Origin: Parerythrobacter lacustris
GTDB taxonomy: Bacteria; Pseudomonadota; Alphaproteobacteria; Sphingomonadales; Sphingomonadaceae
Direction of reading: 5' to 3'
Assembly: GCF_024626475.1 (NCBI RefSeq)
Contig: NZ_JANKHH010000001.1
Location: 372,001 to 436,000, forward strand
Length of the DNA stretch: 64,000 nucleotides
In this document: positions 1-64,000 of the stretch, piece after piece
How positions within the stretch are numbered: position 1 is the first letter of the stretch
Layout: every line of letters begins with the position of its first letter
Notes under the pieces: generated by a model
Seen by the model: only the letters and a program-made list of their open reading frames with translations
Databases searched by the model: none
What the model was told of the DNA's origin: nothing
Translations under genes and position numbers: made by a program

Positions 1-885
1 CGCCACCCGGCACACCACCGGCTGGCCGGTCGAGATGCCGCCCGCGATCCCGCCCGCGTGGTTGGCGGTGAACTCGGGGTCGCCATCCTCACCGGCGCGC
101 ATCGGGTCGGCGTTCGCCTCGCCCGATAGCGCCGCTGCGCCGAAACCGTCGCCGATCTCCACCCCCTTGACCGCGTTGATCCCCATCATCGCCGCCGCAA
201 GGTCCGCATCGAGTTTGGCGTAGATCGGCGCGCCCCAGCCGGCCGGAACCCCCTGCGCCACGCATTCGACCACTGCGCCCAATGACGAGCCGGCCTTGCG
301 CGCGGCGTCGATCTTCTCTTCCCACCGCTTCGCCGCCCGGCTGTCGGGGCAGAAGAAGGGGTTGTTGCCGATCTCGGCGAAATTCATCGCGCTGCGGTCG
401 ATTTCGTCGTCGCCGATCTGGCAGACATAGGCGGTGATCGTCACCTCGGGCACGATCAGCCGCGCCACCGCGCCCGCCGCGACCCGCGCCGCCGTTTCGC
501 GCGCGCTCGACCGCCCGCCGCCGCGAAAGTCGCGAAAGCCGTATTTCGCGTCATAGGCATAGTCGGCATGACCGGGGCGATAGGCCCTGGCGACATCGGA
601 GTAATCCTTGCTGCGCTGGTCGACGTTCTCGATCATCAGACTGATCGGGGTGCCGGTGGTCTTGCCCTCGAAGGTGCCCGAAAGAATGCGGACCTGGTCC
701 GGCTCCTGCCGCTGGGTGGTGAAGCGGTTCTGGCCCGGTTTGCGCGCATCGAGGAACGGCTGGATCGCTTCCTCGCTCAGCGCCAGCCCCGGCGGGCAGC
801 CGTCGACCACCGCGCCCAGCGCGGGCCCGTGGCTTTCCCCCCAGGTGGTGAAGCGCAGCACGCGCCCGAACGTGTTCCAGCTCAT
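1..885 (-). CDS. aroC: chorismate synthase, 3' end outside window
   Basis: Chorismate synthase removes phosphate from EPSP to give chorismate, the last step of the cytosolic shikimate pathway, and needs reduced FMN. The reverse-strand frame begins [20 protein letters not shown], the classic AroC N-terminus with the GESHG signature, and continues through [12 protein letters not shown] and YRPGHADY. It stays open for 295 codons to the window edge, so roughly 60-70 C-terminal residues are missing. The ATG at 885 is the family start. It is transcribed away from ruvA. Identification is firm. Confidence 0.95.
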
Positions 886-1332
886 GGGTTCGGCTTTGAC
901 GCAAGTTTGCGGGTGTGTCCAATGGTGGTGGGCGTAGGATTCATTGGCTCGCGCAAAGGCGCAAAGGCACGAAGAGGTCCTGCTCGCGGCGAAGCCGCTC
1001 TATCCCACAGACCTGTGTGCCGAGTGCCACCGCCCGGGCTTCAGGGCGGCTTCGCCGCCTGCGGCACCACTTCGTGTCTTCGTGTGAAAAAAACTCCGGC
1101 TGCCTCCAGGCCGACGAGGAAGGATTTTCCTACACCCGAGCAATATGGCACAAAGGCGGCAGCGGGGGCGAGGCCTGACCGGACCTTGCGCGACGGCGGG
1201 AAAGCGGAAAGCGGCAAGAGGCGTTTTTGGTGTCGCCTTAGTGTCGCCTTTCGCGGGGGAAGGGCATCCGGCGGGGCTTTCCAAACCGGCGCGGAGCAGG
1301 CAGGAACAAAACGTGATTTCGGGATATCCAAG
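886..1332. other. 447-bp intergenic region between divergent aroC and ruvA
   Basis: No convincing gene is seen. Open frames here are high-GC extensions or antisense shadows of ruvA. The region holds a nested imperfect inverted repeat (951-1086, listed separately). It presumably also carries the promoters for aroC and for the ruvA transcript, but no clear -35/-10 pair was identified. Confidence 0.6.
951..1086. repeat. imperfect inverted-repeat element (REP/MITE-like)
   Basis: The left arm, gcgcaaaggcgcaaaggcac plus gaag, is complementary in part to the right arm around cttcgtgtcttcgtgtg. Inside lie a second complementary pair, gcggcgaagccgc (986-998) and gcggcttcgccgc (1046-1058). This two-level palindrome in a non-coding gap looks like a small non-autonomous repeat. 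Related cgcaaaggcgcaaagg arms occur between genes in other sphingomonad genomes, as far as I recall. Copy number in this genome cannot be judged from one window. Confidence 0.5.
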
Positions 1333-1944
1333 ATGATTGCCAAACTGAAGGGCCTGCTCGACGAAACCGGCACCGACTGGGCGGTGATCGACGTCGCGGG
1401 GGTGGGCTATCTCGTCCATTGCTCGGCCCGCACGCTCGCCGCACTGGGCGAGGTGGGTGAAGCCTGCACCGTCTACACCGACCTGCAGGTGTCCGAGAAC
1501 GACATGCGCCTGCTCGGTTTCGCCGATGCGGCCGAGCGCGACTGGTTTCGCCTGCTGACGCAGGTGCAGGGCGTCGGCAGCAAAGTCGCCCTCGCGATCC
1601 TTTCGGCACTCTCGACCGGCGAATTGCAGCAGGCCTGCGCGCAAGGCGATGCCGCGATGGTCGCGCGCGCCAACGGGGTCGGGCCCAAGCTGGCCGGCCG
1701 GATCGTCAACGAGCTGAAGGATCGCGCGGGCGCTCTCCCCTCTTCGGACGGCGGAGTCACTGTCAACAGTGTCAACACCCCCGCCGTTGCCACCGCCAGC
1801 GCCGACGCGGTGAGCGCGCTCGAAAACCTCGGCTTCAAACCCGCCGTCGCGGCCCGCGCGGTCGCGCTGGCGCAGGGCGAGCTGGGCGAAGATGCGGGCG
1901 AGAGCGACCTGATCCGGGTAGCACTGAAGAGGGCGGCGGGGTGA
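1333..1944 (+). CDS. ruvA: Holliday junction branch migration protein RuvA
   Basis: RuvA tetramers bind four-way DNA junctions and load the RuvB motor during recombinational repair. The 203-residue protein starts [11 protein letters not shown] (OB-fold domain), has the two helix-hairpin-helix segments [17 protein letters not shown] and [17 protein letters not shown] in the middle, and ends with the short RuvB-binding helical domain ([13 protein letters not shown]). The open frame extends far upstream, but homology begins at the ATG at 1333. The stop overlaps the GTG start of the next gene by 4 bases. ruvB, normally adjacent, lies 2.5 kb downstream on the same strand. Confidence 0.96.
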
Positions 1945-2339
1945 CCACCCGCACCGCCACGTGCCAATGCGGCCAGCTCACCGCCACCTGCGAAGGCGAT
2001 CCGGTGCGCGTGTCGGTGTGTCATTGCCTCGAATGCCAGAAGCGCAGCGGATCGTCTTTCGCGGCGCAGGCGCGCTGGCCACAGGAGCAGGTAGCGATTG
2101 CCGGCGAGAGCCGCGCATGGAGCCGCACAGGCGGCGATGGCGGCACCGCCACCTTCCGCTTCTGCCCCGATTGCGGATCGGGCGTGTGGTACACGCACGA
2201 TGCCTTGCCCGATATGGTGGCGGTGCCGATCGGCGCCTTTGCCGAGCCCGGATTTCCGCCGCCCGACTATTCGGTCTATGAGGAGCGCAAGCATCACTGG
2301 GTTGTGATCACAGGGGAAGGGATCGAGCATTATGACTGA
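1941..2339 (+). CDS. GFA-family zinc-binding protein (CENP-V/GFA fold)
   Basis: This 132-residue protein has the Cys pattern of the glutathione-dependent formaldehyde-activating (GFA) family: CQCG near residue 8, CHCLEC near residue 27, and CPDCG near residue 75. These Cys residues bind structural and catalytic zinc. Family members include S-(hydroxymethyl)glutathione synthase, but most are of unknown substrate, so no reaction is assigned. It starts at GTG with a GTGA overlap onto the ruvA stop, which implies translational coupling. Its own stop overlaps the next start by 8 bases. Confidence 0.85.
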
Positions 2340-2922
2340 ACTCCGCACGCCCGGCGCTTGCGCCGTGAAGCTGGCCTGCCTTCTCCCGCTCCTGCTGCTC
2401 GCCGCGCCCGCCGCCGCGCAGGACATGTCGGCCTTCACCACCGGCCCGGTGTTCGCGGATTTCGGACCGCATGCACCGGTCGAAGGCATCGACACAGTGC
2501 CTGCCGATACCGAATTCGCGGTGGCCTTCGATGTCGCCGCCCCGGCGGAAGACGGCGCGCGGAGCCGCGGGTTCGAAAGCGCCGCGCGCTTCATCAACAT
2601 GCATGTCGCCGCCGGGGTACCGGAAGACAACATCCGCATTGCGGTGGTGGTCCACGGCAAGGCGGCGCTTGACCTGCTGACCGACGAAGCGTGGGCGGCA
2701 AGGCAACCGGCCGGCGAGGAGGAAGAAGCGCCCGAGAACCCCTCCGGCGCGATGGTCGCCGCGATGCTCGACGCAGGCGTGCGCTTCATCCTGTGCGGCC
2801 AGAGCGGCGCGGCCTACGGCATCGAGCAGGACGACCTGATCCCGGGCGTGGAGACGGCGCTCAGCGCGATGACGGCGCATGCTCTGCTGCAGCAGCGCGG
2901 CTATACGGTGAACCCGTTTTGA
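2332..2922 (+). CDS. secreted DsrE-family protein
   Basis: The 196-residue product has a signal peptide (about residues 1-30, hydrophobic core LACLLPLLLLAAPAAA, cleavage after AAAQ). A DsrE/DsrF-like domain follows, with the motifs INMHVAAGV, IAVVVHGKAALDLL and ILCGQSGAAYGI. DsrE-like proteins include sulfur carriers, and the single Cys in FILCGQS is where an acceptor thiol usually sits. Secretion suggests a periplasmic role, but the substrate is unknown. It overlaps the GFA gene by 8 bases and the next gene by 1 base (TGATG), so all three probably share one transcript. Confidence 0.75.
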   Translation: MTELRTPGACAVKLACLLPLLLLAAPAAAQDMSAFTTGPVFADFGPHAPVEGIDTVPADTEFAVAFDVAAPAEDGARSRGFESAARFINMHVAAGVPEDNIRIAVVVHGKAALDLLTDEAWAARQPAGEEEEAPENPSGAMVAAMLDAGVRFILCGQSGAAYGIEQDDLIPGVETALSAMTAHALLQQRGYTVNPF

Positions 2923-3377
2923 TGGCTCATGCAGAGTTTCCGGAAGAGCTGGCAAAGCTGACCTATGAACGACTTGGTGAGATTCGCCGAGTTTTGGTTG
3001 ATGAACATTCGGCCAGTTATCGTTGGATTATGGCTTCGCTACTAGCAGTAAACTCTGGCGGGGTTTTTGCCGTGATTGGAACTGATATTGCGAAGGTTGC
3101 GATGGGATTATCGGCTGCAGCATTTTGGTTTGGCATTCTATTGGCCTTCGTTACTGCTTGGCTTGGCCAAGTTCAAACGCGAAAATTTATCCAAGCGAAT
3201 TCCAAGCTCGAAGAATATTGGGCGATCGTTGCTGTAACGGGACAGGTCGATCTGGACAAAGGCGCAAAGCTTGAAGAGGCGCGCTCAGCCATAGATAGCA
3301 CAATTCCAAGGTGGACAGGTATCGGCTCATTTGTAGCTTTTTCGATCGGCTTCTTGCTCGTGGGTATATCGCTTTGA
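2922..3377 (+). CDS. hypothetical membrane protein, low GC
   Basis: I do not recognise this 151-residue protein. It has a charged N-terminus (EELAKLTYERLGEIRRVLVDEH), two adjacent hydrophobic segments (about residues 37-55 and 62-84), a soluble stretch with a helical EEARSAI segment, and a C-terminal hydrophobic segment (about 131-151). The ATG at 2922 overlaps the preceding stop (TGATG). An in-frame extension further upstream is Arg-rich and translates the DsrE gene out of frame, so it was discarded. Two lines I counted are 47 and 50 percent GC, well below the neighbours, which suggests recent acquisition. Confidence 0.65.
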   Translation: MAHAEFPEELAKLTYERLGEIRRVLVDEHSASYRWIMASLLAVNSGGVFAVIGTDIAKVAMGLSAAAFWFGILLAFVTAWLGQVQTRKFIQANSKLEEYWAIVAVTGQVDLDKGAKLEEARSAIDSTIPRWTGIGSFVAFSIGFLLVGISL

Positions 3378-3442
3378 CGGATAGTTCAGGCTTTTCCTCC
3401 ATCCGACAACCAAGCGTCCCCGACCCGGCCCGCCTCACAAGC

Positions 3443-3472
3443 CGTCACCCTGAACTCGTTTCAGGGTCCATC
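3443..3472 (+). repeat. REP-like palindrome, copy 1
   Basis: The sequence cgtcaccctgaactcgtttc plus agggtccatc contains a perfect 7-bp stem, ccctgaa/ttcaggg, around a short loop. It is inverted relative to copies at 3568-3597 and 3951-3981. The three copies share the CTGAA/TTCAG core and differ by compensated stem changes. Confidence 0.8.
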
Positions 3473-3567
3473 GTGCCGCACGCTCCGGAGCTGGCTCAGC
3501 GCGCGCACAGACCTCGGCGCACTCGACATGATGCGCTTCGCGTGCAAGCACCGCGCAAGCCCGAAAC

Positions 3568-3597
3568 ATGGATCCTGAATCGAGTTCAGGATGACGG
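3568..3597 (-). repeat. REP-like palindrome, copy 2
   Basis: The core atcctgaa-tcgag-ttcaggat makes an 8-bp stem flanked by catgg and gacggg. It is the inverse orientation of copy 1, so copies 1 and 2 form a closely spaced inverted pair about 95 bp apart, the usual layout of REP doublets. It lies just downstream of the GIY-YIG gene stop. Confidence 0.8.
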
Positions 3598-3619
3598 GAT
3601 AAGGACGGATGGCGTATGC

Positions 3620-3931
3620 CTACCCGACCGGCCCGAAGCCCAGACCGATCGCGAGGTCGTGCCAGTCGGGGTTGTCGCTTTCGACAAGGTTGAGCTTCCA
3701 CTGGCGGTGCCAGCGCTTGAGCTGCTTCTCGCGCAGGATGGCACCTTCCATGTCGCCGAACATCTCGTAGCGGACCAGCCGATAGACATTGTATTTCCTG
3801 GCGAAGCCGCCGGTGATGCCGTTCCGGTGCTGGAACAGCCGCTGTTCGAGGTCGCTGGTAACCCCGATGTAGAGCGTCCCGCGCGGCTGGCTGGCAAGGA
3901 TATAGACGCAGGGATTGCGCTCGAGCGGCAT
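3620..3931 (-). CDS. GIY-YIG domain endonuclease-like protein
   Basis: The 103-residue protein is essentially one GIY-YIG nuclease domain. It has VYILAS (residues 9-14) and YIGVT (21-25) for the two halves of the signature, then a conserved Arg (R31, in LEQRLFQHR) and an acidic segment with EKQLKRWHR (from E69). Small stand-alone GIY-YIG proteins of this UPF0213 type are often annotated as excinuclease-C-like, but their DNA target is unknown. I start at the ATG at 3931. A longer in-frame start would translate the neighbouring repeat as MLNLFQHP, which is an artefact of the palindrome. The gene is bracketed by three copies of one palindrome. Confidence 0.85.
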   Translation of the reverse strand: MPLERNPCVYILASQPRGTLYIGVTSDLEQRLFQHRNGITGGFARKYNVYRLVRYEMFGDMEGAILREKQLKRWHRQWKLNLVESDNPDWHDLAIGLGFGPVG

Positions 3932-3950
3932 GCTCCGGTGATTGCCGGTG

Positions 3951-3981
3951 GATGGATGCTGAAACAAGTTCAGCATGACGG
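3951..3981 (-). repeat. REP-like palindrome, copy 3
   Basis: The stem atgctgaa-acaag-ttcagcat is flanked by gatgg and gacgg, in the same orientation as copy 2, immediately upstream of the GIY-YIG start. The third stem pair has changed on both arms (TGC/GCA instead of TCC/GGA). This shows selection or copying of the paired structure rather than the primary sequence. Confidence 0.8.
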
Positions 3982-3993
3982 TATGGGGGCTGC

Positions 3994-4431
3994 GTGACCG
4001 ACCAGCTCCCGTTCCATGTTCCCGAGCGCCTGTGGGTCGACCGCGATCCGCAGGACGAACCGGATCGCTCGCCGAAGAGGTTTGCGCCCTATCCAGTCTG
4101 GTCGTGGGCGCGGATCGTCGGTTTGCTCGGCTATTGCTGCTTTCCATTGGCGATTTTGTCGATTGCCGTTGGGTGGCTTGTACCGGGGTTCGTCCTCCTC
4201 GCCTTGTGCTTGATCATAGTATTGCCGCGACCTTACGACAGTTACACAGCGCTACTGCCCGAACTTGTCGGCGGGATGCTCGGTTCCCGCTACTGCCCGG
4301 CTTGTGGCCAATCGATCTTTGATCGGGCACCACCAAACGGTTATATGGCCGACCACGAACGCGGCTCATGGTGGCCGCACCGGCGTTGCGCAAATTGCGG
4401 ACACGATCTGAAGGTGCGGACCATTGACTGA
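3994..4431 (+). CDS. hypothetical membrane protein with C-terminal zinc ribbon
   Basis: No known family is recognised. The 145-residue product has a polar N-terminus, two hydrophobic segments in tandem (about residues 39-58 and 61-80), and a C-terminal four-Cys zinc ribbon made of CPACG (about 101-105) and CANCG (about 132-136). The GTG at 3994 lies just after palindrome copy 3. The stop overlaps the TTG start of ruvB by 8 bases, so it is probably co-translated with ruvB. A quality-control or regulatory function would be speculation. Confidence 0.65.
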
Positions 4432-5467
4432 CCCCGTCCCCCTCCACTCCCCCACCCGCCAGCCGGACGATCCCGACGCGGCGCTGCGGCCGAAGTCGCT
4501 CGCCGAGTTCATCGGGCAGGAGGCGGCGCGGGACAATCTGCGGGTGTTCATCGAGAGCGCGAAGTCGCGCGCCGAGGCGATGGACCATGTGCTGTTCTTC
4601 GGCCCGCCCGGACTCGGCAAGACCACGCTGGCGCAGATCGTCGCCAAGGAACTGGGCGTCGGTTTCCGCGCCACCAGCGGGCCGGTGATCGCCAGGGCGG
4701 GCGATCTTGCTGCGCTGCTGACCAATCTCGAGCCGCACGACGTGCTGTTCATCGACGAGATCCACCGGCTCAATCCGGTGGTCGAGGAGATCCTCTATCC
4801 CGCGATGGAGGACCGCGCGCTCGACATCATCATCGGCGAGGGGCCTTCGGCGCGCAGCGTGCGGATCGACCTGCCGCCCTTCACCCTGGTCGGCGCGACC
4901 ACCCGGCAGGGGCTGCTCACCACGCCATTGCGCGACCGTTTCGGCATCCCGGTTCGGCTGAATTTCTACACCCATGAGGAACTCGACCTGGTGGTGACGC
5001 GCGGGGCGCGGCTGCTCGGCATGCCGATCGATCCCGCGGGCGCGCGCGAAATCGCCCGCCGCTCACGCGGCACGCCGCGGGTCGCCGGGCGGCTGATGCG
5101 GCGGGTGCGTGACTTCGCCCATGTCGCCGGGGATGGCACCGTAACCCGGGCCATCGCCGACAACGCGCTGACCCGGCTGGAGATCGACCGGCTCGGGCTC
5201 GATGCGATGGACCGGCGCTACCTCACCATGATCGCGACGACCTACAAGGGCGGTCCGGTGGGGGTCGAAACGCTCGCGGCCGGCCTCAGCGAGCCGCGCG
5301 ACACGGTGGAGGAAGTGATCGAGCCCTACCTCATCCAGCTCGGCCTCATCGCGCGCACCGCGCGCGGGCGCTGCCTCAACGATGCGGGATGGAATCACCT
5401 CGAAATGACCCCGCCCAAAGGGCTCGGTGGATCATCGCAAAACAGTTTGTTCGACGAGGAAAGTTAA
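4424..5467 (+). CDS. ruvB: Holliday junction branch migration ATPase RuvB
   Basis: RuvB is the AAA+ hexameric motor that drives RuvA-bound Holliday junctions. The 347-residue protein begins with the usual RuvB linker ([12 protein letters not shown]). It has Walker [10 protein letters not shown] at about 60-68, Walker B DEIH near 110, sensor 1 GATTRQG near 155, then the lid and winged-helix domain ending NSLFDEES. The TTG at 4424 overlaps the preceding stop and gives the normal N-terminus. Insertion of five genes between ruvA and ruvB is unusual. Confidence 0.97.
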
Positions 5468-5684
5468 CCGAAGCGAAGGGTTTGCCCCCGTTTCGGTTCC
5501 ATATCGGGACAGGTTGGCCGACTCGGGAACAAACCGGCAAAAAAAACGACTCCGGGCGGCATCAAATGTGGTTAACGCCATTGCCGGATTAAGCAGTTGG
5601 TCGCTTGTTGATGCGACAGGGAAGTGTCTTGGGGGCGGAACCGCTGCCCACCTGGCGTCCCGAGCGTAACAAGAGAGCTTGACC

Positions 5685-7049
5685 ATGTCGGTAAAACTGG
5701 CCCTGGCGAAACTGTCCGCAACCGCTGCGGGTACTGCCCTGCTGGCGGGTGGCGCAGTCCACGTCGCCGAGAAGCAGATCACGGACAACCCGCAGTTCAA
5801 GGGCGGCAAGGTCCTGTCGGCCAAGGCTGAGCCGGTGCACTACATCAAGGAACGCCGCCCCGTGACGCGCCGGGTCGAGCGCACCGAGCATCGCCAGCGC
5901 CGCATCGTGCGCCAGGAAATCGAGTGCGAGGACCTCGGTCCGGGCATGATCGGTGGTCCCGGCATGCACGGCGGAATGCACGGCGGTTCGAATGACGGGA
6001 TGCAGGGCGGCTCGCGCTCCGGGCAGGGCCGCATCGTCGGCACCACCTATGACGCGCGCTGCGCCCCGGCCTATCGCATGGCGATCGCCGCGATTCCCGC
6101 ACCGCTCGCACCGATGCCCCCGATCTCGGGCGGCGGCGGTGGTGGCGGCGGGGTGACCGTGATCGGCGGCGGTGGCGGTTTCGGCGGGGGCTTTGGCGGA
6201 GGCTTCTTCGGCGGGTTCTTCGGCGGCGGCGGCGGTTCGAGCGGCAGCGTGACCGTCACCTCGACCACCACCACTTCCGGCTCCAGCTCGGGCAGCTCCT
6301 CGACTTCTTCGAGCGGCGGCACCAACGGTTCCTCGAGCGGGATCAATATCGACATCGATATCGACAACACCAGCGGCGGTTCGTCGACCTCGACTTCTTC
6401 GGGTGGCAGCTCGACGACGACCGGTGGCGTCTCCACCTCGACCGGCGGCATCAGTACTTCGACCTCGACGGGCGGGGTAAGCACCTCAACCGGCGGCGTC
6501 AGCACCTCGACCGGCGGCGTGAGCACCTCTTCGGGTTCGGTTACCAGCTCGACTTCGACCAGCTCGGGCAACGTCAGCACCTCTTCGGGCGCCGTGACCA
6601 GCTCGTCCTCGACTTCGAGCTCGTCGGGCAATGTCTCGACCTCTTCGGGCGCAGTCACCAGCAGCTCGGGCAACAACGCCAGCTCGTCGACTTCGGGCAA
6701 TGTTTCGAGCAGCTCTTCGGGCAACGTTTCGAGCAGCAGCTCGACCTCGGGCGACGTGTCGAGCAGTTCGAGCACCAGCTCGAGCACCAGCTCGTCGACC
6801 TCGGGCAATGTCTCGACCAGCACCAGCAGCTCGGGCAATGTCACCAGCTCGACAAGCTCGTCCACCTCGTCGTCGACCTCGAGTTCGACCTCGGGCAACA
6901 ACACGACTTCGGGAATGACCACCAGCGGCACGACCAGCGGGACCACGAGCGGAACCCCGGTATCGGCACCGCCGATGATGATCCTGTTCGGCCTGGGTGC
7001 CGCCGCCGTGCTCGGGCGCCGCAAGTTCATGCCGAAGAAGGACGACTGA
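5685..7049 (+). CDS. Ser/Thr/Gly-rich surface protein with PEP-CTERM-like sorting tail
   Basis: The 454-residue protein has a signal-like N-terminus and a basic, charged region (residues about 45-85, rich in RR and ER). Gly/Met/His-rich stretches (GMHGGMHGG) and poly-Gly segments follow, and then about 230 residues of Ser/Thr/Gly repeats with recurrent TGGVSTS and SGNVSTSS units. It ends VSAPPMMILFGLGAAAVLGR followed by RK. That tail has the motif, membrane segment and basic anchor order of PEP-CTERM signals processed by exosortase. ATG 5685 follows an AAGAGAG site. No exosortase gene is in the window. A role in exopolymer or surface structure is inferred from the tail only. Confidence 0.7.
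   Translation: MSVKLALAKLSATAAGTALLAGGAVHVAEKQITDNPQFKGGKVLSAKAEPVHYIKERRPVTRRVERTEHRQRRIVRQEIECEDLGPGMIGGPGMHGGMHGGSNDGMQGGSRSGQGRIVGTTYDARCAPAYRMAIAAIPAPLAPMPPISGGGGGGGGVTVIGGGGGFGGGFGGGFFGGFFGGGGGSSGSVTVTSTTTTSGSSSGSSSTSSSGGTNGSSSGINIDIDIDNTSGGSSTSTSSGGSSTTTGGVSTSTGGISTSTSTGGVSTSTGGVSTSTGGVSTSSGSVTSSTSTSSGNVSTSSGAVTSSSSTSSSSGNVSTSSGAVTSSSGNNASSSTSGNVSSSSSGNVSSSSSTSGDVSSSSSTSSSTSSSTSGNVSTSTSSSGNVTSSTSSSTSSSTSSSTSGNNTTSGMTTSGTTSGTTSGTPVSAPPMMILFGLGAAAVLGRRKFMPKKDD
6418..6531 (+). repeat. tandem in-frame repeats encoding TGGVSTS units
   Basis: Near-identical 18-21 bp units (core ggcggcgtcagcacctcgac) are repeated five to six times within the Ser-rich gene. Unit lengths are multiples of three, so gain or loss of units keeps the frame. 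The repeats are coding and lack spacers. Confidence 0.75.
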
Positions 7050-7080
7050 AACTCGCACTTCTACGGAACTTCAAACTGGC

Positions 7081-7112
7081 AGGGCGGCTCCGCAAGGTGC
7101 CGCCCTTCTTGT
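7081..7112 (+). terminator. rho-independent terminator after the Ser-rich gene
   Basis: The stem agggcggc (7081-7088) pairs perfectly with gccgccct (7099-7106) and is followed by a T-rich tract, tcttgtct. It sits 31 bp after the stop at 7049 and just before the 3' end of the opposing rhodanese gene. Confidence 0.75.
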
Positions 7113-7116
7113 CTCG

Positions 7117-7632
7117 TTAGCCCTCGTCGGGCGGCGCGAGCCCCGAAGTCCACGGCACATCGCTGAGCGGCATGACACCCGCCAGCTCCCACACATTGGT
7201 GTAGCCATAGCCGTGGAGGTTGATGAAGGTCGGGATATTGAGCGCGAGCGGAGCCATCTTGGAAATCACCGGCGCGGCATTGTCGCTGAAGTTGTTGTTG
7301 CAATAGATGTAGATCGGGCGGTCCGGGTCATTGCCCACGATCTCACGCAAGGATTTCGAGGTGAAGTCCGAGAACGGCAGGTTGACCGCCCCTTCGATAT
7401 GTCCGGCGGCGAAAGCCGATTCGGAGCGGGTGTCGAGCAGCAACGCGCCCTCGGCTGCTGCCCGCGCCAGGAACTCGTCACGCTCCAAACGGTGTGCCTC
7501 GCGCACCTGCTGGAGAGAACCGGTCAGCTCGATGAAGCCGGCATAGTCGATTTGCGGATTGGGGGCAGGCGTCTGGGCGGCTGCGGCCGCCCCGAGAAAC
7601 GCGAGCGGTGCGGCAAGCAGGGCGATACGCAT
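7117..7632 (-). CDS. secreted rhodanese-like domain protein
   Basis: The 171-residue protein has a signal peptide (MRIALLAAPLAFLGAAAAAQ). A rhodanese domain follows, with LLLDTRSESAFAAGHIEGAV and an active-site-type Cys in YIYCNNNFSDNAAP. Rhodanese folds transfer or bind sulfane sulfur through that Cys. The loop after Cys (NNNFSD) is longer than the five-residue catalytic loop of thiosulfate sulfurtransferases, so the substrate is uncertain. It faces the Ser-rich gene tail to tail and lies 106 bp from acnA on the same strand. Confidence 0.85.
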   Translation of the reverse strand: MRIALLAAPLAFLGAAAAAQTPAPNPQIDYAGFIELTGSLQQVREAHRLERDEFLARAAAEGALLLDTRSESAFAAGHIEGAVNLPFSDFTSKSLREIVGNDPDRPIYIYCNNNFSDNAAPVISKMAPLALNIPTFINLHGYGYTNVWELAGVMPLSDVPWTSGLAPPDEG

Positions 7633-7738
7633 GGCAAGTCCTCCCTTGGATCGGGAGAAAATGCGCGCACGATGCTTGCGAGGCGATGAATGCGCCAGCC
7701 CCCGCCACAGCCATGGCAGGGGCCGGAGCGAAACGGGA

Positions 7739-10411
<2,673 letters not shown>

Positions 10412-10587
10412 GCGCGTGATTCCTCCTGCCAGAATTGCAGCAACCCGCCCTGTTGCACGGGAGCCGGATATGCGGCGGCACCTGCGCTTTCATGGCCCCT
10501 GCGTCAAGGGGAGGAAACTGCACCTGCGCCGCGACGATCTTACCGGGATCGAGCGGCGTAGGCTTGTAAATTGTCGCCACTATCAGG

Positions 10588-11526
10588 CTAGACGGGAATG
10601 TCCTGCGGCATGGTCGGCGGGGGCTCCGGCTGTTTGCGCGCGGCAATCCAGCAGCCGGCGACGATCAGCAGAGTTCCTGCCAGCGTTGCAGGCGTGACCT
10701 GTTCGGCAAAAAACAGCCAGCCGAACAGGCTCGCCCACAGGAAACCGGTGTATTCCATAGGAACGAGAACCTGCGCTTCGGCGCGGGCATAGGCCCAGGT
10801 GATCGACAATGCACCGCCGACGGTTAGCACTGCTGCTACGGCGATATCGGCCATCACGCGCGGCTCCGGCAAAGTGAAAAACCATGGCGCGAAGACGGCG
10901 AGCACGACACACCCCACGCCGCTGTGGAAGGTGGTCGCCTCGAGCGGGCTCGAGACCAGCGCCTGCTGCCGGATGATGATGAAGTTCCACGCATAAAGCA
11001 GCGCCGAAAAAAGGATCGCGGCGAGCCCTTTCAAAGTCTCCAGGTCCCCCTCCGCCGTCCCGAGCCGACCGGCGACAATCACCAGCGTCCCGACGAAACC
11101 CAGCACCGAGGCAAGAATCGCCTCGCGCCGGATCTCTTCGCCCAATAGGATCGCGGCCAGATAGAGCGCGATCAGCGGGGCGATGAAGGAGATCGCGATC
11201 GCTTCTGCGATCGGCAGCTTGGTCAAACCATAGAAGAAACTGAGGGCCATGAAGGCGGACACCGTGCCCCGCAGCAGATGCAGCTTGAGGACACTGGTAC
11301 GAGGCCATTTGCGCTCGCGGAACCACCACAGGGGGCCGACGATCCCGGCCCCGAACAACGAGCGCATCACTGCCGCACTATAGGCACCGGCAGCCAGCGC
11401 CGCTGCCTTCATGAAGGCATCCATCAGCGACAGGAAACCGACCCCCAGCATGGCCGCAAGCAGAGGAAGGAGGTGCGGATGCCGGGTCATGCGCCACCGC
11501 ATAGGCGGCCTGTTGCCGCGCGTCAT
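10588..11526 (-). CDS. DMT-superfamily EamA transporter
   Basis: The 312-residue membrane protein has about ten hydrophobic segments arranged as two EamA repeats. The first includes LRGTVSAFMALSFFYGL and PLIALYLAAILLGEEIRR, the second ends FGWLFFAEQVTPATLAGTLLIVAG. Such proteins are inner-membrane exporters or importers of small metabolites, often amino acids or nucleosides; the substrate cannot be read from sequence. An alternative start at 11490 (MTRHPHLLP) removes 12 basic residues and is equally plausible, since neither start has a clear ribosome site. Confidence 0.85.
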   Translation of the reverse strand: MTRGNRPPMRWRMTRHPHLLPLLAAMLGVGFLSLMDAFMKAAALAAGAYSAAVMRSLFGAGIVGPLWWFRERKWPRTSVLKLHLLRGTVSAFMALSFFYGLTKLPIAEAIAISFIAPLIALYLAAILLGEEIRREAILASVLGFVGTLVIVAGRLGTAEGDLETLKGLAAILFSALLYAWNFIIIRQQALVSSPLEATTFHSGVGCVVLAVFAPWFFTLPEPRVMADIAVAAVLTVGGALSITWAYARAEAQVLVPMEYTGFLWASLFGWLFFAEQVTPATLAGTLLIVAGCWIAARKQPEPPPTMPQDIPV

Positions 11527-11638
11527 CAGATTCGCGCCAATTCAGCCTGCAGAAAGCCCGATGCTTGATACAAGGCACAGGATGCGGCAAAATAGCCGGA
11601 TCAGATGTAACGCAATCACTCGATGCGATGGGACTGCA

Positions 11639-13024
11639 GTGAAAAATTCGGTTTTGGTTCGACTTTCCTTGGCGACTGCCGTCTGTGCGCTGGTGCCCGG
11701 CGCTATTGCCGCGCAGACAGCGCAGCCGGAGAACCTCCTCCCTCGGCCGGCGGAGATTCGCGGCGAGGTGGTCGAAGCAGATACGGCTGCATTCGCGTCC
11801 GACCCGGTGATCCAGGCGATCGACGCGATGGCCGAACCGGAACAGCCCGCAATCCAGCAATGGTCGGTCGCAGCGGCGCAGGACTTGCTGGCGACGATCG
11901 AAGGCATCGGTGCTGAAGGGCTTACCCCGTCGGACTACAATCCGGCGGGCCTGCGGGCTGCCATTGCCGCCGGCAAGGGCGAAGCGCTGGATGCGCTCGC
12001 CAGCAAGATGTTCGCCTGGGTCGTTGAAGATCTGCGCGACGGCCGCACCCCGATGGATTCACGCAAGCAGTGGTTCGTGTTCGACCCGGACCAGGATCGC
12101 TATCCCACTGCCAAGCTGATGGCCGATGCGATTGCTTCGGGCGATGTCGATGCGGCGCTCGCCCCGATCATGCCGGAGCATCCGGATTACGCGCGTTTGC
12201 GGGAAGAGCTGGCCAAAACGCCGGCGACGAACAGCGCCAAGCGCAAGCTGATCCGCGCCAACATGGACCGATGGCGCTGGCTGCCGCGCGACATGGGCAG
12301 CCAGTATCTGATCACCAACGTGCCCGAGTACCAGCTACGCCTGACGGTCAACGACCGGATTGTGCGCACCTATCGCACCGTCGTCGGCAAACCGGGGCGC
12401 ACGGCCACGCCGCAGATCGCCGAAAGTGTCGAAGGGGTGATCTTCAACCCGACGTGGACGGTGCCGCAGTCGATCGTCAAGGGCGAAGGCCTAGGCGCGC
12501 GGGTGCTCGGCAATCCGGCGTGGGCCAAGTCCGCCGGTTACACGGCTACGCGCGGGGCGAATGGCTTCGTCACCGTGGTGCAGCAGCCGGGGCCGACCAA
12601 CTCGCTCGGCCTGATGAAGCTCGACATGCCCAACCGGCATGCGATCTTCCTGCACGACACGCCGTCACGGCACCTGTTTGCCAGCACCAACCGCGCCTTG
12701 AGCCATGGCTGCATTCGCACCGAGAACGCAATGACGCTGGCAATCACGCTGGCGATCCTGCGCGGCGGGCTGACGGCCGACGAAGCCAAGGCGACGATGT
12801 CGTCGGGTAAATACACAAGAATCGGTTTCAAGCAGACCATGCCGGTCTACATCACCTATTTCACCATGGCGCAGGACATCAACGGCGAGCTCAAGCAGTT
12901 CTCCGACATCTATGGCCGCGATGCGGCGGTGCTTGCGTCGCTGGACAAGGCGCGCGTGGCGGACCGCAGCCGGGTTACCGGCGAACAGGTGATCATCATC
13001 GAGGACAATCTGCAGGACACCTGA
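11639..13024 (+). CDS. YcbB-type L,D-transpeptidase
   Basis: L,D-transpeptidases make 3-3 peptidoglycan cross-links or attach proteins to the wall in the periplasm. This 461-residue protein has a signal peptide ending PGAIAAQ and an N-terminal scaffold domain (LTPSDYNPAGLRAAI, MFAWVVEDLRDGR) as in YcbB/LdtD. A YkuD catalytic domain follows, with HAIFLHDTP and the SHGCIR motif at 355-360 (nucleophile C358). GTG 11639 was chosen because the signal peptide starts there; upstream in-frame ATGs add an unlikely polar segment. It is convergent with a second, unrelated transpeptidase-like gene 17 bp away. Confidence 0.88.
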   Translation: MKNSVLVRLSLATAVCALVPGAIAAQTAQPENLLPRPAEIRGEVVEADTAAFASDPVIQAIDAMAEPEQPAIQQWSVAAAQDLLATIEGIGAEGLTPSDYNPAGLRAAIAAGKGEALDALASKMFAWVVEDLRDGRTPMDSRKQWFVFDPDQDRYPTAKLMADAIASGDVDAALAPIMPEHPDYARLREELAKTPATNSAKRKLIRANMDRWRWLPRDMGSQYLITNVPEYQLRLTVNDRIVRTYRTVVGKPGRTATPQIAESVEGVIFNPTWTVPQSIVKGEGLGARVLGNPAWAKSAGYTATRGANGFVTVVQQPGPTNSLGLMKLDMPNRHAIFLHDTPSRHLFASTNRALSHGCIRTENAMTLAITLAILRGGLTADEAKATMSSGKYTRIGFKQTMPVYITYFTMAQDINGELKQFSDIYGRDAAVLASLDKARVADRSRVTGEQVIIIEDNLQDT

Positions 13025-13041
13025 TCGCGGATTTGCCGCGT

Positions 13042-13761
13042 TCAGTAGGCCCCGGGGTTGATCTGTTCGAGCCCAGCAGGATTCTCGGGCGAAAGGATTT
13101 TCAGATCCGGCGGAGCTTCGCGTGTGGGCGGTTCGACGATTGTACCGTCAGGCTGAAGCCCGAGGCTGTCGGCATAGAGCGCACGCCCGCCCCCGAGGTT
13201 GAGCAGCGCCAGCTTGAAATCCGCATCACCCATCGCAAAACAGCCATTCGAGCGACCGAGACGGCCCCATTTTTCCAGATGGCTGCGTTCGGCGTAGCCC
13301 GCCCGGTGCATGACGATGGCGCGATCGAGCGCGTTCGAATTGGTCGCGTCCACCCCGTTCAGCCGGATCGAGGTTCCGTAGCGACCGGTGTACCAGCCAT
13401 AGGTCAGGTAGAGGCCCTTGCTGGTGCAATGCGAGCCGTTGGCGTTGGAAAACCAGTTGAGCCAGCCGTCATGCTCCGGATCGGAACCGTCGCCGTGGCT
13501 GACCAGGTAGGAATCAACCACTCCCCGTTCGAGGTCGACGAAATGGAACCGCTCTGCGGAACTGTGAAGACCGAAGTCGGCAATCCCGACGATATCGCGC
13601 CGCCACAGCAGGTGATCGATCCGGGCCTGTTCGCGCTTGGCGATCTCGGCGAGTAGGGAATCGCGCGGATTGCCGCTGCGGACCTGCGCCGGTAGCCGCG
13701 TCGGCAACGCCAGTGCTGCGGTCGCAAGAAGGCCGGAGGAAAGAAGTTGGCGCCTGTTCAT
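13042..13761 (-). CDS. YkuD_2-family murein L,D-transpeptidase-like protein
   Basis: The 239-residue protein starts MNRRQLLSSGLLATAALALP, a Tat-like signal. It carries the YkuD_2 domain with YLVSHGDGSD, SNANGSHCTSKGLYLTYG, AIVMHRAGYA and GRSNGCFAM (C174 is the probable nucleophile). This family is predicted to act on peptidoglycan peptides in the periplasm. ATG 13761 is preferred over 13773 because it places the twin Arg at the N-terminus. Its 3' end is 17 bp from that of the YcbB-type enzyme. Confidence 0.85.
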   Translation of the reverse strand: MNRRQLLSSGLLATAALALPTRLPAQVRSGNPRDSLLAEIAKREQARIDHLLWRRDIVGIADFGLHSSAERFHFVDLERGVVDSYLVSHGDGSDPEHDGWLNWFSNANGSHCTSKGLYLTYGWYTGRYGTSIRLNGVDATNSNALDRAIVMHRAGYAERSHLEKWGRLGRSNGCFAMGDADFKLALLNLGGGRALYADSLGLQPDGTIVEPPTREAPPDLKILSPENPAGLEQINPGAY

Positions 13762-13818
13762 CGTGTGCGTCATACCATAGGCTGTGCTAACCGAAAGGTG
13801 AACGGGGAGGAATTGCCG

Positions 13819-14283
13819 ATGAAGCTTTCAAATACAGCCCGTGCGCTGCTGGCCGGTGCGACCCTGGCGCTGTCTGCGCCCCTGGTGGCCGACAGTCAGC
13901 CAGTACCGGCAAAGGGCCTCGATCCGGTGACCATGGAGCGGCTGCAAAACAACCGCGGGATAACGCTGCAATGGATCGGGTGGGACCAGCGCGGGATTGC
14001 ACTGGTCCGACGCGGCGCCGACGGGACTGTGCGCCTGTCGGGCGGACAGATCGATCCCAAGGGCGCGGGCACCTTGTGGCTCGACGGCAAGGTGATCGAG
14101 GCAGGGCCGGATTACTTCGTCTTCGATGGCCTGATCCGCATCGCCGAGACACCCGACGAAGGGCGCGTGTGCGAGGCGAAGAAGCGCTGGCATTTCGCCA
14201 TCACCCAGAACCGGAAGTACTATCGCCTGCGAGAATTCGAGTGGTGCGACGGTCTGACCGACTACATCGACATCTATTTCTAG
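13819..14283 (+). CDS. hypothetical secreted protein
   Basis: I do not recognise the family. The 154-residue product has a clear signal peptide (MKLSNTARALLAGATLALSA, cleavage near residue 24). The mature domain is compact, with Trp-rich motifs (LQWIGWDQRG, GTLWLDGKV) and two Cys (RVCEAKKRW and EFEWCDG) that could form a disulfide. The start at 13819 has a strong GGGGAGGA ribosome site. Its 3' end overlaps the opposing protease gene by 4 bases. Envelope localisation is likely. Confidence 0.7.
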   Translation: MKLSNTARALLAGATLALSAPLVADSQPVPAKGLDPVTMERLQNNRGITLQWIGWDQRGIALVRRGADGTVRLSGGQIDPKGAGTLWLDGKVIEAGPDYFVFDGLIRIAETPDEGRVCEAKKRWHFAITQNRKYYRLREFEWCDGLTDYIDIYF

Positions 14284-14822
14284 TCGCCGAGGATCATCTC
14301 GTCGTCGCGGACGGAGATTTCATCGATCTGGCCGAGAAACGACTGGCCGAGCAACGAGATTTCGAGTCCTTCGGGCACCACCACGGCCGCAACCGAACGC
14401 GCTTCGTGACCATCGAGGCTGACCTCGTCGAGCACGGCGGGAACGCCGTAGACCGGGCCGCTCGCACCGCTGCCGATCGGCCTTATGTCGCTCTCGTCCC
14501 AATCGATCCCGGCGGCGCGGGCATCTTCTCCGGTCAAGGCGATGACACTGGCCCCGGTGTCGACAAGGAAGCGGCTGGTCGATCCATTGACCCGGACGTT
14601 GGCATAGAAGTGCCCGTCGCCCATCCGCGGCAGGGTCGTCGCCCCACCGGCGGAGTAAGAGCCCTGACCGCGAGAAGCCGCGAGCCGGTTGGAGGACGCG
14701 TTCGACATCGGATCAGCGTCTGCTAGCGCTGCCTGCGCGTCACCGCTCTCCTCTTCGCGAGGGGTAAAGGCATAGACCGCCAGCATGAGAGTGCCGGCTC
14801 CGAAGATCGCGCGTTCGATCAT
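14280..14822 (-). CDS. retropepsin-like aspartic protease (clan AA, TIGR02281 type)
   Basis: The 180-residue protein has an N-terminal hydrophobic anchor (about residues 6-19), a low-complexity linker, and a single aspartic-protease lobe with catalytic FLVDTGAS (D88) and the later LLGQSFLG hydrophobic-hydrophobic-Gly element. Like retroviral proteases, such one-lobe enzymes should work as dimers. The anchor suggests a periplasm-facing membrane protease. The substrate is unknown. Confidence 0.82.
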   Translation of the reverse strand: MIERAIFGAGTLMLAVYAFTPREEESGDAQAALADADPMSNASSNRLAASRGQGSYSAGGATTLPRMGDGHFYANVRVNGSTSRFLVDTGASVIALTGEDARAAGIDWDESDIRPIGSGASGPVYGVPAVLDEVSLDGHEARSVAAVVVPEGLEISLLGQSFLGQIDEISVRDDEMILGD

Positions 14823-14845
14823 GGCCGGAAGCTAACGCGAAGGGC

Positions 14846-15847
14846 TTAACGCTCCCTAAAGCCGCCGGGAGCCGCAAAGCGCAGGTTCTCGTCCGCCATC
14901 GCGCGCATCGAGCGGGCATGACGTGCTGCTACGGTGCGCGCGTCGTCGCCATAGCCGCCGCCGAGCGCGCTGGCGATCGGTAGCCCGCGCCGGCGTGCCT
15001 GCGCGACCACGAAGCGATCGCGGGCTTCGAGTCCGTCATCGCTCAGCGCGAGACGGCCCAGCCGGTCTTCGGCATGCGGATCGACTCCCGCCTGATAGAG
15101 CACCAGGCCGGGCGCGAAACTGTCGAGCACATGGGGCAGGTGCATCTGAAGAGCTGCGAGATAATCTTCATCACCGGTGCCGTCGGGAAGAGCAATGTCG
15201 AGCGAGGACCTCGCCTTGCGCACGGGGAAGTTCTTTTCCGCATGGATCGAGAAGGTGAAAACGTCATCGCGCCCCGCCAGCAGGCTCGCGGTCCCGTCGC
15301 CCTGATGCACATCGCAATCGACGATCAGCACCCGCCGGGCATGGCGCTCGGCAATCAGCCGGTTGGCGCACACCGCAAGATCGTTGAACACGCAATAGCC
15401 CGCCCCGGTGTCGTGCAGCGCGTGATGGCTGCCCGCCGCGCTGTTGGCGGCATATCCGTGCTCCCTCGCCAGCTGCGCTGCGAGCCAGGTGCCGCCGTTG
15501 GTGTGGCGCACCCGGCTGGCGATCTGCGGCGTGACCGGGAAGCCGATCCGCCGCTCTTTCTCGCGCGGGACGCTGGCGGTGAACACCTGCTCGACATAGT
15601 CGGGGCAGTGCACTGCTTCGAGCCATTCGCGCGGCATCGGCTGCGGCGCATGCTCGTTAATGCGTGCGCCCGCCGCCCGCAGTTCGTCCATCACGAGGTA
15701 GTACTTATCGAACCGGAAGCTTCCGCGTTCGGGGCGGGGCGCCATGTAGTCGGCGTGGTGGACGACGTGGAGGATGGGGCTAGCCCGCCGGAGCAGCGAA
15801 ACCGGCCAGCTCGTTATAGATCGCGTCCTCGCTCCGGCTGGCGGCAT
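14846..15847 (-). CDS. histone deacetylase-family amidohydrolase
   Basis: The protein belongs to the arginase/deacetylase fold (acetoin-utilisation or acetylpolyamine amidohydrolase type). It has GSHHALHDTGAGYCVFND, zinc-ligand motif IVDCDVHQGDGT, and YQAGVDPHAEDRLG. It likely hydrolyses acetylated amines or lysines in the cytoplasm. Homology begins at HVVHHADYMAP, about residue 27 of this frame. The only standard start at or before that is the ATG at 15847, which overlaps the upstream gene by 68 bases. The ATG at 15745 would remove the conserved N-terminal His segment, and a rare start near 15775 is also possible. Confidence 0.85.
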   Translation of the reverse strand: MPPAGARTRSITSWPVSLLRRASPILHVVHHADYMAPRPERGSFRFDKYYLVMDELRAAGARINEHAPQPMPREWLEAVHCPDYVEQVFTASVPREKERRIGFPVTPQIASRVRHTNGGTWLAAQLAREHGYAANSAAGSHHALHDTGAGYCVFNDLAVCANRLIAERHARRVLIVDCDVHQGDGTASLLAGRDDVFTFSIHAEKNFPVRKARSSLDIALPDGTGDEDYLAALQMHLPHVLDSFAPGLVLYQAGVDPHAEDRLGRLALSDDGLEARDRFVVAQARRRGLPIASALGGGYGDDARTVAARHARSMRAMADENLRFAAPGGFRER

Positions 15848-16301
15848 CGCGCCAACTCTTCGCGCTTTGCGGCGAATTGAGCAACTTGCCGCTGGCCGGA
15901 TCGATCACCAGCAGGTTCGGCGTTCCTTCGACGTCGCTTACGCCAAAGCCTGCCGCGAGGTCGAGATTGCGCCCCTCGCCATCTTGTGGTCGACCTGCAT
16001 CGACGAACACCACGACGAAATTGCGGTCGGTCAGGTTCTTGAACCGCGCTGTGTCGAGCCATCCGGCCAGCGCGCGACTGTCATGACACCAGTTGGCCCC
16101 AAAGATTGCAATCAGCCGCTTGCCTTCGACCATCGCTTGGGTGCGCGCGGCCATAATGCGTGCGGTTGCTGCGATCTCGGGCATTTCCGCATAAGGCGAG
16201 GCCTCCGGATATTCGTGGCCCTCTTCCGCCCGTACAGACGTCGCCAAGCTGGCCAGCAATACGGGCCCGAGAGCCAGGGCCAGGCCGCGATAGCGGGCCA
16301 T
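15780..16301 (-). CDS. secreted thioredoxin-like protein with a single active-site Cys
   Basis: The 173-residue product has a signal peptide (to about SVRAEE). A thioredoxin fold follows, with FGANWCHDSRALAGWL, FVVVFVDAG and the cis-Pro loop EGTPNLLVID. The CxxC of thioredoxins is CHDS here, so the resolving Cys is missing. A classical dithiol exchange is unlikely, and a monothiol or binding role fits better. It overlaps the start of the deacetylase frame and lies 7 bp from the lipoprotein gene. Confidence 0.82.
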   Translation of the reverse strand: MARYRGLALALGPVLLASLATSVRAEEGHEYPEASPYAEMPEIAATARIMAARTQAMVEGKRLIAIFGANWCHDSRALAGWLDTARFKNLTDRNFVVVFVDAGRPQDGEGRNLDLAAGFGVSDVEGTPNLLVIDPASGKLLNSPQSAKSWRDAASRSEDAIYNELAGFAAPAG

Positions 16302-16308
16302 GTGGCGA

Positions 16309-17058
16309 TCAGACTTCCGGCTTACCGGCTGCGGCCGGAACGCCGAAATGCGGCGGGGTCGGGCCCTTGAGCAGACCGGGTGCCAGTTTGTCGTATTCCG
16401 GACACGGCTTCTTGTAGCCGTTCGGTCCGATTTCGGTGGTGTCGAAGCTCAACGTCAAATTGTCGCCGCTCACCTCTTTGCCGTATTTGACGATCACCCC
16501 GCAGGTGGCATAGCCCATGGCCACGGCCAGCGTTTCATCGCTTCCCAGCGCATCGGCGAAATGGCCGGCGAGCTGGTTGAATCCGGTCTTGGCTTCTTCG
16601 CTTGCCTTGCCGCCGGTCTTCTCCTCGCAAAAGGCCCAGGGATCGGCCTGCTCCCCGGTATCGGGCGAAAAGGCGCATTTCATCACTTTGGCATTGCCAT
16701 CGTCGTCGAGCATGGCGAGCAGCTTCGCGCCCTCGCCCTCCTCCATCGCGGCGGCGACCTGCTTGTAGAATGCCTCGTTGATCTGCGCGTTGAGCGGGGC
16801 GTAGGCGGCGTCGATTTCCTTGTCGAAACGCGCGGCGTCCCAGTCTTTCTCCTTGTCGGCCGCGAAGCCGGAAGCGAAGGCGTGGAACTCGCCCAGGATC
16901 TGGCCCGACAGCCGCTTGAGCATGGCTTCCGGCTTCACCCCGACGGTCTTTTCCATCAGCAGCGGCATGGCTTCCTCGTTGGTCGGCGGCTTATCGGCCG
17001 AACAGGCGGCCAGCAGGGCCGCACCGCAGCAGGTGGCCAGCAGGTTGCGCATCGTCAT
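16309..17058 (-). CDS. hypothetical lipoprotein
   Basis: The N-terminus MTMRNLLATCCGAALLAACS has a lipobox (LAAC, lipidated Cys at residue 19), so the 249-residue protein is probably anchored in the outer or inner membrane. The rest is soluble and mostly helical, with Cys at KCAFSPDTGEQ, FCEEKTGG, ATCGVIVKYG and PCPEYDKL that may pair as disulfides. No family was recognised. It is followed 7 bp later by the thioredoxin-like gene, which suggests a shared envelope role. Confidence 0.7.
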   Translation of the reverse strand: MTMRNLLATCCGAALLAACSADKPPTNEEAMPLLMEKTVGVKPEAMLKRLSGQILGEFHAFASGFAADKEKDWDAARFDKEIDAAYAPLNAQINEAFYKQVAAAMEEGEGAKLLAMLDDDGNAKVMKCAFSPDTGEQADPWAFCEEKTGGKASEEAKTGFNQLAGHFADALGSDETLAVAMGYATCGVIVKYGKEVSGDNLTLSFDTTEIGPNGYKKPCPEYDKLAPGLLKGPTPPHFGVPAAAGKPEV

Positions 17059-17081
17059 ATCCCGTCCCTTCGATGATAAGG

Positions 17082-18221
17082 CTATTCGGCGGCAACGGCA
17101 TGCGGATCGAACGCCACAGCCTCGCCCGCCTCGATCTGTGCCGCTTTCGCTTCGACCAGCCGCACGATGTGGTCGAGCATGTCCTCGTTCTCGATATGGT
17201 GGTCCTTCACGCCCGAAAGATAGACCATGTGCTTGCCGTTACCGCCACCGGTCAGCCCGATATCGGTCTCGCGCGCCTCGCCCGGGCCGTTGACCACGCA
17301 GCCGAGGACCGAGAGGCTCATCGGGGTCTTGATGTGTTCGAGCCGCTTCTCGAGCGCCTCGACCGTGCGGATCACATCGAACCCCTGACGCGAACAGCTC
17401 GGGCAGGAGACCACTCGAACGCCGCGGGTGCGCAGGCCGAGCGCTTTCAGCATCTCGAAACCGACTTTCACTTCCTGCTCCGGCTCGGCCGACAGCGAGA
17501 CCCGGATCGTGTCGCCGATCCCGGCCCACAGCAGGCTGCCCATGCCGATGCTCGACTTGACCGTGCCGCCGATCAGCCCGCCCGCTTCGGTAATCCCGAG
17601 ATGCAGCGGGCAGTCGACCGTTTCGGCGAGCGCGTGATAGGCCGCGACGGCGAGAAACACGTCGCTGGCTTTCACCGCCACCTTGTAGTCGTGGAAATCG
17701 TGGTCCTGCAGCAGCTTGATATGGTCGAGCGCGCTTTCGACCAGCGCTTCGGGGCAGGGCTCGCCGTATTTCTCCAGCAAGTCCTTCTCGAGACTTCCGG
17801 CGTTGACCCCGATGCGGATCGCGCAGCCGTTTGCCTTGGCTGCACGGACCACTTCGGCCACCCGCTCGCTGCTGCCGATATTGCCCGGATTGATCCGCAG
17901 GCAGGCCGCGCCCTTGTCCGCCGCTTCGAGCGCGCGCTTGTAGTGGAAATGGATGTCGGCGACGATCGGCACGTTGGCCGCGCGGGTGATCCGGTCGAAG
18001 TTGGCGGTCGATTCCTCCGTCGGGCAGGACACGCGGATGATGTCTGCCCCGGCATCCTCGCAGCGGCGGATCTGGTCGATCGTCGCGCCGACATCCTCGG
18101 TCGGGGTGTTGGTCATGGTCTGCACGGTGATCGGCGCATCGCCGCCGACGGGCACGTTGCCGACCATGATCTGGCGCGATTTGCGGCGCTCGATCGTGCG
18201 CCACGGGCGAATTTCATTCAT
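17082..18221 (-). CDS. ispG: 4-hydroxy-3-methylbut-2-enyl diphosphate synthase
   Basis: IspG reduces MEcPP to HMBPP in the MEP isoprenoid pathway with a [4Fe-4S] cluster. The 379-residue protein starts [20 protein letters not shown] and has the TIM-barrel signatures VADIHFHYK and INPGNIG. The C-terminal cluster motifs are [12 protein letters not shown] (C273, C276) and [12 protein letters not shown]. Length and motifs match the bacterial GcpE type. The ATG at 18221 is divergent from zntB. Confidence 0.97.
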
Positions 18222-18418
18222 CTTGGCTGGCCGTAATCTGACAAGTGGAACACATGGAACACAGTCCTTGGACGGGATTCAGCGTACCCTGCGGCACGTC
18301 TCGCTTGCCCTGCATATGGCGGCTTTGCTGCGGAAATGCGACCTGTTTCATGGCTGCGGGCCTTACACCAATCATCTGCAGTAGGAAAATCCGACCGGCT
18401 GAGGCATGAGGCGTCAGA

Positions 18419-19429
18419 ATGCACGACCTGACCGCACAGACCGACGACAATGATGGCCAGACTCCGCTGCTGTTCTCCCGCGTGCTCGACGGGAACGGCG
18501 GCGGCAGGCCGATCGATTGGGAAGAGCTGCAGGCGTGGCAGCCGCAGACCGACGACGAAGTCCTGTGGATGCATATGCGGCGCAACGGCCCCGGCGTGTA
18601 CGAGTGGCTGCAATCCGCGCTCGGCATTCCCGAGCCGACGGCGGAATTGCTGACCAGCGATTCGACCAGGCCGCGCGCATTCCGTGAGGGGCAGACGCTG
18701 GTTGCTACGCTGCGCGGGATCAACTTCAATCCCGGAGCGGAGCCCGAAGACATGGTGTCGATGCAGCTGTGGAGCGACGGCAAGCGCCTCGTCACCCTGC
18801 GCCGCCTCCCCTTGCAAACTCCGCGCGACACACTGGCGGAGATCGACGGAGGTTACGGCCCGAACGATGCCGGCTCGGTGATCACTTCGCTGACCGAGAA
18901 CATGATCGCGCGGATGAATGCGTCGATCGTCGACATGAACGACCACATCGATCAGTGCGAAGCAATGGATCTCGACGTGATGAGCGACCGGGTGCTTGCC
19001 AAGATCACCACGATCCGCCGCAACTGCCTCGCGCTCAAGCGTCACATGGGGCCGCAGCACGCCGCATTCGAAACGATCAGCCGCGACGCGCCGGACTGGT
19101 TCGAGGAACACGACCGGCGCGAAATGGCCGAAACCATCGAGCGGCTGCGGCGCTATCTCGACGACATCGACATCAGCAAGGAAAGCGCGGTGGTGATGCT
19201 GGACGAGCTGCGGGCGCGCGCCATCGCAAGTTCCGACCGGACCAACTATATTCTCACCATCGTCGCGGCGATTTTCCTGCCGCTGACCTTTCTTACCGGC
19301 CTTCTCGGCATCAATGTCGGCGGAATCCCGGGTGCCGAAGGCGACAAGGCATTCTGGATCGTGGTCGGGCTGTGCGGGGCGATCCTAGCCGGCCAGCTCA
19401 TCTTCTTCTGGAAGTGGAAGTGGCTATAG
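18419..19429 (+). CDS. zntB: CorA-family zinc transporter ZntB
   Basis: The 336-residue protein has the large N-terminal cytosolic funnel of CorA-type channels (VATLRGINFN, RLVTLRRLPL, long helices with ENMIARMNASIVDMNDHIDQ). Two C-terminal membrane helices follow, around FLPLTFLTGLLGINVGGIPG. The GIN-type pore motif and the GGIPG loop are typical of ZntB, a zinc transporter that depends on the proton gradient. It lies upstream of and convergent with the EAL gene, and opposite ispG. Confidence 0.88.
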   Translation: MHDLTAQTDDNDGQTPLLFSRVLDGNGGGRPIDWEELQAWQPQTDDEVLWMHMRRNGPGVYEWLQSALGIPEPTAELLTSDSTRPRAFREGQTLVATLRGINFNPGAEPEDMVSMQLWSDGKRLVTLRRLPLQTPRDTLAEIDGGYGPNDAGSVITSLTENMIARMNASIVDMNDHIDQCEAMDLDVMSDRVLAKITTIRRNCLALKRHMGPQHAAFETISRDAPDWFEEHDRREMAETIERLRRYLDDIDISKESAVVMLDELRARAIASSDRTNYILTIVAAIFLPLTFLTGLLGINVGGIPGAEGDKAFWIVVGLCGAILAGQLIFFWKWKWL

Positions 19430-19444
19430 AACGGCGTCGCCCGC

Positions 19445-20764
19445 TTACGCGCGCAGGCGAAGTTCACCCACAGTGATGCCTTTCGACGTTTCGATCCGCG
19501 CGATCTCTCCATCCTTCCCGGCATCGGGACGGCCGCCCTCGGTCTTGAGCAACCATTGCTGCGATCGGATCACGGGGAGCGGCCGGCTGAAAAAGTAGCC
19601 CTGCCCATAGGTCACGCCGAGGCTTGCGAGCACCTGCTTCTCGGCCTCGGTCTCGATCCCTTCGGCGACCAGCGAGCACCCGATCTCGCGCGAGAAACTA
19701 ACTAGTGCCGATGCCAGCGCACGCCGCGCCGGATCACTGTCGATATCGCGGGTGAGACTCATATCGAGCTTGAGGATATCGGGTGCGAGGTCGACGAGGT
19801 GCCGCAGCCCGGCGTATCCGGCGCCGACATCGTCGATCGCGATCCGCGCCTTGCCGGCGATTGCCTTGAGCGCCCTCGCCAGCGCCTCGTAGTCCGCGAC
19901 CCGCTGGTGCTCGGTGACTTCGATCACCAGCCGTTCCTCGTTACCCTCGCGCAGCGCCTGCGCCAGTGCGCCGGACATGACCGTCTCGGGCGAGACATTG
20001 ACCGACATGTAGTGCCCTGGCGGGACATAGGGCAGCGTTTCGAGTGCAGAACGAACCGCGAGCATGTCGAGCTCGATCCCCAGCCCGACTTCGCTCGCTT
20101 CGTTGAACCACTGGTCGGGGCCACGCTCGGTCGCATCGGGGAACCGGGCAAGGCACTCGACACCGGCGGGCTGGTCATCGGCGAGCGAGTGGATCGGCTG
20201 GTGCATGATCGTCAGGCGATTGCCGCTGATGACCTGGCTGATGGTCTTCTGCAGCGCCGACCGGCGTGCCTCACCGGCCAGTTCCACTTCGATCTGTTCG
20301 GCGGCGAGCTGCGCGAAGGCGCGTACCACGCCAAGATCGCGTTCGGTCATCGACCGGTCGGGGGTACGGCTCAGGGCGCAGAAACTGCCGTAGACCGTGC
20401 CATCCGACATCCGCAGCGGGACATTGAGGTGACAACCGACGGGCAGCATCTGGGTGATCGCGAACTGCTCGGTGAAGGGAAAGTCTGCCGGGTCCTGGAT
20501 CAATTCGGGCAAATTGCCCTGCAGCACATGCCAGCAATAACCCTCTTCCTTGGGCTCGCGATAACCGGGCCCCATCGGCAAGTCGAGGTCGGAGCGGACG
20601 TTCATCAGCTCGCGGTCATGTTCATGAAACTTGGTCACGAAGGCAATTTCCACCCCGAGGTGTTCGCGCACGGCATCGAGGATACGATCGACCCGCGATG
20701 CCGAGGAATCGATTTCGGCACCGGGTAAGTCGAGAGCAACGGCAAGCGATGGCTGATCTGTCAT
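19445..20764 (-). CDS. GAF-EAL domain protein, possible c-di-GMP phosphodiesterase
   Basis: The 439-residue soluble protein has an N-terminal GAF domain (about residues 20-165: ILDAVREHLGVEIAFVTKF, VPLRMSDGTVYGSFCAL). An EAL domain follows from about residue 185 to 405. The EAL signature is GVECLARF, and later motifs are SVNVSPE, VIEVTEH, IDDVGAGYAGL, ILKLDMSL and VAEGIETE. Metal-binding Glu, Asn, Asp and Lys positions are kept, but Ala of EAL is Cys and the loop-6 motif differs from DDFGTGYS. Activity is therefore uncertain. ATG 20764 starts the homologous region. The upstream in-frame extension is implausibly Cys/Arg-rich. Confidence 0.85.
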   Translation of the reverse strand: MTDQPSLAVALDLPGAEIDSSASRVDRILDAVREHLGVEIAFVTKFHEHDRELMNVRSDLDLPMGPGYREPKEEGYCWHVLQGNLPELIQDPADFPFTEQFAITQMLPVGCHLNVPLRMSDGTVYGSFCALSRTPDRSMTERDLGVVRAFAQLAAEQIEVELAGEARRSALQKTISQVISGNRLTIMHQPIHSLADDQPAGVECLARFPDATERGPDQWFNEASEVGLGIELDMLAVRSALETLPYVPPGHYMSVNVSPETVMSGALAQALREGNEERLVIEVTEHQRVADYEALARALKAIAGKARIAIDDVGAGYAGLRHLVDLAPDILKLDMSLTRDIDSDPARRALASALVSFSREIGCSLVAEGIETEAEKQVLASLGVTYGQGYFFSRPLPVIRSQQWLLKTEGGRPDAGKDGEIARIETSKGITVGELRLRA

Positions 20765-20828
20765 ATCCGCAGCTTGCGCCCTTCGCCCTAAATAGTTGTT
20801 AATGCTGAAGGGTAGGCTGCAAAGCGGC

Positions 20829-21476
20829 TCACCACTTGAGCAGCGGCGGGAGCAGGAAGCGCCCCGCGATCGCGCCGACCAGCACCGGCGCCGCATGCCA
20901 CAGCCCGATATGCATAACATCGTCGATCGGGCAGCTGAGGCCGTAGGCCGCGCTGCCGAGCGCGGTGGCTGCGACACCGGTCAGCAGGCCTGCGGTGCTG
21001 ATCGAAACCGGTGCGCCGCGTCGCAACCAGTGGACCAGCGCGCCGGTGACCAGCAGCGAGCACACGAGCCCCGCGACGAGGCAATATATGCCGTGCTCGT
21101 CATGATAGGCGGCCGGGCCGCCCGGTTGCGCCAGCAAGGTGACCAGTGCGGCAACCGGCAGTACTGCGGCCGTCGCCATGGCCCATTTCGGACCCTCGTA
21201 ACGATTGCCCACCCGGGGACTCGCCATCGATACCACTGCCACGGCCGCTGCGGCCCCCGACGCCAGCAACAGGCCATTGCCGATATAGAAGAACGGCGAG
21301 GCGTGGCCGTACACGCCCGTCATCCACAGACCTTCTACCAACTGCACGAGCAGGACCGTGCCAACCAGCGCCAGCACTGCCAGCGCGAGCCCGTCGCGCA
21401 GCTTCAGCGTTCGCACCGGTGCCAGATCATTTGCCAACTGCCCGACCAAGGGATTGGGAACCCGTTCCATTATCAT
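20829..21476 (-). CDS. nrsF: NrsF-family (DUF1109) membrane anti-sigma factor
   Basis: The 215-residue protein has six predicted membrane segments and the DUF1109/NrsF features: N-terminal cytosolic segment with DLAPVRTLKLRDGL, and conserved Cys in YCLVAGLVC and YGLSCPIDDVMHIGLWHAAPVL. In Caulobacter, NrsF holds the sigma factor SigF inactive and senses heavy metals through Cys residues. Here it overlaps the sigma gene by 4 bases (21473-21476), the usual sigma/anti-sigma arrangement, and sits in a bufferin operon. Confidence 0.9.
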   Translation of the reverse strand: MIMERVPNPLVGQLANDLAPVRTLKLRDGLALAVLALVGTVLLVQLVEGLWMTGVYGHASPFFYIGNGLLLASGAAAAVAVVSMASPRVGNRYEGPKWAMATAAVLPVAALVTLLAQPGGPAAYHDEHGIYCLVAGLVCSLLVTGALVHWLRRGAPVSISTAGLLTGVAATALGSAAYGLSCPIDDVMHIGLWHAAPVLVGAIAGRFLLPPLLKW

Positions 21477-22003
21477 TCTGCCTTCTCAACAAGCGCGGCC
21501 AGCTTCTTGAGGCCGCGATGGATATTTACTTTGACTGCGGACTCCGACTGTCCGCTGCGTTCGGCCGCCTCTGCAATCGACAGCCCTTCGATTTTCACCA
21601 GCTCGATGGCTTCGGATTGCTTGCTCGGTATCTGGACGAACATCCGCTCTAGGCTGAGCCGGGCAAGCAGGGCGTCCTCGCCGCTGTCTTCCGCCGCATC
21701 GTGGTCCTCCAGCGCATCTTCCTCGGTGCGATAGACTTTCCGCAAATGGTCGACCCAGCGATAGCGCGCGATCGCCGCGAGCCACGGCAGGAATGGCCGG
21801 CTTGCATCCCAGCTGGCGCGCTTGCGATGCACAGCCAGCATCACTTCCTGCACCAGATCGTCGAGCATAGCCGGGGCACAGCGGCGGCGGAAATAGCGCT
21901 CCAGCCACAGCTGCACCTCGGTCAGCAGCACGGTATAGGCCTGCTTGTCGCCCTGCTGCGAGGCCGCCATCAGGCGCGCCAGCGTGGGTTCGTCTGCAAT
22001 CAC
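21473..22003 (-). CDS. sigF: ECF sigma factor SigF
   Basis: The 176-residue protein is a two-domain ECF sigma factor. Region 2 includes LDDLVQEVMLAVHRKRASWD and PFLPWLAAIARYRWVDHLRK; region 4 includes IELVKIEGLSIAEAAERSGQSE. Partnership with the NrsF gene downstream identifies the SigF type. It is the third gene after bufA1 and doxX, 24 bp behind doxX, so it should be transcribed from the SigF-type promoter in front of bufA1 (positive autoregulation, inferred). Confidence 0.9.
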   Translation of the reverse strand: MIADEPTLARLMAASQQGDKQAYTVLLTEVQLWLERYFRRRCAPAMLDDLVQEVMLAVHRKRASWDASRPFLPWLAAIARYRWVDHLRKVYRTEEDALEDHDAAEDSGEDALLARLSLERMFVQIPSKQSEAIELVKIEGLSIAEAAERSGQSESAVKVNIHRGLKKLAALVEKAE

Positions 22004-22027
22004 TTTTGCCTCCCCCGACCGGTCCCG

Positions 22028-22480
22028 TCACTGTCGCATCTTGATGAACAGCGCGTCGAGCGAAAAGCGCCCGCCACCACGCGACAGGAGAACCAGAGCA
22101 AGCGCCGCCCACAGGCTGTGGACCGGCCACCAGGCCTCGGGGAAGATCAGGAACTGGATCACCAGCGACATCCCCAGCAGACCTGCCGCACCGATCCGGG
22201 TGAACAGCCCCAAGGCAACCAGCACTGGCAGGAAGAACTCGGCATACATCGACATCGGCACCATGATCTGGGGCGATATCGGCAGGCCGAATTCCTCGAA
22301 CAGAAAATACTGTGTCTCGTCGATCTGGAACCAGGTGCCGTCCACCACCTTGGTCCGGCCCGAACTCCAGAACACTTGCGCCAGCGCAAGCCGGGTGAGC
22401 AGCAGCGCGCCGCTCTCGATCCATTTGCCGGACAAGGCTTCCGCCACTCGGTCGTAAGTCGCAAGGACGCGCTGCATCAT
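22028..22480 (-). CDS. DoxX-family membrane protein (BufD-like)
   Basis: The 150-residue protein has four hydrophobic helices and DoxX-family features (LLLTRLALAQVFWSSGRTKV near the N-terminus, EFFLPVLVALGLFTR in the middle). DoxX proteins are membrane partners of redox systems; one accompanies bufferin genes in Caulobacter and is often called BufD. It lies 23 bp after bufA1 and 24 bp before sigF. Its exact activity in bufferin maturation or export is not established by the sequence. Confidence 0.82.
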   Translation of the reverse strand: MMQRVLATYDRVAEALSGKWIESGALLLTRLALAQVFWSSGRTKVVDGTWFQIDETQYFLFEEFGLPISPQIMVPMSMYAEFFLPVLVALGLFTRIGAAGLLGMSLVIQFLIFPEAWWPVHSLWAALALVLLSRGGGRFSLDALFIKMRQ

Positions 22481-22503
22481 GCTCTCCCGTCGCTACCGTG
22501 CGA

Positions 22504-22788
22504 TCAGCGCTTGACCGGGGTCAGCGAACCCTTGCCCTTGGGGGTGCTGATCTTGGTGCAGGTTCCCTTGTCGACCAGCTTCCAAGCGTTGCCCTGATAG
22601 TCGCGGGTCGAGGTGCCCGAGCAGCTGGTGCCCGGCCCGGCCGCGCAATCGTTCTTGCCTGCCTTGGCAACGCCGTAGCACTTTTCCTTGGCCCCGCCCT
22701 GCGCGGTGGCGGGAGTGGTCGCCAGACCGGCGGCGATACCGGCGGCGAGCGTGAGGCCGGCGATGCGGGCAATGTTGGACTTGGTCAT
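22504..22788 (-). CDS. bufA1: bufferin-1 type precursor peptide (DUF2282)
   Basis: The 94-residue precursor has a signal peptide ([20 protein letters not shown], cleavage after TPATA). The core starts with [15 protein letters not shown], then [20 protein letters not shown] and GTC: four Cys in the DUF2282 pattern. Bufferins are RiPPs whose Cys are converted by a BufB/BufC enzyme pair and which bind copper in the periplasm. The ATG at 22788 is preceded by AGGAGAA. It leads the operon bufA1-doxX-sigF-nrsF and has a SigF-type promoter upstream. Confidence 0.88.
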
Positions 22789-22854
22789 CGAAATTCTCCT
22801 CGGCGTGAATTTTCTTAGGGGGTGCCCCGGCAATGAAGCGGAACTGTCGGGGAG

Positions 22855-22880
22855 TTCGGGCCTCGCCCGCCATTGGTTAC
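22855..22880 (-). promoter_or_regulatory. SigF-type promoter for bufA1-doxX-sigF-nrsF
   Basis: Read on the reverse strand, GTAACC (22880-22875) is followed after exactly 16 bases by CGAA (22858-22855). This matches the SigF consensus I recall from Caulobacter heavy-metal studies (GTAACC-N16-CGAA). The -10 element is 67 bp before the bufA1 ATG. It mirrors the promoter at 22903-22928. Confidence 0.75.
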
Positions 22881-22902
22881 TGGGTGCAAAATTTTTTGGC
22901 CT

Positions 22903-22928
22903 GTAACCATGCGCCTTGGTGTATCGAA
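22903..22928 (+). promoter_or_regulatory. SigF-type promoter for bufA2-bufB-bufC
   Basis: GTAACC (22903-22908), 16 bases, then CGAA (22925-22928), identical in form to the divergent promoter on the other strand. It lies 60 bp before the bufA2 ATG. Two exact copies facing away from each other within 75 bp make chance unlikely. Confidence 0.78.
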
Positions 22929-22987
22929 ATGCTGTCTGTCCGCTCGCGGACGGTCCAATCGCAACACGTCTTGTGGAGAATTCAGTC

Positions 22988-23266
22988 ATGACCAGAAACA
23001 CCGCATTCGCCGCTGCCGCCGCAGCGCTCGCCCTTAGTTCGGCCGCCGCCTTCGCCGCAGAACCGCCCGCTGGAAGCTCGGGCAAGGCCATCAGCGCCAA
23101 TGACACCGTCCACTGCTATGGCGTGCATGATTGCAAGGGCAATTCGGACTGCGCGACCACCGAGAGCGCCTGCAAGGGCCAGAACGCCTGCAAGGGCCAT
23201 GGCTTCAAGGCGATGAAGGCTGGCGAATGCCTGACCAAGGGCGGAACGATCGGCGATATCGGCTGA
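22988..23266 (+). CDS. bufA2: bufferin-2 type precursor peptide
   Basis: The 92-residue precursor has a signal peptide ([20 protein letters not shown], cleavage after AFA). The Cys-rich core reads [13 protein letters not shown], then [15 protein letters not shown] and GECLTKGG, with six Cys. The CKGxxxC repeats distinguish it from the DUF2282 type. ATG 22988 follows a GGAG ribosome site, and an upstream in-frame extension lacks a signal peptide. It is the first gene of the forward bufA2-bufB-bufC unit. Confidence 0.87.
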
Positions 23267-23346
23267 TTGGTCACCCTGCACGGTCCGGCGGCCAGACCCT
23301 CCCCCCACCGCCGCCGGATCGTGCAACCTTCCGTGCGAACTTCGCG

Positions 23347-24186
23347 ATGATGAACACGATCTCCCGTTTCGACGGCTTCGGGCTCGGCCTGCGCCGGACG
23401 CATTACGCCGACTTCCTCGATGGCGATGTGCCGGTCGATTTCGTCGAAGTGATTTCCGAGAATTTCATGGTCGACGGCGGCAATCCGCTGCGCGTGCTGA
23501 CGCAGGTGCGCGAAAAGCTGCCCGTCATCCTGCACGGCGTCTCGATGTCGATCGGCTCGGCGCACGGGCTGGATTGCGAGTATCTTCGCCGTCTCAGGGC
23601 GTTGGCGGAGCGGATCGAACCCTTGTGGGTGTCCGACCATCTGTGCTGGACCCGCACCAGCGCGCACAACAGCCACGACCTGCTGCCGATGCCCTACACC
23701 GAAGAGGCGCTGCGGCTGGTGTGCGACAACATTGATCACGCGCAGGAAGCGCTCGGCCGCGCTATGCTGTTCGAAAACCCGTCGAGCTATCTCACCTTCC
23801 CCGAGGACGAAATGCGCGAATGGGAATTCGTCGCCGAAATGGCCAAGCGCAGCGGCTGCTACCTGCTGCTCGACGTCAACAACATCTATGTCAGCGCGCA
23901 CAATCACGGGTTCGACGCGAGCGAATGCCTGCGCGCCCTGCCGCATGACCGGGTGCGCCAGATCCACCTCGCGGGCCATACCGACGGGGAAATCAAGATC
24001 GATACCCACGATCAGCCGGTATGCGGCGGGGTGTGGGACCTCTATCGCGAGGCGGTTGCGTTGGCCGGCCCGGTCGCGACGATGATCGAGCGCGACGACG
24101 GTATCCCGCCATTGCCGGAATTGCTCGACGAACTCGATGTCGCACGCAGTATCGCCGCCGGGACGCGAAGCAAGGTCGCTGCATGA
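23347..24186 (+). CDS. bufB: multinuclear non-heme iron oxidase of the DUF692 family (BufB)
   Basis: The 279-residue TIM-barrel enzyme matches DUF692: LGLRRTHYADFL, VEVISENFMVDGG, LHGVSMSIGS, WVSDHLCWT, LLLDVNNIYVSAHNHG, IHLAGHTD and THDQPV. His, Asp, Asn and Glu of these motifs bind two or three iron ions. Family members oxidise Cys in RiPP precursors, for example to thiooxazole in bufferins. It lies 80 bp after bufA2, and its stop overlaps the bufC ATG (ATGA), which fits obligate partnership. Confidence 0.93.
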   Translation: MMNTISRFDGFGLGLRRTHYADFLDGDVPVDFVEVISENFMVDGGNPLRVLTQVREKLPVILHGVSMSIGSAHGLDCEYLRRLRALAERIEPLWVSDHLCWTRTSAHNSHDLLPMPYTEEALRLVCDNIDHAQEALGRAMLFENPSSYLTFPEDEMREWEFVAEMAKRSGCYLLLDVNNIYVSAHNHGFDASECLRALPHDRVRQIHLAGHTDGEIKIDTHDQPVCGGVWDLYREAVALAGPVATMIERDDGIPPLPELLDELDVARSIAAGTRSKVAA

Positions 24187-24971
24187 CGCTTGCGGCGAGC
24201 CAGAAGGATTTCATGGCGCAGGTGCTCGACGAGGATCATGCGCTGCCCGACGGCTGGAGCGCGCGCCATGCGGCAGGCCTGGCGATCTATCGCAACAATT
24301 ACCGCACCTCGCTGGTCGAAGCACTGCGCTCGACCTACGAGCGGACTGCCTCCTATGTCTGCGAGGAAGCTTTCCGGCAGGCGGCGGTGCATCATTTGAT
24401 TACCCATCCGCCGAAGAGTTGGACGCTCGACCGCGCGGGCGACGGCTTTCCCGATACGCTGCGTGAGCTGTTCAAGAGCGACCCCGAGGTCGCCGAACTC
24501 GGCTGGCTCGAAGCGGCGATGCAGCGCGCCTTTGTGGCCGCCGATGCCGCGCCGCTCGATGCGGCGGGTTTTGCCGGGGCGACCGCGCTGTTCACCGAGG
24601 ACGACTGGAGCGCAATGCAACTGGCATTCCTGCCCGGCACCGCGCTCGCCCCGGTGGAGCATGATATTCCCGCGCTTTGGCGCGCGGTCGATCCCGACGG
24701 CGAAAGCCCGTCGCAGGCCGATCGTCTCGACGCACCGATGCACCTCCTCGTTTGGCGCGAGGGGTTGAAGCCGGTCTTCCGCCTCATCGACCGGTCCGAA
24801 GGCGAGGCGATGGCCGCGCTCCTCGGCGGCACAAGCTATGGCGACGCCTGCGCCATGCTGGTCGACCGGCTGGGCGAAGAGGCCGCCATCGCGCAGGCCG
24901 GCGCCATGCTCGGGCGCTGGCTGCACGACGGCCTGATCGAAAGTGTCAGTTCGCCCGCTGCGAGGGGATGA
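24183..24971 (+). CDS. bufC: BufB partner protein, DUF2063 (BufC)
   Basis: The 262-residue protein has the DUF2063 N-terminal domain: FMAQVLDEDH, GLAIYRNNYRTSLVEALRST, VCEEAFRQAAVHHLI, PEVAELGWLEAAMQRAF. The C-terminal part carries MHLLVWREGLKPVFRLID. DUF2063 proteins deliver precursor peptides to DUF692 enzymes. It is translationally coupled to bufB by ATGA. Its 3' end overlaps the opposing DUF885 gene by 26 bases. Confidence 0.9.
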   Translation: MTLAASQKDFMAQVLDEDHALPDGWSARHAAGLAIYRNNYRTSLVEALRSTYERTASYVCEEAFRQAAVHHLITHPPKSWTLDRAGDGFPDTLRELFKSDPEVAELGWLEAAMQRAFVAADAAPLDAAGFAGATALFTEDDWSAMQLAFLPGTALAPVEHDIPALWRAVDPDGESPSQADRLDAPMHLLVWREGLKPVFRLIDRSEGEAMAALLGGTSYGDACAMLVDRLGEEAAIAQAGAMLGRWLHDGLIESVSSPAARG

Positions 24972-26718
24972 ATTCCTCCCGCACCGCCTTCGCCATCAGG
25001 TCGAGCGGAATGATCCCCTGGCTCAGCAGGAAGTCGTTGAACGCTTTCTCGTTGAACCGTTCGCCCAGCGCGACCTCAGTCTCGATCCGCAGGTCGACCA
25101 GCTTGCGGTAGCCGTAGTAATAGCTGCCCGCCTGCCCCGGCGCGCGGAACTGGTAGCGGTCGAGCTCCTGCTTCACCATGCCGGGGGAGAACAATGCGTC
25201 CTCGCTCAGCACCCGCCCGGCTTCCTCGCGGCTGATCATGCCGAGATTGAGCATCGGGTCGAGGAAGGCGCGGGCGGTGCGCAGCAGGCGGAACTGCTGG
25301 GCGATGAACTGGCCCTCGATCGGCTCGTGCGGCAACATCTCGGCCTCGGCATAGAGCGCCCAGCCTTCGACGTTGACGCTGTTGAAGGCATAGAGCAGCC
25401 GCGCGAGGCTGACGCCCTGCTTGACCAAAGCATCGAACTGCATCTCGTGGCCAGGGCGGGCTTCGTGCGCGCTCAGCGTCCAGCTTGCCGCCGGGTGGTT
25501 GAAATCGTCATAGGCTTCGTCTGCCGGGGCGGTCGGGTTGGAGACGGTGAGCACGAATGTCCCCTGCTCGCCGGTGTTGCCGATCAGCCGCGGCGGGCGC
25601 ATGTGCGGCGCGGGCTGCGCGGCGCTCTCGGCGACCGAGGCGACGCGCATCTGCAGCACCGTGTCGGGCAGGCTGACGATCTGGTTCTCGCGGATTTTCG
25701 CCTCGAGCTCGGCATTCACCCCGCGGTAAAATTCCTCGATTTCCTCAGCAGGAATGGTGTCCTGCTTGAGGCGGCGCATGACCGATTTGTAGTCGGTCTC
25801 GGTCCAGCCGTTCTTCGCCGCGATCTGCGGTGCGAGCGCTTCCATCTGGGCGCGCACTTCGTAGAAGCCGCGGCGGGCCTCTTCGATCGCTTCGAGCGGG
25901 TCCATGTCGATCCCCACCTGCCGCAGGCTCAATGCATAGAGTTCGGGCGGCAGGCGCGGATTGTCGCGCGCGGTCGGGAGAACGGTCGCTCTGGTCCATT
26001 CGCCATATTCGGTGAGCTGCTGTTCCATCGCATCGAGCGCTGTGTCGGCACCGCCAATCTCGTATTTGGCGAACAGTTCGCGGATGCCGCTGACGAAGAT
26101 CGGAACCTTGGCGACCGTTTCCTCGATCTCGACCTTGTAGGGGCCCATTTTGCCCTCTCCCCGGCTCGCTTCGAAGCGGCGTTTGGCGAGGGTGGTCATC
26201 GGCTCGGTGCCCAGCCACTGGCCGGTGAAGCGCTTGAGCAATTCGAGCGCCTTGGGGCGGCGAGCCTCGGCGGTCTGGTCGGAAAGCAATTGCCCGATGC
26301 TGCCGAACAGACCCTGTGGCACGTCATTGTATTCGAGCATGTACTGCCGGTTGAGCGCGAATCCTTCGATGTCCTGGTTCAGCGAATCAATCAGGATCTG
26401 GAGGTCTTGCTTCACATAGGGATTGCTTTCGGATGCAAGCGCGGCCTCGAACTTCGCCTTGAGCGCCGATGCGGCAGCAACGTAGCGGTCGTCGCGGTCG
26501 AGCGACATGTCGTTCACCAGCCCGTCGTATTGATCGTATCCTGCAGACGAGGCCCCGGTGGGGAAGAACTGTGCCTGCATGTCGATCACCTGCTGGGTGT
26601 AGGCATTGCTGGTCCCGACCCAATCCTGCGACGCGGCGTCCTCGGTCTGCGCGAGCGCGACGGTCGGCATGGCGGGCATGGCGACGGCGAGCGCGATGGC
26701 GGCGGCGAAAGTTCTCAT
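24946..26718 (-). CDS. DUF885-family secreted metallopeptidase-like protein
   Basis: The 590-residue protein has a signal peptide (MRTFAAAIALAVAMPAMPTV, cleavage after ALAQ) and the DUF885 helical fold. The zinc-binding-type motif HEARPGHEMQ is at residues 418-427, and a downstream Glu-rich helix begins YAEAEMLP. Family members are thought to be carboxypeptidase-like. Location should be periplasmic. It is monocistronic, with its 3' end overlapping bufC on the other strand. Confidence 0.85.
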   Translation of the reverse strand: MRTFAAAIALAVAMPAMPTVALAQTEDAASQDWVGTSNAYTQQVIDMQAQFFPTGASSAGYDQYDGLVNDMSLDRDDRYVAAASALKAKFEAALASESNPYVKQDLQILIDSLNQDIEGFALNRQYMLEYNDVPQGLFGSIGQLLSDQTAEARRPKALELLKRFTGQWLGTEPMTTLAKRRFEASRGEGKMGPYKVEIEETVAKVPIFVSGIRELFAKYEIGGADTALDAMEQQLTEYGEWTRATVLPTARDNPRLPPELYALSLRQVGIDMDPLEAIEEARRGFYEVRAQMEALAPQIAAKNGWTETDYKSVMRRLKQDTIPAEEIEEFYRGVNAELEAKIRENQIVSLPDTVLQMRVASVAESAAQPAPHMRPPRLIGNTGEQGTFVLTVSNPTAPADEAYDDFNHPAASWTLSAHEARPGHEMQFDALVKQGVSLARLLYAFNSVNVEGWALYAEAEMLPHEPIEGQFIAQQFRLLRTARAFLDPMLNLGMISREEAGRVLSEDALFSPGMVKQELDRYQFRAPGQAGSYYYGYRKLVDLRIETEVALGERFNEKAFNDFLLSQGIIPLDLMAKAVREEFIPSQRAN

Positions 26719-26820
26719 GATGGCTTCTCCCCAAATCTTGTGCGAGCCGAGTCGCCCTGCGATGCGCCTTTGGCTAGCCCCGATCCGACCGGTGCACCAG
26801 CGCGGCAGGCGAAAGACCTG

Positions 26821-27783
26821 TCAGGCGGCAAATGCCTGCCCGACCAGCCGCTCGGACAGGTCCCACAGTCGGTCGGCGTTGCCCTTGTCGAGCGCGTAGG
26901 ACCGGACGCCGCCGGCCGGATCGCTGTCGTCCTGCTCGGCGACGTGGCAATCCTCGCAATAGACGCCGCCTTTGCCTTCCAGCTCGTCGCAGGTGGCGGC
27001 CCAGCAAGTCGTCGCCGCGCCTTGGGGAATCGTTTTGAAGCCCTGCGCCTGCGTGCCGCTCTCTTTCGCATTGTCCTCGATCCGCTTCATCATCCACGCG
27101 ACGTCTTCCTGCGTCATGTGGCGGCCGAGATTGGTCATGATCCCGCCCGGATGGAGCGCGATGGCGTGGACGCCCTTCGCGCCGTAGCGGTCCTCCAGCC
27201 CGACGCTGAACAGGATGTTCGCGGTCTTCGACTGGCCGTAGCTGATCCATTTGTCGTATTCGCGGCTCTCGAAATTGGGATCGTCGAGATCGACCGGGGC
27301 GATATGATGCCCGCGGCTCGAAAGATTGACGATCCGCGGACGTTTGCCCTTTTCGACCAGTGGCATCAGCTCGCTGGTGAGCAGGAAATGGCCCAAGTGG
27401 TTGGTCCCGAACTGCATCTCGAACCCGTCGGCCGTGGTGCCTTGCGGGCAGGCCATCACCCCGGCGTTGTTGATCAGCAGGTCGATCTTGTCGAACCGCC
27501 CGCGCGCTTCTGCACCGGCCTTGCGCACGCTGTCGAGCGAGGCGAGATCGACCACCTGCGTATCGACCGTCGCCCCGGTTTCGGCGGCGATTTCCTGCGC
27601 GGCTTCATCGAGCTTCGCCTGGTCACGCCCGGCGAGGATGATATGCGCGCCCTTGGCGGCCATCGCCCGCGCGGTTTCCTTGCCCAGACCGGAATATCCG
27701 CCGGTAATCAAAGCGGTCGGCCCTCTCAGGTCCTTGCCTTCCAGCACATCGTCCGCCGTGCTCGCGAAACCGAACTCGCTCAT
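26821..27783 (-). CDS. short-chain dehydrogenase/reductase
   Basis: The 320-residue enzyme is a classical SDR. It has a GYSGLGKE nucleotide-binding turn near residue 33, NNAGVM, a Ser in LSSRGHHI and catalytic YGQSKTAN. The length and WMMKRIEDN tail resemble WW-domain oxidoreductase-like and protochlorophyllide-reductase-like SDRs. NADP(H)-dependent oxidoreduction is expected, with unknown substrate. ATG 27783 is chosen, as the extension upstream reads through the neighbouring gene. The acetyltransferase gene lies 13 bp upstream on the same strand. Confidence 0.85.
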   Translation of the reverse strand: MSEFGFASTADDVLEGKDLRGPTALITGGYSGLGKETARAMAAKGAHIILAGRDQAKLDEAAQEIAAETGATVDTQVVDLASLDSVRKAGAEARGRFDKIDLLINNAGVMACPQGTTADGFEMQFGTNHLGHFLLTSELMPLVEKGKRPRIVNLSSRGHHIAPVDLDDPNFESREYDKWISYGQSKTANILFSVGLEDRYGAKGVHAIALHPGGIMTNLGRHMTQEDVAWMMKRIEDNAKESGTQAQGFKTIPQGAATTCWAATCDELEGKGGVYCEDCHVAEQDDSDPAGGVRSYALDKGNADRLWDLSERLVGQAFAA

Positions 27784-27796
27784 TGCCAATCTCCTC

Positions 27797-28324
27797 TCAA
27801 CCCAATCGCATTTCATATAGGAATTCGTCGTCGCGATGTTGCCCGACCCAGAAGTCGATATCCGCGATCTTGTCGAAGCCATAGCGGGAGTAGAACCGCT
27901 GCGCGCCGAAATTCTCCGCCCAGACGGACAGCTGGATCGCGTCGTGGCCGCGCCGCCGCGCCTCGGCGATGGCCCATTCCATCAGTGCCGCGCCGATCCC
28001 CTCGCCGATGCGGGCCAAGTCGGTATAGAGCTGGCCGAGCGCGATCGGGTCGCGCGCGCCGGAGTGCTCGGCATACCAGCTCGGGTATCGCAGCTTGACG
28101 TAGCCGAGCAAACCGGCGCCATCGCAGGCAAGCTGGTGGATGCACTGATCGCCAGCGACCTCCTCGCGCACCGAGGCTTCGGAATAGACCTCCTCGAGGA
28201 AGCTCTCGAGGTCTTCGGGCCGGTACAGGTGGCCGAACGCCGCGCAGAACGTGTCGTTTGCAAACCTCGCGAGCGCGGGGACATCGTCGAGGGTGGCGGG
28301 CCGCAGAATCATAGTGGCAGGCAT
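27797..28324 (-). CDS. GNAT-family N-acetyltransferase
   Basis: The 175-residue protein has the GNAT acetyl-CoA fold: LRPATLDDVPALARFAND at the N-terminus, a central IHQLACDGAGLLGYVKLRY, pyrophosphate loop GEGIGAALMEWAIAEARRRG, and the C-terminal strand FYSRYGFDKI. The substrate is unknown. It lies 13 bp upstream of the SDR gene and is divergent from the asparaginase gene. Confidence 0.85.
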   Translation of the reverse strand: MPATMILRPATLDDVPALARFANDTFCAAFGHLYRPEDLESFLEEVYSEASVREEVAGDQCIHQLACDGAGLLGYVKLRYPSWYAEHSGARDPIALGQLYTDLARIGEGIGAALMEWAIAEARRRGHDAIQLSVWAENFGAQRFYSRYGFDKIADIDFWVGQHRDDEFLYEMRLG

Positions 28325-28392
28325 AGGCGCTCGCCAGCGCCTTGTCGCGCCTCGCAGGCCGTGGCATCGGTGCAGGCAGAGGAGATCGCCGG

Positions 28393-29502
28393 ATGAAGAG
28401 CCTGCTTGCCGCGCTGCCTATGCTCATGCTGGTGGGGTCGCTCATGACCGGTTCCGCCCATGCTCAGGAAGAAGAGGTCGAGGCACCGCTCTGGACCATC
28501 GCGATCCACGGCGGCGCGGGGGTCATCCTGCGCGAGGACATGACCCCCGAACGCGAGGCGGAATATCGCGCCGCGCTGCAATCCGCGCTCGACGCGGGCG
28601 CCGAAGTGCTCCGCAATGGCGGCACTGCGATGGAGGCGGTGCAGGCGGCGATCGTCCCGATGGAGGACGACCCCAAGTTCAACGCCGGGCGCGGCGCGGT
28701 CTACACCTGGGAGGGCCGCAACGAGCTCGACGCCGCGATCATGGACGGCCGCACCCGCGCGGCGGGTGCGATCACCGGGGTGACGCAGGTGAAGAATCCG
28801 ATCCTGCTTGCCGATGCGGTGCTGAAGGACGGGCGGCATGTGTTCCTGAGCGGCGCGGGCGCGGAAGAGTTCGCGCGCGACAAGGGGCTGGAGATCGTCG
28901 ATCCCTCGTGGTTCGAAACCGAATGGCGCAAGCAATCGCTCGAACGGCTCAAGGCGGAGCAGCTTTCGGCACAGGACGTCGACCATAAATGGGGCACCGT
29001 CGGCGCGGTGGCGCTCGACAGCCAAGGCAACCTCGCGGCGGGCACCTCGACCGGCGGGCTGACCGGCAAGCGCTGGGGCCGGATCGGCGATGCCCCGGTG
29101 ATCGGTGCGGGGACCTACGCCGACAACCGTAGCTGCGCTGTATCGGCGACGGGCGCGGGCGAGTATTTCATCCGCGTCGGCGTGGCGCACGAGATTTGCA
29201 CCCAGCTGCGGATGAGCGCCTTGGAGATCGAAATCATTTACCCAGAACCAATCGGGTCGATGATCTCTTCCAATCCGCCGAAAGGCATCCTGCACCCCGA
29301 CGCAGGCATGGTGCAAGCGGTGGCCGACGAGGTCTTGTCCGAGGTTGCCACTCTGGGTGGCGATGGCGGGGTCATTATCGTTACGCCGGGAGGCCACGCC
29401 ATCTTCAGCTTCAACACGCCCGGCATGTATCGCGGGCGAGCCAACAGCGAGGGTCTCAACGAGGTCGCGATCTTTGGGGCCGAAGAACCAAGTGCCGAGT
29501 AG
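28393..29502 (+). CDS. secreted isoaspartyl peptidase/L-asparaginase
   Basis: This plant-type asparaginase is an Ntn-hydrolase that self-cleaves to expose a nucleophilic Thr. It hydrolyses beta-aspartyl dipeptides and asparagine. The 369-residue precursor has a signal peptide ending SAHAQ, then IAIHGGAGV and FNAGRGAVYTWEGRNELDA. The cleavage motif is HKWGTVGAVALD with nucleophile T202, followed by AAGTSTGGLTGKRWGRIGD. The ATG at 28393 follows an AGGAG site. Confidence 0.92.
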   Translation: MKSLLAALPMLMLVGSLMTGSAHAQEEEVEAPLWTIAIHGGAGVILREDMTPEREAEYRAALQSALDAGAEVLRNGGTAMEAVQAAIVPMEDDPKFNAGRGAVYTWEGRNELDAAIMDGRTRAAGAITGVTQVKNPILLADAVLKDGRHVFLSGAGAEEFARDKGLEIVDPSWFETEWRKQSLERLKAEQLSAQDVDHKWGTVGAVALDSQGNLAAGTSTGGLTGKRWGRIGDAPVIGAGTYADNRSCAVSATGAGEYFIRVGVAHEICTQLRMSALEIEIIYPEPIGSMISSNPPKGILHPDAGMVQAVADEVLSEVATLGGDGGVIIVTPGGHAIFSFNTPGMYRGRANSEGLNEVAIFGAEEPSAE

Positions 29503-29505
29503 GTG

Positions 29506-30411
29506 TCAGGCGCTGCCGGTGGTCACCAGCCGCGTGATCACCCGTCCGACCTCGGCCAGCACGCCGATCGCGGCGGGCTCGATCTTGAAGTGTTGCTGGC
29601 TGGCGCGCCAATAGGCGGCATAGGTCAGCGGCGCGCGATCCGGCGGCTCGACAAAGCCGATATCGACATAGACGCTGCGCATCCCCGGCGCGAGCGAAGT
29701 GCCGGTCTTGTCGCCCGCAATCCAGCCTTCGGGCAATCCCGCACGCACGCGGTCGAGGCCGGTCGCGGTGTCGATCATCCATTTGCGCAGCCTTGCGGAG
29801 GCGTCGACCGGCAGCACCGTGCCATATATCAGCTCGGCCACCGTCTTCGCCATCGCGTCGGGCGTGGTGGTATCGAACACCTCGCCCACCGGCACAGCGT
29901 TGAGATCGGGCTCGTAACGGTCGAGCTGGCTCTTCTCGTCGTCTATCGAACGCCAGAACGCAGTCAGCGCCTGCGGTCCGCCGACCTGTTCGAGCAGCAC
30001 GTTGGCGGCGGTGTTGTCGCTCAGCTTCTGGGTCGCTTCGGCGAGTTCGAGCAGCGTCGCGCCTTGCCCCACGCGTTCGGTAGTGAAAGGCGAATTGCCG
30101 AGCAGGGCGCTCTCCGGCCAGGCGACGACCTTCGCCACATCCAGCCTGCCCTCGCTGCCCAGCTTGAGCACCATCGCCGCGAGCGACAGCTTGAACGAGG
30201 ACGCATGGGGGAAGCGCGCAAAGCCGTTGTGCGACACGAAGACGCCCGTGCCCGTGTCGTAGATCGCCGCGCCCAGCGTGCCGTTGGCCGCCGCTTCGAT
30301 GATCCGCAGGCTCGACGACAGCCTTCCGCCGATCCCGGTGGCGGGCGGGACACAGGCACTCGCGCCCGCCGCCAGCCCTCCGGCGATCAGCGTGCGTCGG
30401 TCGAATTTCAC
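29506..30411 (-). CDS. class A serine beta-lactamase
   Basis: The 301-residue enzyme has all class A elements: SSFK with the acylating Ser at 71, SDN at 131-133, deacylating Glu in RYEPDLN (E167), and KTG at 236-238. The N-terminus VKFDRRTLIAGGLAAGASAC has a twin Arg and a possible, non-ideal lipobox, so it is exported by Tat or Sec. It should hydrolyse beta-lactams in the periplasm. GTG 30411 overlaps the stop of the preceding acetyltransferase gene (GTGA), which fixes the start. It is the last gene of the MoxR operon chain. Confidence 0.9.
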   Translation of the reverse strand: MKFDRRTLIAGGLAAGASACVPPATGIGGRLSSSLRIIEAAANGTLGAAIYDTGTGVFVSHNGFARFPHASSFKLSLAAMVLKLGSEGRLDVAKVVAWPESALLGNSPFTTERVGQGATLLELAEATQKLSDNTAANVLLEQVGGPQALTAFWRSIDDEKSQLDRYEPDLNAVPVGEVFDTTTPDAMAKTVAELIYGTVLPVDASARLRKWMIDTATGLDRVRAGLPEGWIAGDKTGTSLAPGMRSVYVDIGFVEPPDRAPLTYAAYWRASQQHFKIEPAAIGVLAEVGRVITRLVTTGSA

Positions 30412-30869
30412 AGCGCCTTCTCCATGCACAGGCTGAATTCGTCCGACACATAATTGCCGAACGGCGCGCATTCGGCAAATCCGTGCTTCTCATACAATCG
30501 CTGCGCTGGCCGGAACGGCTCAGGCCGCCCGGTTTCGAGGCCGAGCCAGTTGTAGCCGCGCCGCTGTGCTTCTTCGTGCAGCGCGATCAGGATCGCCTCT
30601 CCCGCACCCTTGCCGCGATACTCCGGCGCGGCGCGCATCGACTTGAGTTCGCCGCGCTCCGCATCGAGGTGCTTGAGCGCGCCGACCGCCGCCAGTTCGT
30701 CGCCGTCCCATGCGGCGAAGAAGGTCACGTCGGGCTCGCGCAGCCGCTCGACCGGCATGGCGTGGACATTGCACGCGGGCGACCAGCGGTGCATTTCTTC
30801 CAGATGCAGGGCGAGCAGCGCCACCACCTTGTCGCCCGTAAGATCGTCGCGGCGAATGGCGTAGGTCAC
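30408..30869 (-). CDS. GNAT-family N-acetyltransferase
   Basis: The 153-residue protein shows VTFFAAWDGDELAAVGALKH, the ELKSMRAAPEYRGKGAGEAI acetyl-CoA loop, and LYEKHGFAEC, as in PhnO/ElaA-like GNATs. The substrate is unknown. It overlaps the RDD gene by 4 bases upstream and the beta-lactamase by 4 bases downstream, so it is translationally coupled on both sides. Confidence 0.87.
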   Translation of the reverse strand: MTYAIRRDDLTGDKVVALLALHLEEMHRWSPACNVHAMPVERLREPDVTFFAAWDGDELAAVGALKHLDAERGELKSMRAAPEYRGKGAGEAILIALHEEAQRRGYNWLGLETGRPEPFRPAQRLYEKHGFAECAPFGNYVSDEFSLCMEKAL

Positions 30870-31780
30870 GAGAACTTGTCCGCCTTGCGCTTGCCGAAGC
30901 GCATGCCGCCTTCGAGCCGTGCGCGCAGCTGGGCGTAGAAGGCTTCGAGAAACGCTCGTTCATCACCCGCCCCGGGGTTCCAGCCGATCTTGCGGCAGAT
31001 GGCCTCGGCCACCGCCTGCTGCGCCTCTGGCCGGTTGTCGCGCAGTACGCGTTCGAGCGTCTGCAGCTCGTACTCGCCATAGACCGACAATTCCTCGTCG
31101 CCGAACTTGTAGGCCGCGCCCGTCAGCGTGCTCGTCCCCTTGCTCGCCGCCCCGGCGGTCGAAAGTGCGGCGGCGAGCTTGCTGCGCGGCGCTTCGACCA
31201 CCCAGGTTCCCGCAATGATGTCGCCCGCGCGCATCGCATCCTTGTTGAAGAAGGGGAACAGCATGAAGACAAGGAACCACAACAGCGCTCCCCACCCGGC
31301 GAGCCCCGCCATGCCGAACGGCGCGACGATCAGCAGGATCAGCGGCATGAACAGCTCGATATCGCGCATCAGGTTCCGAGCGATCACCGCTTCGGGTGTA
31401 AGCCGCCCGCCGTCCCGGCTCGCGACGCGCAGGCCGAGCACGCGCTTGCCCGGTGTCGCCCCGCGCGGGCCAAGCTCGAAGGCCATGAAATAGCCGTTCC
31501 ACGCGATGAACCAGAACAGGCTGATGACGATGATCATGAACTCTCCGGCGCCGGAGATTTCCTCGAAATTGCCCGTCAGCCCGACCCCTTCCGCGATGTA
31601 AAACAGCGCGATCATGATCGCGACGGTCGAGACGAGCAGGATTACATAATCGAGGATCAGCGCCCCGGCGCGTGAACCCCGCGCGCCGACGGTGAGCGGA
31701 AGGGCGATGCCCTCTGGCGTCACCATCTGGCGCTGGCGCCGCCCGCGGTGCGATCTGGGATCGTAGGCCAGGGTGCTCAT
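30866..31780 (-). CDS. RDD-family membrane protein
   Basis: The 304-residue protein has an RDD domain: GARGSRAGALILDYVILLVS (Arg, Asp, Asp signature), three hydrophobic helices, and ELGPRGATPGKRVLGLRV. A soluble C-terminal region of about 130 residues follows (YGEYELQTLERVLRDNR). RDD proteins are membrane proteins of uncertain function, some linked to ion transport. The ATG at 31780 overlaps the SpoIIM-like stop (ATGA), so the much longer open frame upstream is not used. Confidence 0.85.
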   Translation of the reverse strand: MSTLAYDPRSHRGRRQRQMVTPEGIALPLTVGARGSRAGALILDYVILLVSTVAIMIALFYIAEGVGLTGNFEEISGAGEFMIIVISLFWFIAWNGYFMAFELGPRGATPGKRVLGLRVASRDGGRLTPEAVIARNLMRDIELFMPLILLIVAPFGMAGLAGWGALLWFLVFMLFPFFNKDAMRAGDIIAGTWVVEAPRSKLAAALSTAGAASKGTSTLTGAAYKFGDEELSVYGEYELQTLERVLRDNRPEAQQAVAEAICRKIGWNPGAGDERAFLEAFYAQLRARLEGGMRFGKRKADKFS

Positions 31781-32853
31781 GCTGCCTCCGCTTCGCGATT
31801 GCGCCCGAAAGCGAAGAAATAGGTCAGCCAGAAGATCAGCATGAAGCCGCCAATCAGTCCGCGCGTCTCCGTACTCGCGAGCTGGCGCGGGAAGGCCTCG
31901 AGCACGGCGGCGAAGATCAGCATCAGCACCACGCCGACCATCACCTGCGCCCCGCGTTGACCCGCTTCCGATGCCGCCGACAGGATGCTGCGCCGCCCGG
32001 GAAAGGCCATCTTGCGCCCGATATGGATGCCCGCCGCGCTCGACAGCATGATGGCGAAGAATTCGGTCGTCCCGTGTACCGCCAGCCAGGCGGAGAATTC
32101 GGGCAGCAGGCCCTGGCTGTTGTAGAGCCACAGGAACGCGCCGAGCAGCGCCATGTTCTGCACCAGCAGCAGCAGCGACGGGATCCCGAACGCGAATCCC
32201 AGCGCGAAGGCGAGGATGCAGACAGACGAATTGTTGGTGAACAGCTGCGCGGCGAAGGCCGACATGCCGCTTGCGCTCTCTTCGACCTTGAGCGTTTCCA
32301 GCAGCACTTCGCGGCTCGCTCCGGGCTGGCGGCTGTCCGCGAATTCCGCGGGGACCAGCGTGTAGAACCATTCCTGATCGCGTGCGACCACCAGCCATCC
32401 GACGATCGTCCCCGCGATCATCACCGCGAAAGCGATGCAGATGTCGAGCCAGATATCGCGCACCGACTGGCTGAGCTTGCCGCCGAGAAACTTGCCGAAC
32501 CAGCGGTAGAAGCCGACGCGCGGTCCATAGACCTGGAACCATGCGCGCTGGACCAGCGATTCGAGATAGGCCAGCGTCGATGCATCGAGCGAGGTTTCGC
32601 GCGCGACCGCAAGGCTCGACGCTGCCATGCGGTAGAGCGCCGGAAGGGCCAGCACATCGTCGTCCGACAGGCGGCGCAAGCGCCCCTTTTCCATCGCGCC
32701 GAGGATGGTTTCGAGCCGCTTCCATTCGCCTTCGCGCTCGAGCCGGAAGCGGTCCGAACGCAGCGCGGCGGTTTCGATCGCGCTGGTCGCCTCGACCCGG
32801 TTGACGATCGGACCCTTGGTGGCAGGCAGGATGGTTCCGGCTGCGGTGCTCAT
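31777..32853 (-). CDS. SpoIIM-family (DUF95) membrane protein
   Basis: The 358-residue protein has a soluble helical N-terminus (about residues 1-105). A stage II sporulation protein M-type membrane domain follows with five to six helices, including NNSSVCILAFALGFAFGIPS and AVHGTTEFFAIMLSSAAGIHIG. In non-sporulating bacteria it accompanies MoxR and DUF58 genes; its role there is not known. It overlaps DUF58 and RDD by 4 bases each. Confidence 0.88.
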   Translation of the reverse strand: MSTAAGTILPATKGPIVNRVEATSAIETAALRSDRFRLEREGEWKRLETILGAMEKGRLRRLSDDDVLALPALYRMAASSLAVARETSLDASTLAYLESLVQRAWFQVYGPRVGFYRWFGKFLGGKLSQSVRDIWLDICIAFAVMIAGTIVGWLVVARDQEWFYTLVPAEFADSRQPGASREVLLETLKVEESASGMSAFAAQLFTNNSSVCILAFALGFAFGIPSLLLLVQNMALLGAFLWLYNSQGLLPEFSAWLAVHGTTEFFAIMLSSAAGIHIGRKMAFPGRRSILSAASEAGQRGAQVMVGVVLMLIFAAVLEAFPRQLASTETRGLIGGFMLIFWLTYFFAFGRNREAEAA

Positions 32854-34184
32854 CCGATGGCCCCTGAACGTTTGATGTCGAGATAGGAATCGATCAGGCG
32901 ATAGCCGATCTGGTCCCACGGTGCCTCGATGATATCGACACCCATGTGGCGCAGCCGTTCGAGCACCAGCGCGCGCTGGCGGGAGAGGGTATCGGCGGTC
33001 ACAGCGACTGCAAGCTCGTCGAGCGAAGTTGGCTCGGTGTCGGCCAGTTCGGCCAACTCGACATCCTCGATGGTGACGAACAGCACCAGATGCTTCTCGA
33101 CCAGCCTTCCGACGCTCTCGATCATCAGTTCCGCGCCGGTCGGATCGGTGAAGTCGGTGAACAGCACCACCAGCGATCGGCGCTGGAGCTTGCCGGTCAG
33201 CGTCGCCAGCGCGAGGGTGAAATTGGGTTCCTCCGGATGATACTCCAGCTCCGCCGCCGCCGACTGCAGGCGGTGGAACATCCGCGTGTCGCCGACGAAG
33301 GGTGTCATGACTTCGGGCCGCTGGGCGAAACCAAACAGCGAAACGCGGTCGCCGCCTTTGAGCGCGACGTAGGATGCAGTGAGCGCCGCGCTGACCGCGC
33401 GGTCGATCCGTGGCAGCCCCTCGACCGGCTCGCACATCGCCTGTCCGCAATCGAACGCAAAGACGATCTGGTTGTTGCGCTCGCTCTCGTTCTCGCGGGC
33501 GTAGAGCTTGGTGTGGCGCGCGCTCGCCTTCCAGTCGATCCGGCGACGGTCCATCCCCGCCTCGTATTCGCTCAGCGCTTCGAACTGGGTGCCTTCGCCG
33601 CGGATGCGCCGCGCGATCAAACCGAATTGCGCGTCGCGCAAATAGTTCTGCAATTCGGGCGACCGGACCGGCGAGAGATCGGGCCACACGCGCACCGTCC
33701 GGTCGAGATCGTGCCGCAACTGCCGCGCACCGAGCCCGAGCGGACCCGACCACTGGATCCACATCCGGCCGATCGTGGCGGGTCCACGCCTTACGGGAGT
33801 CAGTGTCGCCTCGCCCTGCCAGCTGGCAGTCTCCTTATCTCGGGCGAGACGGAACTCGCAGCGCCCGTCCGCACTGAGCCGGGGGTCAACTTCGAGCGCG
33901 ACCATCGGGCGCGAAAACGCAGCGCGCCCGGCAAATTCACCGATCAGCACCAGTTCCATCGGCTCGCCCACTTCGGTGTCCGCCGGGGCATGGAACCGCC
34001 AGTCGGCCAGCCTCCCCGCCAGCACGCCGTCGAGCAGGATCAGCACCAGCAGCGCGACGCCCGCCGCCGGAACGATAACCCATGCCCCCGGCGCAGCCGC
34101 AGCCACCACCACCGCGATCGGTGCAGCGATCGCAGCGAGCCAGGCCGCTCTTGTCGTCGGGAGAATGGGGAAATTGAACCGCAT
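32850..34184 (-). CDS. DUF58 (VWA-like) protein
   Basis: The 444-residue protein has two N-terminal membrane helices (about residues 12-52). The DUF58 signature is YEAGMDRRRIDWKASARHTK, and a von Willebrand A-like fold follows (IVFAFDCGQAM, SLVVLFTDFTDP). Such proteins are partners of MoxR AAA+ ATPases, which are proposed to act as chaperones in metal insertion or complex assembly. It starts 4 bp after the moxR stop. Confidence 0.9.
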   Translation of the reverse strand: MRFNFPILPTTRAAWLAAIAAPIAVVVAAAAPGAWVIVPAAGVALLVLILLDGVLAGRLADWRFHAPADTEVGEPMELVLIGEFAGRAAFSRPMVALEVDPRLSADGRCEFRLARDKETASWQGEATLTPVRRGPATIGRMWIQWSGPLGLGARQLRHDLDRTVRVWPDLSPVRSPELQNYLRDAQFGLIARRIRGEGTQFEALSEYEAGMDRRRIDWKASARHTKLYARENESERNNQIVFAFDCGQAMCEPVEGLPRIDRAVSAALTASYVALKGGDRVSLFGFAQRPEVMTPFVGDTRMFHRLQSAAAELEYHPEEPNFTLALATLTGKLQRRSLVVLFTDFTDPTGAELMIESVGRLVEKHLVLFVTIEDVELAELADTEPTSLDELAVAVTADTLSRQRALVLERLRHMGVDIIEAPWDQIGYRLIDSYLDIKRSGAIG

Positions 34185-34188
34185 TGGC

Positions 34189-35147
<959 letters not shown>

Positions 35148-35151
<4 letters not shown>

Positions 35152-36470
35152 CGGGCAAGCTTCCTTTCGATTGACTTGAGCGCATCGGCGGCGCGAACGA
35201 TTTCGGCCCGCGTGCGCGCGTTGCGCAGCGCAGCGAGGGTGCGGGTAAAGGGCGGTTCGTCGGGCAGTCGGCGGGCGAGCGCAGCGTCGATCGCCGCATC
35301 GTCCGGCTTGCGCAGCGCCAGCGCGCGCGCGATCCGTTCGCGCATCATGGAGGCATAAGGCCCGGACAGCAGATGCAGCCGCCGCGTGCGCTGGATGAAG
35401 CCCGCGCTGTTCCTGACCAGCTGCGCCTTGCCATAGGCTATCGCCCGACCTTCGGCGGCCGGTGGGCCAAAGCGCTTGAAGGCGCGCCATGCGACCACGA
35501 TCATCGCGAGGATGAGGCACAGGGTCGCGGCGAGGAACGGCGGGGTGAAGGCGAGCGTCAGGAGGTTCTGCGTCCCGCCAAGCCCGTTGAGCGTCACGTC
35601 GAACACGATCGGCAGCTCGTCCCCGTCCATCGCCATGTCGACCAGCGCATGACCCAGCTCGGCGCGGGTGCGGTCGGCCATACCGTAATTGTTGAGCAAA
35701 TCGGGTTCGGCAACGATCACGACACCATACTGCTCTCCGCCGTAATTTTCGGGATCGGCGTCGGCATTATATCCTGCCGCTTCCTCGTAGGCCGGATAGT
35801 ACCCGCCGTCGTCGAGATACCCGGCGAGCGGCTTGCCGCGCGCGCTGAACACCAGCCCGACGAGGTTGCCCTGCTCGATCTCCTGCACCGCCATGCCGTC
35901 GGGCAGCCGTCCGCTTCGGTCCATCCCGCGCCAACTGGGCAGTCCCTCGGCGACCTCGACATTGAGTTCGACCGGCAGCGAGTATCCGAGGTTGCCGTTC
36001 GAATCCTTCTGCGCCTCGTCGAGATTTTCCGCCCAATCCGGAACCGAGGCTCCGACCAGTTCAACCCACCCCTCTTCGACGTCTTGGCCGGCGAACATCG
36101 AAGCAGGCGCCTCGTTCCATTTGGGGAGCACGACGAGAGTGGGCCCGACATAGCGCCGGTCGGCGATGATCTTCGCGACATCCTCCGCCTCGGCAAACTT
36201 CGGCGGGGTGACGATCAGCAGATTGCGCTGGTCGAGCTTGTCGCGGCTGCGCGACACGTCGACGTCGTGTCCTTCTTCCTCGAGCAGCTTCACAATGCCG
36301 GCATAGCCCGTCAAGCCGCGACTGACCGCGTGGGCGCGCCCGTCGTTCTCGCTCCCGCCCGTCTGGCCGGTGCCGATGAAATAGAGCGTCAGAAAAAACG
36401 CCAGCGCCCCGAACAGCAGCAAGCCGAACACGACCCGGGGGTCAAAGGCATTGGAGCTTCGCTCGCTCAT
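35148..36470 (-). CDS. DUF4350 domain membrane protein
   Basis: The 440-residue protein has an N-terminal anchor helix (about residues 12-32) and a periplasmic domain with a Rossmann-like DUF4350 segment ([29 protein letters not shown]). A second helix near residue 310 ([20 protein letters not shown]) leads to a cytosolic C-terminus. The enzyme-like fold has no known activity. The ATG at 36470 overlaps the DUF4129 gene by 4 bases; the longer upstream frame was discarded. Confidence 0.82.
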
Positions 36471-37162
36471 GTGGTCTGGCTCCCGCGCCCGGTCAGCTTC
36501 TGCAGCGCGAAGTCGGCATAGGCGGCGCGCGCGGCCTGCCAGTCTTCCAGCGCCAGCGGGCGCAGCGCGAAGAGGCAGCGCTCGACCCGCTCGGCGATCA
36601 CTCCGAAGGCAGCGCGGGCGGCTTCGGGCAGGGCAGCCAGCGCCGCCAGTTCGCGCGCGGTGCTCGATGGTTCGACCCATTCGGGCCGAGCAGCGGAAAT
36701 CTGGCCGACGCTGCGCTTCAGGAGCAGGTGCGTCGCCTCGTCGTAGCGCCCTTCCTGCGCCAGGCGGTCGGCATCGTCGAGCAGAGCCAGCGCTTCCTCG
36801 CGCTCCGGCACCCAGTCCTCTTCCGGCTCGGCATCCCTCTTCACGCGGAACTCGAACACCGGTTCGAGCAGGCGGTAGAGCAGGTACAGAAGCATCGCCA
36901 CGGCCGCCGCAATCATCACCCATTTGACGATCGGCCATGACGCACCGAACATCTGCCCGAGCGGTTCGAACAGATTTCCCAGCCAATCGAAGAAATTCTC
37001 CAGCCAGCCGGGTTCGCGCGGTTCGGGGGGGGGCTGCTGCTCGATCGGCGTACGTTCGACCGGGGCGAACTGGATCGAGCTGTCGCCATGCATCGCCTCC
37101 CAGCTGTCATCGCTGGTTGTTGTTACCGTTTCGGCTGCGCCCTGACCCGAACCCCTAGTCAC
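36467..37162 (-). CDS. DUF4129 domain membrane protein
   Basis: The 231-residue protein has a polar Pro-rich N-terminus and one membrane helix (about residues 78-98, WPIVKWVMIAAAVAMLLYLL). A cytosolic DUF4129 region follows with EALALLDDADRLAQEGRYDEA, typical of the family. It heads the run of eight genes to the beta-lactamase, seven of whose junctions overlap or lie within 4 bp. Confidence 0.82.
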   Translation of the reverse strand: MTRGSGQGAAETVTTTSDDSWEAMHGDSSIQFAPVERTPIEQQPPPEPREPGWLENFFDWLGNLFEPLGQMFGASWPIVKWVMIAAAVAMLLYLLYRLLEPVFEFRVKRDAEPEEDWVPEREEALALLDDADRLAQEGRYDEATHLLLKRSVGQISAARPEWVEPSSTARELAALAALPEAARAAFGVIAERVERCLFALRPLALEDWQAARAAYADFALQKLTGRGSQTT

Positions 37163-37212
37163 AAAATGCTAGGTGACAGAGGGATATGACGGATTCAAGC
37201 GCCACGATCATG

Positions 37213-38121
37213 CTACCCACGTTCGCGGGTCAGGCGGTAGGTGCCGAGCAGGCGCAATGCCTTGCAGTGAAAGGCCAGTTCTTCGAGCGCGCGGTCGACC
37301 GCCGGATCCCCTGGCGCGCCTATGATATCGGCATAGAACATCGTCGCAGCAAAGCTCGCGCCCTGCTGGTAGCTTTCCAGCTTGGTCATGTTGACCCCGT
37401 TGGTCGCGAAGCCGCCCATCGCCTTGTAGAGCGCGGCCGGAATATTCTTCACCTCGAAGACGAAGGTGGTCATCAGCGGTCCCTCCCCCAGGGTCGCGGG
37501 GTCGAGCGGTTCCTGCGCCAGCACGACGAAGCGGGTCATATTGTCATGCGCATCCTCCACCCGGTCCTCGACTATGGTGAGACCATAGAGTTCAGCAGCG
37601 AGTTTCGGCGCGATTGCCGCCACTTTGGGATCGCCGCGCTCGGCGACAAAGGCGGCAGCCCCTGCCGTATCCGCATGGCTCAACGGGGTAATCCCGCGCT
37701 CGCGCAGGAAGACGCGCGACTGGCCGAGAGCTTGCGGATGGCTGTAGGCGGCCTCGAACGGGCCGAGCGTTCCATCGGGATTCGGCAGCGCCATCAGCGC
37801 GTGGGTGATCGGCATGAAATGTTCGCCCACGATCGACAGGCCGCTTTCGGGCAGCAGGAAGTGGATATCGGCCACCCGCCCGTGCTGGCTGTTCTCGATC
37901 GGGATGATCGCGCAACCCGCGCGCTCGTCCCTGACCGCATCGAGCGCATCCTCGAAGCTGAAACAGGGCAAGGGCAGGTGGTCGGGGCAGGCTTCTCCCG
38001 CAGCACGGTGCGAGTTTGCCCCCGGCGAGCCCTGGAAGGCGACCGCGCGCGACGGATCCTTGGCGGCCTCGGCCTGCATCCGCTCGACCATGGCAAGCGC
38101 GGGAGTGGGAAAGCTGTGCAT
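37213..38121 (-). CDS. pheA: prephenate dehydratase
   Basis: PheA converts prephenate to phenylpyruvate for phenylalanine synthesis. The 302-residue protein has VAFQGSPGANSHRAA at the N-terminus, PIENSQHGRV, HPQALGQSRVFL, the catalytic DNMTRFVVL motif, and a C-terminal ACT domain (TTFVFEVKNIPAALYKAMGGFA, KLESYQ) that should bind phenylalanine for feedback inhibition. No chorismate mutase domain is fused. Confidence 0.95.
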   Translation of the reverse strand: MHSFPTPALAMVERMQAEAAKDPSRAVAFQGSPGANSHRAAGEACPDHLPLPCFSFEDALDAVRDERAGCAIIPIENSQHGRVADIHFLLPESGLSIVGEHFMPITHALMALPNPDGTLGPFEAAYSHPQALGQSRVFLRERGITPLSHADTAGAAAFVAERGDPKVAAIAPKLAAELYGLTIVEDRVEDAHDNMTRFVVLAQEPLDPATLGEGPLMTTFVFEVKNIPAALYKAMGGFATNGVNMTKLESYQQGASFAATMFYADIIGAPGDPAVDRALEELAFHCKALRLLGTYRLTRERG

Positions 38122-38272
38122 TGCGGGAATCGCCTAACCGCGCACCGCATTGCGGGCAATGGTGCAAATCGGACAATATCCGCTGCAATCGCGGCTATTG
38201 CACAGCGCGCGCCCTGTCACTAAAGCGACGCCCGAACCATCACCTCCAGACAGTTTGCGGAAAATTCGACGC

Positions 38273-38938
38273 ATGGAAGATCGTAGCAACACCATCGCCG
38301 GCTGGGTCCTCGGATCGGGTATCGTGGCGCTTGGCCTCGCCATTGTGAGCGGGATGTATTTCGATCCGCCCGAGTCGGAGCACGAGGGTGAGGAAAAGAA
38401 GTTCGGCTATGCCGTGGCCGTTGCGGAGGAAGAATCCGCCGCATCGGGCCCGCCGCTCGCCGAACTGCTCGCTACGGGCAGCGCCGAGGCTGGCAAGGCG
38501 GTGTTCGCCAAGTGCAGCACCTGCCACACGATCGAACAGGGCGGCGCAAACGGTACCGGGCCGAATCTTTGGGCGGTGATGGGTGCGCCGATCGGCAAGC
38601 ATGTTGCAGGATTCGCTTACAGCGCCGCGCTGTCCGGTCACGGCGGCGACTGGACTTGGGAGAACATGGACGCTTGGCTCGCCAGCCCGCGCAAGTTCGC
38701 CGACGGGACAAAGATGAGCTTCGCCGGCCTGTCGAAGCCGGAAGACCGCGCCAACCTGATGCTTTACATGGAAACCATGGGCGGTGCGCCGACCAAACCG
38801 GTGGTTGAAGCCAAGCCGGCCGAGGCGGAAGAAACGCCCGAAGGCACGACCGCTGACAGCGAGGCGACCGATACTCTGACCGATGGTGAGGGTGCCGGCA
38901 CCGCTCCGGCGGCCGCCCCCGCTGCACCCGCCGAATAA
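38273..38938 (+). CDS. membrane-anchored class I cytochrome c
   Basis: The 221-residue protein has an uncleaved N-terminal anchor (about residues 9-28), a linker, and a c-type cytochrome domain with CSTCH (heme Cys 81 and 84, His 85) and the axial Met region TKMSFAGL. The C-terminus is a Glu/Ala/Thr-rich tail of about 55 residues, unusual for the family. It resembles the CycM/c552 cytochromes that link complex III to terminal oxidases in alphaproteobacteria. ATG 38273 begins the anchor. Confidence 0.9.
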   Translation: MEDRSNTIAGWVLGSGIVALGLAIVSGMYFDPPESEHEGEEKKFGYAVAVAEEESAASGPPLAELLATGSAEAGKAVFAKCSTCHTIEQGGANGTGPNLWAVMGAPIGKHVAGFAYSAALSGHGGDWTWENMDAWLASPRKFADGTKMSFAGLSKPEDRANLMLYMETMGGAPTKPVVEAKPAEAEETPEGTTADSEATDTLTDGEGAGTAPAAAPAAPAE

Positions 38939-38959
38939 GCGAACCACTACCGGAATACG

Positions 38960-38990
38960 AAAGCGCCGCTCCCGACCGGGGCGGCGCTTT
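38960..38990. terminator. bidirectional rho-independent terminator
   Basis: A perfect 10-bp stem, aaagcgccgc (38960-38969) with gcggcgcttt (38981-38990), lies between the cytochrome c gene (+) and rlmE (-), which converge on it. The A and T ends give short U-tracts in both directions. Confidence 0.8.
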
Positions 38991-39001
38991 GCGTTGCGCG
39001 G

Positions 39002-39667
39002 TCAGTCGCGCCCCTTGAAACCTTGCGCGATGACATACCATTCCGACGAGCCCTTGCGGCTCGCCGGGGGCTTGGCGTGCTTGACGCTCTTGAAATGCTT
39101 CTTGAGCAAGCCGAGCAGTTCGGTGTCGGTCCCGCCCGCCAGCACCTTGGCAACGAACTTGCCGCCCGGCTCCAGCGTCTCCACCGCGAACCATGCTGCA
39201 GCCTCGACCAGACCCATGGTGCGCAGGTGATCGGTCTGCTTGTGGCCCACCGTGTTCGCCGCCATGTCGGACATGACGAGGTCGGGCGGCCCGTCGAGCG
39301 CAGCCTCCAGCCTGCCCGGTGCGGCATCGTCCATGAAATCCATCTGGAGGATTTCGACCCCGTCGATCGGCTCGGTTTCGAGCAGGTCGATCCCGACGAT
39401 CGCCGCCTTGGGGGCCTGCTTGCGCACCACCTGGCTCCATCCACCAGGGGCGATCCCCAGATCGACGACGCGCTTCACGCCCTTGAGCAGGCCGAACTTC
39501 TCGTCCAGCTCGATCAGCTTATAGGCCGCGCGGCTGCGATAGCCCTCGGCCTTGGCCTGCCTGACGTAAGGGTCGTTGAGCTGGCGTTCGAGCCAGCGGT
39601 TCGACGACGCCGAACGGCGCCGCGCGTTCTTGACCCGCTTGTCGGGGTCGCGTCCGGACCGCGTCAT
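39002..39667 (-). CDS. rlmE: 23S rRNA (uridine-2'-O) methyltransferase RlmE
   Basis: RlmE (RrmJ/FtsJ) methylates U2552 of 23S rRNA on the 50S subunit. The 221-residue protein has [17 protein letters not shown] with the first catalytic Lys, the SAM motif [15 protein letters not shown], catalytic Asp in [12 protein letters not shown], Lys in GGKFVAKVL and Glu in [11 protein letters not shown]. This is the full K-D-K-E tetrad. The ATG at 39667 overlaps the stop of the phosphatase gene (ATGA). Confidence 0.95.
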
Positions 39668-40872
39668 GCTCCGCCCCGCAAACGGCTGAGCCGGCGCTCG
39701 CTCTGCGCGTCGGCCGCCATCAGGCTGCGCAGGATGCCTTCGCGAATGCCCCGATCGGCCACACCGAGGCGGTGCGCCGGCCAGATATCGAGGATCGATT
39801 CGAGGATTGCGCAACCAGCTACCACCAGGTCCGCCCGGTCCGGCCCGATGCAAGGTAACTCGCCGCGTTCGTCGAACGACATGCGCGAGAGGCGTGTGCT
39901 GATTTCCCGCATCGATTGCGACGGGACGACCAGCCCATCGACCGCGCGGCGGTCGTAATGCGGCAGTTCGAGGTGAAGACTGGCGAGTGTGGTCACGGTA
40001 CCGCTGGTGCCGAGCAGACGGATGCGTGAAAGGTCGCAACGATAGTCCGCGATGCGGCGGGCAAAATCGGCGAAGCTCTCGCTCACCACCCGGCGCATTT
40101 CCGCGTAACGCGCGGCGCGCTGCACCGGATCGTTTTCCCCCCGGTCGACCATGTCGGTCAGAGACACTACTCCCCATGGAACGCTCTGCCAGTCGAGGAT
40201 ATGCGGCACCCGGTCGCCCGGCTCGATCAGCACCAGTTCGGTCGAGCCGCCGCCAATGTCGAAGATGACCGCCGGACCCTCGCCGCCGTCGAGCAGCACA
40301 TGGCAGCCGAGCACCGCAAGCCGCGCCTCTTCTTCCGCCGAAATGATATCGAGCGCGATGCCGGTTTCGCGGCGGACCCGCTCGATAAACGCTTCACCAT
40401 TCTCCGCCCTGCGGCAGGCCTCGGTCGCGACCGAGCGTGCCAGATGGACGTTGCGGCGGCGCAGCTTGTCGGCGCAGACATGCAGCGCGGCCAGTGTGCG
40501 CTCCATTGCAGCATCGCCCAGCCGGCCTGACAGCGCGAGGCCTTCACCGAGGCGCACGACGCGGCTGAAGGCATCGATAACGGTGAAATCCTCGCCCGAT
40601 GGCCGCGCGATCAGCAAGCGGCAATTGTTGGTCCCGAGGTCGAGCGCGGCATAGGCCTGCCGTTTGCCGCCTGGCTGGAAAGTACGCTGCGATTGCGCGG
40701 ACGCCGGACCTGCCGGGGCAAGAGAATCACCGCCGTGGCGGGACTTGCCGCCATCCTTGCATTCATCGGGCCTGGAGGGGGGACGGTAGCGGAAATCGGC
40801 TACCCTGCCGGACTTTTCAGCCCCTCTCTTGCCAGCCCCCTTGTTACCGTCCGGCGGAAAAAAATCCGCCAT
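39664..40872 (-). CDS. Ppx/GppA exopolyphosphatase-family phosphatase
   Basis: The 402-residue protein has a long polar N-terminal extension (about 70 residues). The ASKHA fold follows with [40 protein letters not shown] and [12 protein letters not shown]. It degrades polyphosphate or pppGpp; sequence alone does not separate the two. The start at 40872 is a choice, since no clear ribosome site separates it from upstream ATGs. It is coupled to rlmE by an ATGA overlap. Confidence 0.88.
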
Positions 40873-41042
40873 GCACCGAGCTTTCGTTTTCCTCCCGCGA
40901 GCCATTCGCGGGGACTTGGCCCGGATGCTACAGCGGTGAGCCGGTTTGGGCAAGCGCAGTGCCGCCAACGCCCTTGACCTGCGCGCCAAACCGACCTATC
41001 CGCGCCGCCTTGCCGGCCCCCTAATGGGCCAGCTGCGCCGAT

Positions 41043-41116
41043 TGCCCCGTCGTCTAATGGTAAGACTACGGACTCTGACTCCGTCAATTGAGGTTCGAAT
41101 CCTCACGGGGCATCCA
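41043..41116 (+). tRNA. tRNA-Gln (anticodon CTG)
   Basis: A 74-base cloverleaf including an encoded CCA end. The acceptor stem tgccccg pairs with cggggca. The D arm has ctaatggtaag. The anticodon stem acgga/tccgt encloses loop ctctgac with anticodon CTG, and the T arm has ggttcgaatcc. It reads CAG codons, common in this high-GC genome. It lies 53 bp before the LOG gene. Confidence 0.95.
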
Positions 41117-41169
41117 GCCGCTCATTTCGATGCTTGTGAAGCTTTCGCCGCGCTCCTATCGCGGTCCGA

Positions 41170-42048
41170 ATGACAGACAAAGAACACGAACTCGCGCAGC
41201 GCAAATTCTATCCTGCCGAGGAAGAGGCTCGGTTCGAAGACGCCGGCACCAAGGACACCCCGCAGACCCGGCATCCGGCATATCGCCTCGCCTTTCGCGA
41301 TACCGACTTCCTGCTGCGCGAGGAATTGCGTCCCGTGCGCTTCCAGCTCGAGCTGCTCAAGCCCGAGATGCTGCTCGACGAGGCCGGGGTGGGCTCGACG
41401 CTGGTGATGTATGGCTCTGCGCGCATCCCGCCCCCCGAAGCTGCCGAGACCGCGCTGGAAGGGGCCAAGGACCTGCCTGATGACGAGCGCCGGATTGTCG
41501 AAAACCTGGTCGCCAAGTCGAAATACTATGGCGAGGCGTACAAGCTGGCCAAGCTGGTCAGCGAGAAGTCGATCATCGAAGGCGGCAAGCGCCAGTTCGT
41601 GGTGTGCTCGGGCGGCGGGCCGTCGATCATGGAAGCTGCCAACAAGGGCGCGAGCGATGCCGGGGCGGAAAGCATCGGGCTCAACATCATCCTGCCGCAC
41701 GAGCAGGCGCCCAACCAGTATGTGACGCCCTACCTCGCGCTCAACTTCCACTATTTCGCGCTGCGCAAGATGCACTTCCTGCTGCGCGCCCGCGCGGTGG
41801 CGGTGTTCCCCGGCGGTTTCGGCACTTTCGACGAATTCTTCGAGCTGCTGACGCTGATCCAGACCGGGAAAATGCAGCGCATTCCGATCGTGCTGTTCGG
41901 CAAGGAATTCTGGACCAGGGTGGTCAACTTCGAGGCGCTGGCCGAGGAAGGCACGATCAATCGCACCGATCTCGACCTGATCCACTGGAGCGAGACGGCA
42001 GAGGACGCATGGTGCCACATCTCCGAATTCTACGACCTGAAGTGCTAG
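41170..42048 (+). CDS. LOG-family protein (lysine decarboxylase-like, TIGR00730 type)
   Basis: The 292-residue protein carries the LOG nucleotide-monophosphate phosphoribohydrolase motif PGGFGTFDEFFE and VCSGGGPSIMEAANKGA, flanked by an N-terminal extension of about 70 residues. LOG enzymes release nucleobases from AMP-type substrates, including cytokinin monophosphates. The cellular substrate here is unknown. The ATG at 41170 follows the tRNA. Confidence 0.87.
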   Translation: MTDKEHELAQRKFYPAEEEARFEDAGTKDTPQTRHPAYRLAFRDTDFLLREELRPVRFQLELLKPEMLLDEAGVGSTLVMYGSARIPPPEAAETALEGAKDLPDDERRIVENLVAKSKYYGEAYKLAKLVSEKSIIEGGKRQFVVCSGGGPSIMEAANKGASDAGAESIGLNIILPHEQAPNQYVTPYLALNFHYFALRKMHFLLRARAVAVFPGGFGTFDEFFELLTLIQTGKMQRIPIVLFGKEFWTRVVNFEALAEEGTINRTDLDLIHWSETAEDAWCHISEFYDLKC

Positions 42049-42064
42049 GCTAGGGTCAGGACTC

Positions 42065-42823
42065 CTAGTCCCTCCGCCCAACCGCCTGATGGCCCAGCGG
42101 TCCGTTGCCCAGGCCAAAGCCCGGCGCAGCCATCAGGGCTTCGCGCACGAAAGCGCGGGCGGCGGCGACCGCGTGTTCCAGCGGGTCGCCCATCGCGAGC
42201 CGGGTGGCGATTGCGCTCGACAGTGTGCAGCCCGTGCCATGGGTCTGTTTGGTTACGATGCGCGCCTCGTTCCATTCGACCGGTGCAAGGCCCGGCCGCT
42301 CCAGCCGGTCGATCACCATCGGGCCGTCGGCGTCGCCGCCCTTCGCAAGATAGGCGACGCCGCGCCGGGCCATCGCTGCGTCGCCACCGAGCGCGGCCAG
42401 TTCGGGCACATTGGGGGTCGTGAGCGTCGCCAGTTCCATCAGCCATTCGAACACTTCGATCGTTGCCTCGTCGGCCAGCACGCTGCCGCTGGTCGCGACC
42501 ATGACGGGATCGAACACGATCGGGCAGGACAAATCTTCGATCCGGTCCGCGACGACCTCGGCGATGTCGGCATTGCCGAGCATCCCGATCTTGATCGCAT
42601 CGACCCCGATATCCGACAGGCAGGCGTCGATCTGCGCGGCCACGAATTCGGGGGAGAGCGATTCGACCGCGGTGACACCGCGCGTGTTCTGCGCGGTGAC
42701 CGAAGTGATCGCTGTCATCGCATAGCCGCCCATCATCGTGATCGTCTTGATGTCGGCCTGGATACCCGCGCCGCCCGAACTGTCGGACCCGGCGATGGCG
42801 AGAATGCGCGGCGGGCGGATCAT
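42065..42823 (-). CDS. thiD: hydroxymethylpyrimidine/phosphomethylpyrimidine kinase
   Basis: ThiD phosphorylates HMP and HMP-P in thiamine synthesis. The 252-residue ribokinase-like enzyme has ILAIAGSDSSGGAGIQADIK, TAQNTRGV, FDPVMVATSGS, NVPELAALGG and the anion hole QTHGTGCTLSSAIA. The start overlaps the DUF1272 stop by 4 bases. No TPP riboswitch is visible in front of the operon, which begins with glmM. Confidence 0.94.
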   Translation of the reverse strand: MIRPPRILAIAGSDSSGGAGIQADIKTITMMGGYAMTAITSVTAQNTRGVTAVESLSPEFVAAQIDACLSDIGVDAIKIGMLGNADIAEVVADRIEDLSCPIVFDPVMVATSGSVLADEATIEVFEWLMELATLTTPNVPELAALGGDAAMARRGVAYLAKGGDADGPMVIDRLERPGLAPVEWNEARIVTKQTHGTGCTLSSAIATRLAMGDPLEHAVAAARAFVREALMAAPGFGLGNGPLGHQAVGRRD

Positions 42824-43044
42824 CCCTTGAACTTGCGCTCTTTCGAAGGCGGATATTTATCCTGAAGCGCCTTTGCGCGCGTCGGGCGGTCCATCAGCTC
42901 GCCGCCGCAGTTGGGGCAACGATCATCGAGCGCGTCGGCGCATTCGGCGCAGTAGGTGCATTCGAAGCTGCAAATGAAAGCGCCCGGCGCTTCGGCCGGC
43001 AGATCGGTGCCGCAGCGTTCGCAATCGGGGCGCATGTCGAGCAT
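42820..43044 (-). CDS. DUF1272 zinc-ribbon protein
   Basis: The 74-residue protein has the DUF1272 Cys pattern: CERCGTDLP, CSFECTYCAECA and CPNCGGEL, eight Cys that can bind two zinc ions. The function is unknown. The ATG overlaps the glmM stop by one base (TGATG) and its stop overlaps thiD by 4 bases. Confidence 0.88.
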   Translation of the reverse strand: MLDMRPDCERCGTDLPAEAPGAFICSFECTYCAECADALDDRCPNCGGELMDRPTRAKALQDKYPPSKERKFKG

Positions 43045-44381
43045 CAGGCGGCGTTCCGCACTGCGTCGCAGATCCGGTCGACCACGCGCTCGACCTGCTG
43101 CCCGTCGTCGCCTTCGGCCATCACCCGGATCAGCGGTTCGGTACCCGATGCACGGATGACCAGGCGACCCTTGCCCTGCAATTCGCGCTCGGCATCGGCA
43201 ATACACGCCTTGACGCTGTCGGCATCGAGCGGCGAGCTGCCGTCGTAACGCACATTTTTGAGCAGTTGCGGGACGGTGTCGAACACGTGCAGCAACTCGC
43301 TCGCACGCTTGCCCGAGCGGACCAGGCTGGCGAGGACGCGCATGGCGGCGATCGTTCCGTCGCCCGTCGTCCCGTGATCGAGCAGGATCATGTGGCCCGA
43401 CTGCTCGCCGCCAATGTTGAAGCCGCCTTGCTTCATCCGTTCGAGCACGTATCGGTCGCCGACCTTGGTTCGTTCGAGCGTCAGGCCGCGGGTCCCGAGA
43501 TAACGCTCGAGGCCGAGGTTGGACATGACCGTGGCGACGACCCCGCCGCCGCGCAGCGCGCCCTTGTCTGCCATGCGACCTGCAATCAGCGCCATGATCT
43601 GGTCGCCATCGACCTCGTTGCCCTGCTCGTCGACCACGATCAGCCGGTCGGCATCCCCGTCAAGCGCGATGCCGATGTCTGCGCCTTCCTCGACGACTTT
43701 CGCCTTGACCGCATCGAGCGAGGTCGAGCCGACCTTGTCGTTGATGTTGGTCCCATTGGGCGAAACGCCGATGGTGATGACTTCGGCGCCCAGTTCCCAG
43801 ATCGCTGACGGAGCCACCTGATAGGCTGCGCCATTGGCGCAATCGACCACCACCTTGAGATCGTCAAACCGGATTTCATCGCTGACCGACTGCTTGACGG
43901 CATGAATATAGCGCCCGCGCGCGTCCTCGATCCGGCGGGCGCGACCGATTTCGGCCGAAGGGACCAGATCGGGCTGCGCTTCGATCAGCGCCTCGATCGC
44001 CATCTCGGTCTCGTCCGACAGCTTGAAGCCGTCGGGCCCGAACAGCTTGATCCCGTTGTCCTTGTAGGGGTTGTGGCTGGCGGAAATCATCACGCCAAGA
44101 TCCGCCCGCATTTCGCGCGTGAGCATCGCGATAGCGGGGGTGGGCAGGGGGCCGGTCATGATCACATCGACCCCGACGCTGGTGAAGCCCGCCACCAGCG
44201 CACTTTCCATCATGTAGCCCGACAGGCGCGTGTCCTTGCCGATCACTACCCGGTGGCGATGATCGCCGCGGCGGAAGTGATTGCCCGCCGCCTGTGCGAC
44301 GCGCATCGCCATGGTGGCGGTCATCGCGCCCTTGTTGGTTTCGCCCCGGATGCCGTCGGTGCCGAAGAACTTGCGCCCCAT
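43044..44381 (-). CDS. glmM: phosphoglucosamine mutase
   Basis: GlmM interconverts glucosamine-6-phosphate and glucosamine-1-phosphate for UDP-GlcNAc, peptidoglycan and lipid A. The 445-residue protein starts [11 protein letters not shown] and has active phosphoserine S102 in ISASHNP, metal loop LDGDADR, and the C-terminal [12 protein letters not shown] phosphate-binding motif. Length and motifs match the family fully. Confidence 0.97.
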
Positions 44382-44478
44382 CGATGTATCTCGCCTTCAA
44401 TATGCTCGCCAAAGCGGGCCGAATTTGCCACGGGCTTCTGGCGCGATTAGGCGGCAAAGAAAAGGGGAGTGACGCGAT

Positions 44479-45732
44479 TTGATCACCGAGGGGACACAAC
44501 CGGTCGAACTGGTGACCATCCGCTTGCCGGTATGGTGGACTTTCGGCGGACTGGTGGCAGGCTTGCTGATCGGGCTGCTGCTGGTCGATACACCGGCCCT
44601 CGAATCCGTCCTGCTCGTTTCCGAACCAGTCGGCACGTTGTGGCTGCGCGGTTTGCAAATGACCATCATCCCGCTGGTCGCCGCCCTGCTGGTGCTCGGC
44701 ATCTCGCAGATGGCGCGGGCGGCAAAAGCGGGCGCGGTCGCGCGGCGAATGCTGATGCTGGTCGCTGGCCTGCTGGTGCTGAGCGGGGTGATCAGCGCGA
44801 TCTTCATGCCAATGCTGCTCGCGGTTTTTCCGATTCCCGAGGCTGCGAGCGCAATGCTGCTGAGCGAGACGGCGGAGGCGCAGCAGGTGCCCGGTCTGGG
44901 CGACTTCGTGACTTCGCTCGTCGCGCCCAATCTGATCGCCGCCGCCGCCGAAACCGCGATGTTACCGTTGACGCTGTTCTTCGCGCTCTTCGCGGTCGCG
45001 ATCGCGCGATTGCCGGAAGGGCAGCGGGACACGATGACACATTTCTTCCAGGCATTGGCCAACGCGATGCTGACGATCATCGGCTGGGTGCTGTGGCTTG
45101 CGCCGATCGGCGTGTTCGCGCTGGCGGTCGGGGTTGCGGCGCGCAGCGGGGGCGGGGCCTTCGCCACGCTTGCACATTACATTCTGATCGTCACCGCGAT
45201 GGGCACGCTGGTCCTGCTCGCCGCCTATCTGCTGGCAATGATCGGCGGGCGCAGGAGCCCGCTGGCCTTTGCCAAGGCGATGATCCCGTCGCAGGCAGTG
45301 GCGATTTCCACACAGAGCTCGCTCGCCAGCCTTCCCGCCATGCTCGACAGCGCGAAGCGGCTGGGCCTGCGCGATGCGACGGCCGATTTCGCGCTCCCGC
45401 TGGCGGTGGCGATCTTCCGCGCGACCAGCCCGGCGATGAACATGGCGGTGGCGATCTATGTTGCGCATCTCGCAGGCGTCGAACTCACGCCGCTTTCCCT
45501 GCTTGCAGGCGTAGGCGTTGCCTTCATCATCAGCATCGGCTCGGTCAGCCTGCCCGGATCGATCAGCTTCGTCATCTCGATCGGCCCGATCGCGCTGGCG
45601 ATGGGCGTGCCGGTCGAACCGCTGGCATTGCTGGTGGCGGTCGAGATGCTGCCCGACATCATGCGGACACTTGGCAATGTCACGATGAATGTCGCGGTCG
45701 CCTCTACGGTCGACCGCGCCGCAGGAGATTAA
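44479..45732 (+). CDS. dicarboxylate/amino acid:cation symporter (DAACS family)
   Basis: The 417-residue membrane protein belongs to the sodium:dicarboxylate (SDF, Glt-like) family. It has about eight helices, HP1 region SQAVAISTQSSLASLP with the Ser-rich motif, and helix 7 ATSPAMNMAVAIYVAH (NMxGT variant). Aspartate, glutamate or C4-dicarboxylate uptake is typical. The TTG at 44479 has a good AAGGGGAG site. It is divergent from glmM. Confidence 0.87.
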   Translation: MITEGTQPVELVTIRLPVWWTFGGLVAGLLIGLLLVDTPALESVLLVSEPVGTLWLRGLQMTIIPLVAALLVLGISQMARAAKAGAVARRMLMLVAGLLVLSGVISAIFMPMLLAVFPIPEAASAMLLSETAEAQQVPGLGDFVTSLVAPNLIAAAAETAMLPLTLFFALFAVAIARLPEGQRDTMTHFFQALANAMLTIIGWVLWLAPIGVFALAVGVAARSGGGAFATLAHYILIVTAMGTLVLLAAYLLAMIGGRRSPLAFAKAMIPSQAVAISTQSSLASLPAMLDSAKRLGLRDATADFALPLAVAIFRATSPAMNMAVAIYVAHLAGVELTPLSLLAGVGVAFIISIGSVSLPGSISFVISIGPIALAMGVPVEPLALLVAVEMLPDIMRTLGNVTMNVAVASTVDRAAGD

Positions 45733-45830
45733 GCCTGCGGGTTTCCTGCAACGCATTGCGCGCCTGTGCGTAGTGCCTACATACCCCGCAACGATCTTTT
45801 CATGACAAGACCAAGGATAAGGGAGTTACC

Positions 45831-46442
45831 ATGGCATTCGATCTCACCCCCCTGCCGTATGACGACACGGCGCTGGCCCCCGCAGTTTCGGCCGAAACCC
45901 TGTCGTTCCACCACGGCAAGCACCACAAGACCTACGTCGACAAGACCAACGCCGCGATCGAAGGCACCGATCTGGCCGGCAAGTCGCTGGAAGAGGTGAT
46001 TGCCGCCGCGCGTGGTTCCAACCAGGGGCTGTTCAACAACAGCGCGCAAAGCTGGAACCACGGGTTCTACTGGCACTCGATGGCGGCGGAGAGCACTTCG
46101 GCTTCGGACGAACTCCAGTCGATGATCGACGATGCCTTCGGTTCGACCGACGAACTGGTCAAGCAGCTGCAGGATCGCGGTGCAGGCCACTTCGCCAGCG
46201 GCTGGGTCTGGCTGGCGGAGAAGGGCGGCAAGCTGTCGATCGAGGAAACCCACGATGGCGACACGCTGGCCGACAGCGATTTCAACCCGCTGCTGACGAT
46301 CGACGTGTGGGAACACGCCTATTACCTCGACCACCAGAACGCGCGTCCGGCTTATCTCAAGGCGGTGACCGAGACGAAGCTCAACTGGGCCTTCGCGTCG
46401 GAAAACCTCGCGCGCGGGACGACCTGGACCTATCCGGCCTGA
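45831..46442 (+). CDS. sodB: iron/manganese superoxide dismutase
   Basis: The 203-residue enzyme starts DLTPLPYDDTALAPAVSAET. Metal-binding His is in FHHGKHHKTYV (H27), NNSAQSWNHGFYW gives the second His, and DVWEHAYYLDHQN gives Asp and His. GGKLS and the FNNSAQ pattern point to the iron-preferring type. SodB detoxifies superoxide in the cytoplasm. AAGGGAG precedes the ATG, and a terminator follows. Confidence 0.95.
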   Translation: MAFDLTPLPYDDTALAPAVSAETLSFHHGKHHKTYVDKTNAAIEGTDLAGKSLEEVIAAARGSNQGLFNNSAQSWNHGFYWHSMAAESTSASDELQSMIDDAFGSTDELVKQLQDRGAGHFASGWVWLAEKGGKLSIEETHDGDTLADSDFNPLLTIDVWEHAYYLDHQNARPAYLKAVTETKLNWAFASENLARGTTWTYPA

Positions 46443-46464
46443 CGGAAATCAAGTTGCAGGAATG

Positions 46465-46494
46465 GGCCCGCCATCGGGCGCGGCGGGCCTTTTC
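46465..46494 (+). terminator. rho-independent terminator after sodB
   Basis: The stem ggcccgcc (46465-46472) pairs with ggcgggcc (46482-46489), followed by four T. It lies 23 bp after the sodB stop and may also serve the converging permease gene. Confidence 0.85.
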
Positions 46495-46501
46495 GTGCGT
46501 C

Positions 46502-47683
46502 TCAACCGTGGGTCGACTGGGCACTGTCATCGTCGGCCCCCAATGCCATGAGGTTGGTGGCGAAAAGGGGCTCGCCGAACACGAACCCGACAAGGTTCGG
46601 ACGTCCGACATGGTCGAAGAAGGCGGTCAGCATCAACAGGATCGGCACCGAAAGCAGCGCGCCGAACACGCCCCAGATCCACGAAAAATAGCTGAAGGCA
46701 ATGAGTATCATCACCGGGTTCATGGTGAACCGCGCGCCGAGGATCGACGGGGTGACGATATTCGATTCCACGGTGTGTAGCACCAGATAGGCGAGCGCCG
46801 GGACCATCCCCAGCGCCAGTGCGTCGGCCGTGCCAAGGCCGAACAGTGCGAGCAGGGCAATCATCGCGAAGGGCCCGATATAGGGTATGAAATTGAGCAA
46901 TGCGGCAAGTCCGCCCCACATCAAGGGCGCGTCGACACCGAGCAACCATGCACCCAGCGCCACGATCACCCCGACCCCGAGGTTGATACATGCGACGGTC
47001 AGGATGTAAGCGGCAACCCGGTCCTGTACTTCGCGCAGCACCCGCGCCGCCTTGATGCTGGTGCCGTAGGACGCACGGTCGAACAGCAGGTGGCGGCGCA
47101 GCCGGACGCGCGCCTCGATCATGAAAAAGGCCATCAGGAAAGTCAGCAGAACTTCCAGCAGGAGGCTCGGCGTCGCGACCGCGATCTGCTGAACAAACGA
47201 CGGCCCGGCCAGGACGACTTCGCGCCCGCCCTCGGTGCCCATGGCCCGAGCGAGCTGATCGTTGATCGATGCCAGCCAGGCGAATTCGTCCTGCAATTCC
47301 TCGAACCTGCGGGCGACCTGCTCGGCCATCTGCGGCAACTGGTCGAGCAGGGTGCCTGCCGGCTGGAGGATCACGGCAAAGGCGAACATCAGCACGACAA
47401 GAAATGACAGCAAGGCGAGAAGCGACGCCAGAACATTGGGCAACCCCCAACCCGAAAGGCGGTCAGCCAACGGCGAGAGCAGGATCATCAGGATGACCGC
47501 CGTGGTCAGCGGCAGGAACACGACCGAACCGATCGACAGCACAAACGGCAATGCGAGGAACAGACCGATGCCGATCAACACCACCAGCGCCGAAATCAGG
47601 CGCAGTTCCTGCTCGGCAAACGCCATGCGTCGGCTGGACGGGGCTAGCCTCTTGGGGGATTGGACCGGTGGTTTGGAGCTCAT
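46502..47683 (-). CDS. AI-2E/PerM-family permease
   Basis: The 393-residue membrane protein has about eight hydrophobic helices in the AI-2E transporter pattern. The C-terminal signature is LNFIPYIGPFAMIALLALFG, then VESNIVTPSILGARFTMNPV and WGVFGALLSVPIL. Family members include quorum-signal exporters and sodium/proton antiporters, so the substrate is open. Confidence 0.87.
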   Translation of the reverse strand: MSSKPPVQSPKRLAPSSRRMAFAEQELRLISALVVLIGIGLFLALPFVLSIGSVVFLPLTTAVILMILLSPLADRLSGWGLPNVLASLLALLSFLVVLMFAFAVILQPAGTLLDQLPQMAEQVARRFEELQDEFAWLASINDQLARAMGTEGGREVVLAGPSFVQQIAVATPSLLLEVLLTFLMAFFMIEARVRLRRHLLFDRASYGTSIKAARVLREVQDRVAAYILTVACINLGVGVIVALGAWLLGVDAPLMWGGLAALLNFIPYIGPFAMIALLALFGLGTADALALGMVPALAYLVLHTVESNIVTPSILGARFTMNPVMILIAFSYFSWIWGVFGALLSVPILLMLTAFFDHVGRPNLVGFVFGEPLFATNLMALGADDDSAQSTHG

Positions 47684-47748
47684 GACAAGCTAATCATTAC
47701 GCCTGTCGCCCCGCACGGCAAGCATTCACCGCAGCTATGACTGAGACG

Positions 47749-48357
47749 TCAGAATTTCGCCGCAACGCCGTTCCCGGCCACTACAGCGTCGAGTTCCTTG
47801 AGAATGGCGCCATGCGCCAGGTCGTCGTCGAGCGAGCGCCGCGGGATATCCCCTTCCTCGAGCATCGAAGTCAGCGCAGCGCGGGCGCGGCCCACGCGGC
47901 TCTTGATCGTCCCGATCGCGCAGCCGCAGATTTCGGCTGCCTCCTCGTAGGAAAAGCCACCGGCACCGACCAGGAGCAAGGCTTCGCGCCGCTCGGCCGG
48001 GAGCGTCAACAGCGCCCGGTGCATGTCCGACAGATGCAGCGGTTCTTCCTGCCCGGCCGGGGCCGTCAGGATTCGCTCGGCCACGCCCTCGTCATATTCG
48101 CCGCGGAAACGGTTGCGGCGCATGTCGGTGAGGTAGGCGTTGCGCAGGATGACAAAGGTCCATGCGCGCATGCTGGTGCCGGGTTCGAACCGGTCCTGTG
48201 CGGCCCACGCCTTGAGCATGGTCTCCTGAACCAGATCGTCCGCCATGTCGGGCCGGCCGCACAGCCCCCGCGCAAAGGCGCGCAGGTGCGGAATGACCTC
48301 GGTCAGTTCTTTCTTGAAATCGGCCTTTTCGGAGACCGTCCGTTCCGGGTGGCTCAT
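47749..48357 (-). CDS. ecfG: general stress ECF sigma factor EcfG
   Basis: EcfG directs RNA polymerase to GGAAC-N16/17-CGTT promoters during stress. The 202-residue protein has region 2 (HLRAFARGLCGRPDMADDLV, ETMLKAWAAQDRFEPGTSMR) and region 4 (LLVGAGGFSYEEAAEICGCA, KSRVGRARAAL). Adjacent nepR and nearby phyR identify the EcfG class. The ATG at 48357 shares one base with the nepR stop. It lies downstream of a perfect EcfG promoter, which implies autoregulation. Confidence 0.94.
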   Translation of the reverse strand: MSHPERTVSEKADFKKELTEVIPHLRAFARGLCGRPDMADDLVQETMLKAWAAQDRFEPGTSMRAWTFVILRNAYLTDMRRNRFRGEYDEGVAERILTAPAGQEEPLHLSDMHRALLTLPAERREALLLVGAGGFSYEEAAEICGCAIGTIKSRVGRARAALTSMLEEGDIPRRSLDDDLAHGAILKELDAVVAGNGVAAKF

Positions 48358-48548
48358 CAGCGCTTATCGTCCAGGCGCGAGAGCAGATCCTTGAAACTGT
48401 CGGGCAGTGGCTCCTCTATCACGGAATCATAGAGCTGTTGCAAGCCGCTGGCCCAGCCGGGCTTGCGCGCCGCAGGACCACGATTCTTGCCTGACCGCTC
48501 TCCGCCAGACTTTTCTACCTCTTTGTCACGCTTCATTGTGTTCGCCAT
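48357..48548 (-). CDS. nepR: anti-sigma factor NepR
   Basis: NepR binds EcfG until phosphorylated PhyR sequesters it. The 63-residue product has a basic N-terminal half and the conserved C-terminal core GLQQLYDSVIEEPLPDSFKD followed by LLSRL. Starts at 48548 (MANTMKRD) or 48536 (MKRD) are both possible; a GGAGGA site lies immediately before 48548 and 12 bases before 48536. It is cotranscribed with ecfG. Confidence 0.9.
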   Translation of the reverse strand: MANTMKRDKEVEKSGGERSGKNRGPAARKPGWASGLQQLYDSVIEEPLPDSFKDLLSRLDDKR

Positions 48549-48609
48549 TCCTCCGGCCAGCTTGGCGATTTCCATGCGGCATTTTTGAGTTTCGGTCCCG
48601 TGGGCATGG

Positions 48610-48634
48610 AACGATAGGTGCTTTGTTTTGTTCC
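48610..48634 (-). promoter_or_regulatory. EcfG promoter of nepR-ecfG, possibly bidirectional
   Basis: On the reverse strand GGAAC (48634-48630), 16 bases, CGTT (48613-48610): an exact EcfG consensus about 62 bp before nepR. The site is nearly palindromic. On the forward strand GGAAC starts at 48608 and is followed after 16 bases by TGTT (one mismatch), pointing to the sensor kinase gene. Confidence 0.88.
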
Positions 48635-48696
48635 CTATGCAACATAGCTTCATTCATTCGCCAGCGAACCCGTATCAGGCCTTAGGATAGTGACCA

Positions 48697-50364
48697 TTGG
48701 TGGCAAGGAAATATCCTGAACGCCGGACCCGGCGGCTACTGATCGAGTACCCGCGCGCGGTCCCGCTCGCCCTCTTCCTGCTGGTAGCTGCGATCACCGG
48801 GCTGAGTGTCTACGCGATCGAAACGGGCGAGAGTGAACGGGAAAGATCAGAATTGCGTGAGCGCGCAAAGGCAATTGCATCGGCCGTAGAGCGCCGGGGC
48901 AACAGCTCTGCGGCATACCTGCGCGCGGGGGCGGCTTTGTTCGGCAGTTCGGAAGATATCGAACCGCTGCTGTTCCAGAGTTTTGTTACCCAGCTCCAGC
49001 TTGACTCCGATTTCCGAGGGGCGGAAGGCATCGGGTGGGCCCGGCGGCTGCGCCTCGGCGAAATCGAGGCATTCGAAGAGCGAGTAAGCACATTCGTACC
49101 GGGCGACTTCGCAGTCTTCCCGCGTCCTCCTGCAGATCGGACGCATGTCGTTCCGATCACCTACCTCCAGCCGGACACCGAGCGCAGCCGGCGGGCGTTG
49201 GGCTTCGACATGTATTCGGAGCCGGTGCGCCGCAAGGCGATGGACGAGGCGGAGCGCAGCACGCGGCCGACTGCCACCGGCAAAATCGTGCTGATACAGG
49301 AAGGCACCGGCTCGGATCCTGGCTTCCTGATCTATATGCCGGTATTCCAGGAAGGTCGGACACCACGGCGTCTCAAGGGATTTATCTACAGCCCATTCCG
49401 CGCGCAGGAGTTTCTCTTCTCGGCGCTGGAGCTTGAGGGTCGGGGAGAAAAAGGCGTACGGCTCTATGACGGGATCATCTCTCCCGATCGGCTGCTGGCC
49501 GAGGTGCCGCCGGATGTGACGACCGGGGTGACAATGACCCAATCTGTCCGGATTGCCCAGCGCGACATGGTGCTCGAGATCGAGTCCTCGCTCGACTCGT
49601 CCCTGTCGACATTGTCGATGATCACGCTCCTTTTCGGTTTGCTGGTTGCAACCTTGCTTATGGTGGTTGCCCGATTGCTGACGCATCAGGCGCTGGAAGA
49701 CCGGGCGGCTCTCGATTGGTTCGAGGAGCAGAATTCGATCCGCAACTCGCTCACCCGTGAATTGAATCATCGGGTCAAGAACACGCTGGCGAATGTGCTT
49801 TCGATTGTCGCTTTGACACGCCGGCGGGCAGATTCCCTTGATTCATTCGCAGAGAGCCTTGACGGGCGTATCCGCGCTCTGTCCGCGACACACGATCTGC
49901 TTACGAAATCGGAATGGGGAACAACTCCGATCCGCGATGTCGTTCAGGCCGAATTGGCACCCTATGCGAGGCACGACGACAATATCCTCGACTTGTGCGG
50001 AGACGAGGTTGCGCTGGCACCGAATGATGCCTTGTCACTCGGGCTGGCCATCCACGAACTGGCGACAAACGCGGCAAAATACGGTGCGCTCAGCGCTGTA
50101 GGGGGTAAGATCTTGCTCACCTGGTCGCTGGTCGGACCGGACAAGGTCCGCTTGGAATGGATCGAAAGTGGCGGCCCGCCCGTTGCCACGAAGGAAGAGC
50201 GCGCGCGCGGGTTCGGCACCGAGCTGATCGAGAAGATCGTGGCACACGAATTGCGCCACCCGGTCACTCTCGAATTCCGGCCTGATGGCGTACGGTGCGA
50301 GATCTTTGTCCCCGTGCGCCGACCGAGCGACTTTCGCATGCGGGTCGAGAAACGCCCCGGTTAG
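48697..50364 (+). CDS. CHASE-domain HWE/HisKA_2 sensor histidine kinase (PhyK/PhyP type)
   Basis: The 555-residue protein has an N-terminal membrane helix (about 19-41) and a periplasmic CHASE domain (FVTQLQLDSDFRGAEGIGWA, FDMYSEPVRRKAMDEA). A second helix (about 305-330) leads to an HWE-type kinase with ELNHRVKNTLANVLSIVALT (phospho-acceptor H358), N-box LAIHELATNAAKYGAL and ARGFGTELI. Its position beside ecfG-nepR and phyR suggests it phosphorylates or dephosphorylates PhyR. TTG 48697 or the GTG at 48700 starts the frame. Confidence 0.88.
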   Translation: MVARKYPERRTRRLLIEYPRAVPLALFLLVAAITGLSVYAIETGESERERSELRERAKAIASAVERRGNSSAAYLRAGAALFGSSEDIEPLLFQSFVTQLQLDSDFRGAEGIGWARRLRLGEIEAFEERVSTFVPGDFAVFPRPPADRTHVVPITYLQPDTERSRRALGFDMYSEPVRRKAMDEAERSTRPTATGKIVLIQEGTGSDPGFLIYMPVFQEGRTPRRLKGFIYSPFRAQEFLFSALELEGRGEKGVRLYDGIISPDRLLAEVPPDVTTGVTMTQSVRIAQRDMVLEIESSLDSSLSTLSMITLLFGLLVATLLMVVARLLTHQALEDRAALDWFEEQNSIRNSLTRELNHRVKNTLANVLSIVALTRRRADSLDSFAESLDGRIRALSATHDLLTKSEWGTTPIRDVVQAELAPYARHDDNILDLCGDEVALAPNDALSLGLAIHELATNAAKYGALSAVGGKILLTWSLVGPDKVRLEWIESGGPPVATKEERARGFGTELIEKIVAHELRHPVTLEFRPDGVRCEIFVPVRRPSDFRMRVEKRPG

Positions 50365-50383
50365 GCCCGGTCGCGAACCGGGC

Positions 50384-51175
50384 TCACGCGAATGGTCGGC
50401 TCGACCCGAAGAACAGGGCCTGGCTGATCGCGGTGCGGACTGTGCTTTCCTGAAACGGCTTGGTGACAAGATAGGTCGGTTCCGGGCGATCTCCGGTGAG
50501 CAGCCGCTCGGGATAGGCGGTGATGAAGATCACCGGCACGCTACCGAGCGACAAGATGTCGTCGACCGCATCGAGGCCCGACGAGCCATCGGCCAGCTGG
50601 ATGTCCGCCAGCACAAGACCCGGCTTGTTGTTGGCCACGACTTCGCTAGCCTGGGTGCGCGTTGCAGCGGTCCCGCAGATTTCATGCCCAAGCGAGGAAA
50701 CCAGATCCTCAAGCTGCATCGAAATGAGCGGCTCGTCTTCGATGATCAGGACGCTGGTTGTCGATTCACGGTCGATCTCATCGATCGCCTCGCGCACCAG
50801 TTCCTGGATATCCCCCTCGCCGAGGTCCATGATCTCTCCAGCCTCTGAAGCGGTGAAATCTTCCAGTGTGGTCAGCAACAAGGCCTGTCGGTTGAGCGGC
50901 GTCACTCGCCTCAAGCGGTCTTGCGCGGCCACTTCGTGCTGGCCGAGCTCCTCATGTTTGGGAGCATCCTGATAGGCGCTCGCCCAGATCTTGTTGAAGG
51001 CCCGATACAACGGAACGCGTCCGTCGGCGAGCGAAGCCTTGAGCTCCTCGTCGGACAATGCCGCTTCAAGCGTGGCACGGACGAAGCTGTCGCCGCTGGC
51101 TTGCGAACCGGTCAGCGCGCGCGCGTAACGCCGCAAACAGGGTAGGTTGGCGGCGACTTGGTTCCCGAGCGACAT
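50384..51175 (-). CDS. phyR: general stress response regulator PhyR
   Basis: PhyR is an anti-anti-sigma factor: when phosphorylated it binds NepR and frees EcfG. The 263-residue protein has an N-terminal sigma-like domain (LPCLRRYARALTGSQASGDS, LLLTTLEDFTASEAGEIMDL) and a C-terminal receiver with VLIIEDEPLIS, phospho-acceptor D191 in VLADIQLADG, and TAYPERLLTGDRPEPTYLVT then KPF. It is convergent with the kinase gene (19 bp gap). Confidence 0.95.
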   Translation of the reverse strand: MSLGNQVAANLPCLRRYARALTGSQASGDSFVRATLEAALSDEELKASLADGRVPLYRAFNKIWASAYQDAPKHEELGQHEVAAQDRLRRVTPLNRQALLLTTLEDFTASEAGEIMDLGEGDIQELVREAIDEIDRESTTSVLIIEDEPLISMQLEDLVSSLGHEICGTAATRTQASEVVANNKPGLVLADIQLADGSSGLDAVDDILSLGSVPVIFITAYPERLLTGDRPEPTYLVTKPFQESTVRTAISQALFFGSSRPFA

Positions 51176-51205
51176 ATGATCCCTTCATTATACATCCGCA
51201 CCCGC

Positions 51206-51230
51206 AACGTTCGTTCGTGAGGTTGGTTCC
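51206..51230 (-). promoter_or_regulatory. EcfG promoter of phyR
   Basis: On the reverse strand GGAAC (51230-51226), 16 bases, CGTT (51209-51206): an exact consensus, with the -10 element 30 bp before the phyR ATG. Confidence 0.88.
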
Positions 51231-51309
51231 AAAGCAACCACAACCGCCAGCATTCAATTTATCGCTCACACTCCCGATGGAGGCCTGAGCAAAAAATTTT
51301 CGGGCTGCT

Positions 51310-51334
51310 GGAACCGTCCGCCGGGCAAGGCATT
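51310..51334 (+). promoter_or_regulatory. near-consensus EcfG promoter for the candidate sRNA
   Basis: GGAAC (51310-51314), 16 bases, CATT (51331-51334): one mismatch to the CGTT -10 element. The predicted transcription start, about 7 bases downstream near 51341, falls at the foot of the first RNA hairpin. Confidence 0.6.
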
Positions 51335-51340
51335 TAGCTT

Positions 51341-51430
51341 ATGTCACCGCCGAGACCCCCCTCCCGTCCAAGCGGCTGGTGACACGATCCCGAAGGCCTC
51401 CCGGTCCCTATGGACCCGGAGGCCTTTTTT
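51341..51430 (+). ncRNA. candidate stress-induced small RNA, GsrN-like
   Basis: No protein gene lies in the 319 bp between phyR and the receiver gene. The forward strand encodes two strong hairpins. Hairpin 1 pairs tgtcacc-gccg (51342-51352) with cggc-ggtgaca (51373-51384, one bulged T). It has a 20-base loop with a CCCCCCTCCC run able to pair with Shine-Dalgarno sequences. Hairpin 2 (51393-51426) pairs aaggcctcc with ggaggcctt plus ggtcc with ggacc and ends in T6, a classic intrinsic terminator. Caulobacter GsrN, the EcfG-class-dependent sRNA, also uses a C-rich 5' loop. Homology is inferred from architecture only. Confidence 0.65.
51393..51430 (+). terminator. strong intrinsic terminator of the candidate sRNA
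   Basis: Fourteen paired bases (aaggcctcc/ggaggcctt and ggtcc/ggacc, separated by one C-C mismatch) and a 4-base loop are followed by six T. No forward-strand protein gene ends nearby, which is why an RNA gene is proposed upstream. Confidence 0.85.
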
Positions 51431-51494
51431 CGTTCTGGCGGTATGCCACGCTTCGTTCGGGTGGAAGTCCGTCAAATCGCCGGTCATCGCGAAG

Positions 51495-51884
51495 TCAGAC
51501 CAACCCCTTGGCAGCCGGATCCGGGAAGAGCGCATCCAGCAATGCCTGCCGGGAGACCGGTTTCTCAAGCACAGTACCGATTCGTGCAATGTCCGGCGGG
51601 ATCTCCCCGGGAACGCCGGTAGCGAAGACGATCTGTGGCGGATTGGGGCCGATCACACTGACCAGTTCCGCGATGCTCCAGCCGTCCGCGCGATCGGCCA
51701 GATGCACATCGAGCACCAGCGCATCAGGCCGCCCTTCGCGCAATTGTGCCAATGCCTCTTCGGTGGTCGCAGCGAACCTGATATCTCGAATGCCCGCGTC
51801 ATGCATGGTCTCTGCCATCGCCTGGGCGATGATCGCATCGTCCTCGACGATCAGCGCGGTGCGAATGGGTTTGCGTCGCGGCAT
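51495..51884 (-). CDS. single-domain response regulator, FAT-GUY-like
   Basis: The 129-residue protein is only a receiver domain: ALIVEDDAIIAQAMAETMHD, phospho-acceptor D59 in LVLDVHLADRADG, IVFATGVPGE and VLEKPVSRQALL. The FATG segment before beta-5 resembles FAT-GUY receivers (SdrG, MrrA) that relay phosphate in alphaproteobacterial stress signalling. An exact EcfG promoter lies upstream, supporting membership of the general stress circuit. Confidence 0.87.
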   Translation of the reverse strand: MPRRKPIRTALIVEDDAIIAQAMAETMHDAGIRDIRFAATTEEALAQLREGRPDALVLDVHLADRADGWSIAELVSVIGPNPPQIVFATGVPGEIPPDIARIGTVLEKPVSRQALLDALFPDPAAKGLV

Positions 51885-51928
51885 GCGGTCCTCGGGTATG
51901 ACCGCTGTGTCGGCCCTGTCGCGCCTAC

Positions 51929-51953
51929 AACGGCCAATCTTCGCAGGCGTTCC
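51929..51953 (-). promoter_or_regulatory. EcfG promoter of the single-domain response regulator
   Basis: On the reverse strand GGAAC (51953-51949), 16 bases, CGTT (51932-51929): an exact consensus 44 bp before the ATG at 51884. Confidence 0.87.
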
Positions 51954-51974
51954 ACTCAGCGCCCCCGGTTGAGT

Positions 51975-53129
51975 CTAGAGAGACTTCGAATAGATCGCAT
52001 AGCGTCGGTTGACCGAGCTGTTGATTGCGTCGGCTATTGCAATCATCCCCTGGTTGTCGTCGAGAATCCAGCCAATCTCGGCCCGCTTCGTATTCAATTT
52101 TGCAGTAGCCACCCGGCGGATGTCGCTGATCATCATGAAGGCGAGCTGGCTCGCAAGCCGGGAATTGTGCAGTTCCCGCAAGACGCCCATCAGCGGCACC
52201 CGCATGCCGGCTCCGTACGGACTGCGCAGCCAGCGGAGCAGGTGGAACCAGCCGAATGGAAACAGCTTTCCGTCGATCTTGCGTAGTGCGTCGTTGATAT
52301 CGGGCAGGGTCAGCATGAAGGCGACCGGGCGTCCGTCCAACTCGGCGATCCGGTTGAGTTCGGGCCTGATGAGCGGTTTGAGCTTCTTGCCTGCATAGGC
52401 GATTTCCCTCTCCGTAAACGGCACAAACCCCCAGTTGCTCGACCAGGCATCGTTGAGGATGCGAAGCACCGTTTCGACTTCCTCTTCCCAACGGGAGAGG
52501 TCGACGGGTCGAATGGCGATACGTTCGTTGCGCTGTCCCGACGCGACGATGCGCTGGATAAGCGGAGGAAATTCAGGCGTGACGTCGAGATCATAGGTCA
52601 ACAGCGTCTTGGCCAAGGCATAGCCCTGCGCTTCGATCCATCCCTGATACCTGGCCGGATGATGACCCATCATGATCATCGGTGCATGATCGTGGCCCTC
52701 CACCAACAGGCCCGGCTCCTCCCAGATCGACATGGAAATCGGGCCGAGCACGCGCGTCATCCCCTGTTCGCGCAGCCAAGCCTCGGCCCGCGCCAGCAAC
52801 GCAGCACCAATGTCCGCATCCTCTGCATCGAAATAGCCGAACATTCCCGTGCCCGGACCCATGCCCTGCTCGGGCGGCAGACGCAGCGCGAGCTCGTCGA
52901 TATGCGCCGAAATGCGCCCGGCCGGTTTGCCGCCGCGATAGGCAATGAACAGCTGGACCTGGGCATGCTCGAAGAACGGGTTCTTGTTCGGATCGATCAG
53001 TTCGAGCAGCTCTCCGCGAAGCTGGGGTACGCTGTGCGGGGTTCTCGCCGCAAAGTCGCGTCCTAGATCGACGAATGCGCCGCGGCCCGGCTTGTCGTTT
53101 ACGGGCGCAATGACTATCTCGTCGGAACT
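51975..53129 (-). CDS. GNAT-fold protein, candidate bacterial ceramide synthase
   Basis: The 384-residue protein has a GNAT-like core: LFIAYRGGKPAGRISAHIDE, FGYFDAEDADIGAALLARAE, LGPISMSIWEEPGLLVEGHD, and a second half with FTEREIAYAGKKLKPLI and LDGRPVAFMLTLPDIN. The family is often mislabelled dATP pyrophosphohydrolase. As I recall, it includes the Caulobacter acyltransferase that N-acylates the sphingoid base. Sphingomonads make sphingolipids, and a fatty acid desaturase lies divergently next door, so that role is attractive but unproven. GTG 53129 has an AGGACGAG site. The in-frame TTG at 53189 looks like part of a TTGACA -35 box. Confidence 0.6.
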   Translation of the reverse strand, partial: SSDEIVIAPVNDKPGRGAFVDLGRDFAARTPHSVPQLRGELLELIDPNKNPFFEHAQVQLFIAYRGGKPAGRISAHIDELALRLPPEQGMGPGTGMFGYFDAEDADIGAALLARAEAWLREQGMTRVLGPISMSIWEEPGLLVEGHDHAPMIMMGHHPARYQGWIEAQGYALAKTLLTYDLDVTPEFPPLIQRIVASGQRNERIAIRPVDLSRWEEEVETVLRILNDAWSSNWGFVPFTEREIAYAGKKLKPLIRPELNRIAELDGRPVAFMLTLPDINDALRKIDGKLFPFGWFHLLRWLRSPYGAGMRVPLMGVLRELHNSRLASQLAFMMISDIRRVATAKLNTKRAEIGWILDDNQGMIAIADAINSSVNRRYAIYSKSL

Positions 53130-53309
53130 CACTCGTCTCGTCCTGTTCAGCCTGGGTTCGCCCTGTGAGTGATTAAGCGCCGCTGTCAAGCGAGCGCGTC
53201 AGCCGGGCCGAATGCGCAAGCGAGTCGATTACTCTCGCCGGCATGACTTGTTTGTCTTGTGCGCCGCTTGTGCAGTAAGGTGCCTTCGGAGAATTTCGGA
53301 AAACCGCAA

Positions 53310-54398
53310 ATGGAAAAGACGCTCGACCCTGCGATATCCGTGCCCGCAGCGGCACCGCGCGCCAGCCGCGAGCAGTTCCGCGCATCCGACGACAAGGTCA
53401 TGCTTCGCCTCGCGCGTGACCTGACGAAGGACATCGCCGATGCGAATCCATCGATCTACTGGCCCGATATGCTGCTGTCTGCGGGAATTGGATATGCCGC
53501 GATGGCCGGTGCGATCCTTGTGTCGAGCGTTCCGATGGCGATTGCCCTCGGCTTGATCTCTGCACTCGCGCTCTATCGCGCGCTGATGTTTATCCATGAG
53601 CTGACCCATATCCATCGCAATGCACTCCCCGGCTTCCGCCTGGCGTGGAACGTGCTGGTCGGCATCCCGATGCTGGTGCCGAGTTACATGTACGAAGGCG
53701 TGCACACGATCCACCACAAGCGCACCCAGTACGGCACGATCGAGGATCCGGAGTATCTCCCGCTGGCGCTGATGAAGCCGTGGAGCTTGCCGCTGTTCGT
53801 GCTGGTGGCCTTGCTTGCGCCGGTGGCTTTCCTGCTGCGCTGCGCGATCCTGTTGCCATTGGGAGCAGCCATACCCCCAATCCGCCGGCTGACCTGGGAG
53901 CGGTTTTCCGCGTTGTCGATCAATCCGGATTTCCGCCGTCGCCCGCCCGAGGGGGAAATGAAAGGGCGGGTCTTCTGGCAGGAGTTCGGCGGCTTCGTCT
54001 GGTCGTGGGCCCTCATCGGCAGCGTGTTTGCGTTCGGCTGGCGACCGTTGCTGATTGCGCTGGCAATCGTTTCGTTCACCGCAGTCCTCAATCAGCTGCG
54101 TACGCTTGTCGCGCATCTGTGGGAGAACGAAGGCGAGCCAATGACGGTGACTGCGCAGTTTCTCGATTCGGTCAACGTCCCCCCGCCCGGCTTCGCGGCG
54201 GAGCTGTGGGCACCGGTCGGACTACGCTATCATGCGCTGCACCACCTGATGCCCTCGATGCCCTATCATGCGTTGCCGGAAGCGCACCGCCGGCTAAAGG
54301 GCGAACTGGGCAACGCATCGACCTATGATGGGGCCAACCACCCCGGTATGCTGCACCTTGTGGGCCGGATCGCCCGCAGCACCATGGCCGTGCGATGA
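53310..54398 (+). CDS. membrane fatty acid desaturase-family protein
   Basis: The 362-residue integral membrane di-iron enzyme has three His boxes: HELTHIH near residue 95, HTIHHKR near 133 and YHALHHLMPSMPYH near 310. About four to five hydrophobic helices lie between them. It should insert a double bond or hydroxyl into an acyl or sphingoid chain; the position is not predictable. ATG 53310 begins the conserved protein. It is divergent from the GNAT-fold gene, 180 bp apart. Confidence 0.88.
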   Translation: MEKTLDPAISVPAAAPRASREQFRASDDKVMLRLARDLTKDIADANPSIYWPDMLLSAGIGYAAMAGAILVSSVPMAIALGLISALALYRALMFIHELTHIHRNALPGFRLAWNVLVGIPMLVPSYMYEGVHTIHHKRTQYGTIEDPEYLPLALMKPWSLPLFVLVALLAPVAFLLRCAILLPLGAAIPPIRRLTWERFSALSINPDFRRRPPEGEMKGRVFWQEFGGFVWSWALIGSVFAFGWRPLLIALAIVSFTAVLNQLRTLVAHLWENEGEPMTVTAQFLDSVNVPPPGFAAELWAPVGLRYHALHHLMPSMPYHALPEAHRRLKGELGNASTYDGANHPGMLHLVGRIARSTMAVR

Positions 54399-54402
54399 AG
54401 CT

Positions 54403-54921
54403 CTAATCGAGGAACCGGATCATCGCGCAGCGCCGTTCTGCTGGGAGGCCGAGAGCGATGTCGCTTGCATGCGCTTCGAGCAGATGCGGCCTGCCCTCGA
54501 GGTTCTCGACTTCGACGAAGCCGTGACGGGCATAGAAGGGCGCATTCCAAGGAATATCGCGGAAGGTGTTGAGCGTAATCGCCCGATAGCCTGAATTGCG
54601 GGCATCGACAGCGAGCGCCTCGAGCAGGGTCGCCCCGATCTTGCGGCCCTGATACGCCCGTGCGACGCTCAACTCGTGCAGATGGAGTTCCCGCCCGGCA
54701 GGCGCGGCGGCAGCAAAGCCGACAATCTCGTTCCCCACCAGTGCTGTCAGCGAGCGCCCCTTGGCGATGACCTTTGCATGGTCTTGTGCCGAAGCAGTGG
54801 GCGGGATGGGCACGCCTGCCAGCGAAGGCTCTTCGCGCAGCAGATCAGTGGCGTCATCCTCGACCCGGTGATACGCCTCGGCATCGCCCTCCTGCGCCAG
54901 CCGAAGCGTGAAGCCGCTCAT
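54403..54921 (-). CDS. GNAT-family N-acetyltransferase
   Basis: The 172-residue protein has FTLRLAQEGDAEAYHRVEDD at the N-terminus, LTALVGNEIVGFAAAAPAGR, LHELSVARAYQGRKIGATLL (acetyl-CoA loop) and APFYARHGFVEV. The substrate is unknown. The ATG at 54921 overlaps the lptG stop (ATGA), and its 3' end is 4 bp from the desaturase stop. Confidence 0.88.
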   Translation of the reverse strand: MSGFTLRLAQEGDAEAYHRVEDDATDLLREEPSLAGVPIPPTASAQDHAKVIAKGRSLTALVGNEIVGFAAAAPAGRELHLHELSVARAYQGRKIGATLLEALAVDARNSGYRAITLNTFRDIPWNAPFYARHGFVEVENLEGRPHLLEAHASDIALGLPAERRCAMIRFLD

Positions 54922-56015
54922 TCCTCTGTCCGGATGAGCACCGTTTCGCCGATCAGCAGGAACAGCAGGAACGGCCCCCAAGCCGCGAGGAACGGCGGAT
55001 ATCCGCCGAAGCTTCCCATCGCGAGCGCCGCATTGTCGACCACGAAATAGGCGAAGCCCAGCGCCATGCCGATGATCGCGCGAATGAACACCGCACCCGA
55101 CCGTGCAAGCCCGAAGGCTGCAACCGAACCCAGCAAGGGCATTAGAAACGCCGATAGGGGCCCCGAAATCTTGTGCCACCACGCAGCGCGCAGCTCGCTC
55201 GTCCTGCGCCCGGCGGCCTCATACGCCTCGATCGAATCCGCCAGGGCGAAGAAGGATTGAGTTTCGGCATCGATGCCGTCGAGCTCGATTTGCTCGATTG
55301 TCAATCCGCGGGCCACGACAAGCTCGCTGCCCTTGCGGGTCTCGGCTGTGGCGACATCGAAACCTTCGACCCCTTCAAGCTTCCACCCGGGGGCGGCGAA
55401 AGTCGCGCTGGTGGCCTTGACCTGCTCCGCCAGCATGCCAAGCGGATCACGCTTGTACCAGGTGACGCCTTCCATCCGTATCGCTGCGCCCGATCCGATC
55501 AACCGTTGGGCGACGAGGATATCGGTCCCGTCGGTCAGGTAGACATTGCTGCGTTCTTCGGACGTAGACGGGACCTGGGCGAACTCGTTGCCCTCCCACG
55601 CCTTGAGCGTCGCGGTCGCGCGGGTGACGACGTTTTCGTTGAAGGCGAAGCTCGCCACGGACACCATCAGCGCGGTGAGCAGCAAGGGAGCCAGCACCTG
55701 ATGCGCCGAAAGCCCGGCGGACTTCATCGCCACCACTTCGCTGTTCTGGTTGAGCGTCACCAGCGTGATCAGCGTGGCGAGAAGCACCGAATAGGGCAGG
55801 AAGCTGGCGATCAGCTCAGGCACCCGCAAACCGGCGTAGGTCAGGATTTCGCGCTGTCCATTGCCCGGCACGGCGAGGATTTCACCCGTCTTGCCCAGCA
55901 GGTCGAGCGCCAGCAACACCACGACCAGCACCGCAAGCATCGCGATGATGCGGGCCACGAACAGTCGCGCCATGTAGAGCGTCAGCGTGCGGGAAGGGAA
56001 GAAGTCGAGCTGCAT
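54918..56015 (-). CDS. lptG: LPS export permease LptG
   Basis: LptG pairs with LptF and LptB to extract lipopolysaccharide from the inner membrane. The 365-residue protein has an N-terminal helix block (LYMARLFVARIIAMLAVLVV, LNQNSEVVAMKSAGLSAHQV), a periplasmic jellyroll-like domain, and C-terminal helices (LPLLGSVAAFGLARSG). It follows lptF by 6 bp and is coupled to the acetyltransferase gene. Confidence 0.92.
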   Translation of the reverse strand: MQLDFFPSRTLTLYMARLFVARIIAMLAVLVVVLLALDLLGKTGEILAVPGNGQREILTYAGLRVPELIASFLPYSVLLATLITLVTLNQNSEVVAMKSAGLSAHQVLAPLLLTALMVSVASFAFNENVVTRATATLKAWEGNEFAQVPSTSEERSNVYLTDGTDILVAQRLIGSGAAIRMEGVTWYKRDPLGMLAEQVKATSATFAAPGWKLEGVEGFDVATAETRKGSELVVARGLTIEQIELDGIDAETQSFFALADSIEAYEAAGRRTSELRAAWWHKISGPLSAFLMPLLGSVAAFGLARSGAVFIRAIIGMALGFAYFVVDNAALAMGSFGGYPPFLAAWGPFLLFLLIGETVLIRTEE

Positions 56016-56021
56016 ATCCCG

Positions 56022-57266
56022 CTACTCTGGTGCTGCCAGCTCGTGCGCGGGGCGCTTGCGGACGACCAACTTGCGCAACCGCTTCGTCAGCTTCGCGAAC
56101 CACGACTCAAGCGCCCCGATCGCCTGTCCGCCGGGCACGAATGCGACACGGTAGTACATCCACAGGATCAGGGCGGCAAAGAGGACGAACGGCCCCCACA
56201 GCGCGAGGATCGGGTCCAGCCGCCCCAATGCGGCGATGTCCTCTCCGTACTGGTTCACCTTGTGATAGGCGACCACCATGACGATCGATACGAACACGCC
56301 GAGCGAGCTGGTCGAGCGCTTTGGCGGAATCGCCAACGCCACCGCCAGCAGCGGCAGCAGCAACATCATTACCACTTCGACCAGGCGGAAGTTGAAACTC
56401 GCCTGGCTGGCATCGCGCTTCTGCTCGCTCTCGTTGGACGACCAGCCGATGCTCAGCAGCTCGGGAAGGATGTACTCCCGCTCGGCATCGCCGCGGGCGC
56501 GGAATTCCTCGACCCGGGGCAGGTCGATCGGCAGGTCGTGCCGGGTGAAGCTCAGCACCCGCGGGGTCTGCTTGTCGCCCCCGGAGTCCTGCACGATGGT
56601 GCCGTCGGTCAACCGCAGGATGATCGTGTCCGGGCTGTCCGAAGTGGCGAGAAAGTTTCCTTCGCGCGCGGAGATCGAGAGGACCTGCCCCTTTTCGTCG
56701 GACACGCGGGCGAAGATTCCCTTGAGTCGGCGCCCCTCGTCCTCGCTCTGTTCGATCCGCAACGCCATGCGGTCCGCCAGAGTGGTGAACTCGCCGACCT
56801 TGATCGATGCGCCCAACGCGCCCGAACGCAGGTCGTATTCCAGCTGCTCGTAGTAATACCGGCTGATCGGCTGGACGTAGAACACCAGTGCGACGTTCAC
56901 CGCCATCAGGACGACAGTGATCAAGTAGGGCACCCTGAGCAGCCGACCGTAGCCCAGCCCGACCGCGCGCAACACGTCGAGTTCGCTGGTGGTGGCAAGC
57001 TTCCGGAAGGCAAGCAGAATGCCAAGCAGCAAGCCCAAAGGAATGGCGAGGCTGGCATATTCGGGAATCAGCGCGCCGAGCATCTTGAACACGATACCAA
57101 CCGGCCCGCCCTCGACCGCGACGAAATCGAATAGCCTCCGCATCTTGTCGAGCAGGAGCAGCGTCGCCGCGATCGCGAAAACGGCAGCCATCGGCAACAA
57201 CACAAGCCGCAGGATATACCGGTCGATAGCAGGAATGAATTTGAGCAAGGGTCCGCGCTTTGGCAT
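56022..57266 (-). CDS. lptF: LPS export permease LptF
   Basis: The 414-residue protein is the LptF partner of LptG. It starts with IDRYILRLVLLPMAAVFAIA, has AFRKLATTSELDVLRAVGLG and the periplasmic domain (EFTTLADRMALRIEQSEDEG), and ends in three helices (LVEVVMMLLLPLLAVALAIP) plus a basic tail. Order lptF-lptG on one strand is the usual arrangement. Confidence 0.92.
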   Translation of the reverse strand: MPKRGPLLKFIPAIDRYILRLVLLPMAAVFAIAATLLLLDKMRRLFDFVAVEGGPVGIVFKMLGALIPEYASLAIPLGLLLGILLAFRKLATTSELDVLRAVGLGYGRLLRVPYLITVVLMAVNVALVFYVQPISRYYYEQLEYDLRSGALGASIKVGEFTTLADRMALRIEQSEDEGRRLKGIFARVSDEKGQVLSISAREGNFLATSDSPDTIILRLTDGTIVQDSGGDKQTPRVLSFTRHDLPIDLPRVEEFRARGDAEREYILPELLSIGWSSNESEQKRDASQASFNFRLVEVVMMLLLPLLAVALAIPPKRSTSSLGVFVSIVMVVAYHKVNQYGEDIAALGRLDPILALWGPFVLFAALILWMYYRVAFVPGGQAIGALESWFAKLTKRLRKLVVRKRPAHELAAPE

Positions 57267-57340
57267 CTGTTACCCCTGCGCCCTAGCGCGAAAATCCAAC
57301 CGGGTCATGCCTTAAGCGGAATTGGCAACAGAGCGGCTGA

Positions 57341-57718
57341 TTACGCCTTCTCGAGCGTACATTGCAGCGGATGCTGGTTCTGGCGTGCGAAGTCCATCAC
57401 TTGGTTCACCTTCGTTTCGGCGACCTCGTAAGGAAAGATGCCGCAAACGCCGACACCCTTTTGGTGAACGTGAAGCATCACCCGCGTCGCCTCCTCCATG
57501 TCCATCCGGAAGAAGCGCTTCAAGACAATCACCACGAACTCCATCGGTGTGTAGTCGTCGTTCAGGAGCAGCACCTTGTACTGGCTTGGCTTTTTGGGCC
57601 TCGTCCGCGTCTTGGTGGCGATGCCGATCTGGTTGTCGGTATCCGAATCGCCTGGATCCTGACCGGCCGCCGAAGGGGCCTGCCCGAAAGGCGCGGTTAG
57701 GGACGGGATCGACTGCAT
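57341..57718 (-). CDS. clpS: ClpS adaptor protein
   Basis: ClpS delivers N-degron proteins to ClpAP. The 125-residue protein has a flexible N-terminus (about 40 residues) and the conserved core [40 protein letters not shown] and [20 protein letters not shown]. Start 57718 gives a normal N-terminal length. ATGs at 57772 and 57790 extend it and cannot be excluded. Confidence 0.93.
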
Positions 57719-57848
57719 GAGCTGCCCAATATCGTAAGCGTTTGTGCCAGCGCAAGAGGCGGTAACCGTCATGCTGGCGTTGTCTTGCATACGGCCAAGG
57801 GATTTACGATCGGCAAAGCTGATGGTGCACCTCGCGATCCCGCCCAAG

Positions 57849-57879
57849 AAAAAGGGCCGGACGGCGTACCGTCCGGCCC
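57849..57879 (-). terminator. rho-independent terminator of the phasin gene
   Basis: A perfect 11-bp stem (gggccggacgg/ccgtccggccc, 57854-57879) with a 4-base loop. On the reverse strand it is followed by five T (57853-57849), and it lies 62 bp after the phasin stop. Confidence 0.9.
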
Positions 57880-57940
57880 CAGGCAAATCTGGCCGGTTCA
57901 AGGGAGAGGAGAGATCCGGCTCAGAAAATGCTCAATTGGT

Positions 57941-58738
57941 TCAGGCCGCCTTGCGGACCTTTTCCATCGCAACCGAAACACGGTTCGAAATCGGCGCGAA
58001 AGTGTCGTTTGCGAGCTTGACCCACGCTTCGGTGGTCTTCGAGAACTGCGCGACGGTCGCGTCGAAGTTGCGGCTCACGAGCTTGCCCTGCAGCTGGACG
58101 AATTCGGTCGGCGACTTCACAGCGGCAATTTCCTTCAGGTCGGCAGTGACGACTTCGGCAGCCGACTTCACGTCTTCGAACTGCGACTTGGCGATTTCCT
58201 GCACGCCGGCAGCGTAGATCTTGGCCGATTCGACAACGGCTTCGGCGTTACCCTTGGTGAATTCGCCCATGTCGGTCGCGAATTCGCTGCCCTTGCCATA
58301 GAGGGTCTTGGCGCGCGTCTGCAGGTCGGCGAGGCCTTCCTTGAGCTTGGCGGTCATGTCGGCGGTCTGGGTCTTGGCTTTGGTCATGATGGTTTCCTTT
58401 GCGGGAGTCTTGAGCGCTGCCTTGGCAGCGCGTTTGATCTGGGGGGCAACAGCCTTGGCGGCCGGTGCTTTCTTTGCGGCGACTTTCTTGGGAGCGGCTG
58501 CCTTCTTCGGCGCTGCTTTCTTGGCTACGGCCTTCTTCGGCGCAGCAATTTTCTTGGCGACCGGCTTCTTGGCCGGCGTAGCTGGTTTGGCAGCCGGAGC
58601 TTCGACAGTTTCAGCGACCTTTTCGACTGCTACGTCGGCCTTGGGTTCTGCCTTGGCGGCGTCGACCTTCTTGGCGGCTGCTTCGGCATAGGCCTTCTCG
58701 GCAGCGGCATCGATCTTGCTTTCGGCTTTGCTGGCCAT
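57941..58738 (-). CDS. phasin with histone H1-like N-terminal tail
   Basis: Phasins coat polyhydroxyalkanoate granules. This 265-residue protein has an Ala/Lys/Pro-rich N-terminal half (residues about 45-117, repeated AAKK and APKK) like bacterial histone H1-like tails. A phasin domain follows (MTAKLKEGLADLQTRAKTLY, AKIYAAGVQEIAKSQFEDVK, FVQLQGKLVSRNFDATVAQF). PhaF of pseudomonads has the same parts in reverse order, binding DNA and granules. An internal ATG (M118, 58387) with its own AAAGGAAA site could yield a standard 148-residue phasin. The gene lies downstream of phaC, with a regulated promoter of its own. Confidence 0.85.
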   Translation of the reverse strand: MASKAESKIDAAAEKAYAEAAAKKVDAAKAEPKADVAVEKVAETVEAPAAKPATPAKKPVAKKIAAPKKAVAKKAAPKKAAAPKKVAAKKAPAAKAVAPQIKRAAKAALKTPAKETIMTKAKTQTADMTAKLKEGLADLQTRAKTLYGKGSEFATDMGEFTKGNAEAVVESAKIYAAGVQEIAKSQFEDVKSAAEVVTADLKEIAAVKSPTEFVQLQGKLVSRNFDATVAQFSKTTEAWVKLANDTFAPISNRVSVAMEKVRKAA

Positions 58739-58778
58739 GATGTTCAATCCTGTGCGTTGCGCGGGATGCCCCGCCTTG

Positions 58779-58793
58779 TTGCACTGCACAAAA
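58779..58793. promoter_or_regulatory. operator repeat 1 (TGCACTGCA type) in phasin promoter
   Basis: ttgcactgcacaaaa is the inverse partner of the repeat at 58822-58839 (ttttttgtgcagtgcacaat). It overlaps the predicted -10 box of the phasin promoter, a position suited to repression. PHA-responsive repressors of the PhaR type bind TGC-rich palindromes at phasin genes, but the regulator is not in this window. Confidence 0.65.
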
Positions 58794-58817
58794 TAGATAT
58801 TGCGGCCGCGAAGTCAA
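58790..58817 (-). promoter_or_regulatory. sigma-70-type promoter of the phasin gene
   Basis: On the reverse strand TTGACT (58817-58812), a 16-base spacer, TATTTT (58795-58790). The promoter is bracketed by two matching palindromic operators. Confidence 0.6.
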
Positions 58818-58821
58818 GGAT

Positions 58822-58839
58822 TTTTTGTGCAGTGCACAA
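58822..58839. promoter_or_regulatory. operator repeat 2 in phasin promoter
   Basis: ttttttgtgcagtgcacaat contains the palindrome ttgtgcagtgcacaa. It lies just upstream of the -35 box and shares the TGTGCAGTGCA core with repeat 1. Confidence 0.65.
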
Positions 58840-58861
58840 TAAGCCGTCAAATCGCTGTTGT

Positions 58862-60706
58862 TCAACGCGTTTTGACGTATCTCCCCGGCGCATCTTCGAT
58901 CACAGGGTCGCCTTTTGACCCGGGAATCCGCTTGCCCTTCGCAGCGATCCTTGCGCTGTCCTGCCGTTCCAGCCATGCCAACCAGTGCGGCCACCAGCTT
59001 CCCGGATGCTCCTCGGCCCCGACGACAAAATCCTTGAGCGATGCCGCACCGCTGTCCCCGGTCCAGTACTGGTACTTGTGCGCCTCGGGCGGGTTCACCA
59101 CCCCGGCGATGTGCCCTGACCCGGCAAGCAGGAAGGTCATGTCTCCCCTGAAGTGCTCGGTTATCCGCCACACGCTTTCGGCCGGGGCGATATGATCTTC
59201 GCGGCCTGCCTGCACGTAGCTCGGGGTTTCGACCAGGGTCAGATCGATCGGGGTGCCGTCCGCGCTCAGTGCGTCGGGCCGGACCAGTTTGTTGTCGCGA
59301 TAGAGATCGCGCAGGTAATCGCCGTGCCATTTGGCCGGCAGGTTGGTGACATCGCCGTTCCAGTGCAGCAGGTCGAAGGCGGGGTAATCCTCACCCAGAA
59401 GGTAGTTGTTGACCACGTAGTTCCAGATCAGATCCTTGCCGCGCAGCGAATTGAAGGTCGCAGCGAGATAGCGCCCGTCGAGATAGCCGTCGGGCGTGAG
59501 CTTGGCGATCATGTCGAGCTGGGCATCGTCGATGAACTGGAGCAGCTCGCCCGCGCGTTCGAAATCGACCTGCGCGGTAAAGAATGTCGCACTCCTGACC
59601 TTTTCCGCCTCGCCCCGCCTCGCAAGCACCGCCAGTGTTGCCGCCAGTGTCGTGCCGGCGACGCAATAGCCGATGGTATGGACATGCGGCACGCCCAGCC
59701 GTGCGCGGATATGGTCGATGGCTTCGATCTGGCTACGGATATAATCGTCCCACACCACGTCCTTCATGCTGGCGTCGGCCGATTTCCAGCTCACCACGAA
59801 CACGGTGATCCCCTGATCGACCGCCCATTTGATGAAGCTCTTCTTCGGCGTCAGGTCGAGAATGTAGAAGCGGTTGATCCACGGAGGGAAGATCACCAGC
59901 GGGACTTCGTAGACCTCATCGGTCGACGGGCTGTACTGGATCAATTGGTAGAGCGGTGTTTCGTAGACGACCTTCCCCGGGGTCGCCGCGAGATTCTCCC
60001 CGAGGGTGAAGGCATCGGCATCGGTATGGGTCAGCTGGCCTCGCTTGAGATCATTGATCAGGTGCTGGAGACCCTTGACCAGGTTCTGGCCGCCGGTTTC
60101 GATCGTGCGCTTGAGGACCACCGGGTTGGTGGCGATGAAATTGTCCGGGCTCATCGCTTCGACCAGCGCCTGGGTCGCGAATCTGAGCTGGGCCTTCTTG
60201 TCGTCGGGAACGCCATCGACCTCTTTCGCTGCGCGGACGAAATAGTCGGCCAGCATCAAATAGGTCTGGTGGAGCAGCGCATAGGCCGGATGCTGTTGCC
60301 ACGCCGGGTCGCTGAAGCGCCGGTCCTTGCGCGGCAGCTCCTGCGGTGCGGGTTTGGTGCCGGCGACTTGCCCCATCATCGAGCCGATCACGCCTTGCCA
60401 CAGCTCGACGCTTTCGGACATCAGCTTGGCAGCAGGTTCGAAACTCGTCGGCGTGCTGCGCGCCCAGCCCTGCGTCATCAGCATCCATTGTGCCGGATCG
60501 AGCGGGTTGGCCGAAGCCGATCCCAGCTTGTCCGTCATGAATTCGGTCCACATCCGCTGCATCTGGGCCGCCGCGTCGTTCCATTGCGCCATGTCGGGAA
60601 GACCTGGAGCAGCACCAGGCGCAGGAGAAAACTGCGCGAACATCTCGCGCATCGCTTCGCCCTGCATATCGAAAAACGCTGCAAATGGGTCTTGCCGGTC
60701 GGCCAT
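58862..60706 (-). CDS. phaC: class I poly(R)-hydroxyalkanoic acid synthase
   Basis: PhaC polymerises 3-hydroxyacyl-CoA into PHA at the granule surface. The 614-residue protein has the N-terminal PhaC domain (FDMQGEAMREMFAQF, SDPAWQQHPAYALLHQTYLM). The lipase-like box GYCVAG carries active Cys C348. The conserved Trp-Lys segment is FVVSWKSADASMKDVVWDDY, and the catalytic His region is GSGHIAGVVNPP. The size fits class I, and the phasin gene follows. Confidence 0.95.
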   Translation of the reverse strand: MADRQDPFAAFFDMQGEAMREMFAQFSPAPGAAPGLPDMAQWNDAAAQMQRMWTEFMTDKLGSASANPLDPAQWMLMTQGWARSTPTSFEPAAKLMSESVELWQGVIGSMMGQVAGTKPAPQELPRKDRRFSDPAWQQHPAYALLHQTYLMLADYFVRAAKEVDGVPDDKKAQLRFATQALVEAMSPDNFIATNPVVLKRTIETGGQNLVKGLQHLINDLKRGQLTHTDADAFTLGENLAATPGKVVYETPLYQLIQYSPSTDEVYEVPLVIFPPWINRFYILDLTPKKSFIKWAVDQGITVFVVSWKSADASMKDVVWDDYIRSQIEAIDHIRARLGVPHVHTIGYCVAGTTLAATLAVLARRGEAEKVRSATFFTAQVDFERAGELLQFIDDAQLDMIAKLTPDGYLDGRYLAATFNSLRGKDLIWNYVVNNYLLGEDYPAFDLLHWNGDVTNLPAKWHGDYLRDLYRDNKLVRPDALSADGTPIDLTLVETPSYVQAGREDHIAPAESVWRITEHFRGDMTFLLAGSGHIAGVVNPPEAHKYQYWTGDSGAASLKDFVVGAEEHPGSWWPHWLAWLERQDSARIAAKGKRIPGSKGDPVIEDAPGRYVKTR

Positions 60707-60832
60707 GGCTGCGCTCCGTTAGCTGCTATTGATTGTGCATTAGCGAAAAGCGCTTTCCACCGCGATGGTGAATCGCTTAGGATTCGTACGCGCGCCTGTC
60801 TGGAGGCGCCGAAGGAGGAATGTTCCGGTCCG

Positions 60833-62032
<1,200 letters not shown>

Positions 62033-62121
62033 TTCTCTGTAAAAACCAATTTGGTGTTGCCTGGGTTTGCCTAAGCGTCACGCTTGGTTTAGATACGACC
62101 GGTTGAAACAGGAGGCACTCG

Positions 62122-62712
62122 ATGGCCGCGGAACCTTCGCGGAACCTGACCCAACGCCAGCGCGCGGTGCTGGAAGCGATCGACCGACGGCAGCCGATCA
62201 AGGTTATCGCTGGCGAACTGGGTGTGTCCGAAAGCCGTATCAATCAACATATCAAGGCGTTGAAGGACATCTACGGGGTCGCGAGCCTGCCGGAACTCGT
62301 CGAGTGGTATCGCAGCGAGGCAGGCTACGAGCCGCAGTCTCCTGAGCAATCCTCCATGCAGCTTCCTGACCAGGCGCCCTGTAGAAAACCTGCATACATA
62401 AATTCTCAGCTGCCTGATGATGGCGATCTCGATCAGAAGCGGTCCCGGGTCGGCCCTGGCGAGATCGTCCTTTCCGATGCGCATCACGTCCTCATCGATG
62501 TGCCTTGGTCAGGATCCCGGGAGCCAGTGGTCGTCCCAGCGGCGCTCGATGGCGACAATGCTGTCCTGTACCGGCTTGCCGTGATGATCGGGATTGCCTT
62601 CGGCACTATTGCTTTGGTCGTTCTGGTCATCACGGCCTCTTTGAGCCTGAGTACAGCGATGGATGGAGTCGGTGAGATTGCCCGCATGGAACACAACGCA
62701 GGGCCTGGCTGA
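62122..62712 (+). CDS. LuxR-type HTH protein with C-terminal membrane helix
   Basis: The 196-residue protein has an N-terminal LuxR-like helix-turn-helix (LTQRQRAVLEAIDRRQPIKV, SESRINQHIKAL), a polar linker of about 80 residues, and one membrane helix (about 153-175). A membrane-tethered DNA-binding protein could sense envelope signals. No partner is known. AGGAGG precedes the ATG. Codon and base composition here are less GC-rich than upstream, and the next genes follow closely on the same strand. Confidence 0.75.
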   Translation: MAAEPSRNLTQRQRAVLEAIDRRQPIKVIAGELGVSESRINQHIKALKDIYGVASLPELVEWYRSEAGYEPQSPEQSSMQLPDQAPCRKPAYINSQLPDDGDLDQKRSRVGPGEIVLSDAHHVLIDVPWSGSREPVVVPAALDGDNAVLYRLAVMIGIAFGTIALVVLVITASLSLSTAMDGVGEIARMEHNAGPG

Positions 62713-62757
62713 ACGATTTTGATCGGCACCCTGCGACAGCAGGAAGGTCTGTTCAAA

Positions 62758-63099
62758 ATGGTAAAGTATCGTGATGAAGCACTCAACATCCGCAAGCTGA
62801 TGCGCGAAGCGGAAGCCGTTTCCGACGAAGCAATGGTCGCTTTCGCGAAGCTCAAAGCGGCTATGCTTTCAGCCCGCCAAAGCCCGGAAATTCCCGTATA
62901 TGTCGGCCAGCGTGCGATCATGCGGCTGACGCAGGCCGAACAGCAGGCCCTGTCCATTTCGACCAACCTGTTGCGCGTGCACGACGAATTGAGCAATATC
63001 GCGCGGGAATTCTGCGGACCCGACACAGGTGATCAGACCAAGGTCCCGGCATCGGCATTGAATGCCGAGATCCCTGTTGCTGAGGCGCAGTTCAGCTAG
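62758..63099 (+). CDS. hypothetical helical protein
   Basis: No family is recognised. The 113-residue protein is strongly helical (YRDEALNIRKLMREAEAVSD, MRLTQAEQQALSISTNLLRV), with no signal peptide or membrane helix, and ends in a polar tail. ATG 62758 has an AGGAAGG site 10 bases away; a TTG at 62719 in frame would add 13 residues. The stop is followed at once by a strong ribosome site for the next gene. Confidence 0.65.
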   Translation: MVKYRDEALNIRKLMREAEAVSDEAMVAFAKLKAAMLSARQSPEIPVYVGQRAIMRLTQAEQQALSISTNLLRVHDELSNIAREFCGPDTGDQTKVPASALNAEIPVAEAQFS

Positions 63100-63110
63100 G
63101 AGCGAACCAA

Positions 63111-63617
63111 CTGACGTTACTCGATTTCTGGAACAATTATCGGGTAGCAGTCTACCTAATCGCTTTGGTCGCACTGCTCGTCGCTTCACTGCGGTACGGA
63201 GATGGGCCAGAGCGATGGGTCGCTTCCACCTTGCTCAGCATGTGGCTTGCCGGGAGCGCGTACCTAGCATTGTTGGGCAGGCAATTCGAACGCAACGAGG
63301 TTGAACCTGGATTGCTCTTCATCGAAGTGGTCGTGACCGTTGTCATGGTCGTCGTCGCCCTCAGGGCAAATCGGATGTATACGCTATGGATAGCAGGATT
63401 TCAGATCATAGCGCTGTTGGCACACTTCGCCAGGGAACTGGCGGATCAGATATCTCCGATCGCCTATGTGATGATGTACGTGGGTCCGTCCTATTTGCAG
63501 ATCACTACGTTGGGGCTCGGTATATGGCTCCACCATCAGCGGGTGCAGCGCCACGGCAATTACAGGTCATGGCGCAGCTCCTCACCCCGTTCGCGGGCGA
63601 TTCCGCCGACCAGCTAG
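63111..63617 (+). CDS. hypothetical membrane protein, probable CTG start
   Basis: I do not recognise the family. The product has four hydrophobic segments: AVYLIALVALLVASL near the N-terminus, then LLSMWLAGSAYLALLG, GLLFIEVVVTVVMVVVAL and a fourth near MYTLWIAGFQIIALLAHF. The first standard start codon (TTG 63165) lies inside the first hydrophobic segment. A CTG at 63111 is 8 bases after a perfect AGGAG, which overlaps the previous stop, and restores the helix (LTLLDFWNNYRVAVYLIAL). I therefore propose CTG as start. The 3' end overlaps the RadC-like gene. Confidence 0.6.
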   Translation: MTLLDFWNNYRVAVYLIALVALLVASLRYGDGPERWVASTLLSMWLAGSAYLALLGRQFERNEVEPGLLFIEVVVTVVMVVVALRANRMYTLWIAGFQIIALLAHFARELADQISPIAYVMMYVGPSYLQITTLGLGIWLHHQRVQRHGNYRSWRSSSPRSRAIPPTS

Positions 63618-64000
63618 CGAGCCGCCTCCGCACTCAGTTCGGAAGCCTGAAGCGAGCGCTCGACGCGCCCAAGGATCGGTTGCTCGCCGCTGCCGGACCG
63701 TTTGCCAAATCGTGCGAGCTGCTACTCGCGGCTCGCGATCTGATCGATGCAGCAACACGCGAGGACATGGTCAGCCGGCAGGTAGATGTCTCCGACCCGG
63801 CGCTGGCCCGCTATATCCGTGATCGGATCGGCTTCTGCCATGAAGAAAGGTTGCTTGTCATCTTCAGCGGGCCAGGACGCAGTTACCTGCTCGATGAGGA
63901 AATGGGCATTGGCGGGCCTGACACCGTAAGGCTCACGGCAGCCACCCTTTTCCGGCGTGCCTTCACGGTCGGCGCGGAAGGGATACTGCTCGCCCACAAT
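63569..64000 (+). CDS. RadC-family JAB domain protein, 3' end outside window
   Basis: The frame is open to the window edge (144 codons). It shows the RadC N-terminal helical region and the start of the JAB fold: DPALARYIRDRIGFCHEERL, YLLDEEMGIGG, ATLFRRAFTVGAEGILLAHN, where the HxHPSGD metal motif should continue. RadC proteins are putative JAMM metalloproteins linked to DNA repair and mobile regions, but their biochemical role is unsettled. ATG 63569 and an in-frame ATG at 63524 are both possible starts; both overlap the preceding gene. Confidence 0.82.
   Translation, partial: MAQLLTPFAGDSADQLASRLRTQFGSLKRALDAPKDRLLAAAGPFAKSCELLLAARDLIDAATREDMVSRQVDVSDPALARYIRDRIGFCHEERLLVIFSGPGRSYLLDEEMGIGGPDTVRLTAATLFRRAFTVGAEGILLAHN

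Follow-up and report, generated by a model that had tools for sequence, protein, structure and literature searches.

The Small-RNA Gene and Its Locus

Between phyR and the gene for a single-domain receiver, on the forward strand of the window—by which we mean the whole 64-kb stretch of DNA analysed—there lies a unit (51310–51430) that, as judged by its conservation in sequence, is a real gene for a small RNA (sRNA), maintained almost unchanged in far more than a hundred related species. We think it probable that this unit encodes a free-standing RNA of ∼90 nt, which would be controlled by EcfG and would act in trans within the general stress response (GSR) through the pairing of its loop with G-rich ribosome-binding sites or leaders. 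The features that we observed are the gene itself, the pattern of its promoter, a covarying structure, single-copy synteny with phyR, and a loop and linker that are both near-invariant. The preliminary description of this DNA had proposed an unannotated sRNA inside the GSR locus, which proposal is upheld by the hairpins and promoter conserved in related genomes. In Rfam, no family matched the sRNA above threshold.

According to Pfam, a complete GSR locus is present in the window (Table 1). The pattern GGAAC-N16-CRTT occurs there at four sites, versus 0.82 expected, and these are located at nepR, phyR, the sRNA, and the receiver gene. The receiver contains a FATG motif, and we take it to resemble GSR receivers such as SdrG. 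Its gene ends 65 bp from the sRNA and is convergent with it, and no forward-strand gene follows the sRNA, in keeping with the earlier claim that no protein gene on that strand explains the terminator.

Table 1. Features of the sRNA unit and of the surrounding GSR locus (positions within the window).
Feature	Position	Strand	Evidence or remark
ecfG, general stress sigma factor	47749–48357	−	Pfam Sigma70_r2/r4_2 with PhyR_sigma2 similarity; adjoins nepR
nepR, anti-sigma factor	48357–48653	−	Pfam NepR
EcfG site of nepR	48610–48634		Pattern scan
CHASE-HWE kinase	48697–50364	+	Pfam
phyR, anti-anti-sigma response regulator	50384–51175	−	Pfam PhyR_sigma2/PhyR_sigma-like/Response_reg
EcfG site of phyR, GGAAC-N16-CGTT	51206–51230	−	Pattern scan
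A-tract/T-tract AAAAAATTTT	51291–51300	+	Sequence; just 5' of the promoter
EcfG-type −35 box GGAAC	51310–51314	+	Pattern scan; homologue comparison
−10 box CATT	51331–51334	+	16-nt spacer from −35; EcfG consensus is CGTT
Small RNA, ∼90 nt, predicted start to T-run end	51341–51430	+	Fold, covariance model R1, conservation
5' hairpin, 11 pairs	51342–51384	+	Stem 51342–51352 with 51373–51384, one bulged U
C-rich 20-nt loop AGACCCCCCUCCCGUCCAAG	51353–51372	+	Proposed mRNA-pairing loop
Unpaired linker CGAUCCC, 7 nt	51385–51391	+	Nearly invariant; main group and divergent L085–L092
Intrinsic terminator with T6	51392–51430	+	Hairpin 51392–51427, T6 51425–51430
Gene for the single-domain receiver, converging on the sRNA	51495–51884	−	Pfam Response_reg
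EcfG site of receiver gene, perfect GGAAC-N16-CGTT	51929–51953	−	Pattern scan

Promoter and Fold

The promoter of the sRNA had been characterized as near-consensus, which term is appropriate because the −10 box reads CATT instead of CGTT. Among 159 distinct homologues the −35 box GGAAC is present in 158 and the spacer measures 16 nt in 153, while the −10 box reads CATT in 133 of them and CGTT in a further 12, the two together accounting for 145. This departure of the −10 box from the consensus in most species is one point that counts against our preferred explanation. In Sphingopyxis granuli, CATT occurs naturally as an EcfG −10 box; it is transcribed by EcfG in vitro—more weakly than CGTT—and is among the commonest nonconsensus EcfG boxes, as for example in mltA2 (PMC7083833). 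Since CATT is thus transcribed by EcfG, though less than CGTT, the sRNA promoter would most plausibly be an EcfG promoter of moderate strength. Upstream of the −35 box the sole conserved stretch is an A/T-rich tract located at the same place in the homologues, and the A-tract/T-tract of this genome is possibly UP-element-like. The predicted start of the RNA, at about 51341, was placed from the promoter.

The 11-bp hairpin with its 20-base C-rich loop was recovered as described earlier, and so was the intrinsic terminator with T6, whose hairpin comprises 15 pairs in our fold instead of the 14 claimed (−28.1 kcal/mol, z −7.0). The unit as a whole folds at −45.7 kcal/mol (z = −6.1), and none of 200 shuffles folded equally well. 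A simple terminator scan of the window did not list this terminator, presumably because of the internal mismatches of the stem. In the alignment A3, which includes the divergent branch dealt with below, 97.4% of the cells are paired and two-sided changes are present in 18 of the 25 pairs, a count biased towards structure in that the alignment was fitted to the model; when the structure was slid by 1–3 columns as a control, at most 8 pairs had such changes. By helix, the two-sided changes affect 12 of the 14 terminator pairs and 6 of the 11 pairs of the 5' hairpin, the latter covariation coming mainly from the divergent branch.

Distribution and Conservation

The hairpins and the promoter, whose absence from related genomes the preliminary description had named as a refutation of its proposal, are present in those genomes and extremely conserved. 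Of 150 genomes belonging to the same family, 70 were matched by blastn with the 141-nt region as query, nearly all with E-values of 1e-11 to 1e-30; and at E ≤ 0.01 the covariance model R1 matched 158 genomes among the 398 examined in the order, ∼145 of them at 57–112 bits. Elsewhere in the class, outside the family, R1 found nothing above 27 bits, which is noise level. A few weak R1 matches away from the locus (L326, L327, L328, and L329) were discarded, as they look like coding sequence, 3'UTR, or chance terminators.

When 84,980 named genomes were scanned for the exact pattern, at least 119 stretches were obtained. The matches listed include Erythrobacter—with E. rubeus, E. sanguineus, E. 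fulvus, E. cryptus, and E. vulgaris as carriers of the sRNA—Qipengyuania, Altererythrobacter, Croceicoccus, Tsuneonella, Pontixanthobacter, and relatives, as well as Porphyrobacter, Citromicrobium, and Novosphingobium, the rest of those listed being metagenome-assembled genomes labelled only Sphingomonadales, Alphaproteobacteria, or Proteobacteria. At every locus examined the sRNA adjoins phyR, the flanks being formed by phyR, the receiver gene and/or the next gene (the homologue of 51975–53189). The loop pattern was present in 97 genomes and in single copy in 96 of these, whereas the reversed pattern, used as a control, occurred in none of 299 genomes. A search for the loop pattern in viral contigs found none.

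The mean pairwise identity among 131 dereplicated homologues was 0.979 in the 5' module and 0.684 in the terminator hairpin, 1.00 in the −35 box and 0.895 in the −10 box, versus 0.375 in the upstream flank, 0.41 for the spacer of the promoter, and 0.26 in the downstream flank. These sequences had been gathered by means of a regular expression over ∼23 core letters, at which letters the identity is inflated; the second arm of the hairpin, the linker, and the promoter boxes lie outside that selection and are conserved about equally. The loop is nearly invariant except for the length of its C-run.

One genome, G082, contains the normal copy plus a second RNA-like unit (L330:2475-2542, reverse strand, contig 35) that is unique to it among the 97 genomes. 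This unit combines the identical C-rich loop with a stem unrelated to the normal one and with a 3' hairpin of its own, and it is preceded by GGAAC-N16-CGTA; its contig, of 8 kb, is rich in transposase-like and glycosyltransferase-like frames, and a search of plasmids with the second-copy RNA gave no match. Because that copy keeps the exact loop on a new stem, it suggests that the loop would be the working element of the sRNA.

Eight genomes of a Novosphingobium-like genus, which is probably Novosphingobium itself (g29, L085–L092), possess, in the corresponding position next to phyR, a similarly organized RNA, with R1 scores of 30–40 bits (E 5e-5 to 2e-7 over 198 kb). There the stem has been rewritten with changes on both sides of the pairs—GUUGCC/GGCAAC in L086 versus GUCACC/GGUGAC—and the loop is C-rich, yet of a different sequence (CUCCCCCCACCCC in L087), while the linker CGAUCCC is kept. 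In seven of the eight the upstream EcfG site has CGTT. In several of these genomes the 3' hairpin is followed by CAAAG-UUUC without a clean U-run, so that termination may differ from that of the main group.

Relationship to Known Small RNAs

Certain alphaproteobacterial sRNAs, those of the suhB/alpha-r14 and CcsR type, have C-rich loops complementary to Shine–Dalgarno sequences. The present sRNA has no Rfam match to such families and differs from them in promoter and locus. Its best Rfam match was CC1840 (RF01521), a Caulobacter sRNA that likewise has a long stem, a C-rich loop, and a terminator, along with a tempting CCCGUCC...AAGCGGC; at 25.9 bits versus a gathering score of 50, the similarity is not above chance and we rejected this candidate. 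The CC1840 family exceeds its cut-off only in Caulobacter, and a search throughout the present genome (G000) gave no match at E ≤ 0.1.

The sRNA arm of the GSR is already known in Caulobacteraceae and Rhizobiales: GsrN was described in the former, with predicted relatives in the latter, and where tested its C-rich loop acts by pairing with G-tracts, for example that of katG (PMC5869019). In Rhizobium etli, ReC64 is an 88-nt EcfG1-dependent noncoding RNA located downstream of phyR-tcrY (PMC3892343). Our sRNA is like ReC64 in its position within the ecfG-phyR region, its length, and its EcfG-type promoter motif, which in ReC64 is the EcfG1 consensus, and unlike it in belonging to a different taxonomic order and in not lying downstream of phyR-tcrY, this comparison being one of descriptions.

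The designation GsrN-like, as used in the preliminary description, holds as an analogy and is not supported as a statement of family membership. The sRNA and GsrN (ccna_R0081) have in common an EcfG/sigmaT-class promoter motif, an exposed C-rich 5' loop, an intrinsic terminator, a comparable size (∼90 nt as against ∼100 nt), and a GSR-linked locus, which in the instance of GsrN is found in relatives. The sRNA differs in having a simple 20-nt hairpin loop plus the CGAUCCC linker, in the taxa where it occurs, and in that the katG G-tract is not conserved: no conserved G-tract was found near the katG start in 15 relatives, nor any in this genome, the start sites being approximate. The Rfam model CC3552 (RF01529), which from its locus, promoter, and loop is very likely GsrN under an older name, gave no match at E ≤ 5 in 51200–51500 (301 nt); and in the reverse test R1 had no match at E ≤ 1 in L117–L142, including L120 and L121. 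Those two loci, of the family f59, are matched by CC3552 at 101 and 66 bits, respectively, and contain C7-loop RNAs with EcfG-type promoters beside phyR. Because the covariance tests fail in both directions and the katG leaders are without a G-tract, we do not class the sRNA as a member of the GsrN family, although by analogy it would work like GsrN.

That the sRNA might even so descend, as a true orthologue of GsrN, from an RNA already present at the GSR locus in the ancestor of the Alphaproteobacteria, its sequence having drifted beyond recognition, we regard as unlikely. The two are alike in locus and promoter class, in size, and in having a 5' C-rich loop and a terminator, and the CC3552-type RNAs of L120/L121 also lie beside phyR; these, however, stand on the other side of phyR and have a different inner architecture, in addition to which neither model recognizes the RNAs of the other and the katG site is not conserved. 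Moreover, the units at L109, L123, and L128/L133 look unrelated, a circumstance equally compatible with convergent recruitment. L109 (genus g69, of the same family) has an EcfG site, GGAAC-N16-CGTT, on the other strand ∼790 bp from the start of phyR, together with a terminator and a C8-looped hairpin, CCGGUCU/AGACCGG, which unit is possibly another, unrelated GSR sRNA. An EcfG-like site, a C-rich hairpin, and a terminator are likewise found beside phyR in L128 and L133 (family f11) and in L123; L128 and L133 are alike, which suggests that further families of GSR-linked sRNAs may exist.

Taken with these cases, the RNA analysed here suggests that an EcfG-driven sRNA with a C-rich loop is a general part of the GSR, either repeatedly recruited or fast-diverging. 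Erythrobacter litoralis, which belongs to this lineage, had been reported to be without an apparent gsrN-like gene (PMC5869019). That gap is filled by the RNA analysed here, which in Erythrobacteraceae and Novosphingobium occupies the same locus across the lineage and hardly varies. The loop sequence was not found in the literature searched, the scope of which excluded most subscription papers.

Putative Function and Targets

In the mechanism that we propose, stress would free EcfG from NepR, and RNA polymerase with EcfG would transcribe the sRNA from GGAAC-N16-CATT as far as the sRNA's own terminator. A rigid 5' stem would then display the 20-nt C-rich loop, AGACCCCCC(C)UCCCGUCCAAG, for pairing with mRNAs at G-rich stretches, mainly in ribosome-binding sites and leaders. 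Through this pairing, in which Hfq would probably assist, a set of mRNAs would be altered in translation or stability. In this scheme the dependence on EcfG, the ends of the transcript, the mechanism of pairing, and the role of Hfq are what we infer from the observed features. GsrN is characterized by stabilization through Hfq and by processing to a stable 5' isoform, and in the present genome an Hfq gene is present (G000:C7:217103-217528); in this genus and its relatives Hfq is a single open frame with two tandem Hfq domains. The invariance of the loop should in addition make it a ready means of identifying targets in sphingomonads amenable to genetic work.

Alternatively, the C-rich loop and the linker could act as a decoy or sponge, binding a protein or another RNA instead of the ribosome-binding sites of mRNAs. 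The near-invariance across the lineage of the whole 20-nt loop together with CGAUCCC exceeds what a short seed needs, and long complementary sites are not enriched: the 12-nt complement of the loop, with at most one mismatch, occurred in the genus at 27, 9, and 9 sites versus 33, 26, and 28 for the reversed control. This result, like the katG leaders with no conserved G-tract, counts against the pairing mechanism. GsrN, however, pairs through its C-rich loop with G-tracts where tested (PMC5869019), and the variable length of the C-run—with cores of 23, 24, 25, and 26 nt in 84, 66, 7, and 2 homologues, respectively—suits pairing better than it does a fixed protein site, so that we deem a decoy quite improbable.

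It is far less probable that the stretch is nothing but a terminator with a chance promoter upstream, serving the convergent receiver gene or read-through; for although the receiver gene ends only 65 bp away and the terminator could serve both strands, the U-run is on the forward strand, several loci (L013 and L031) have no detected receiver gene between the sRNA and the next gene, and the best-conserved parts are the loop of the 5' hairpin, the linker, and the promoter boxes and not the terminator. That the unit is an mRNA encoding a tiny protein, either leaderless or with a short leader, is scarcely credible, since the ATG that coincides in this genome with the predicted start at 51341 and opens a 13-codon frame is not kept in the homologues, base pairs and not codons are conserved, and the C-run indels of the loop shift any frame, which excludes coding.

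Under the pairing mechanism, one candidate target within the locus itself is phyR, whose unusual ribosome-binding site GAAGGG, just 5' of the ATG, is complementary to the loop. GAAGGG is present in 61 of 99 phyR leaders at loci with the sRNA, versus none of 44 elsewhere (0/17 in sphingomonads without the sRNA, 0/19 in other Alphaproteobacteria, and 0/8 in the divergent branch); within the same loci it precedes 27 of 37 phyR-like starts as against 10 of 350 other starts. For nepR, the kinase, and the receiver, the starts were too often misplaced for their leaders to be used. Since the species are related, the signal amounts to a single lineage-level correlation and not to many. A negative feedback in which the loop would pair with GAAGGG(G), limit PhyR, and so reset the response is accordingly put forward as a tentative and doubtful possibility; were it true, the phyR ribosome-binding site of this lineage and the loop of the RNA would have coevolved. 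The duplexes calculated between loop and phyR leader reached −15.7 and −21.2 kcal/mol in two examples, and −14.1 kcal/mol in this genome.
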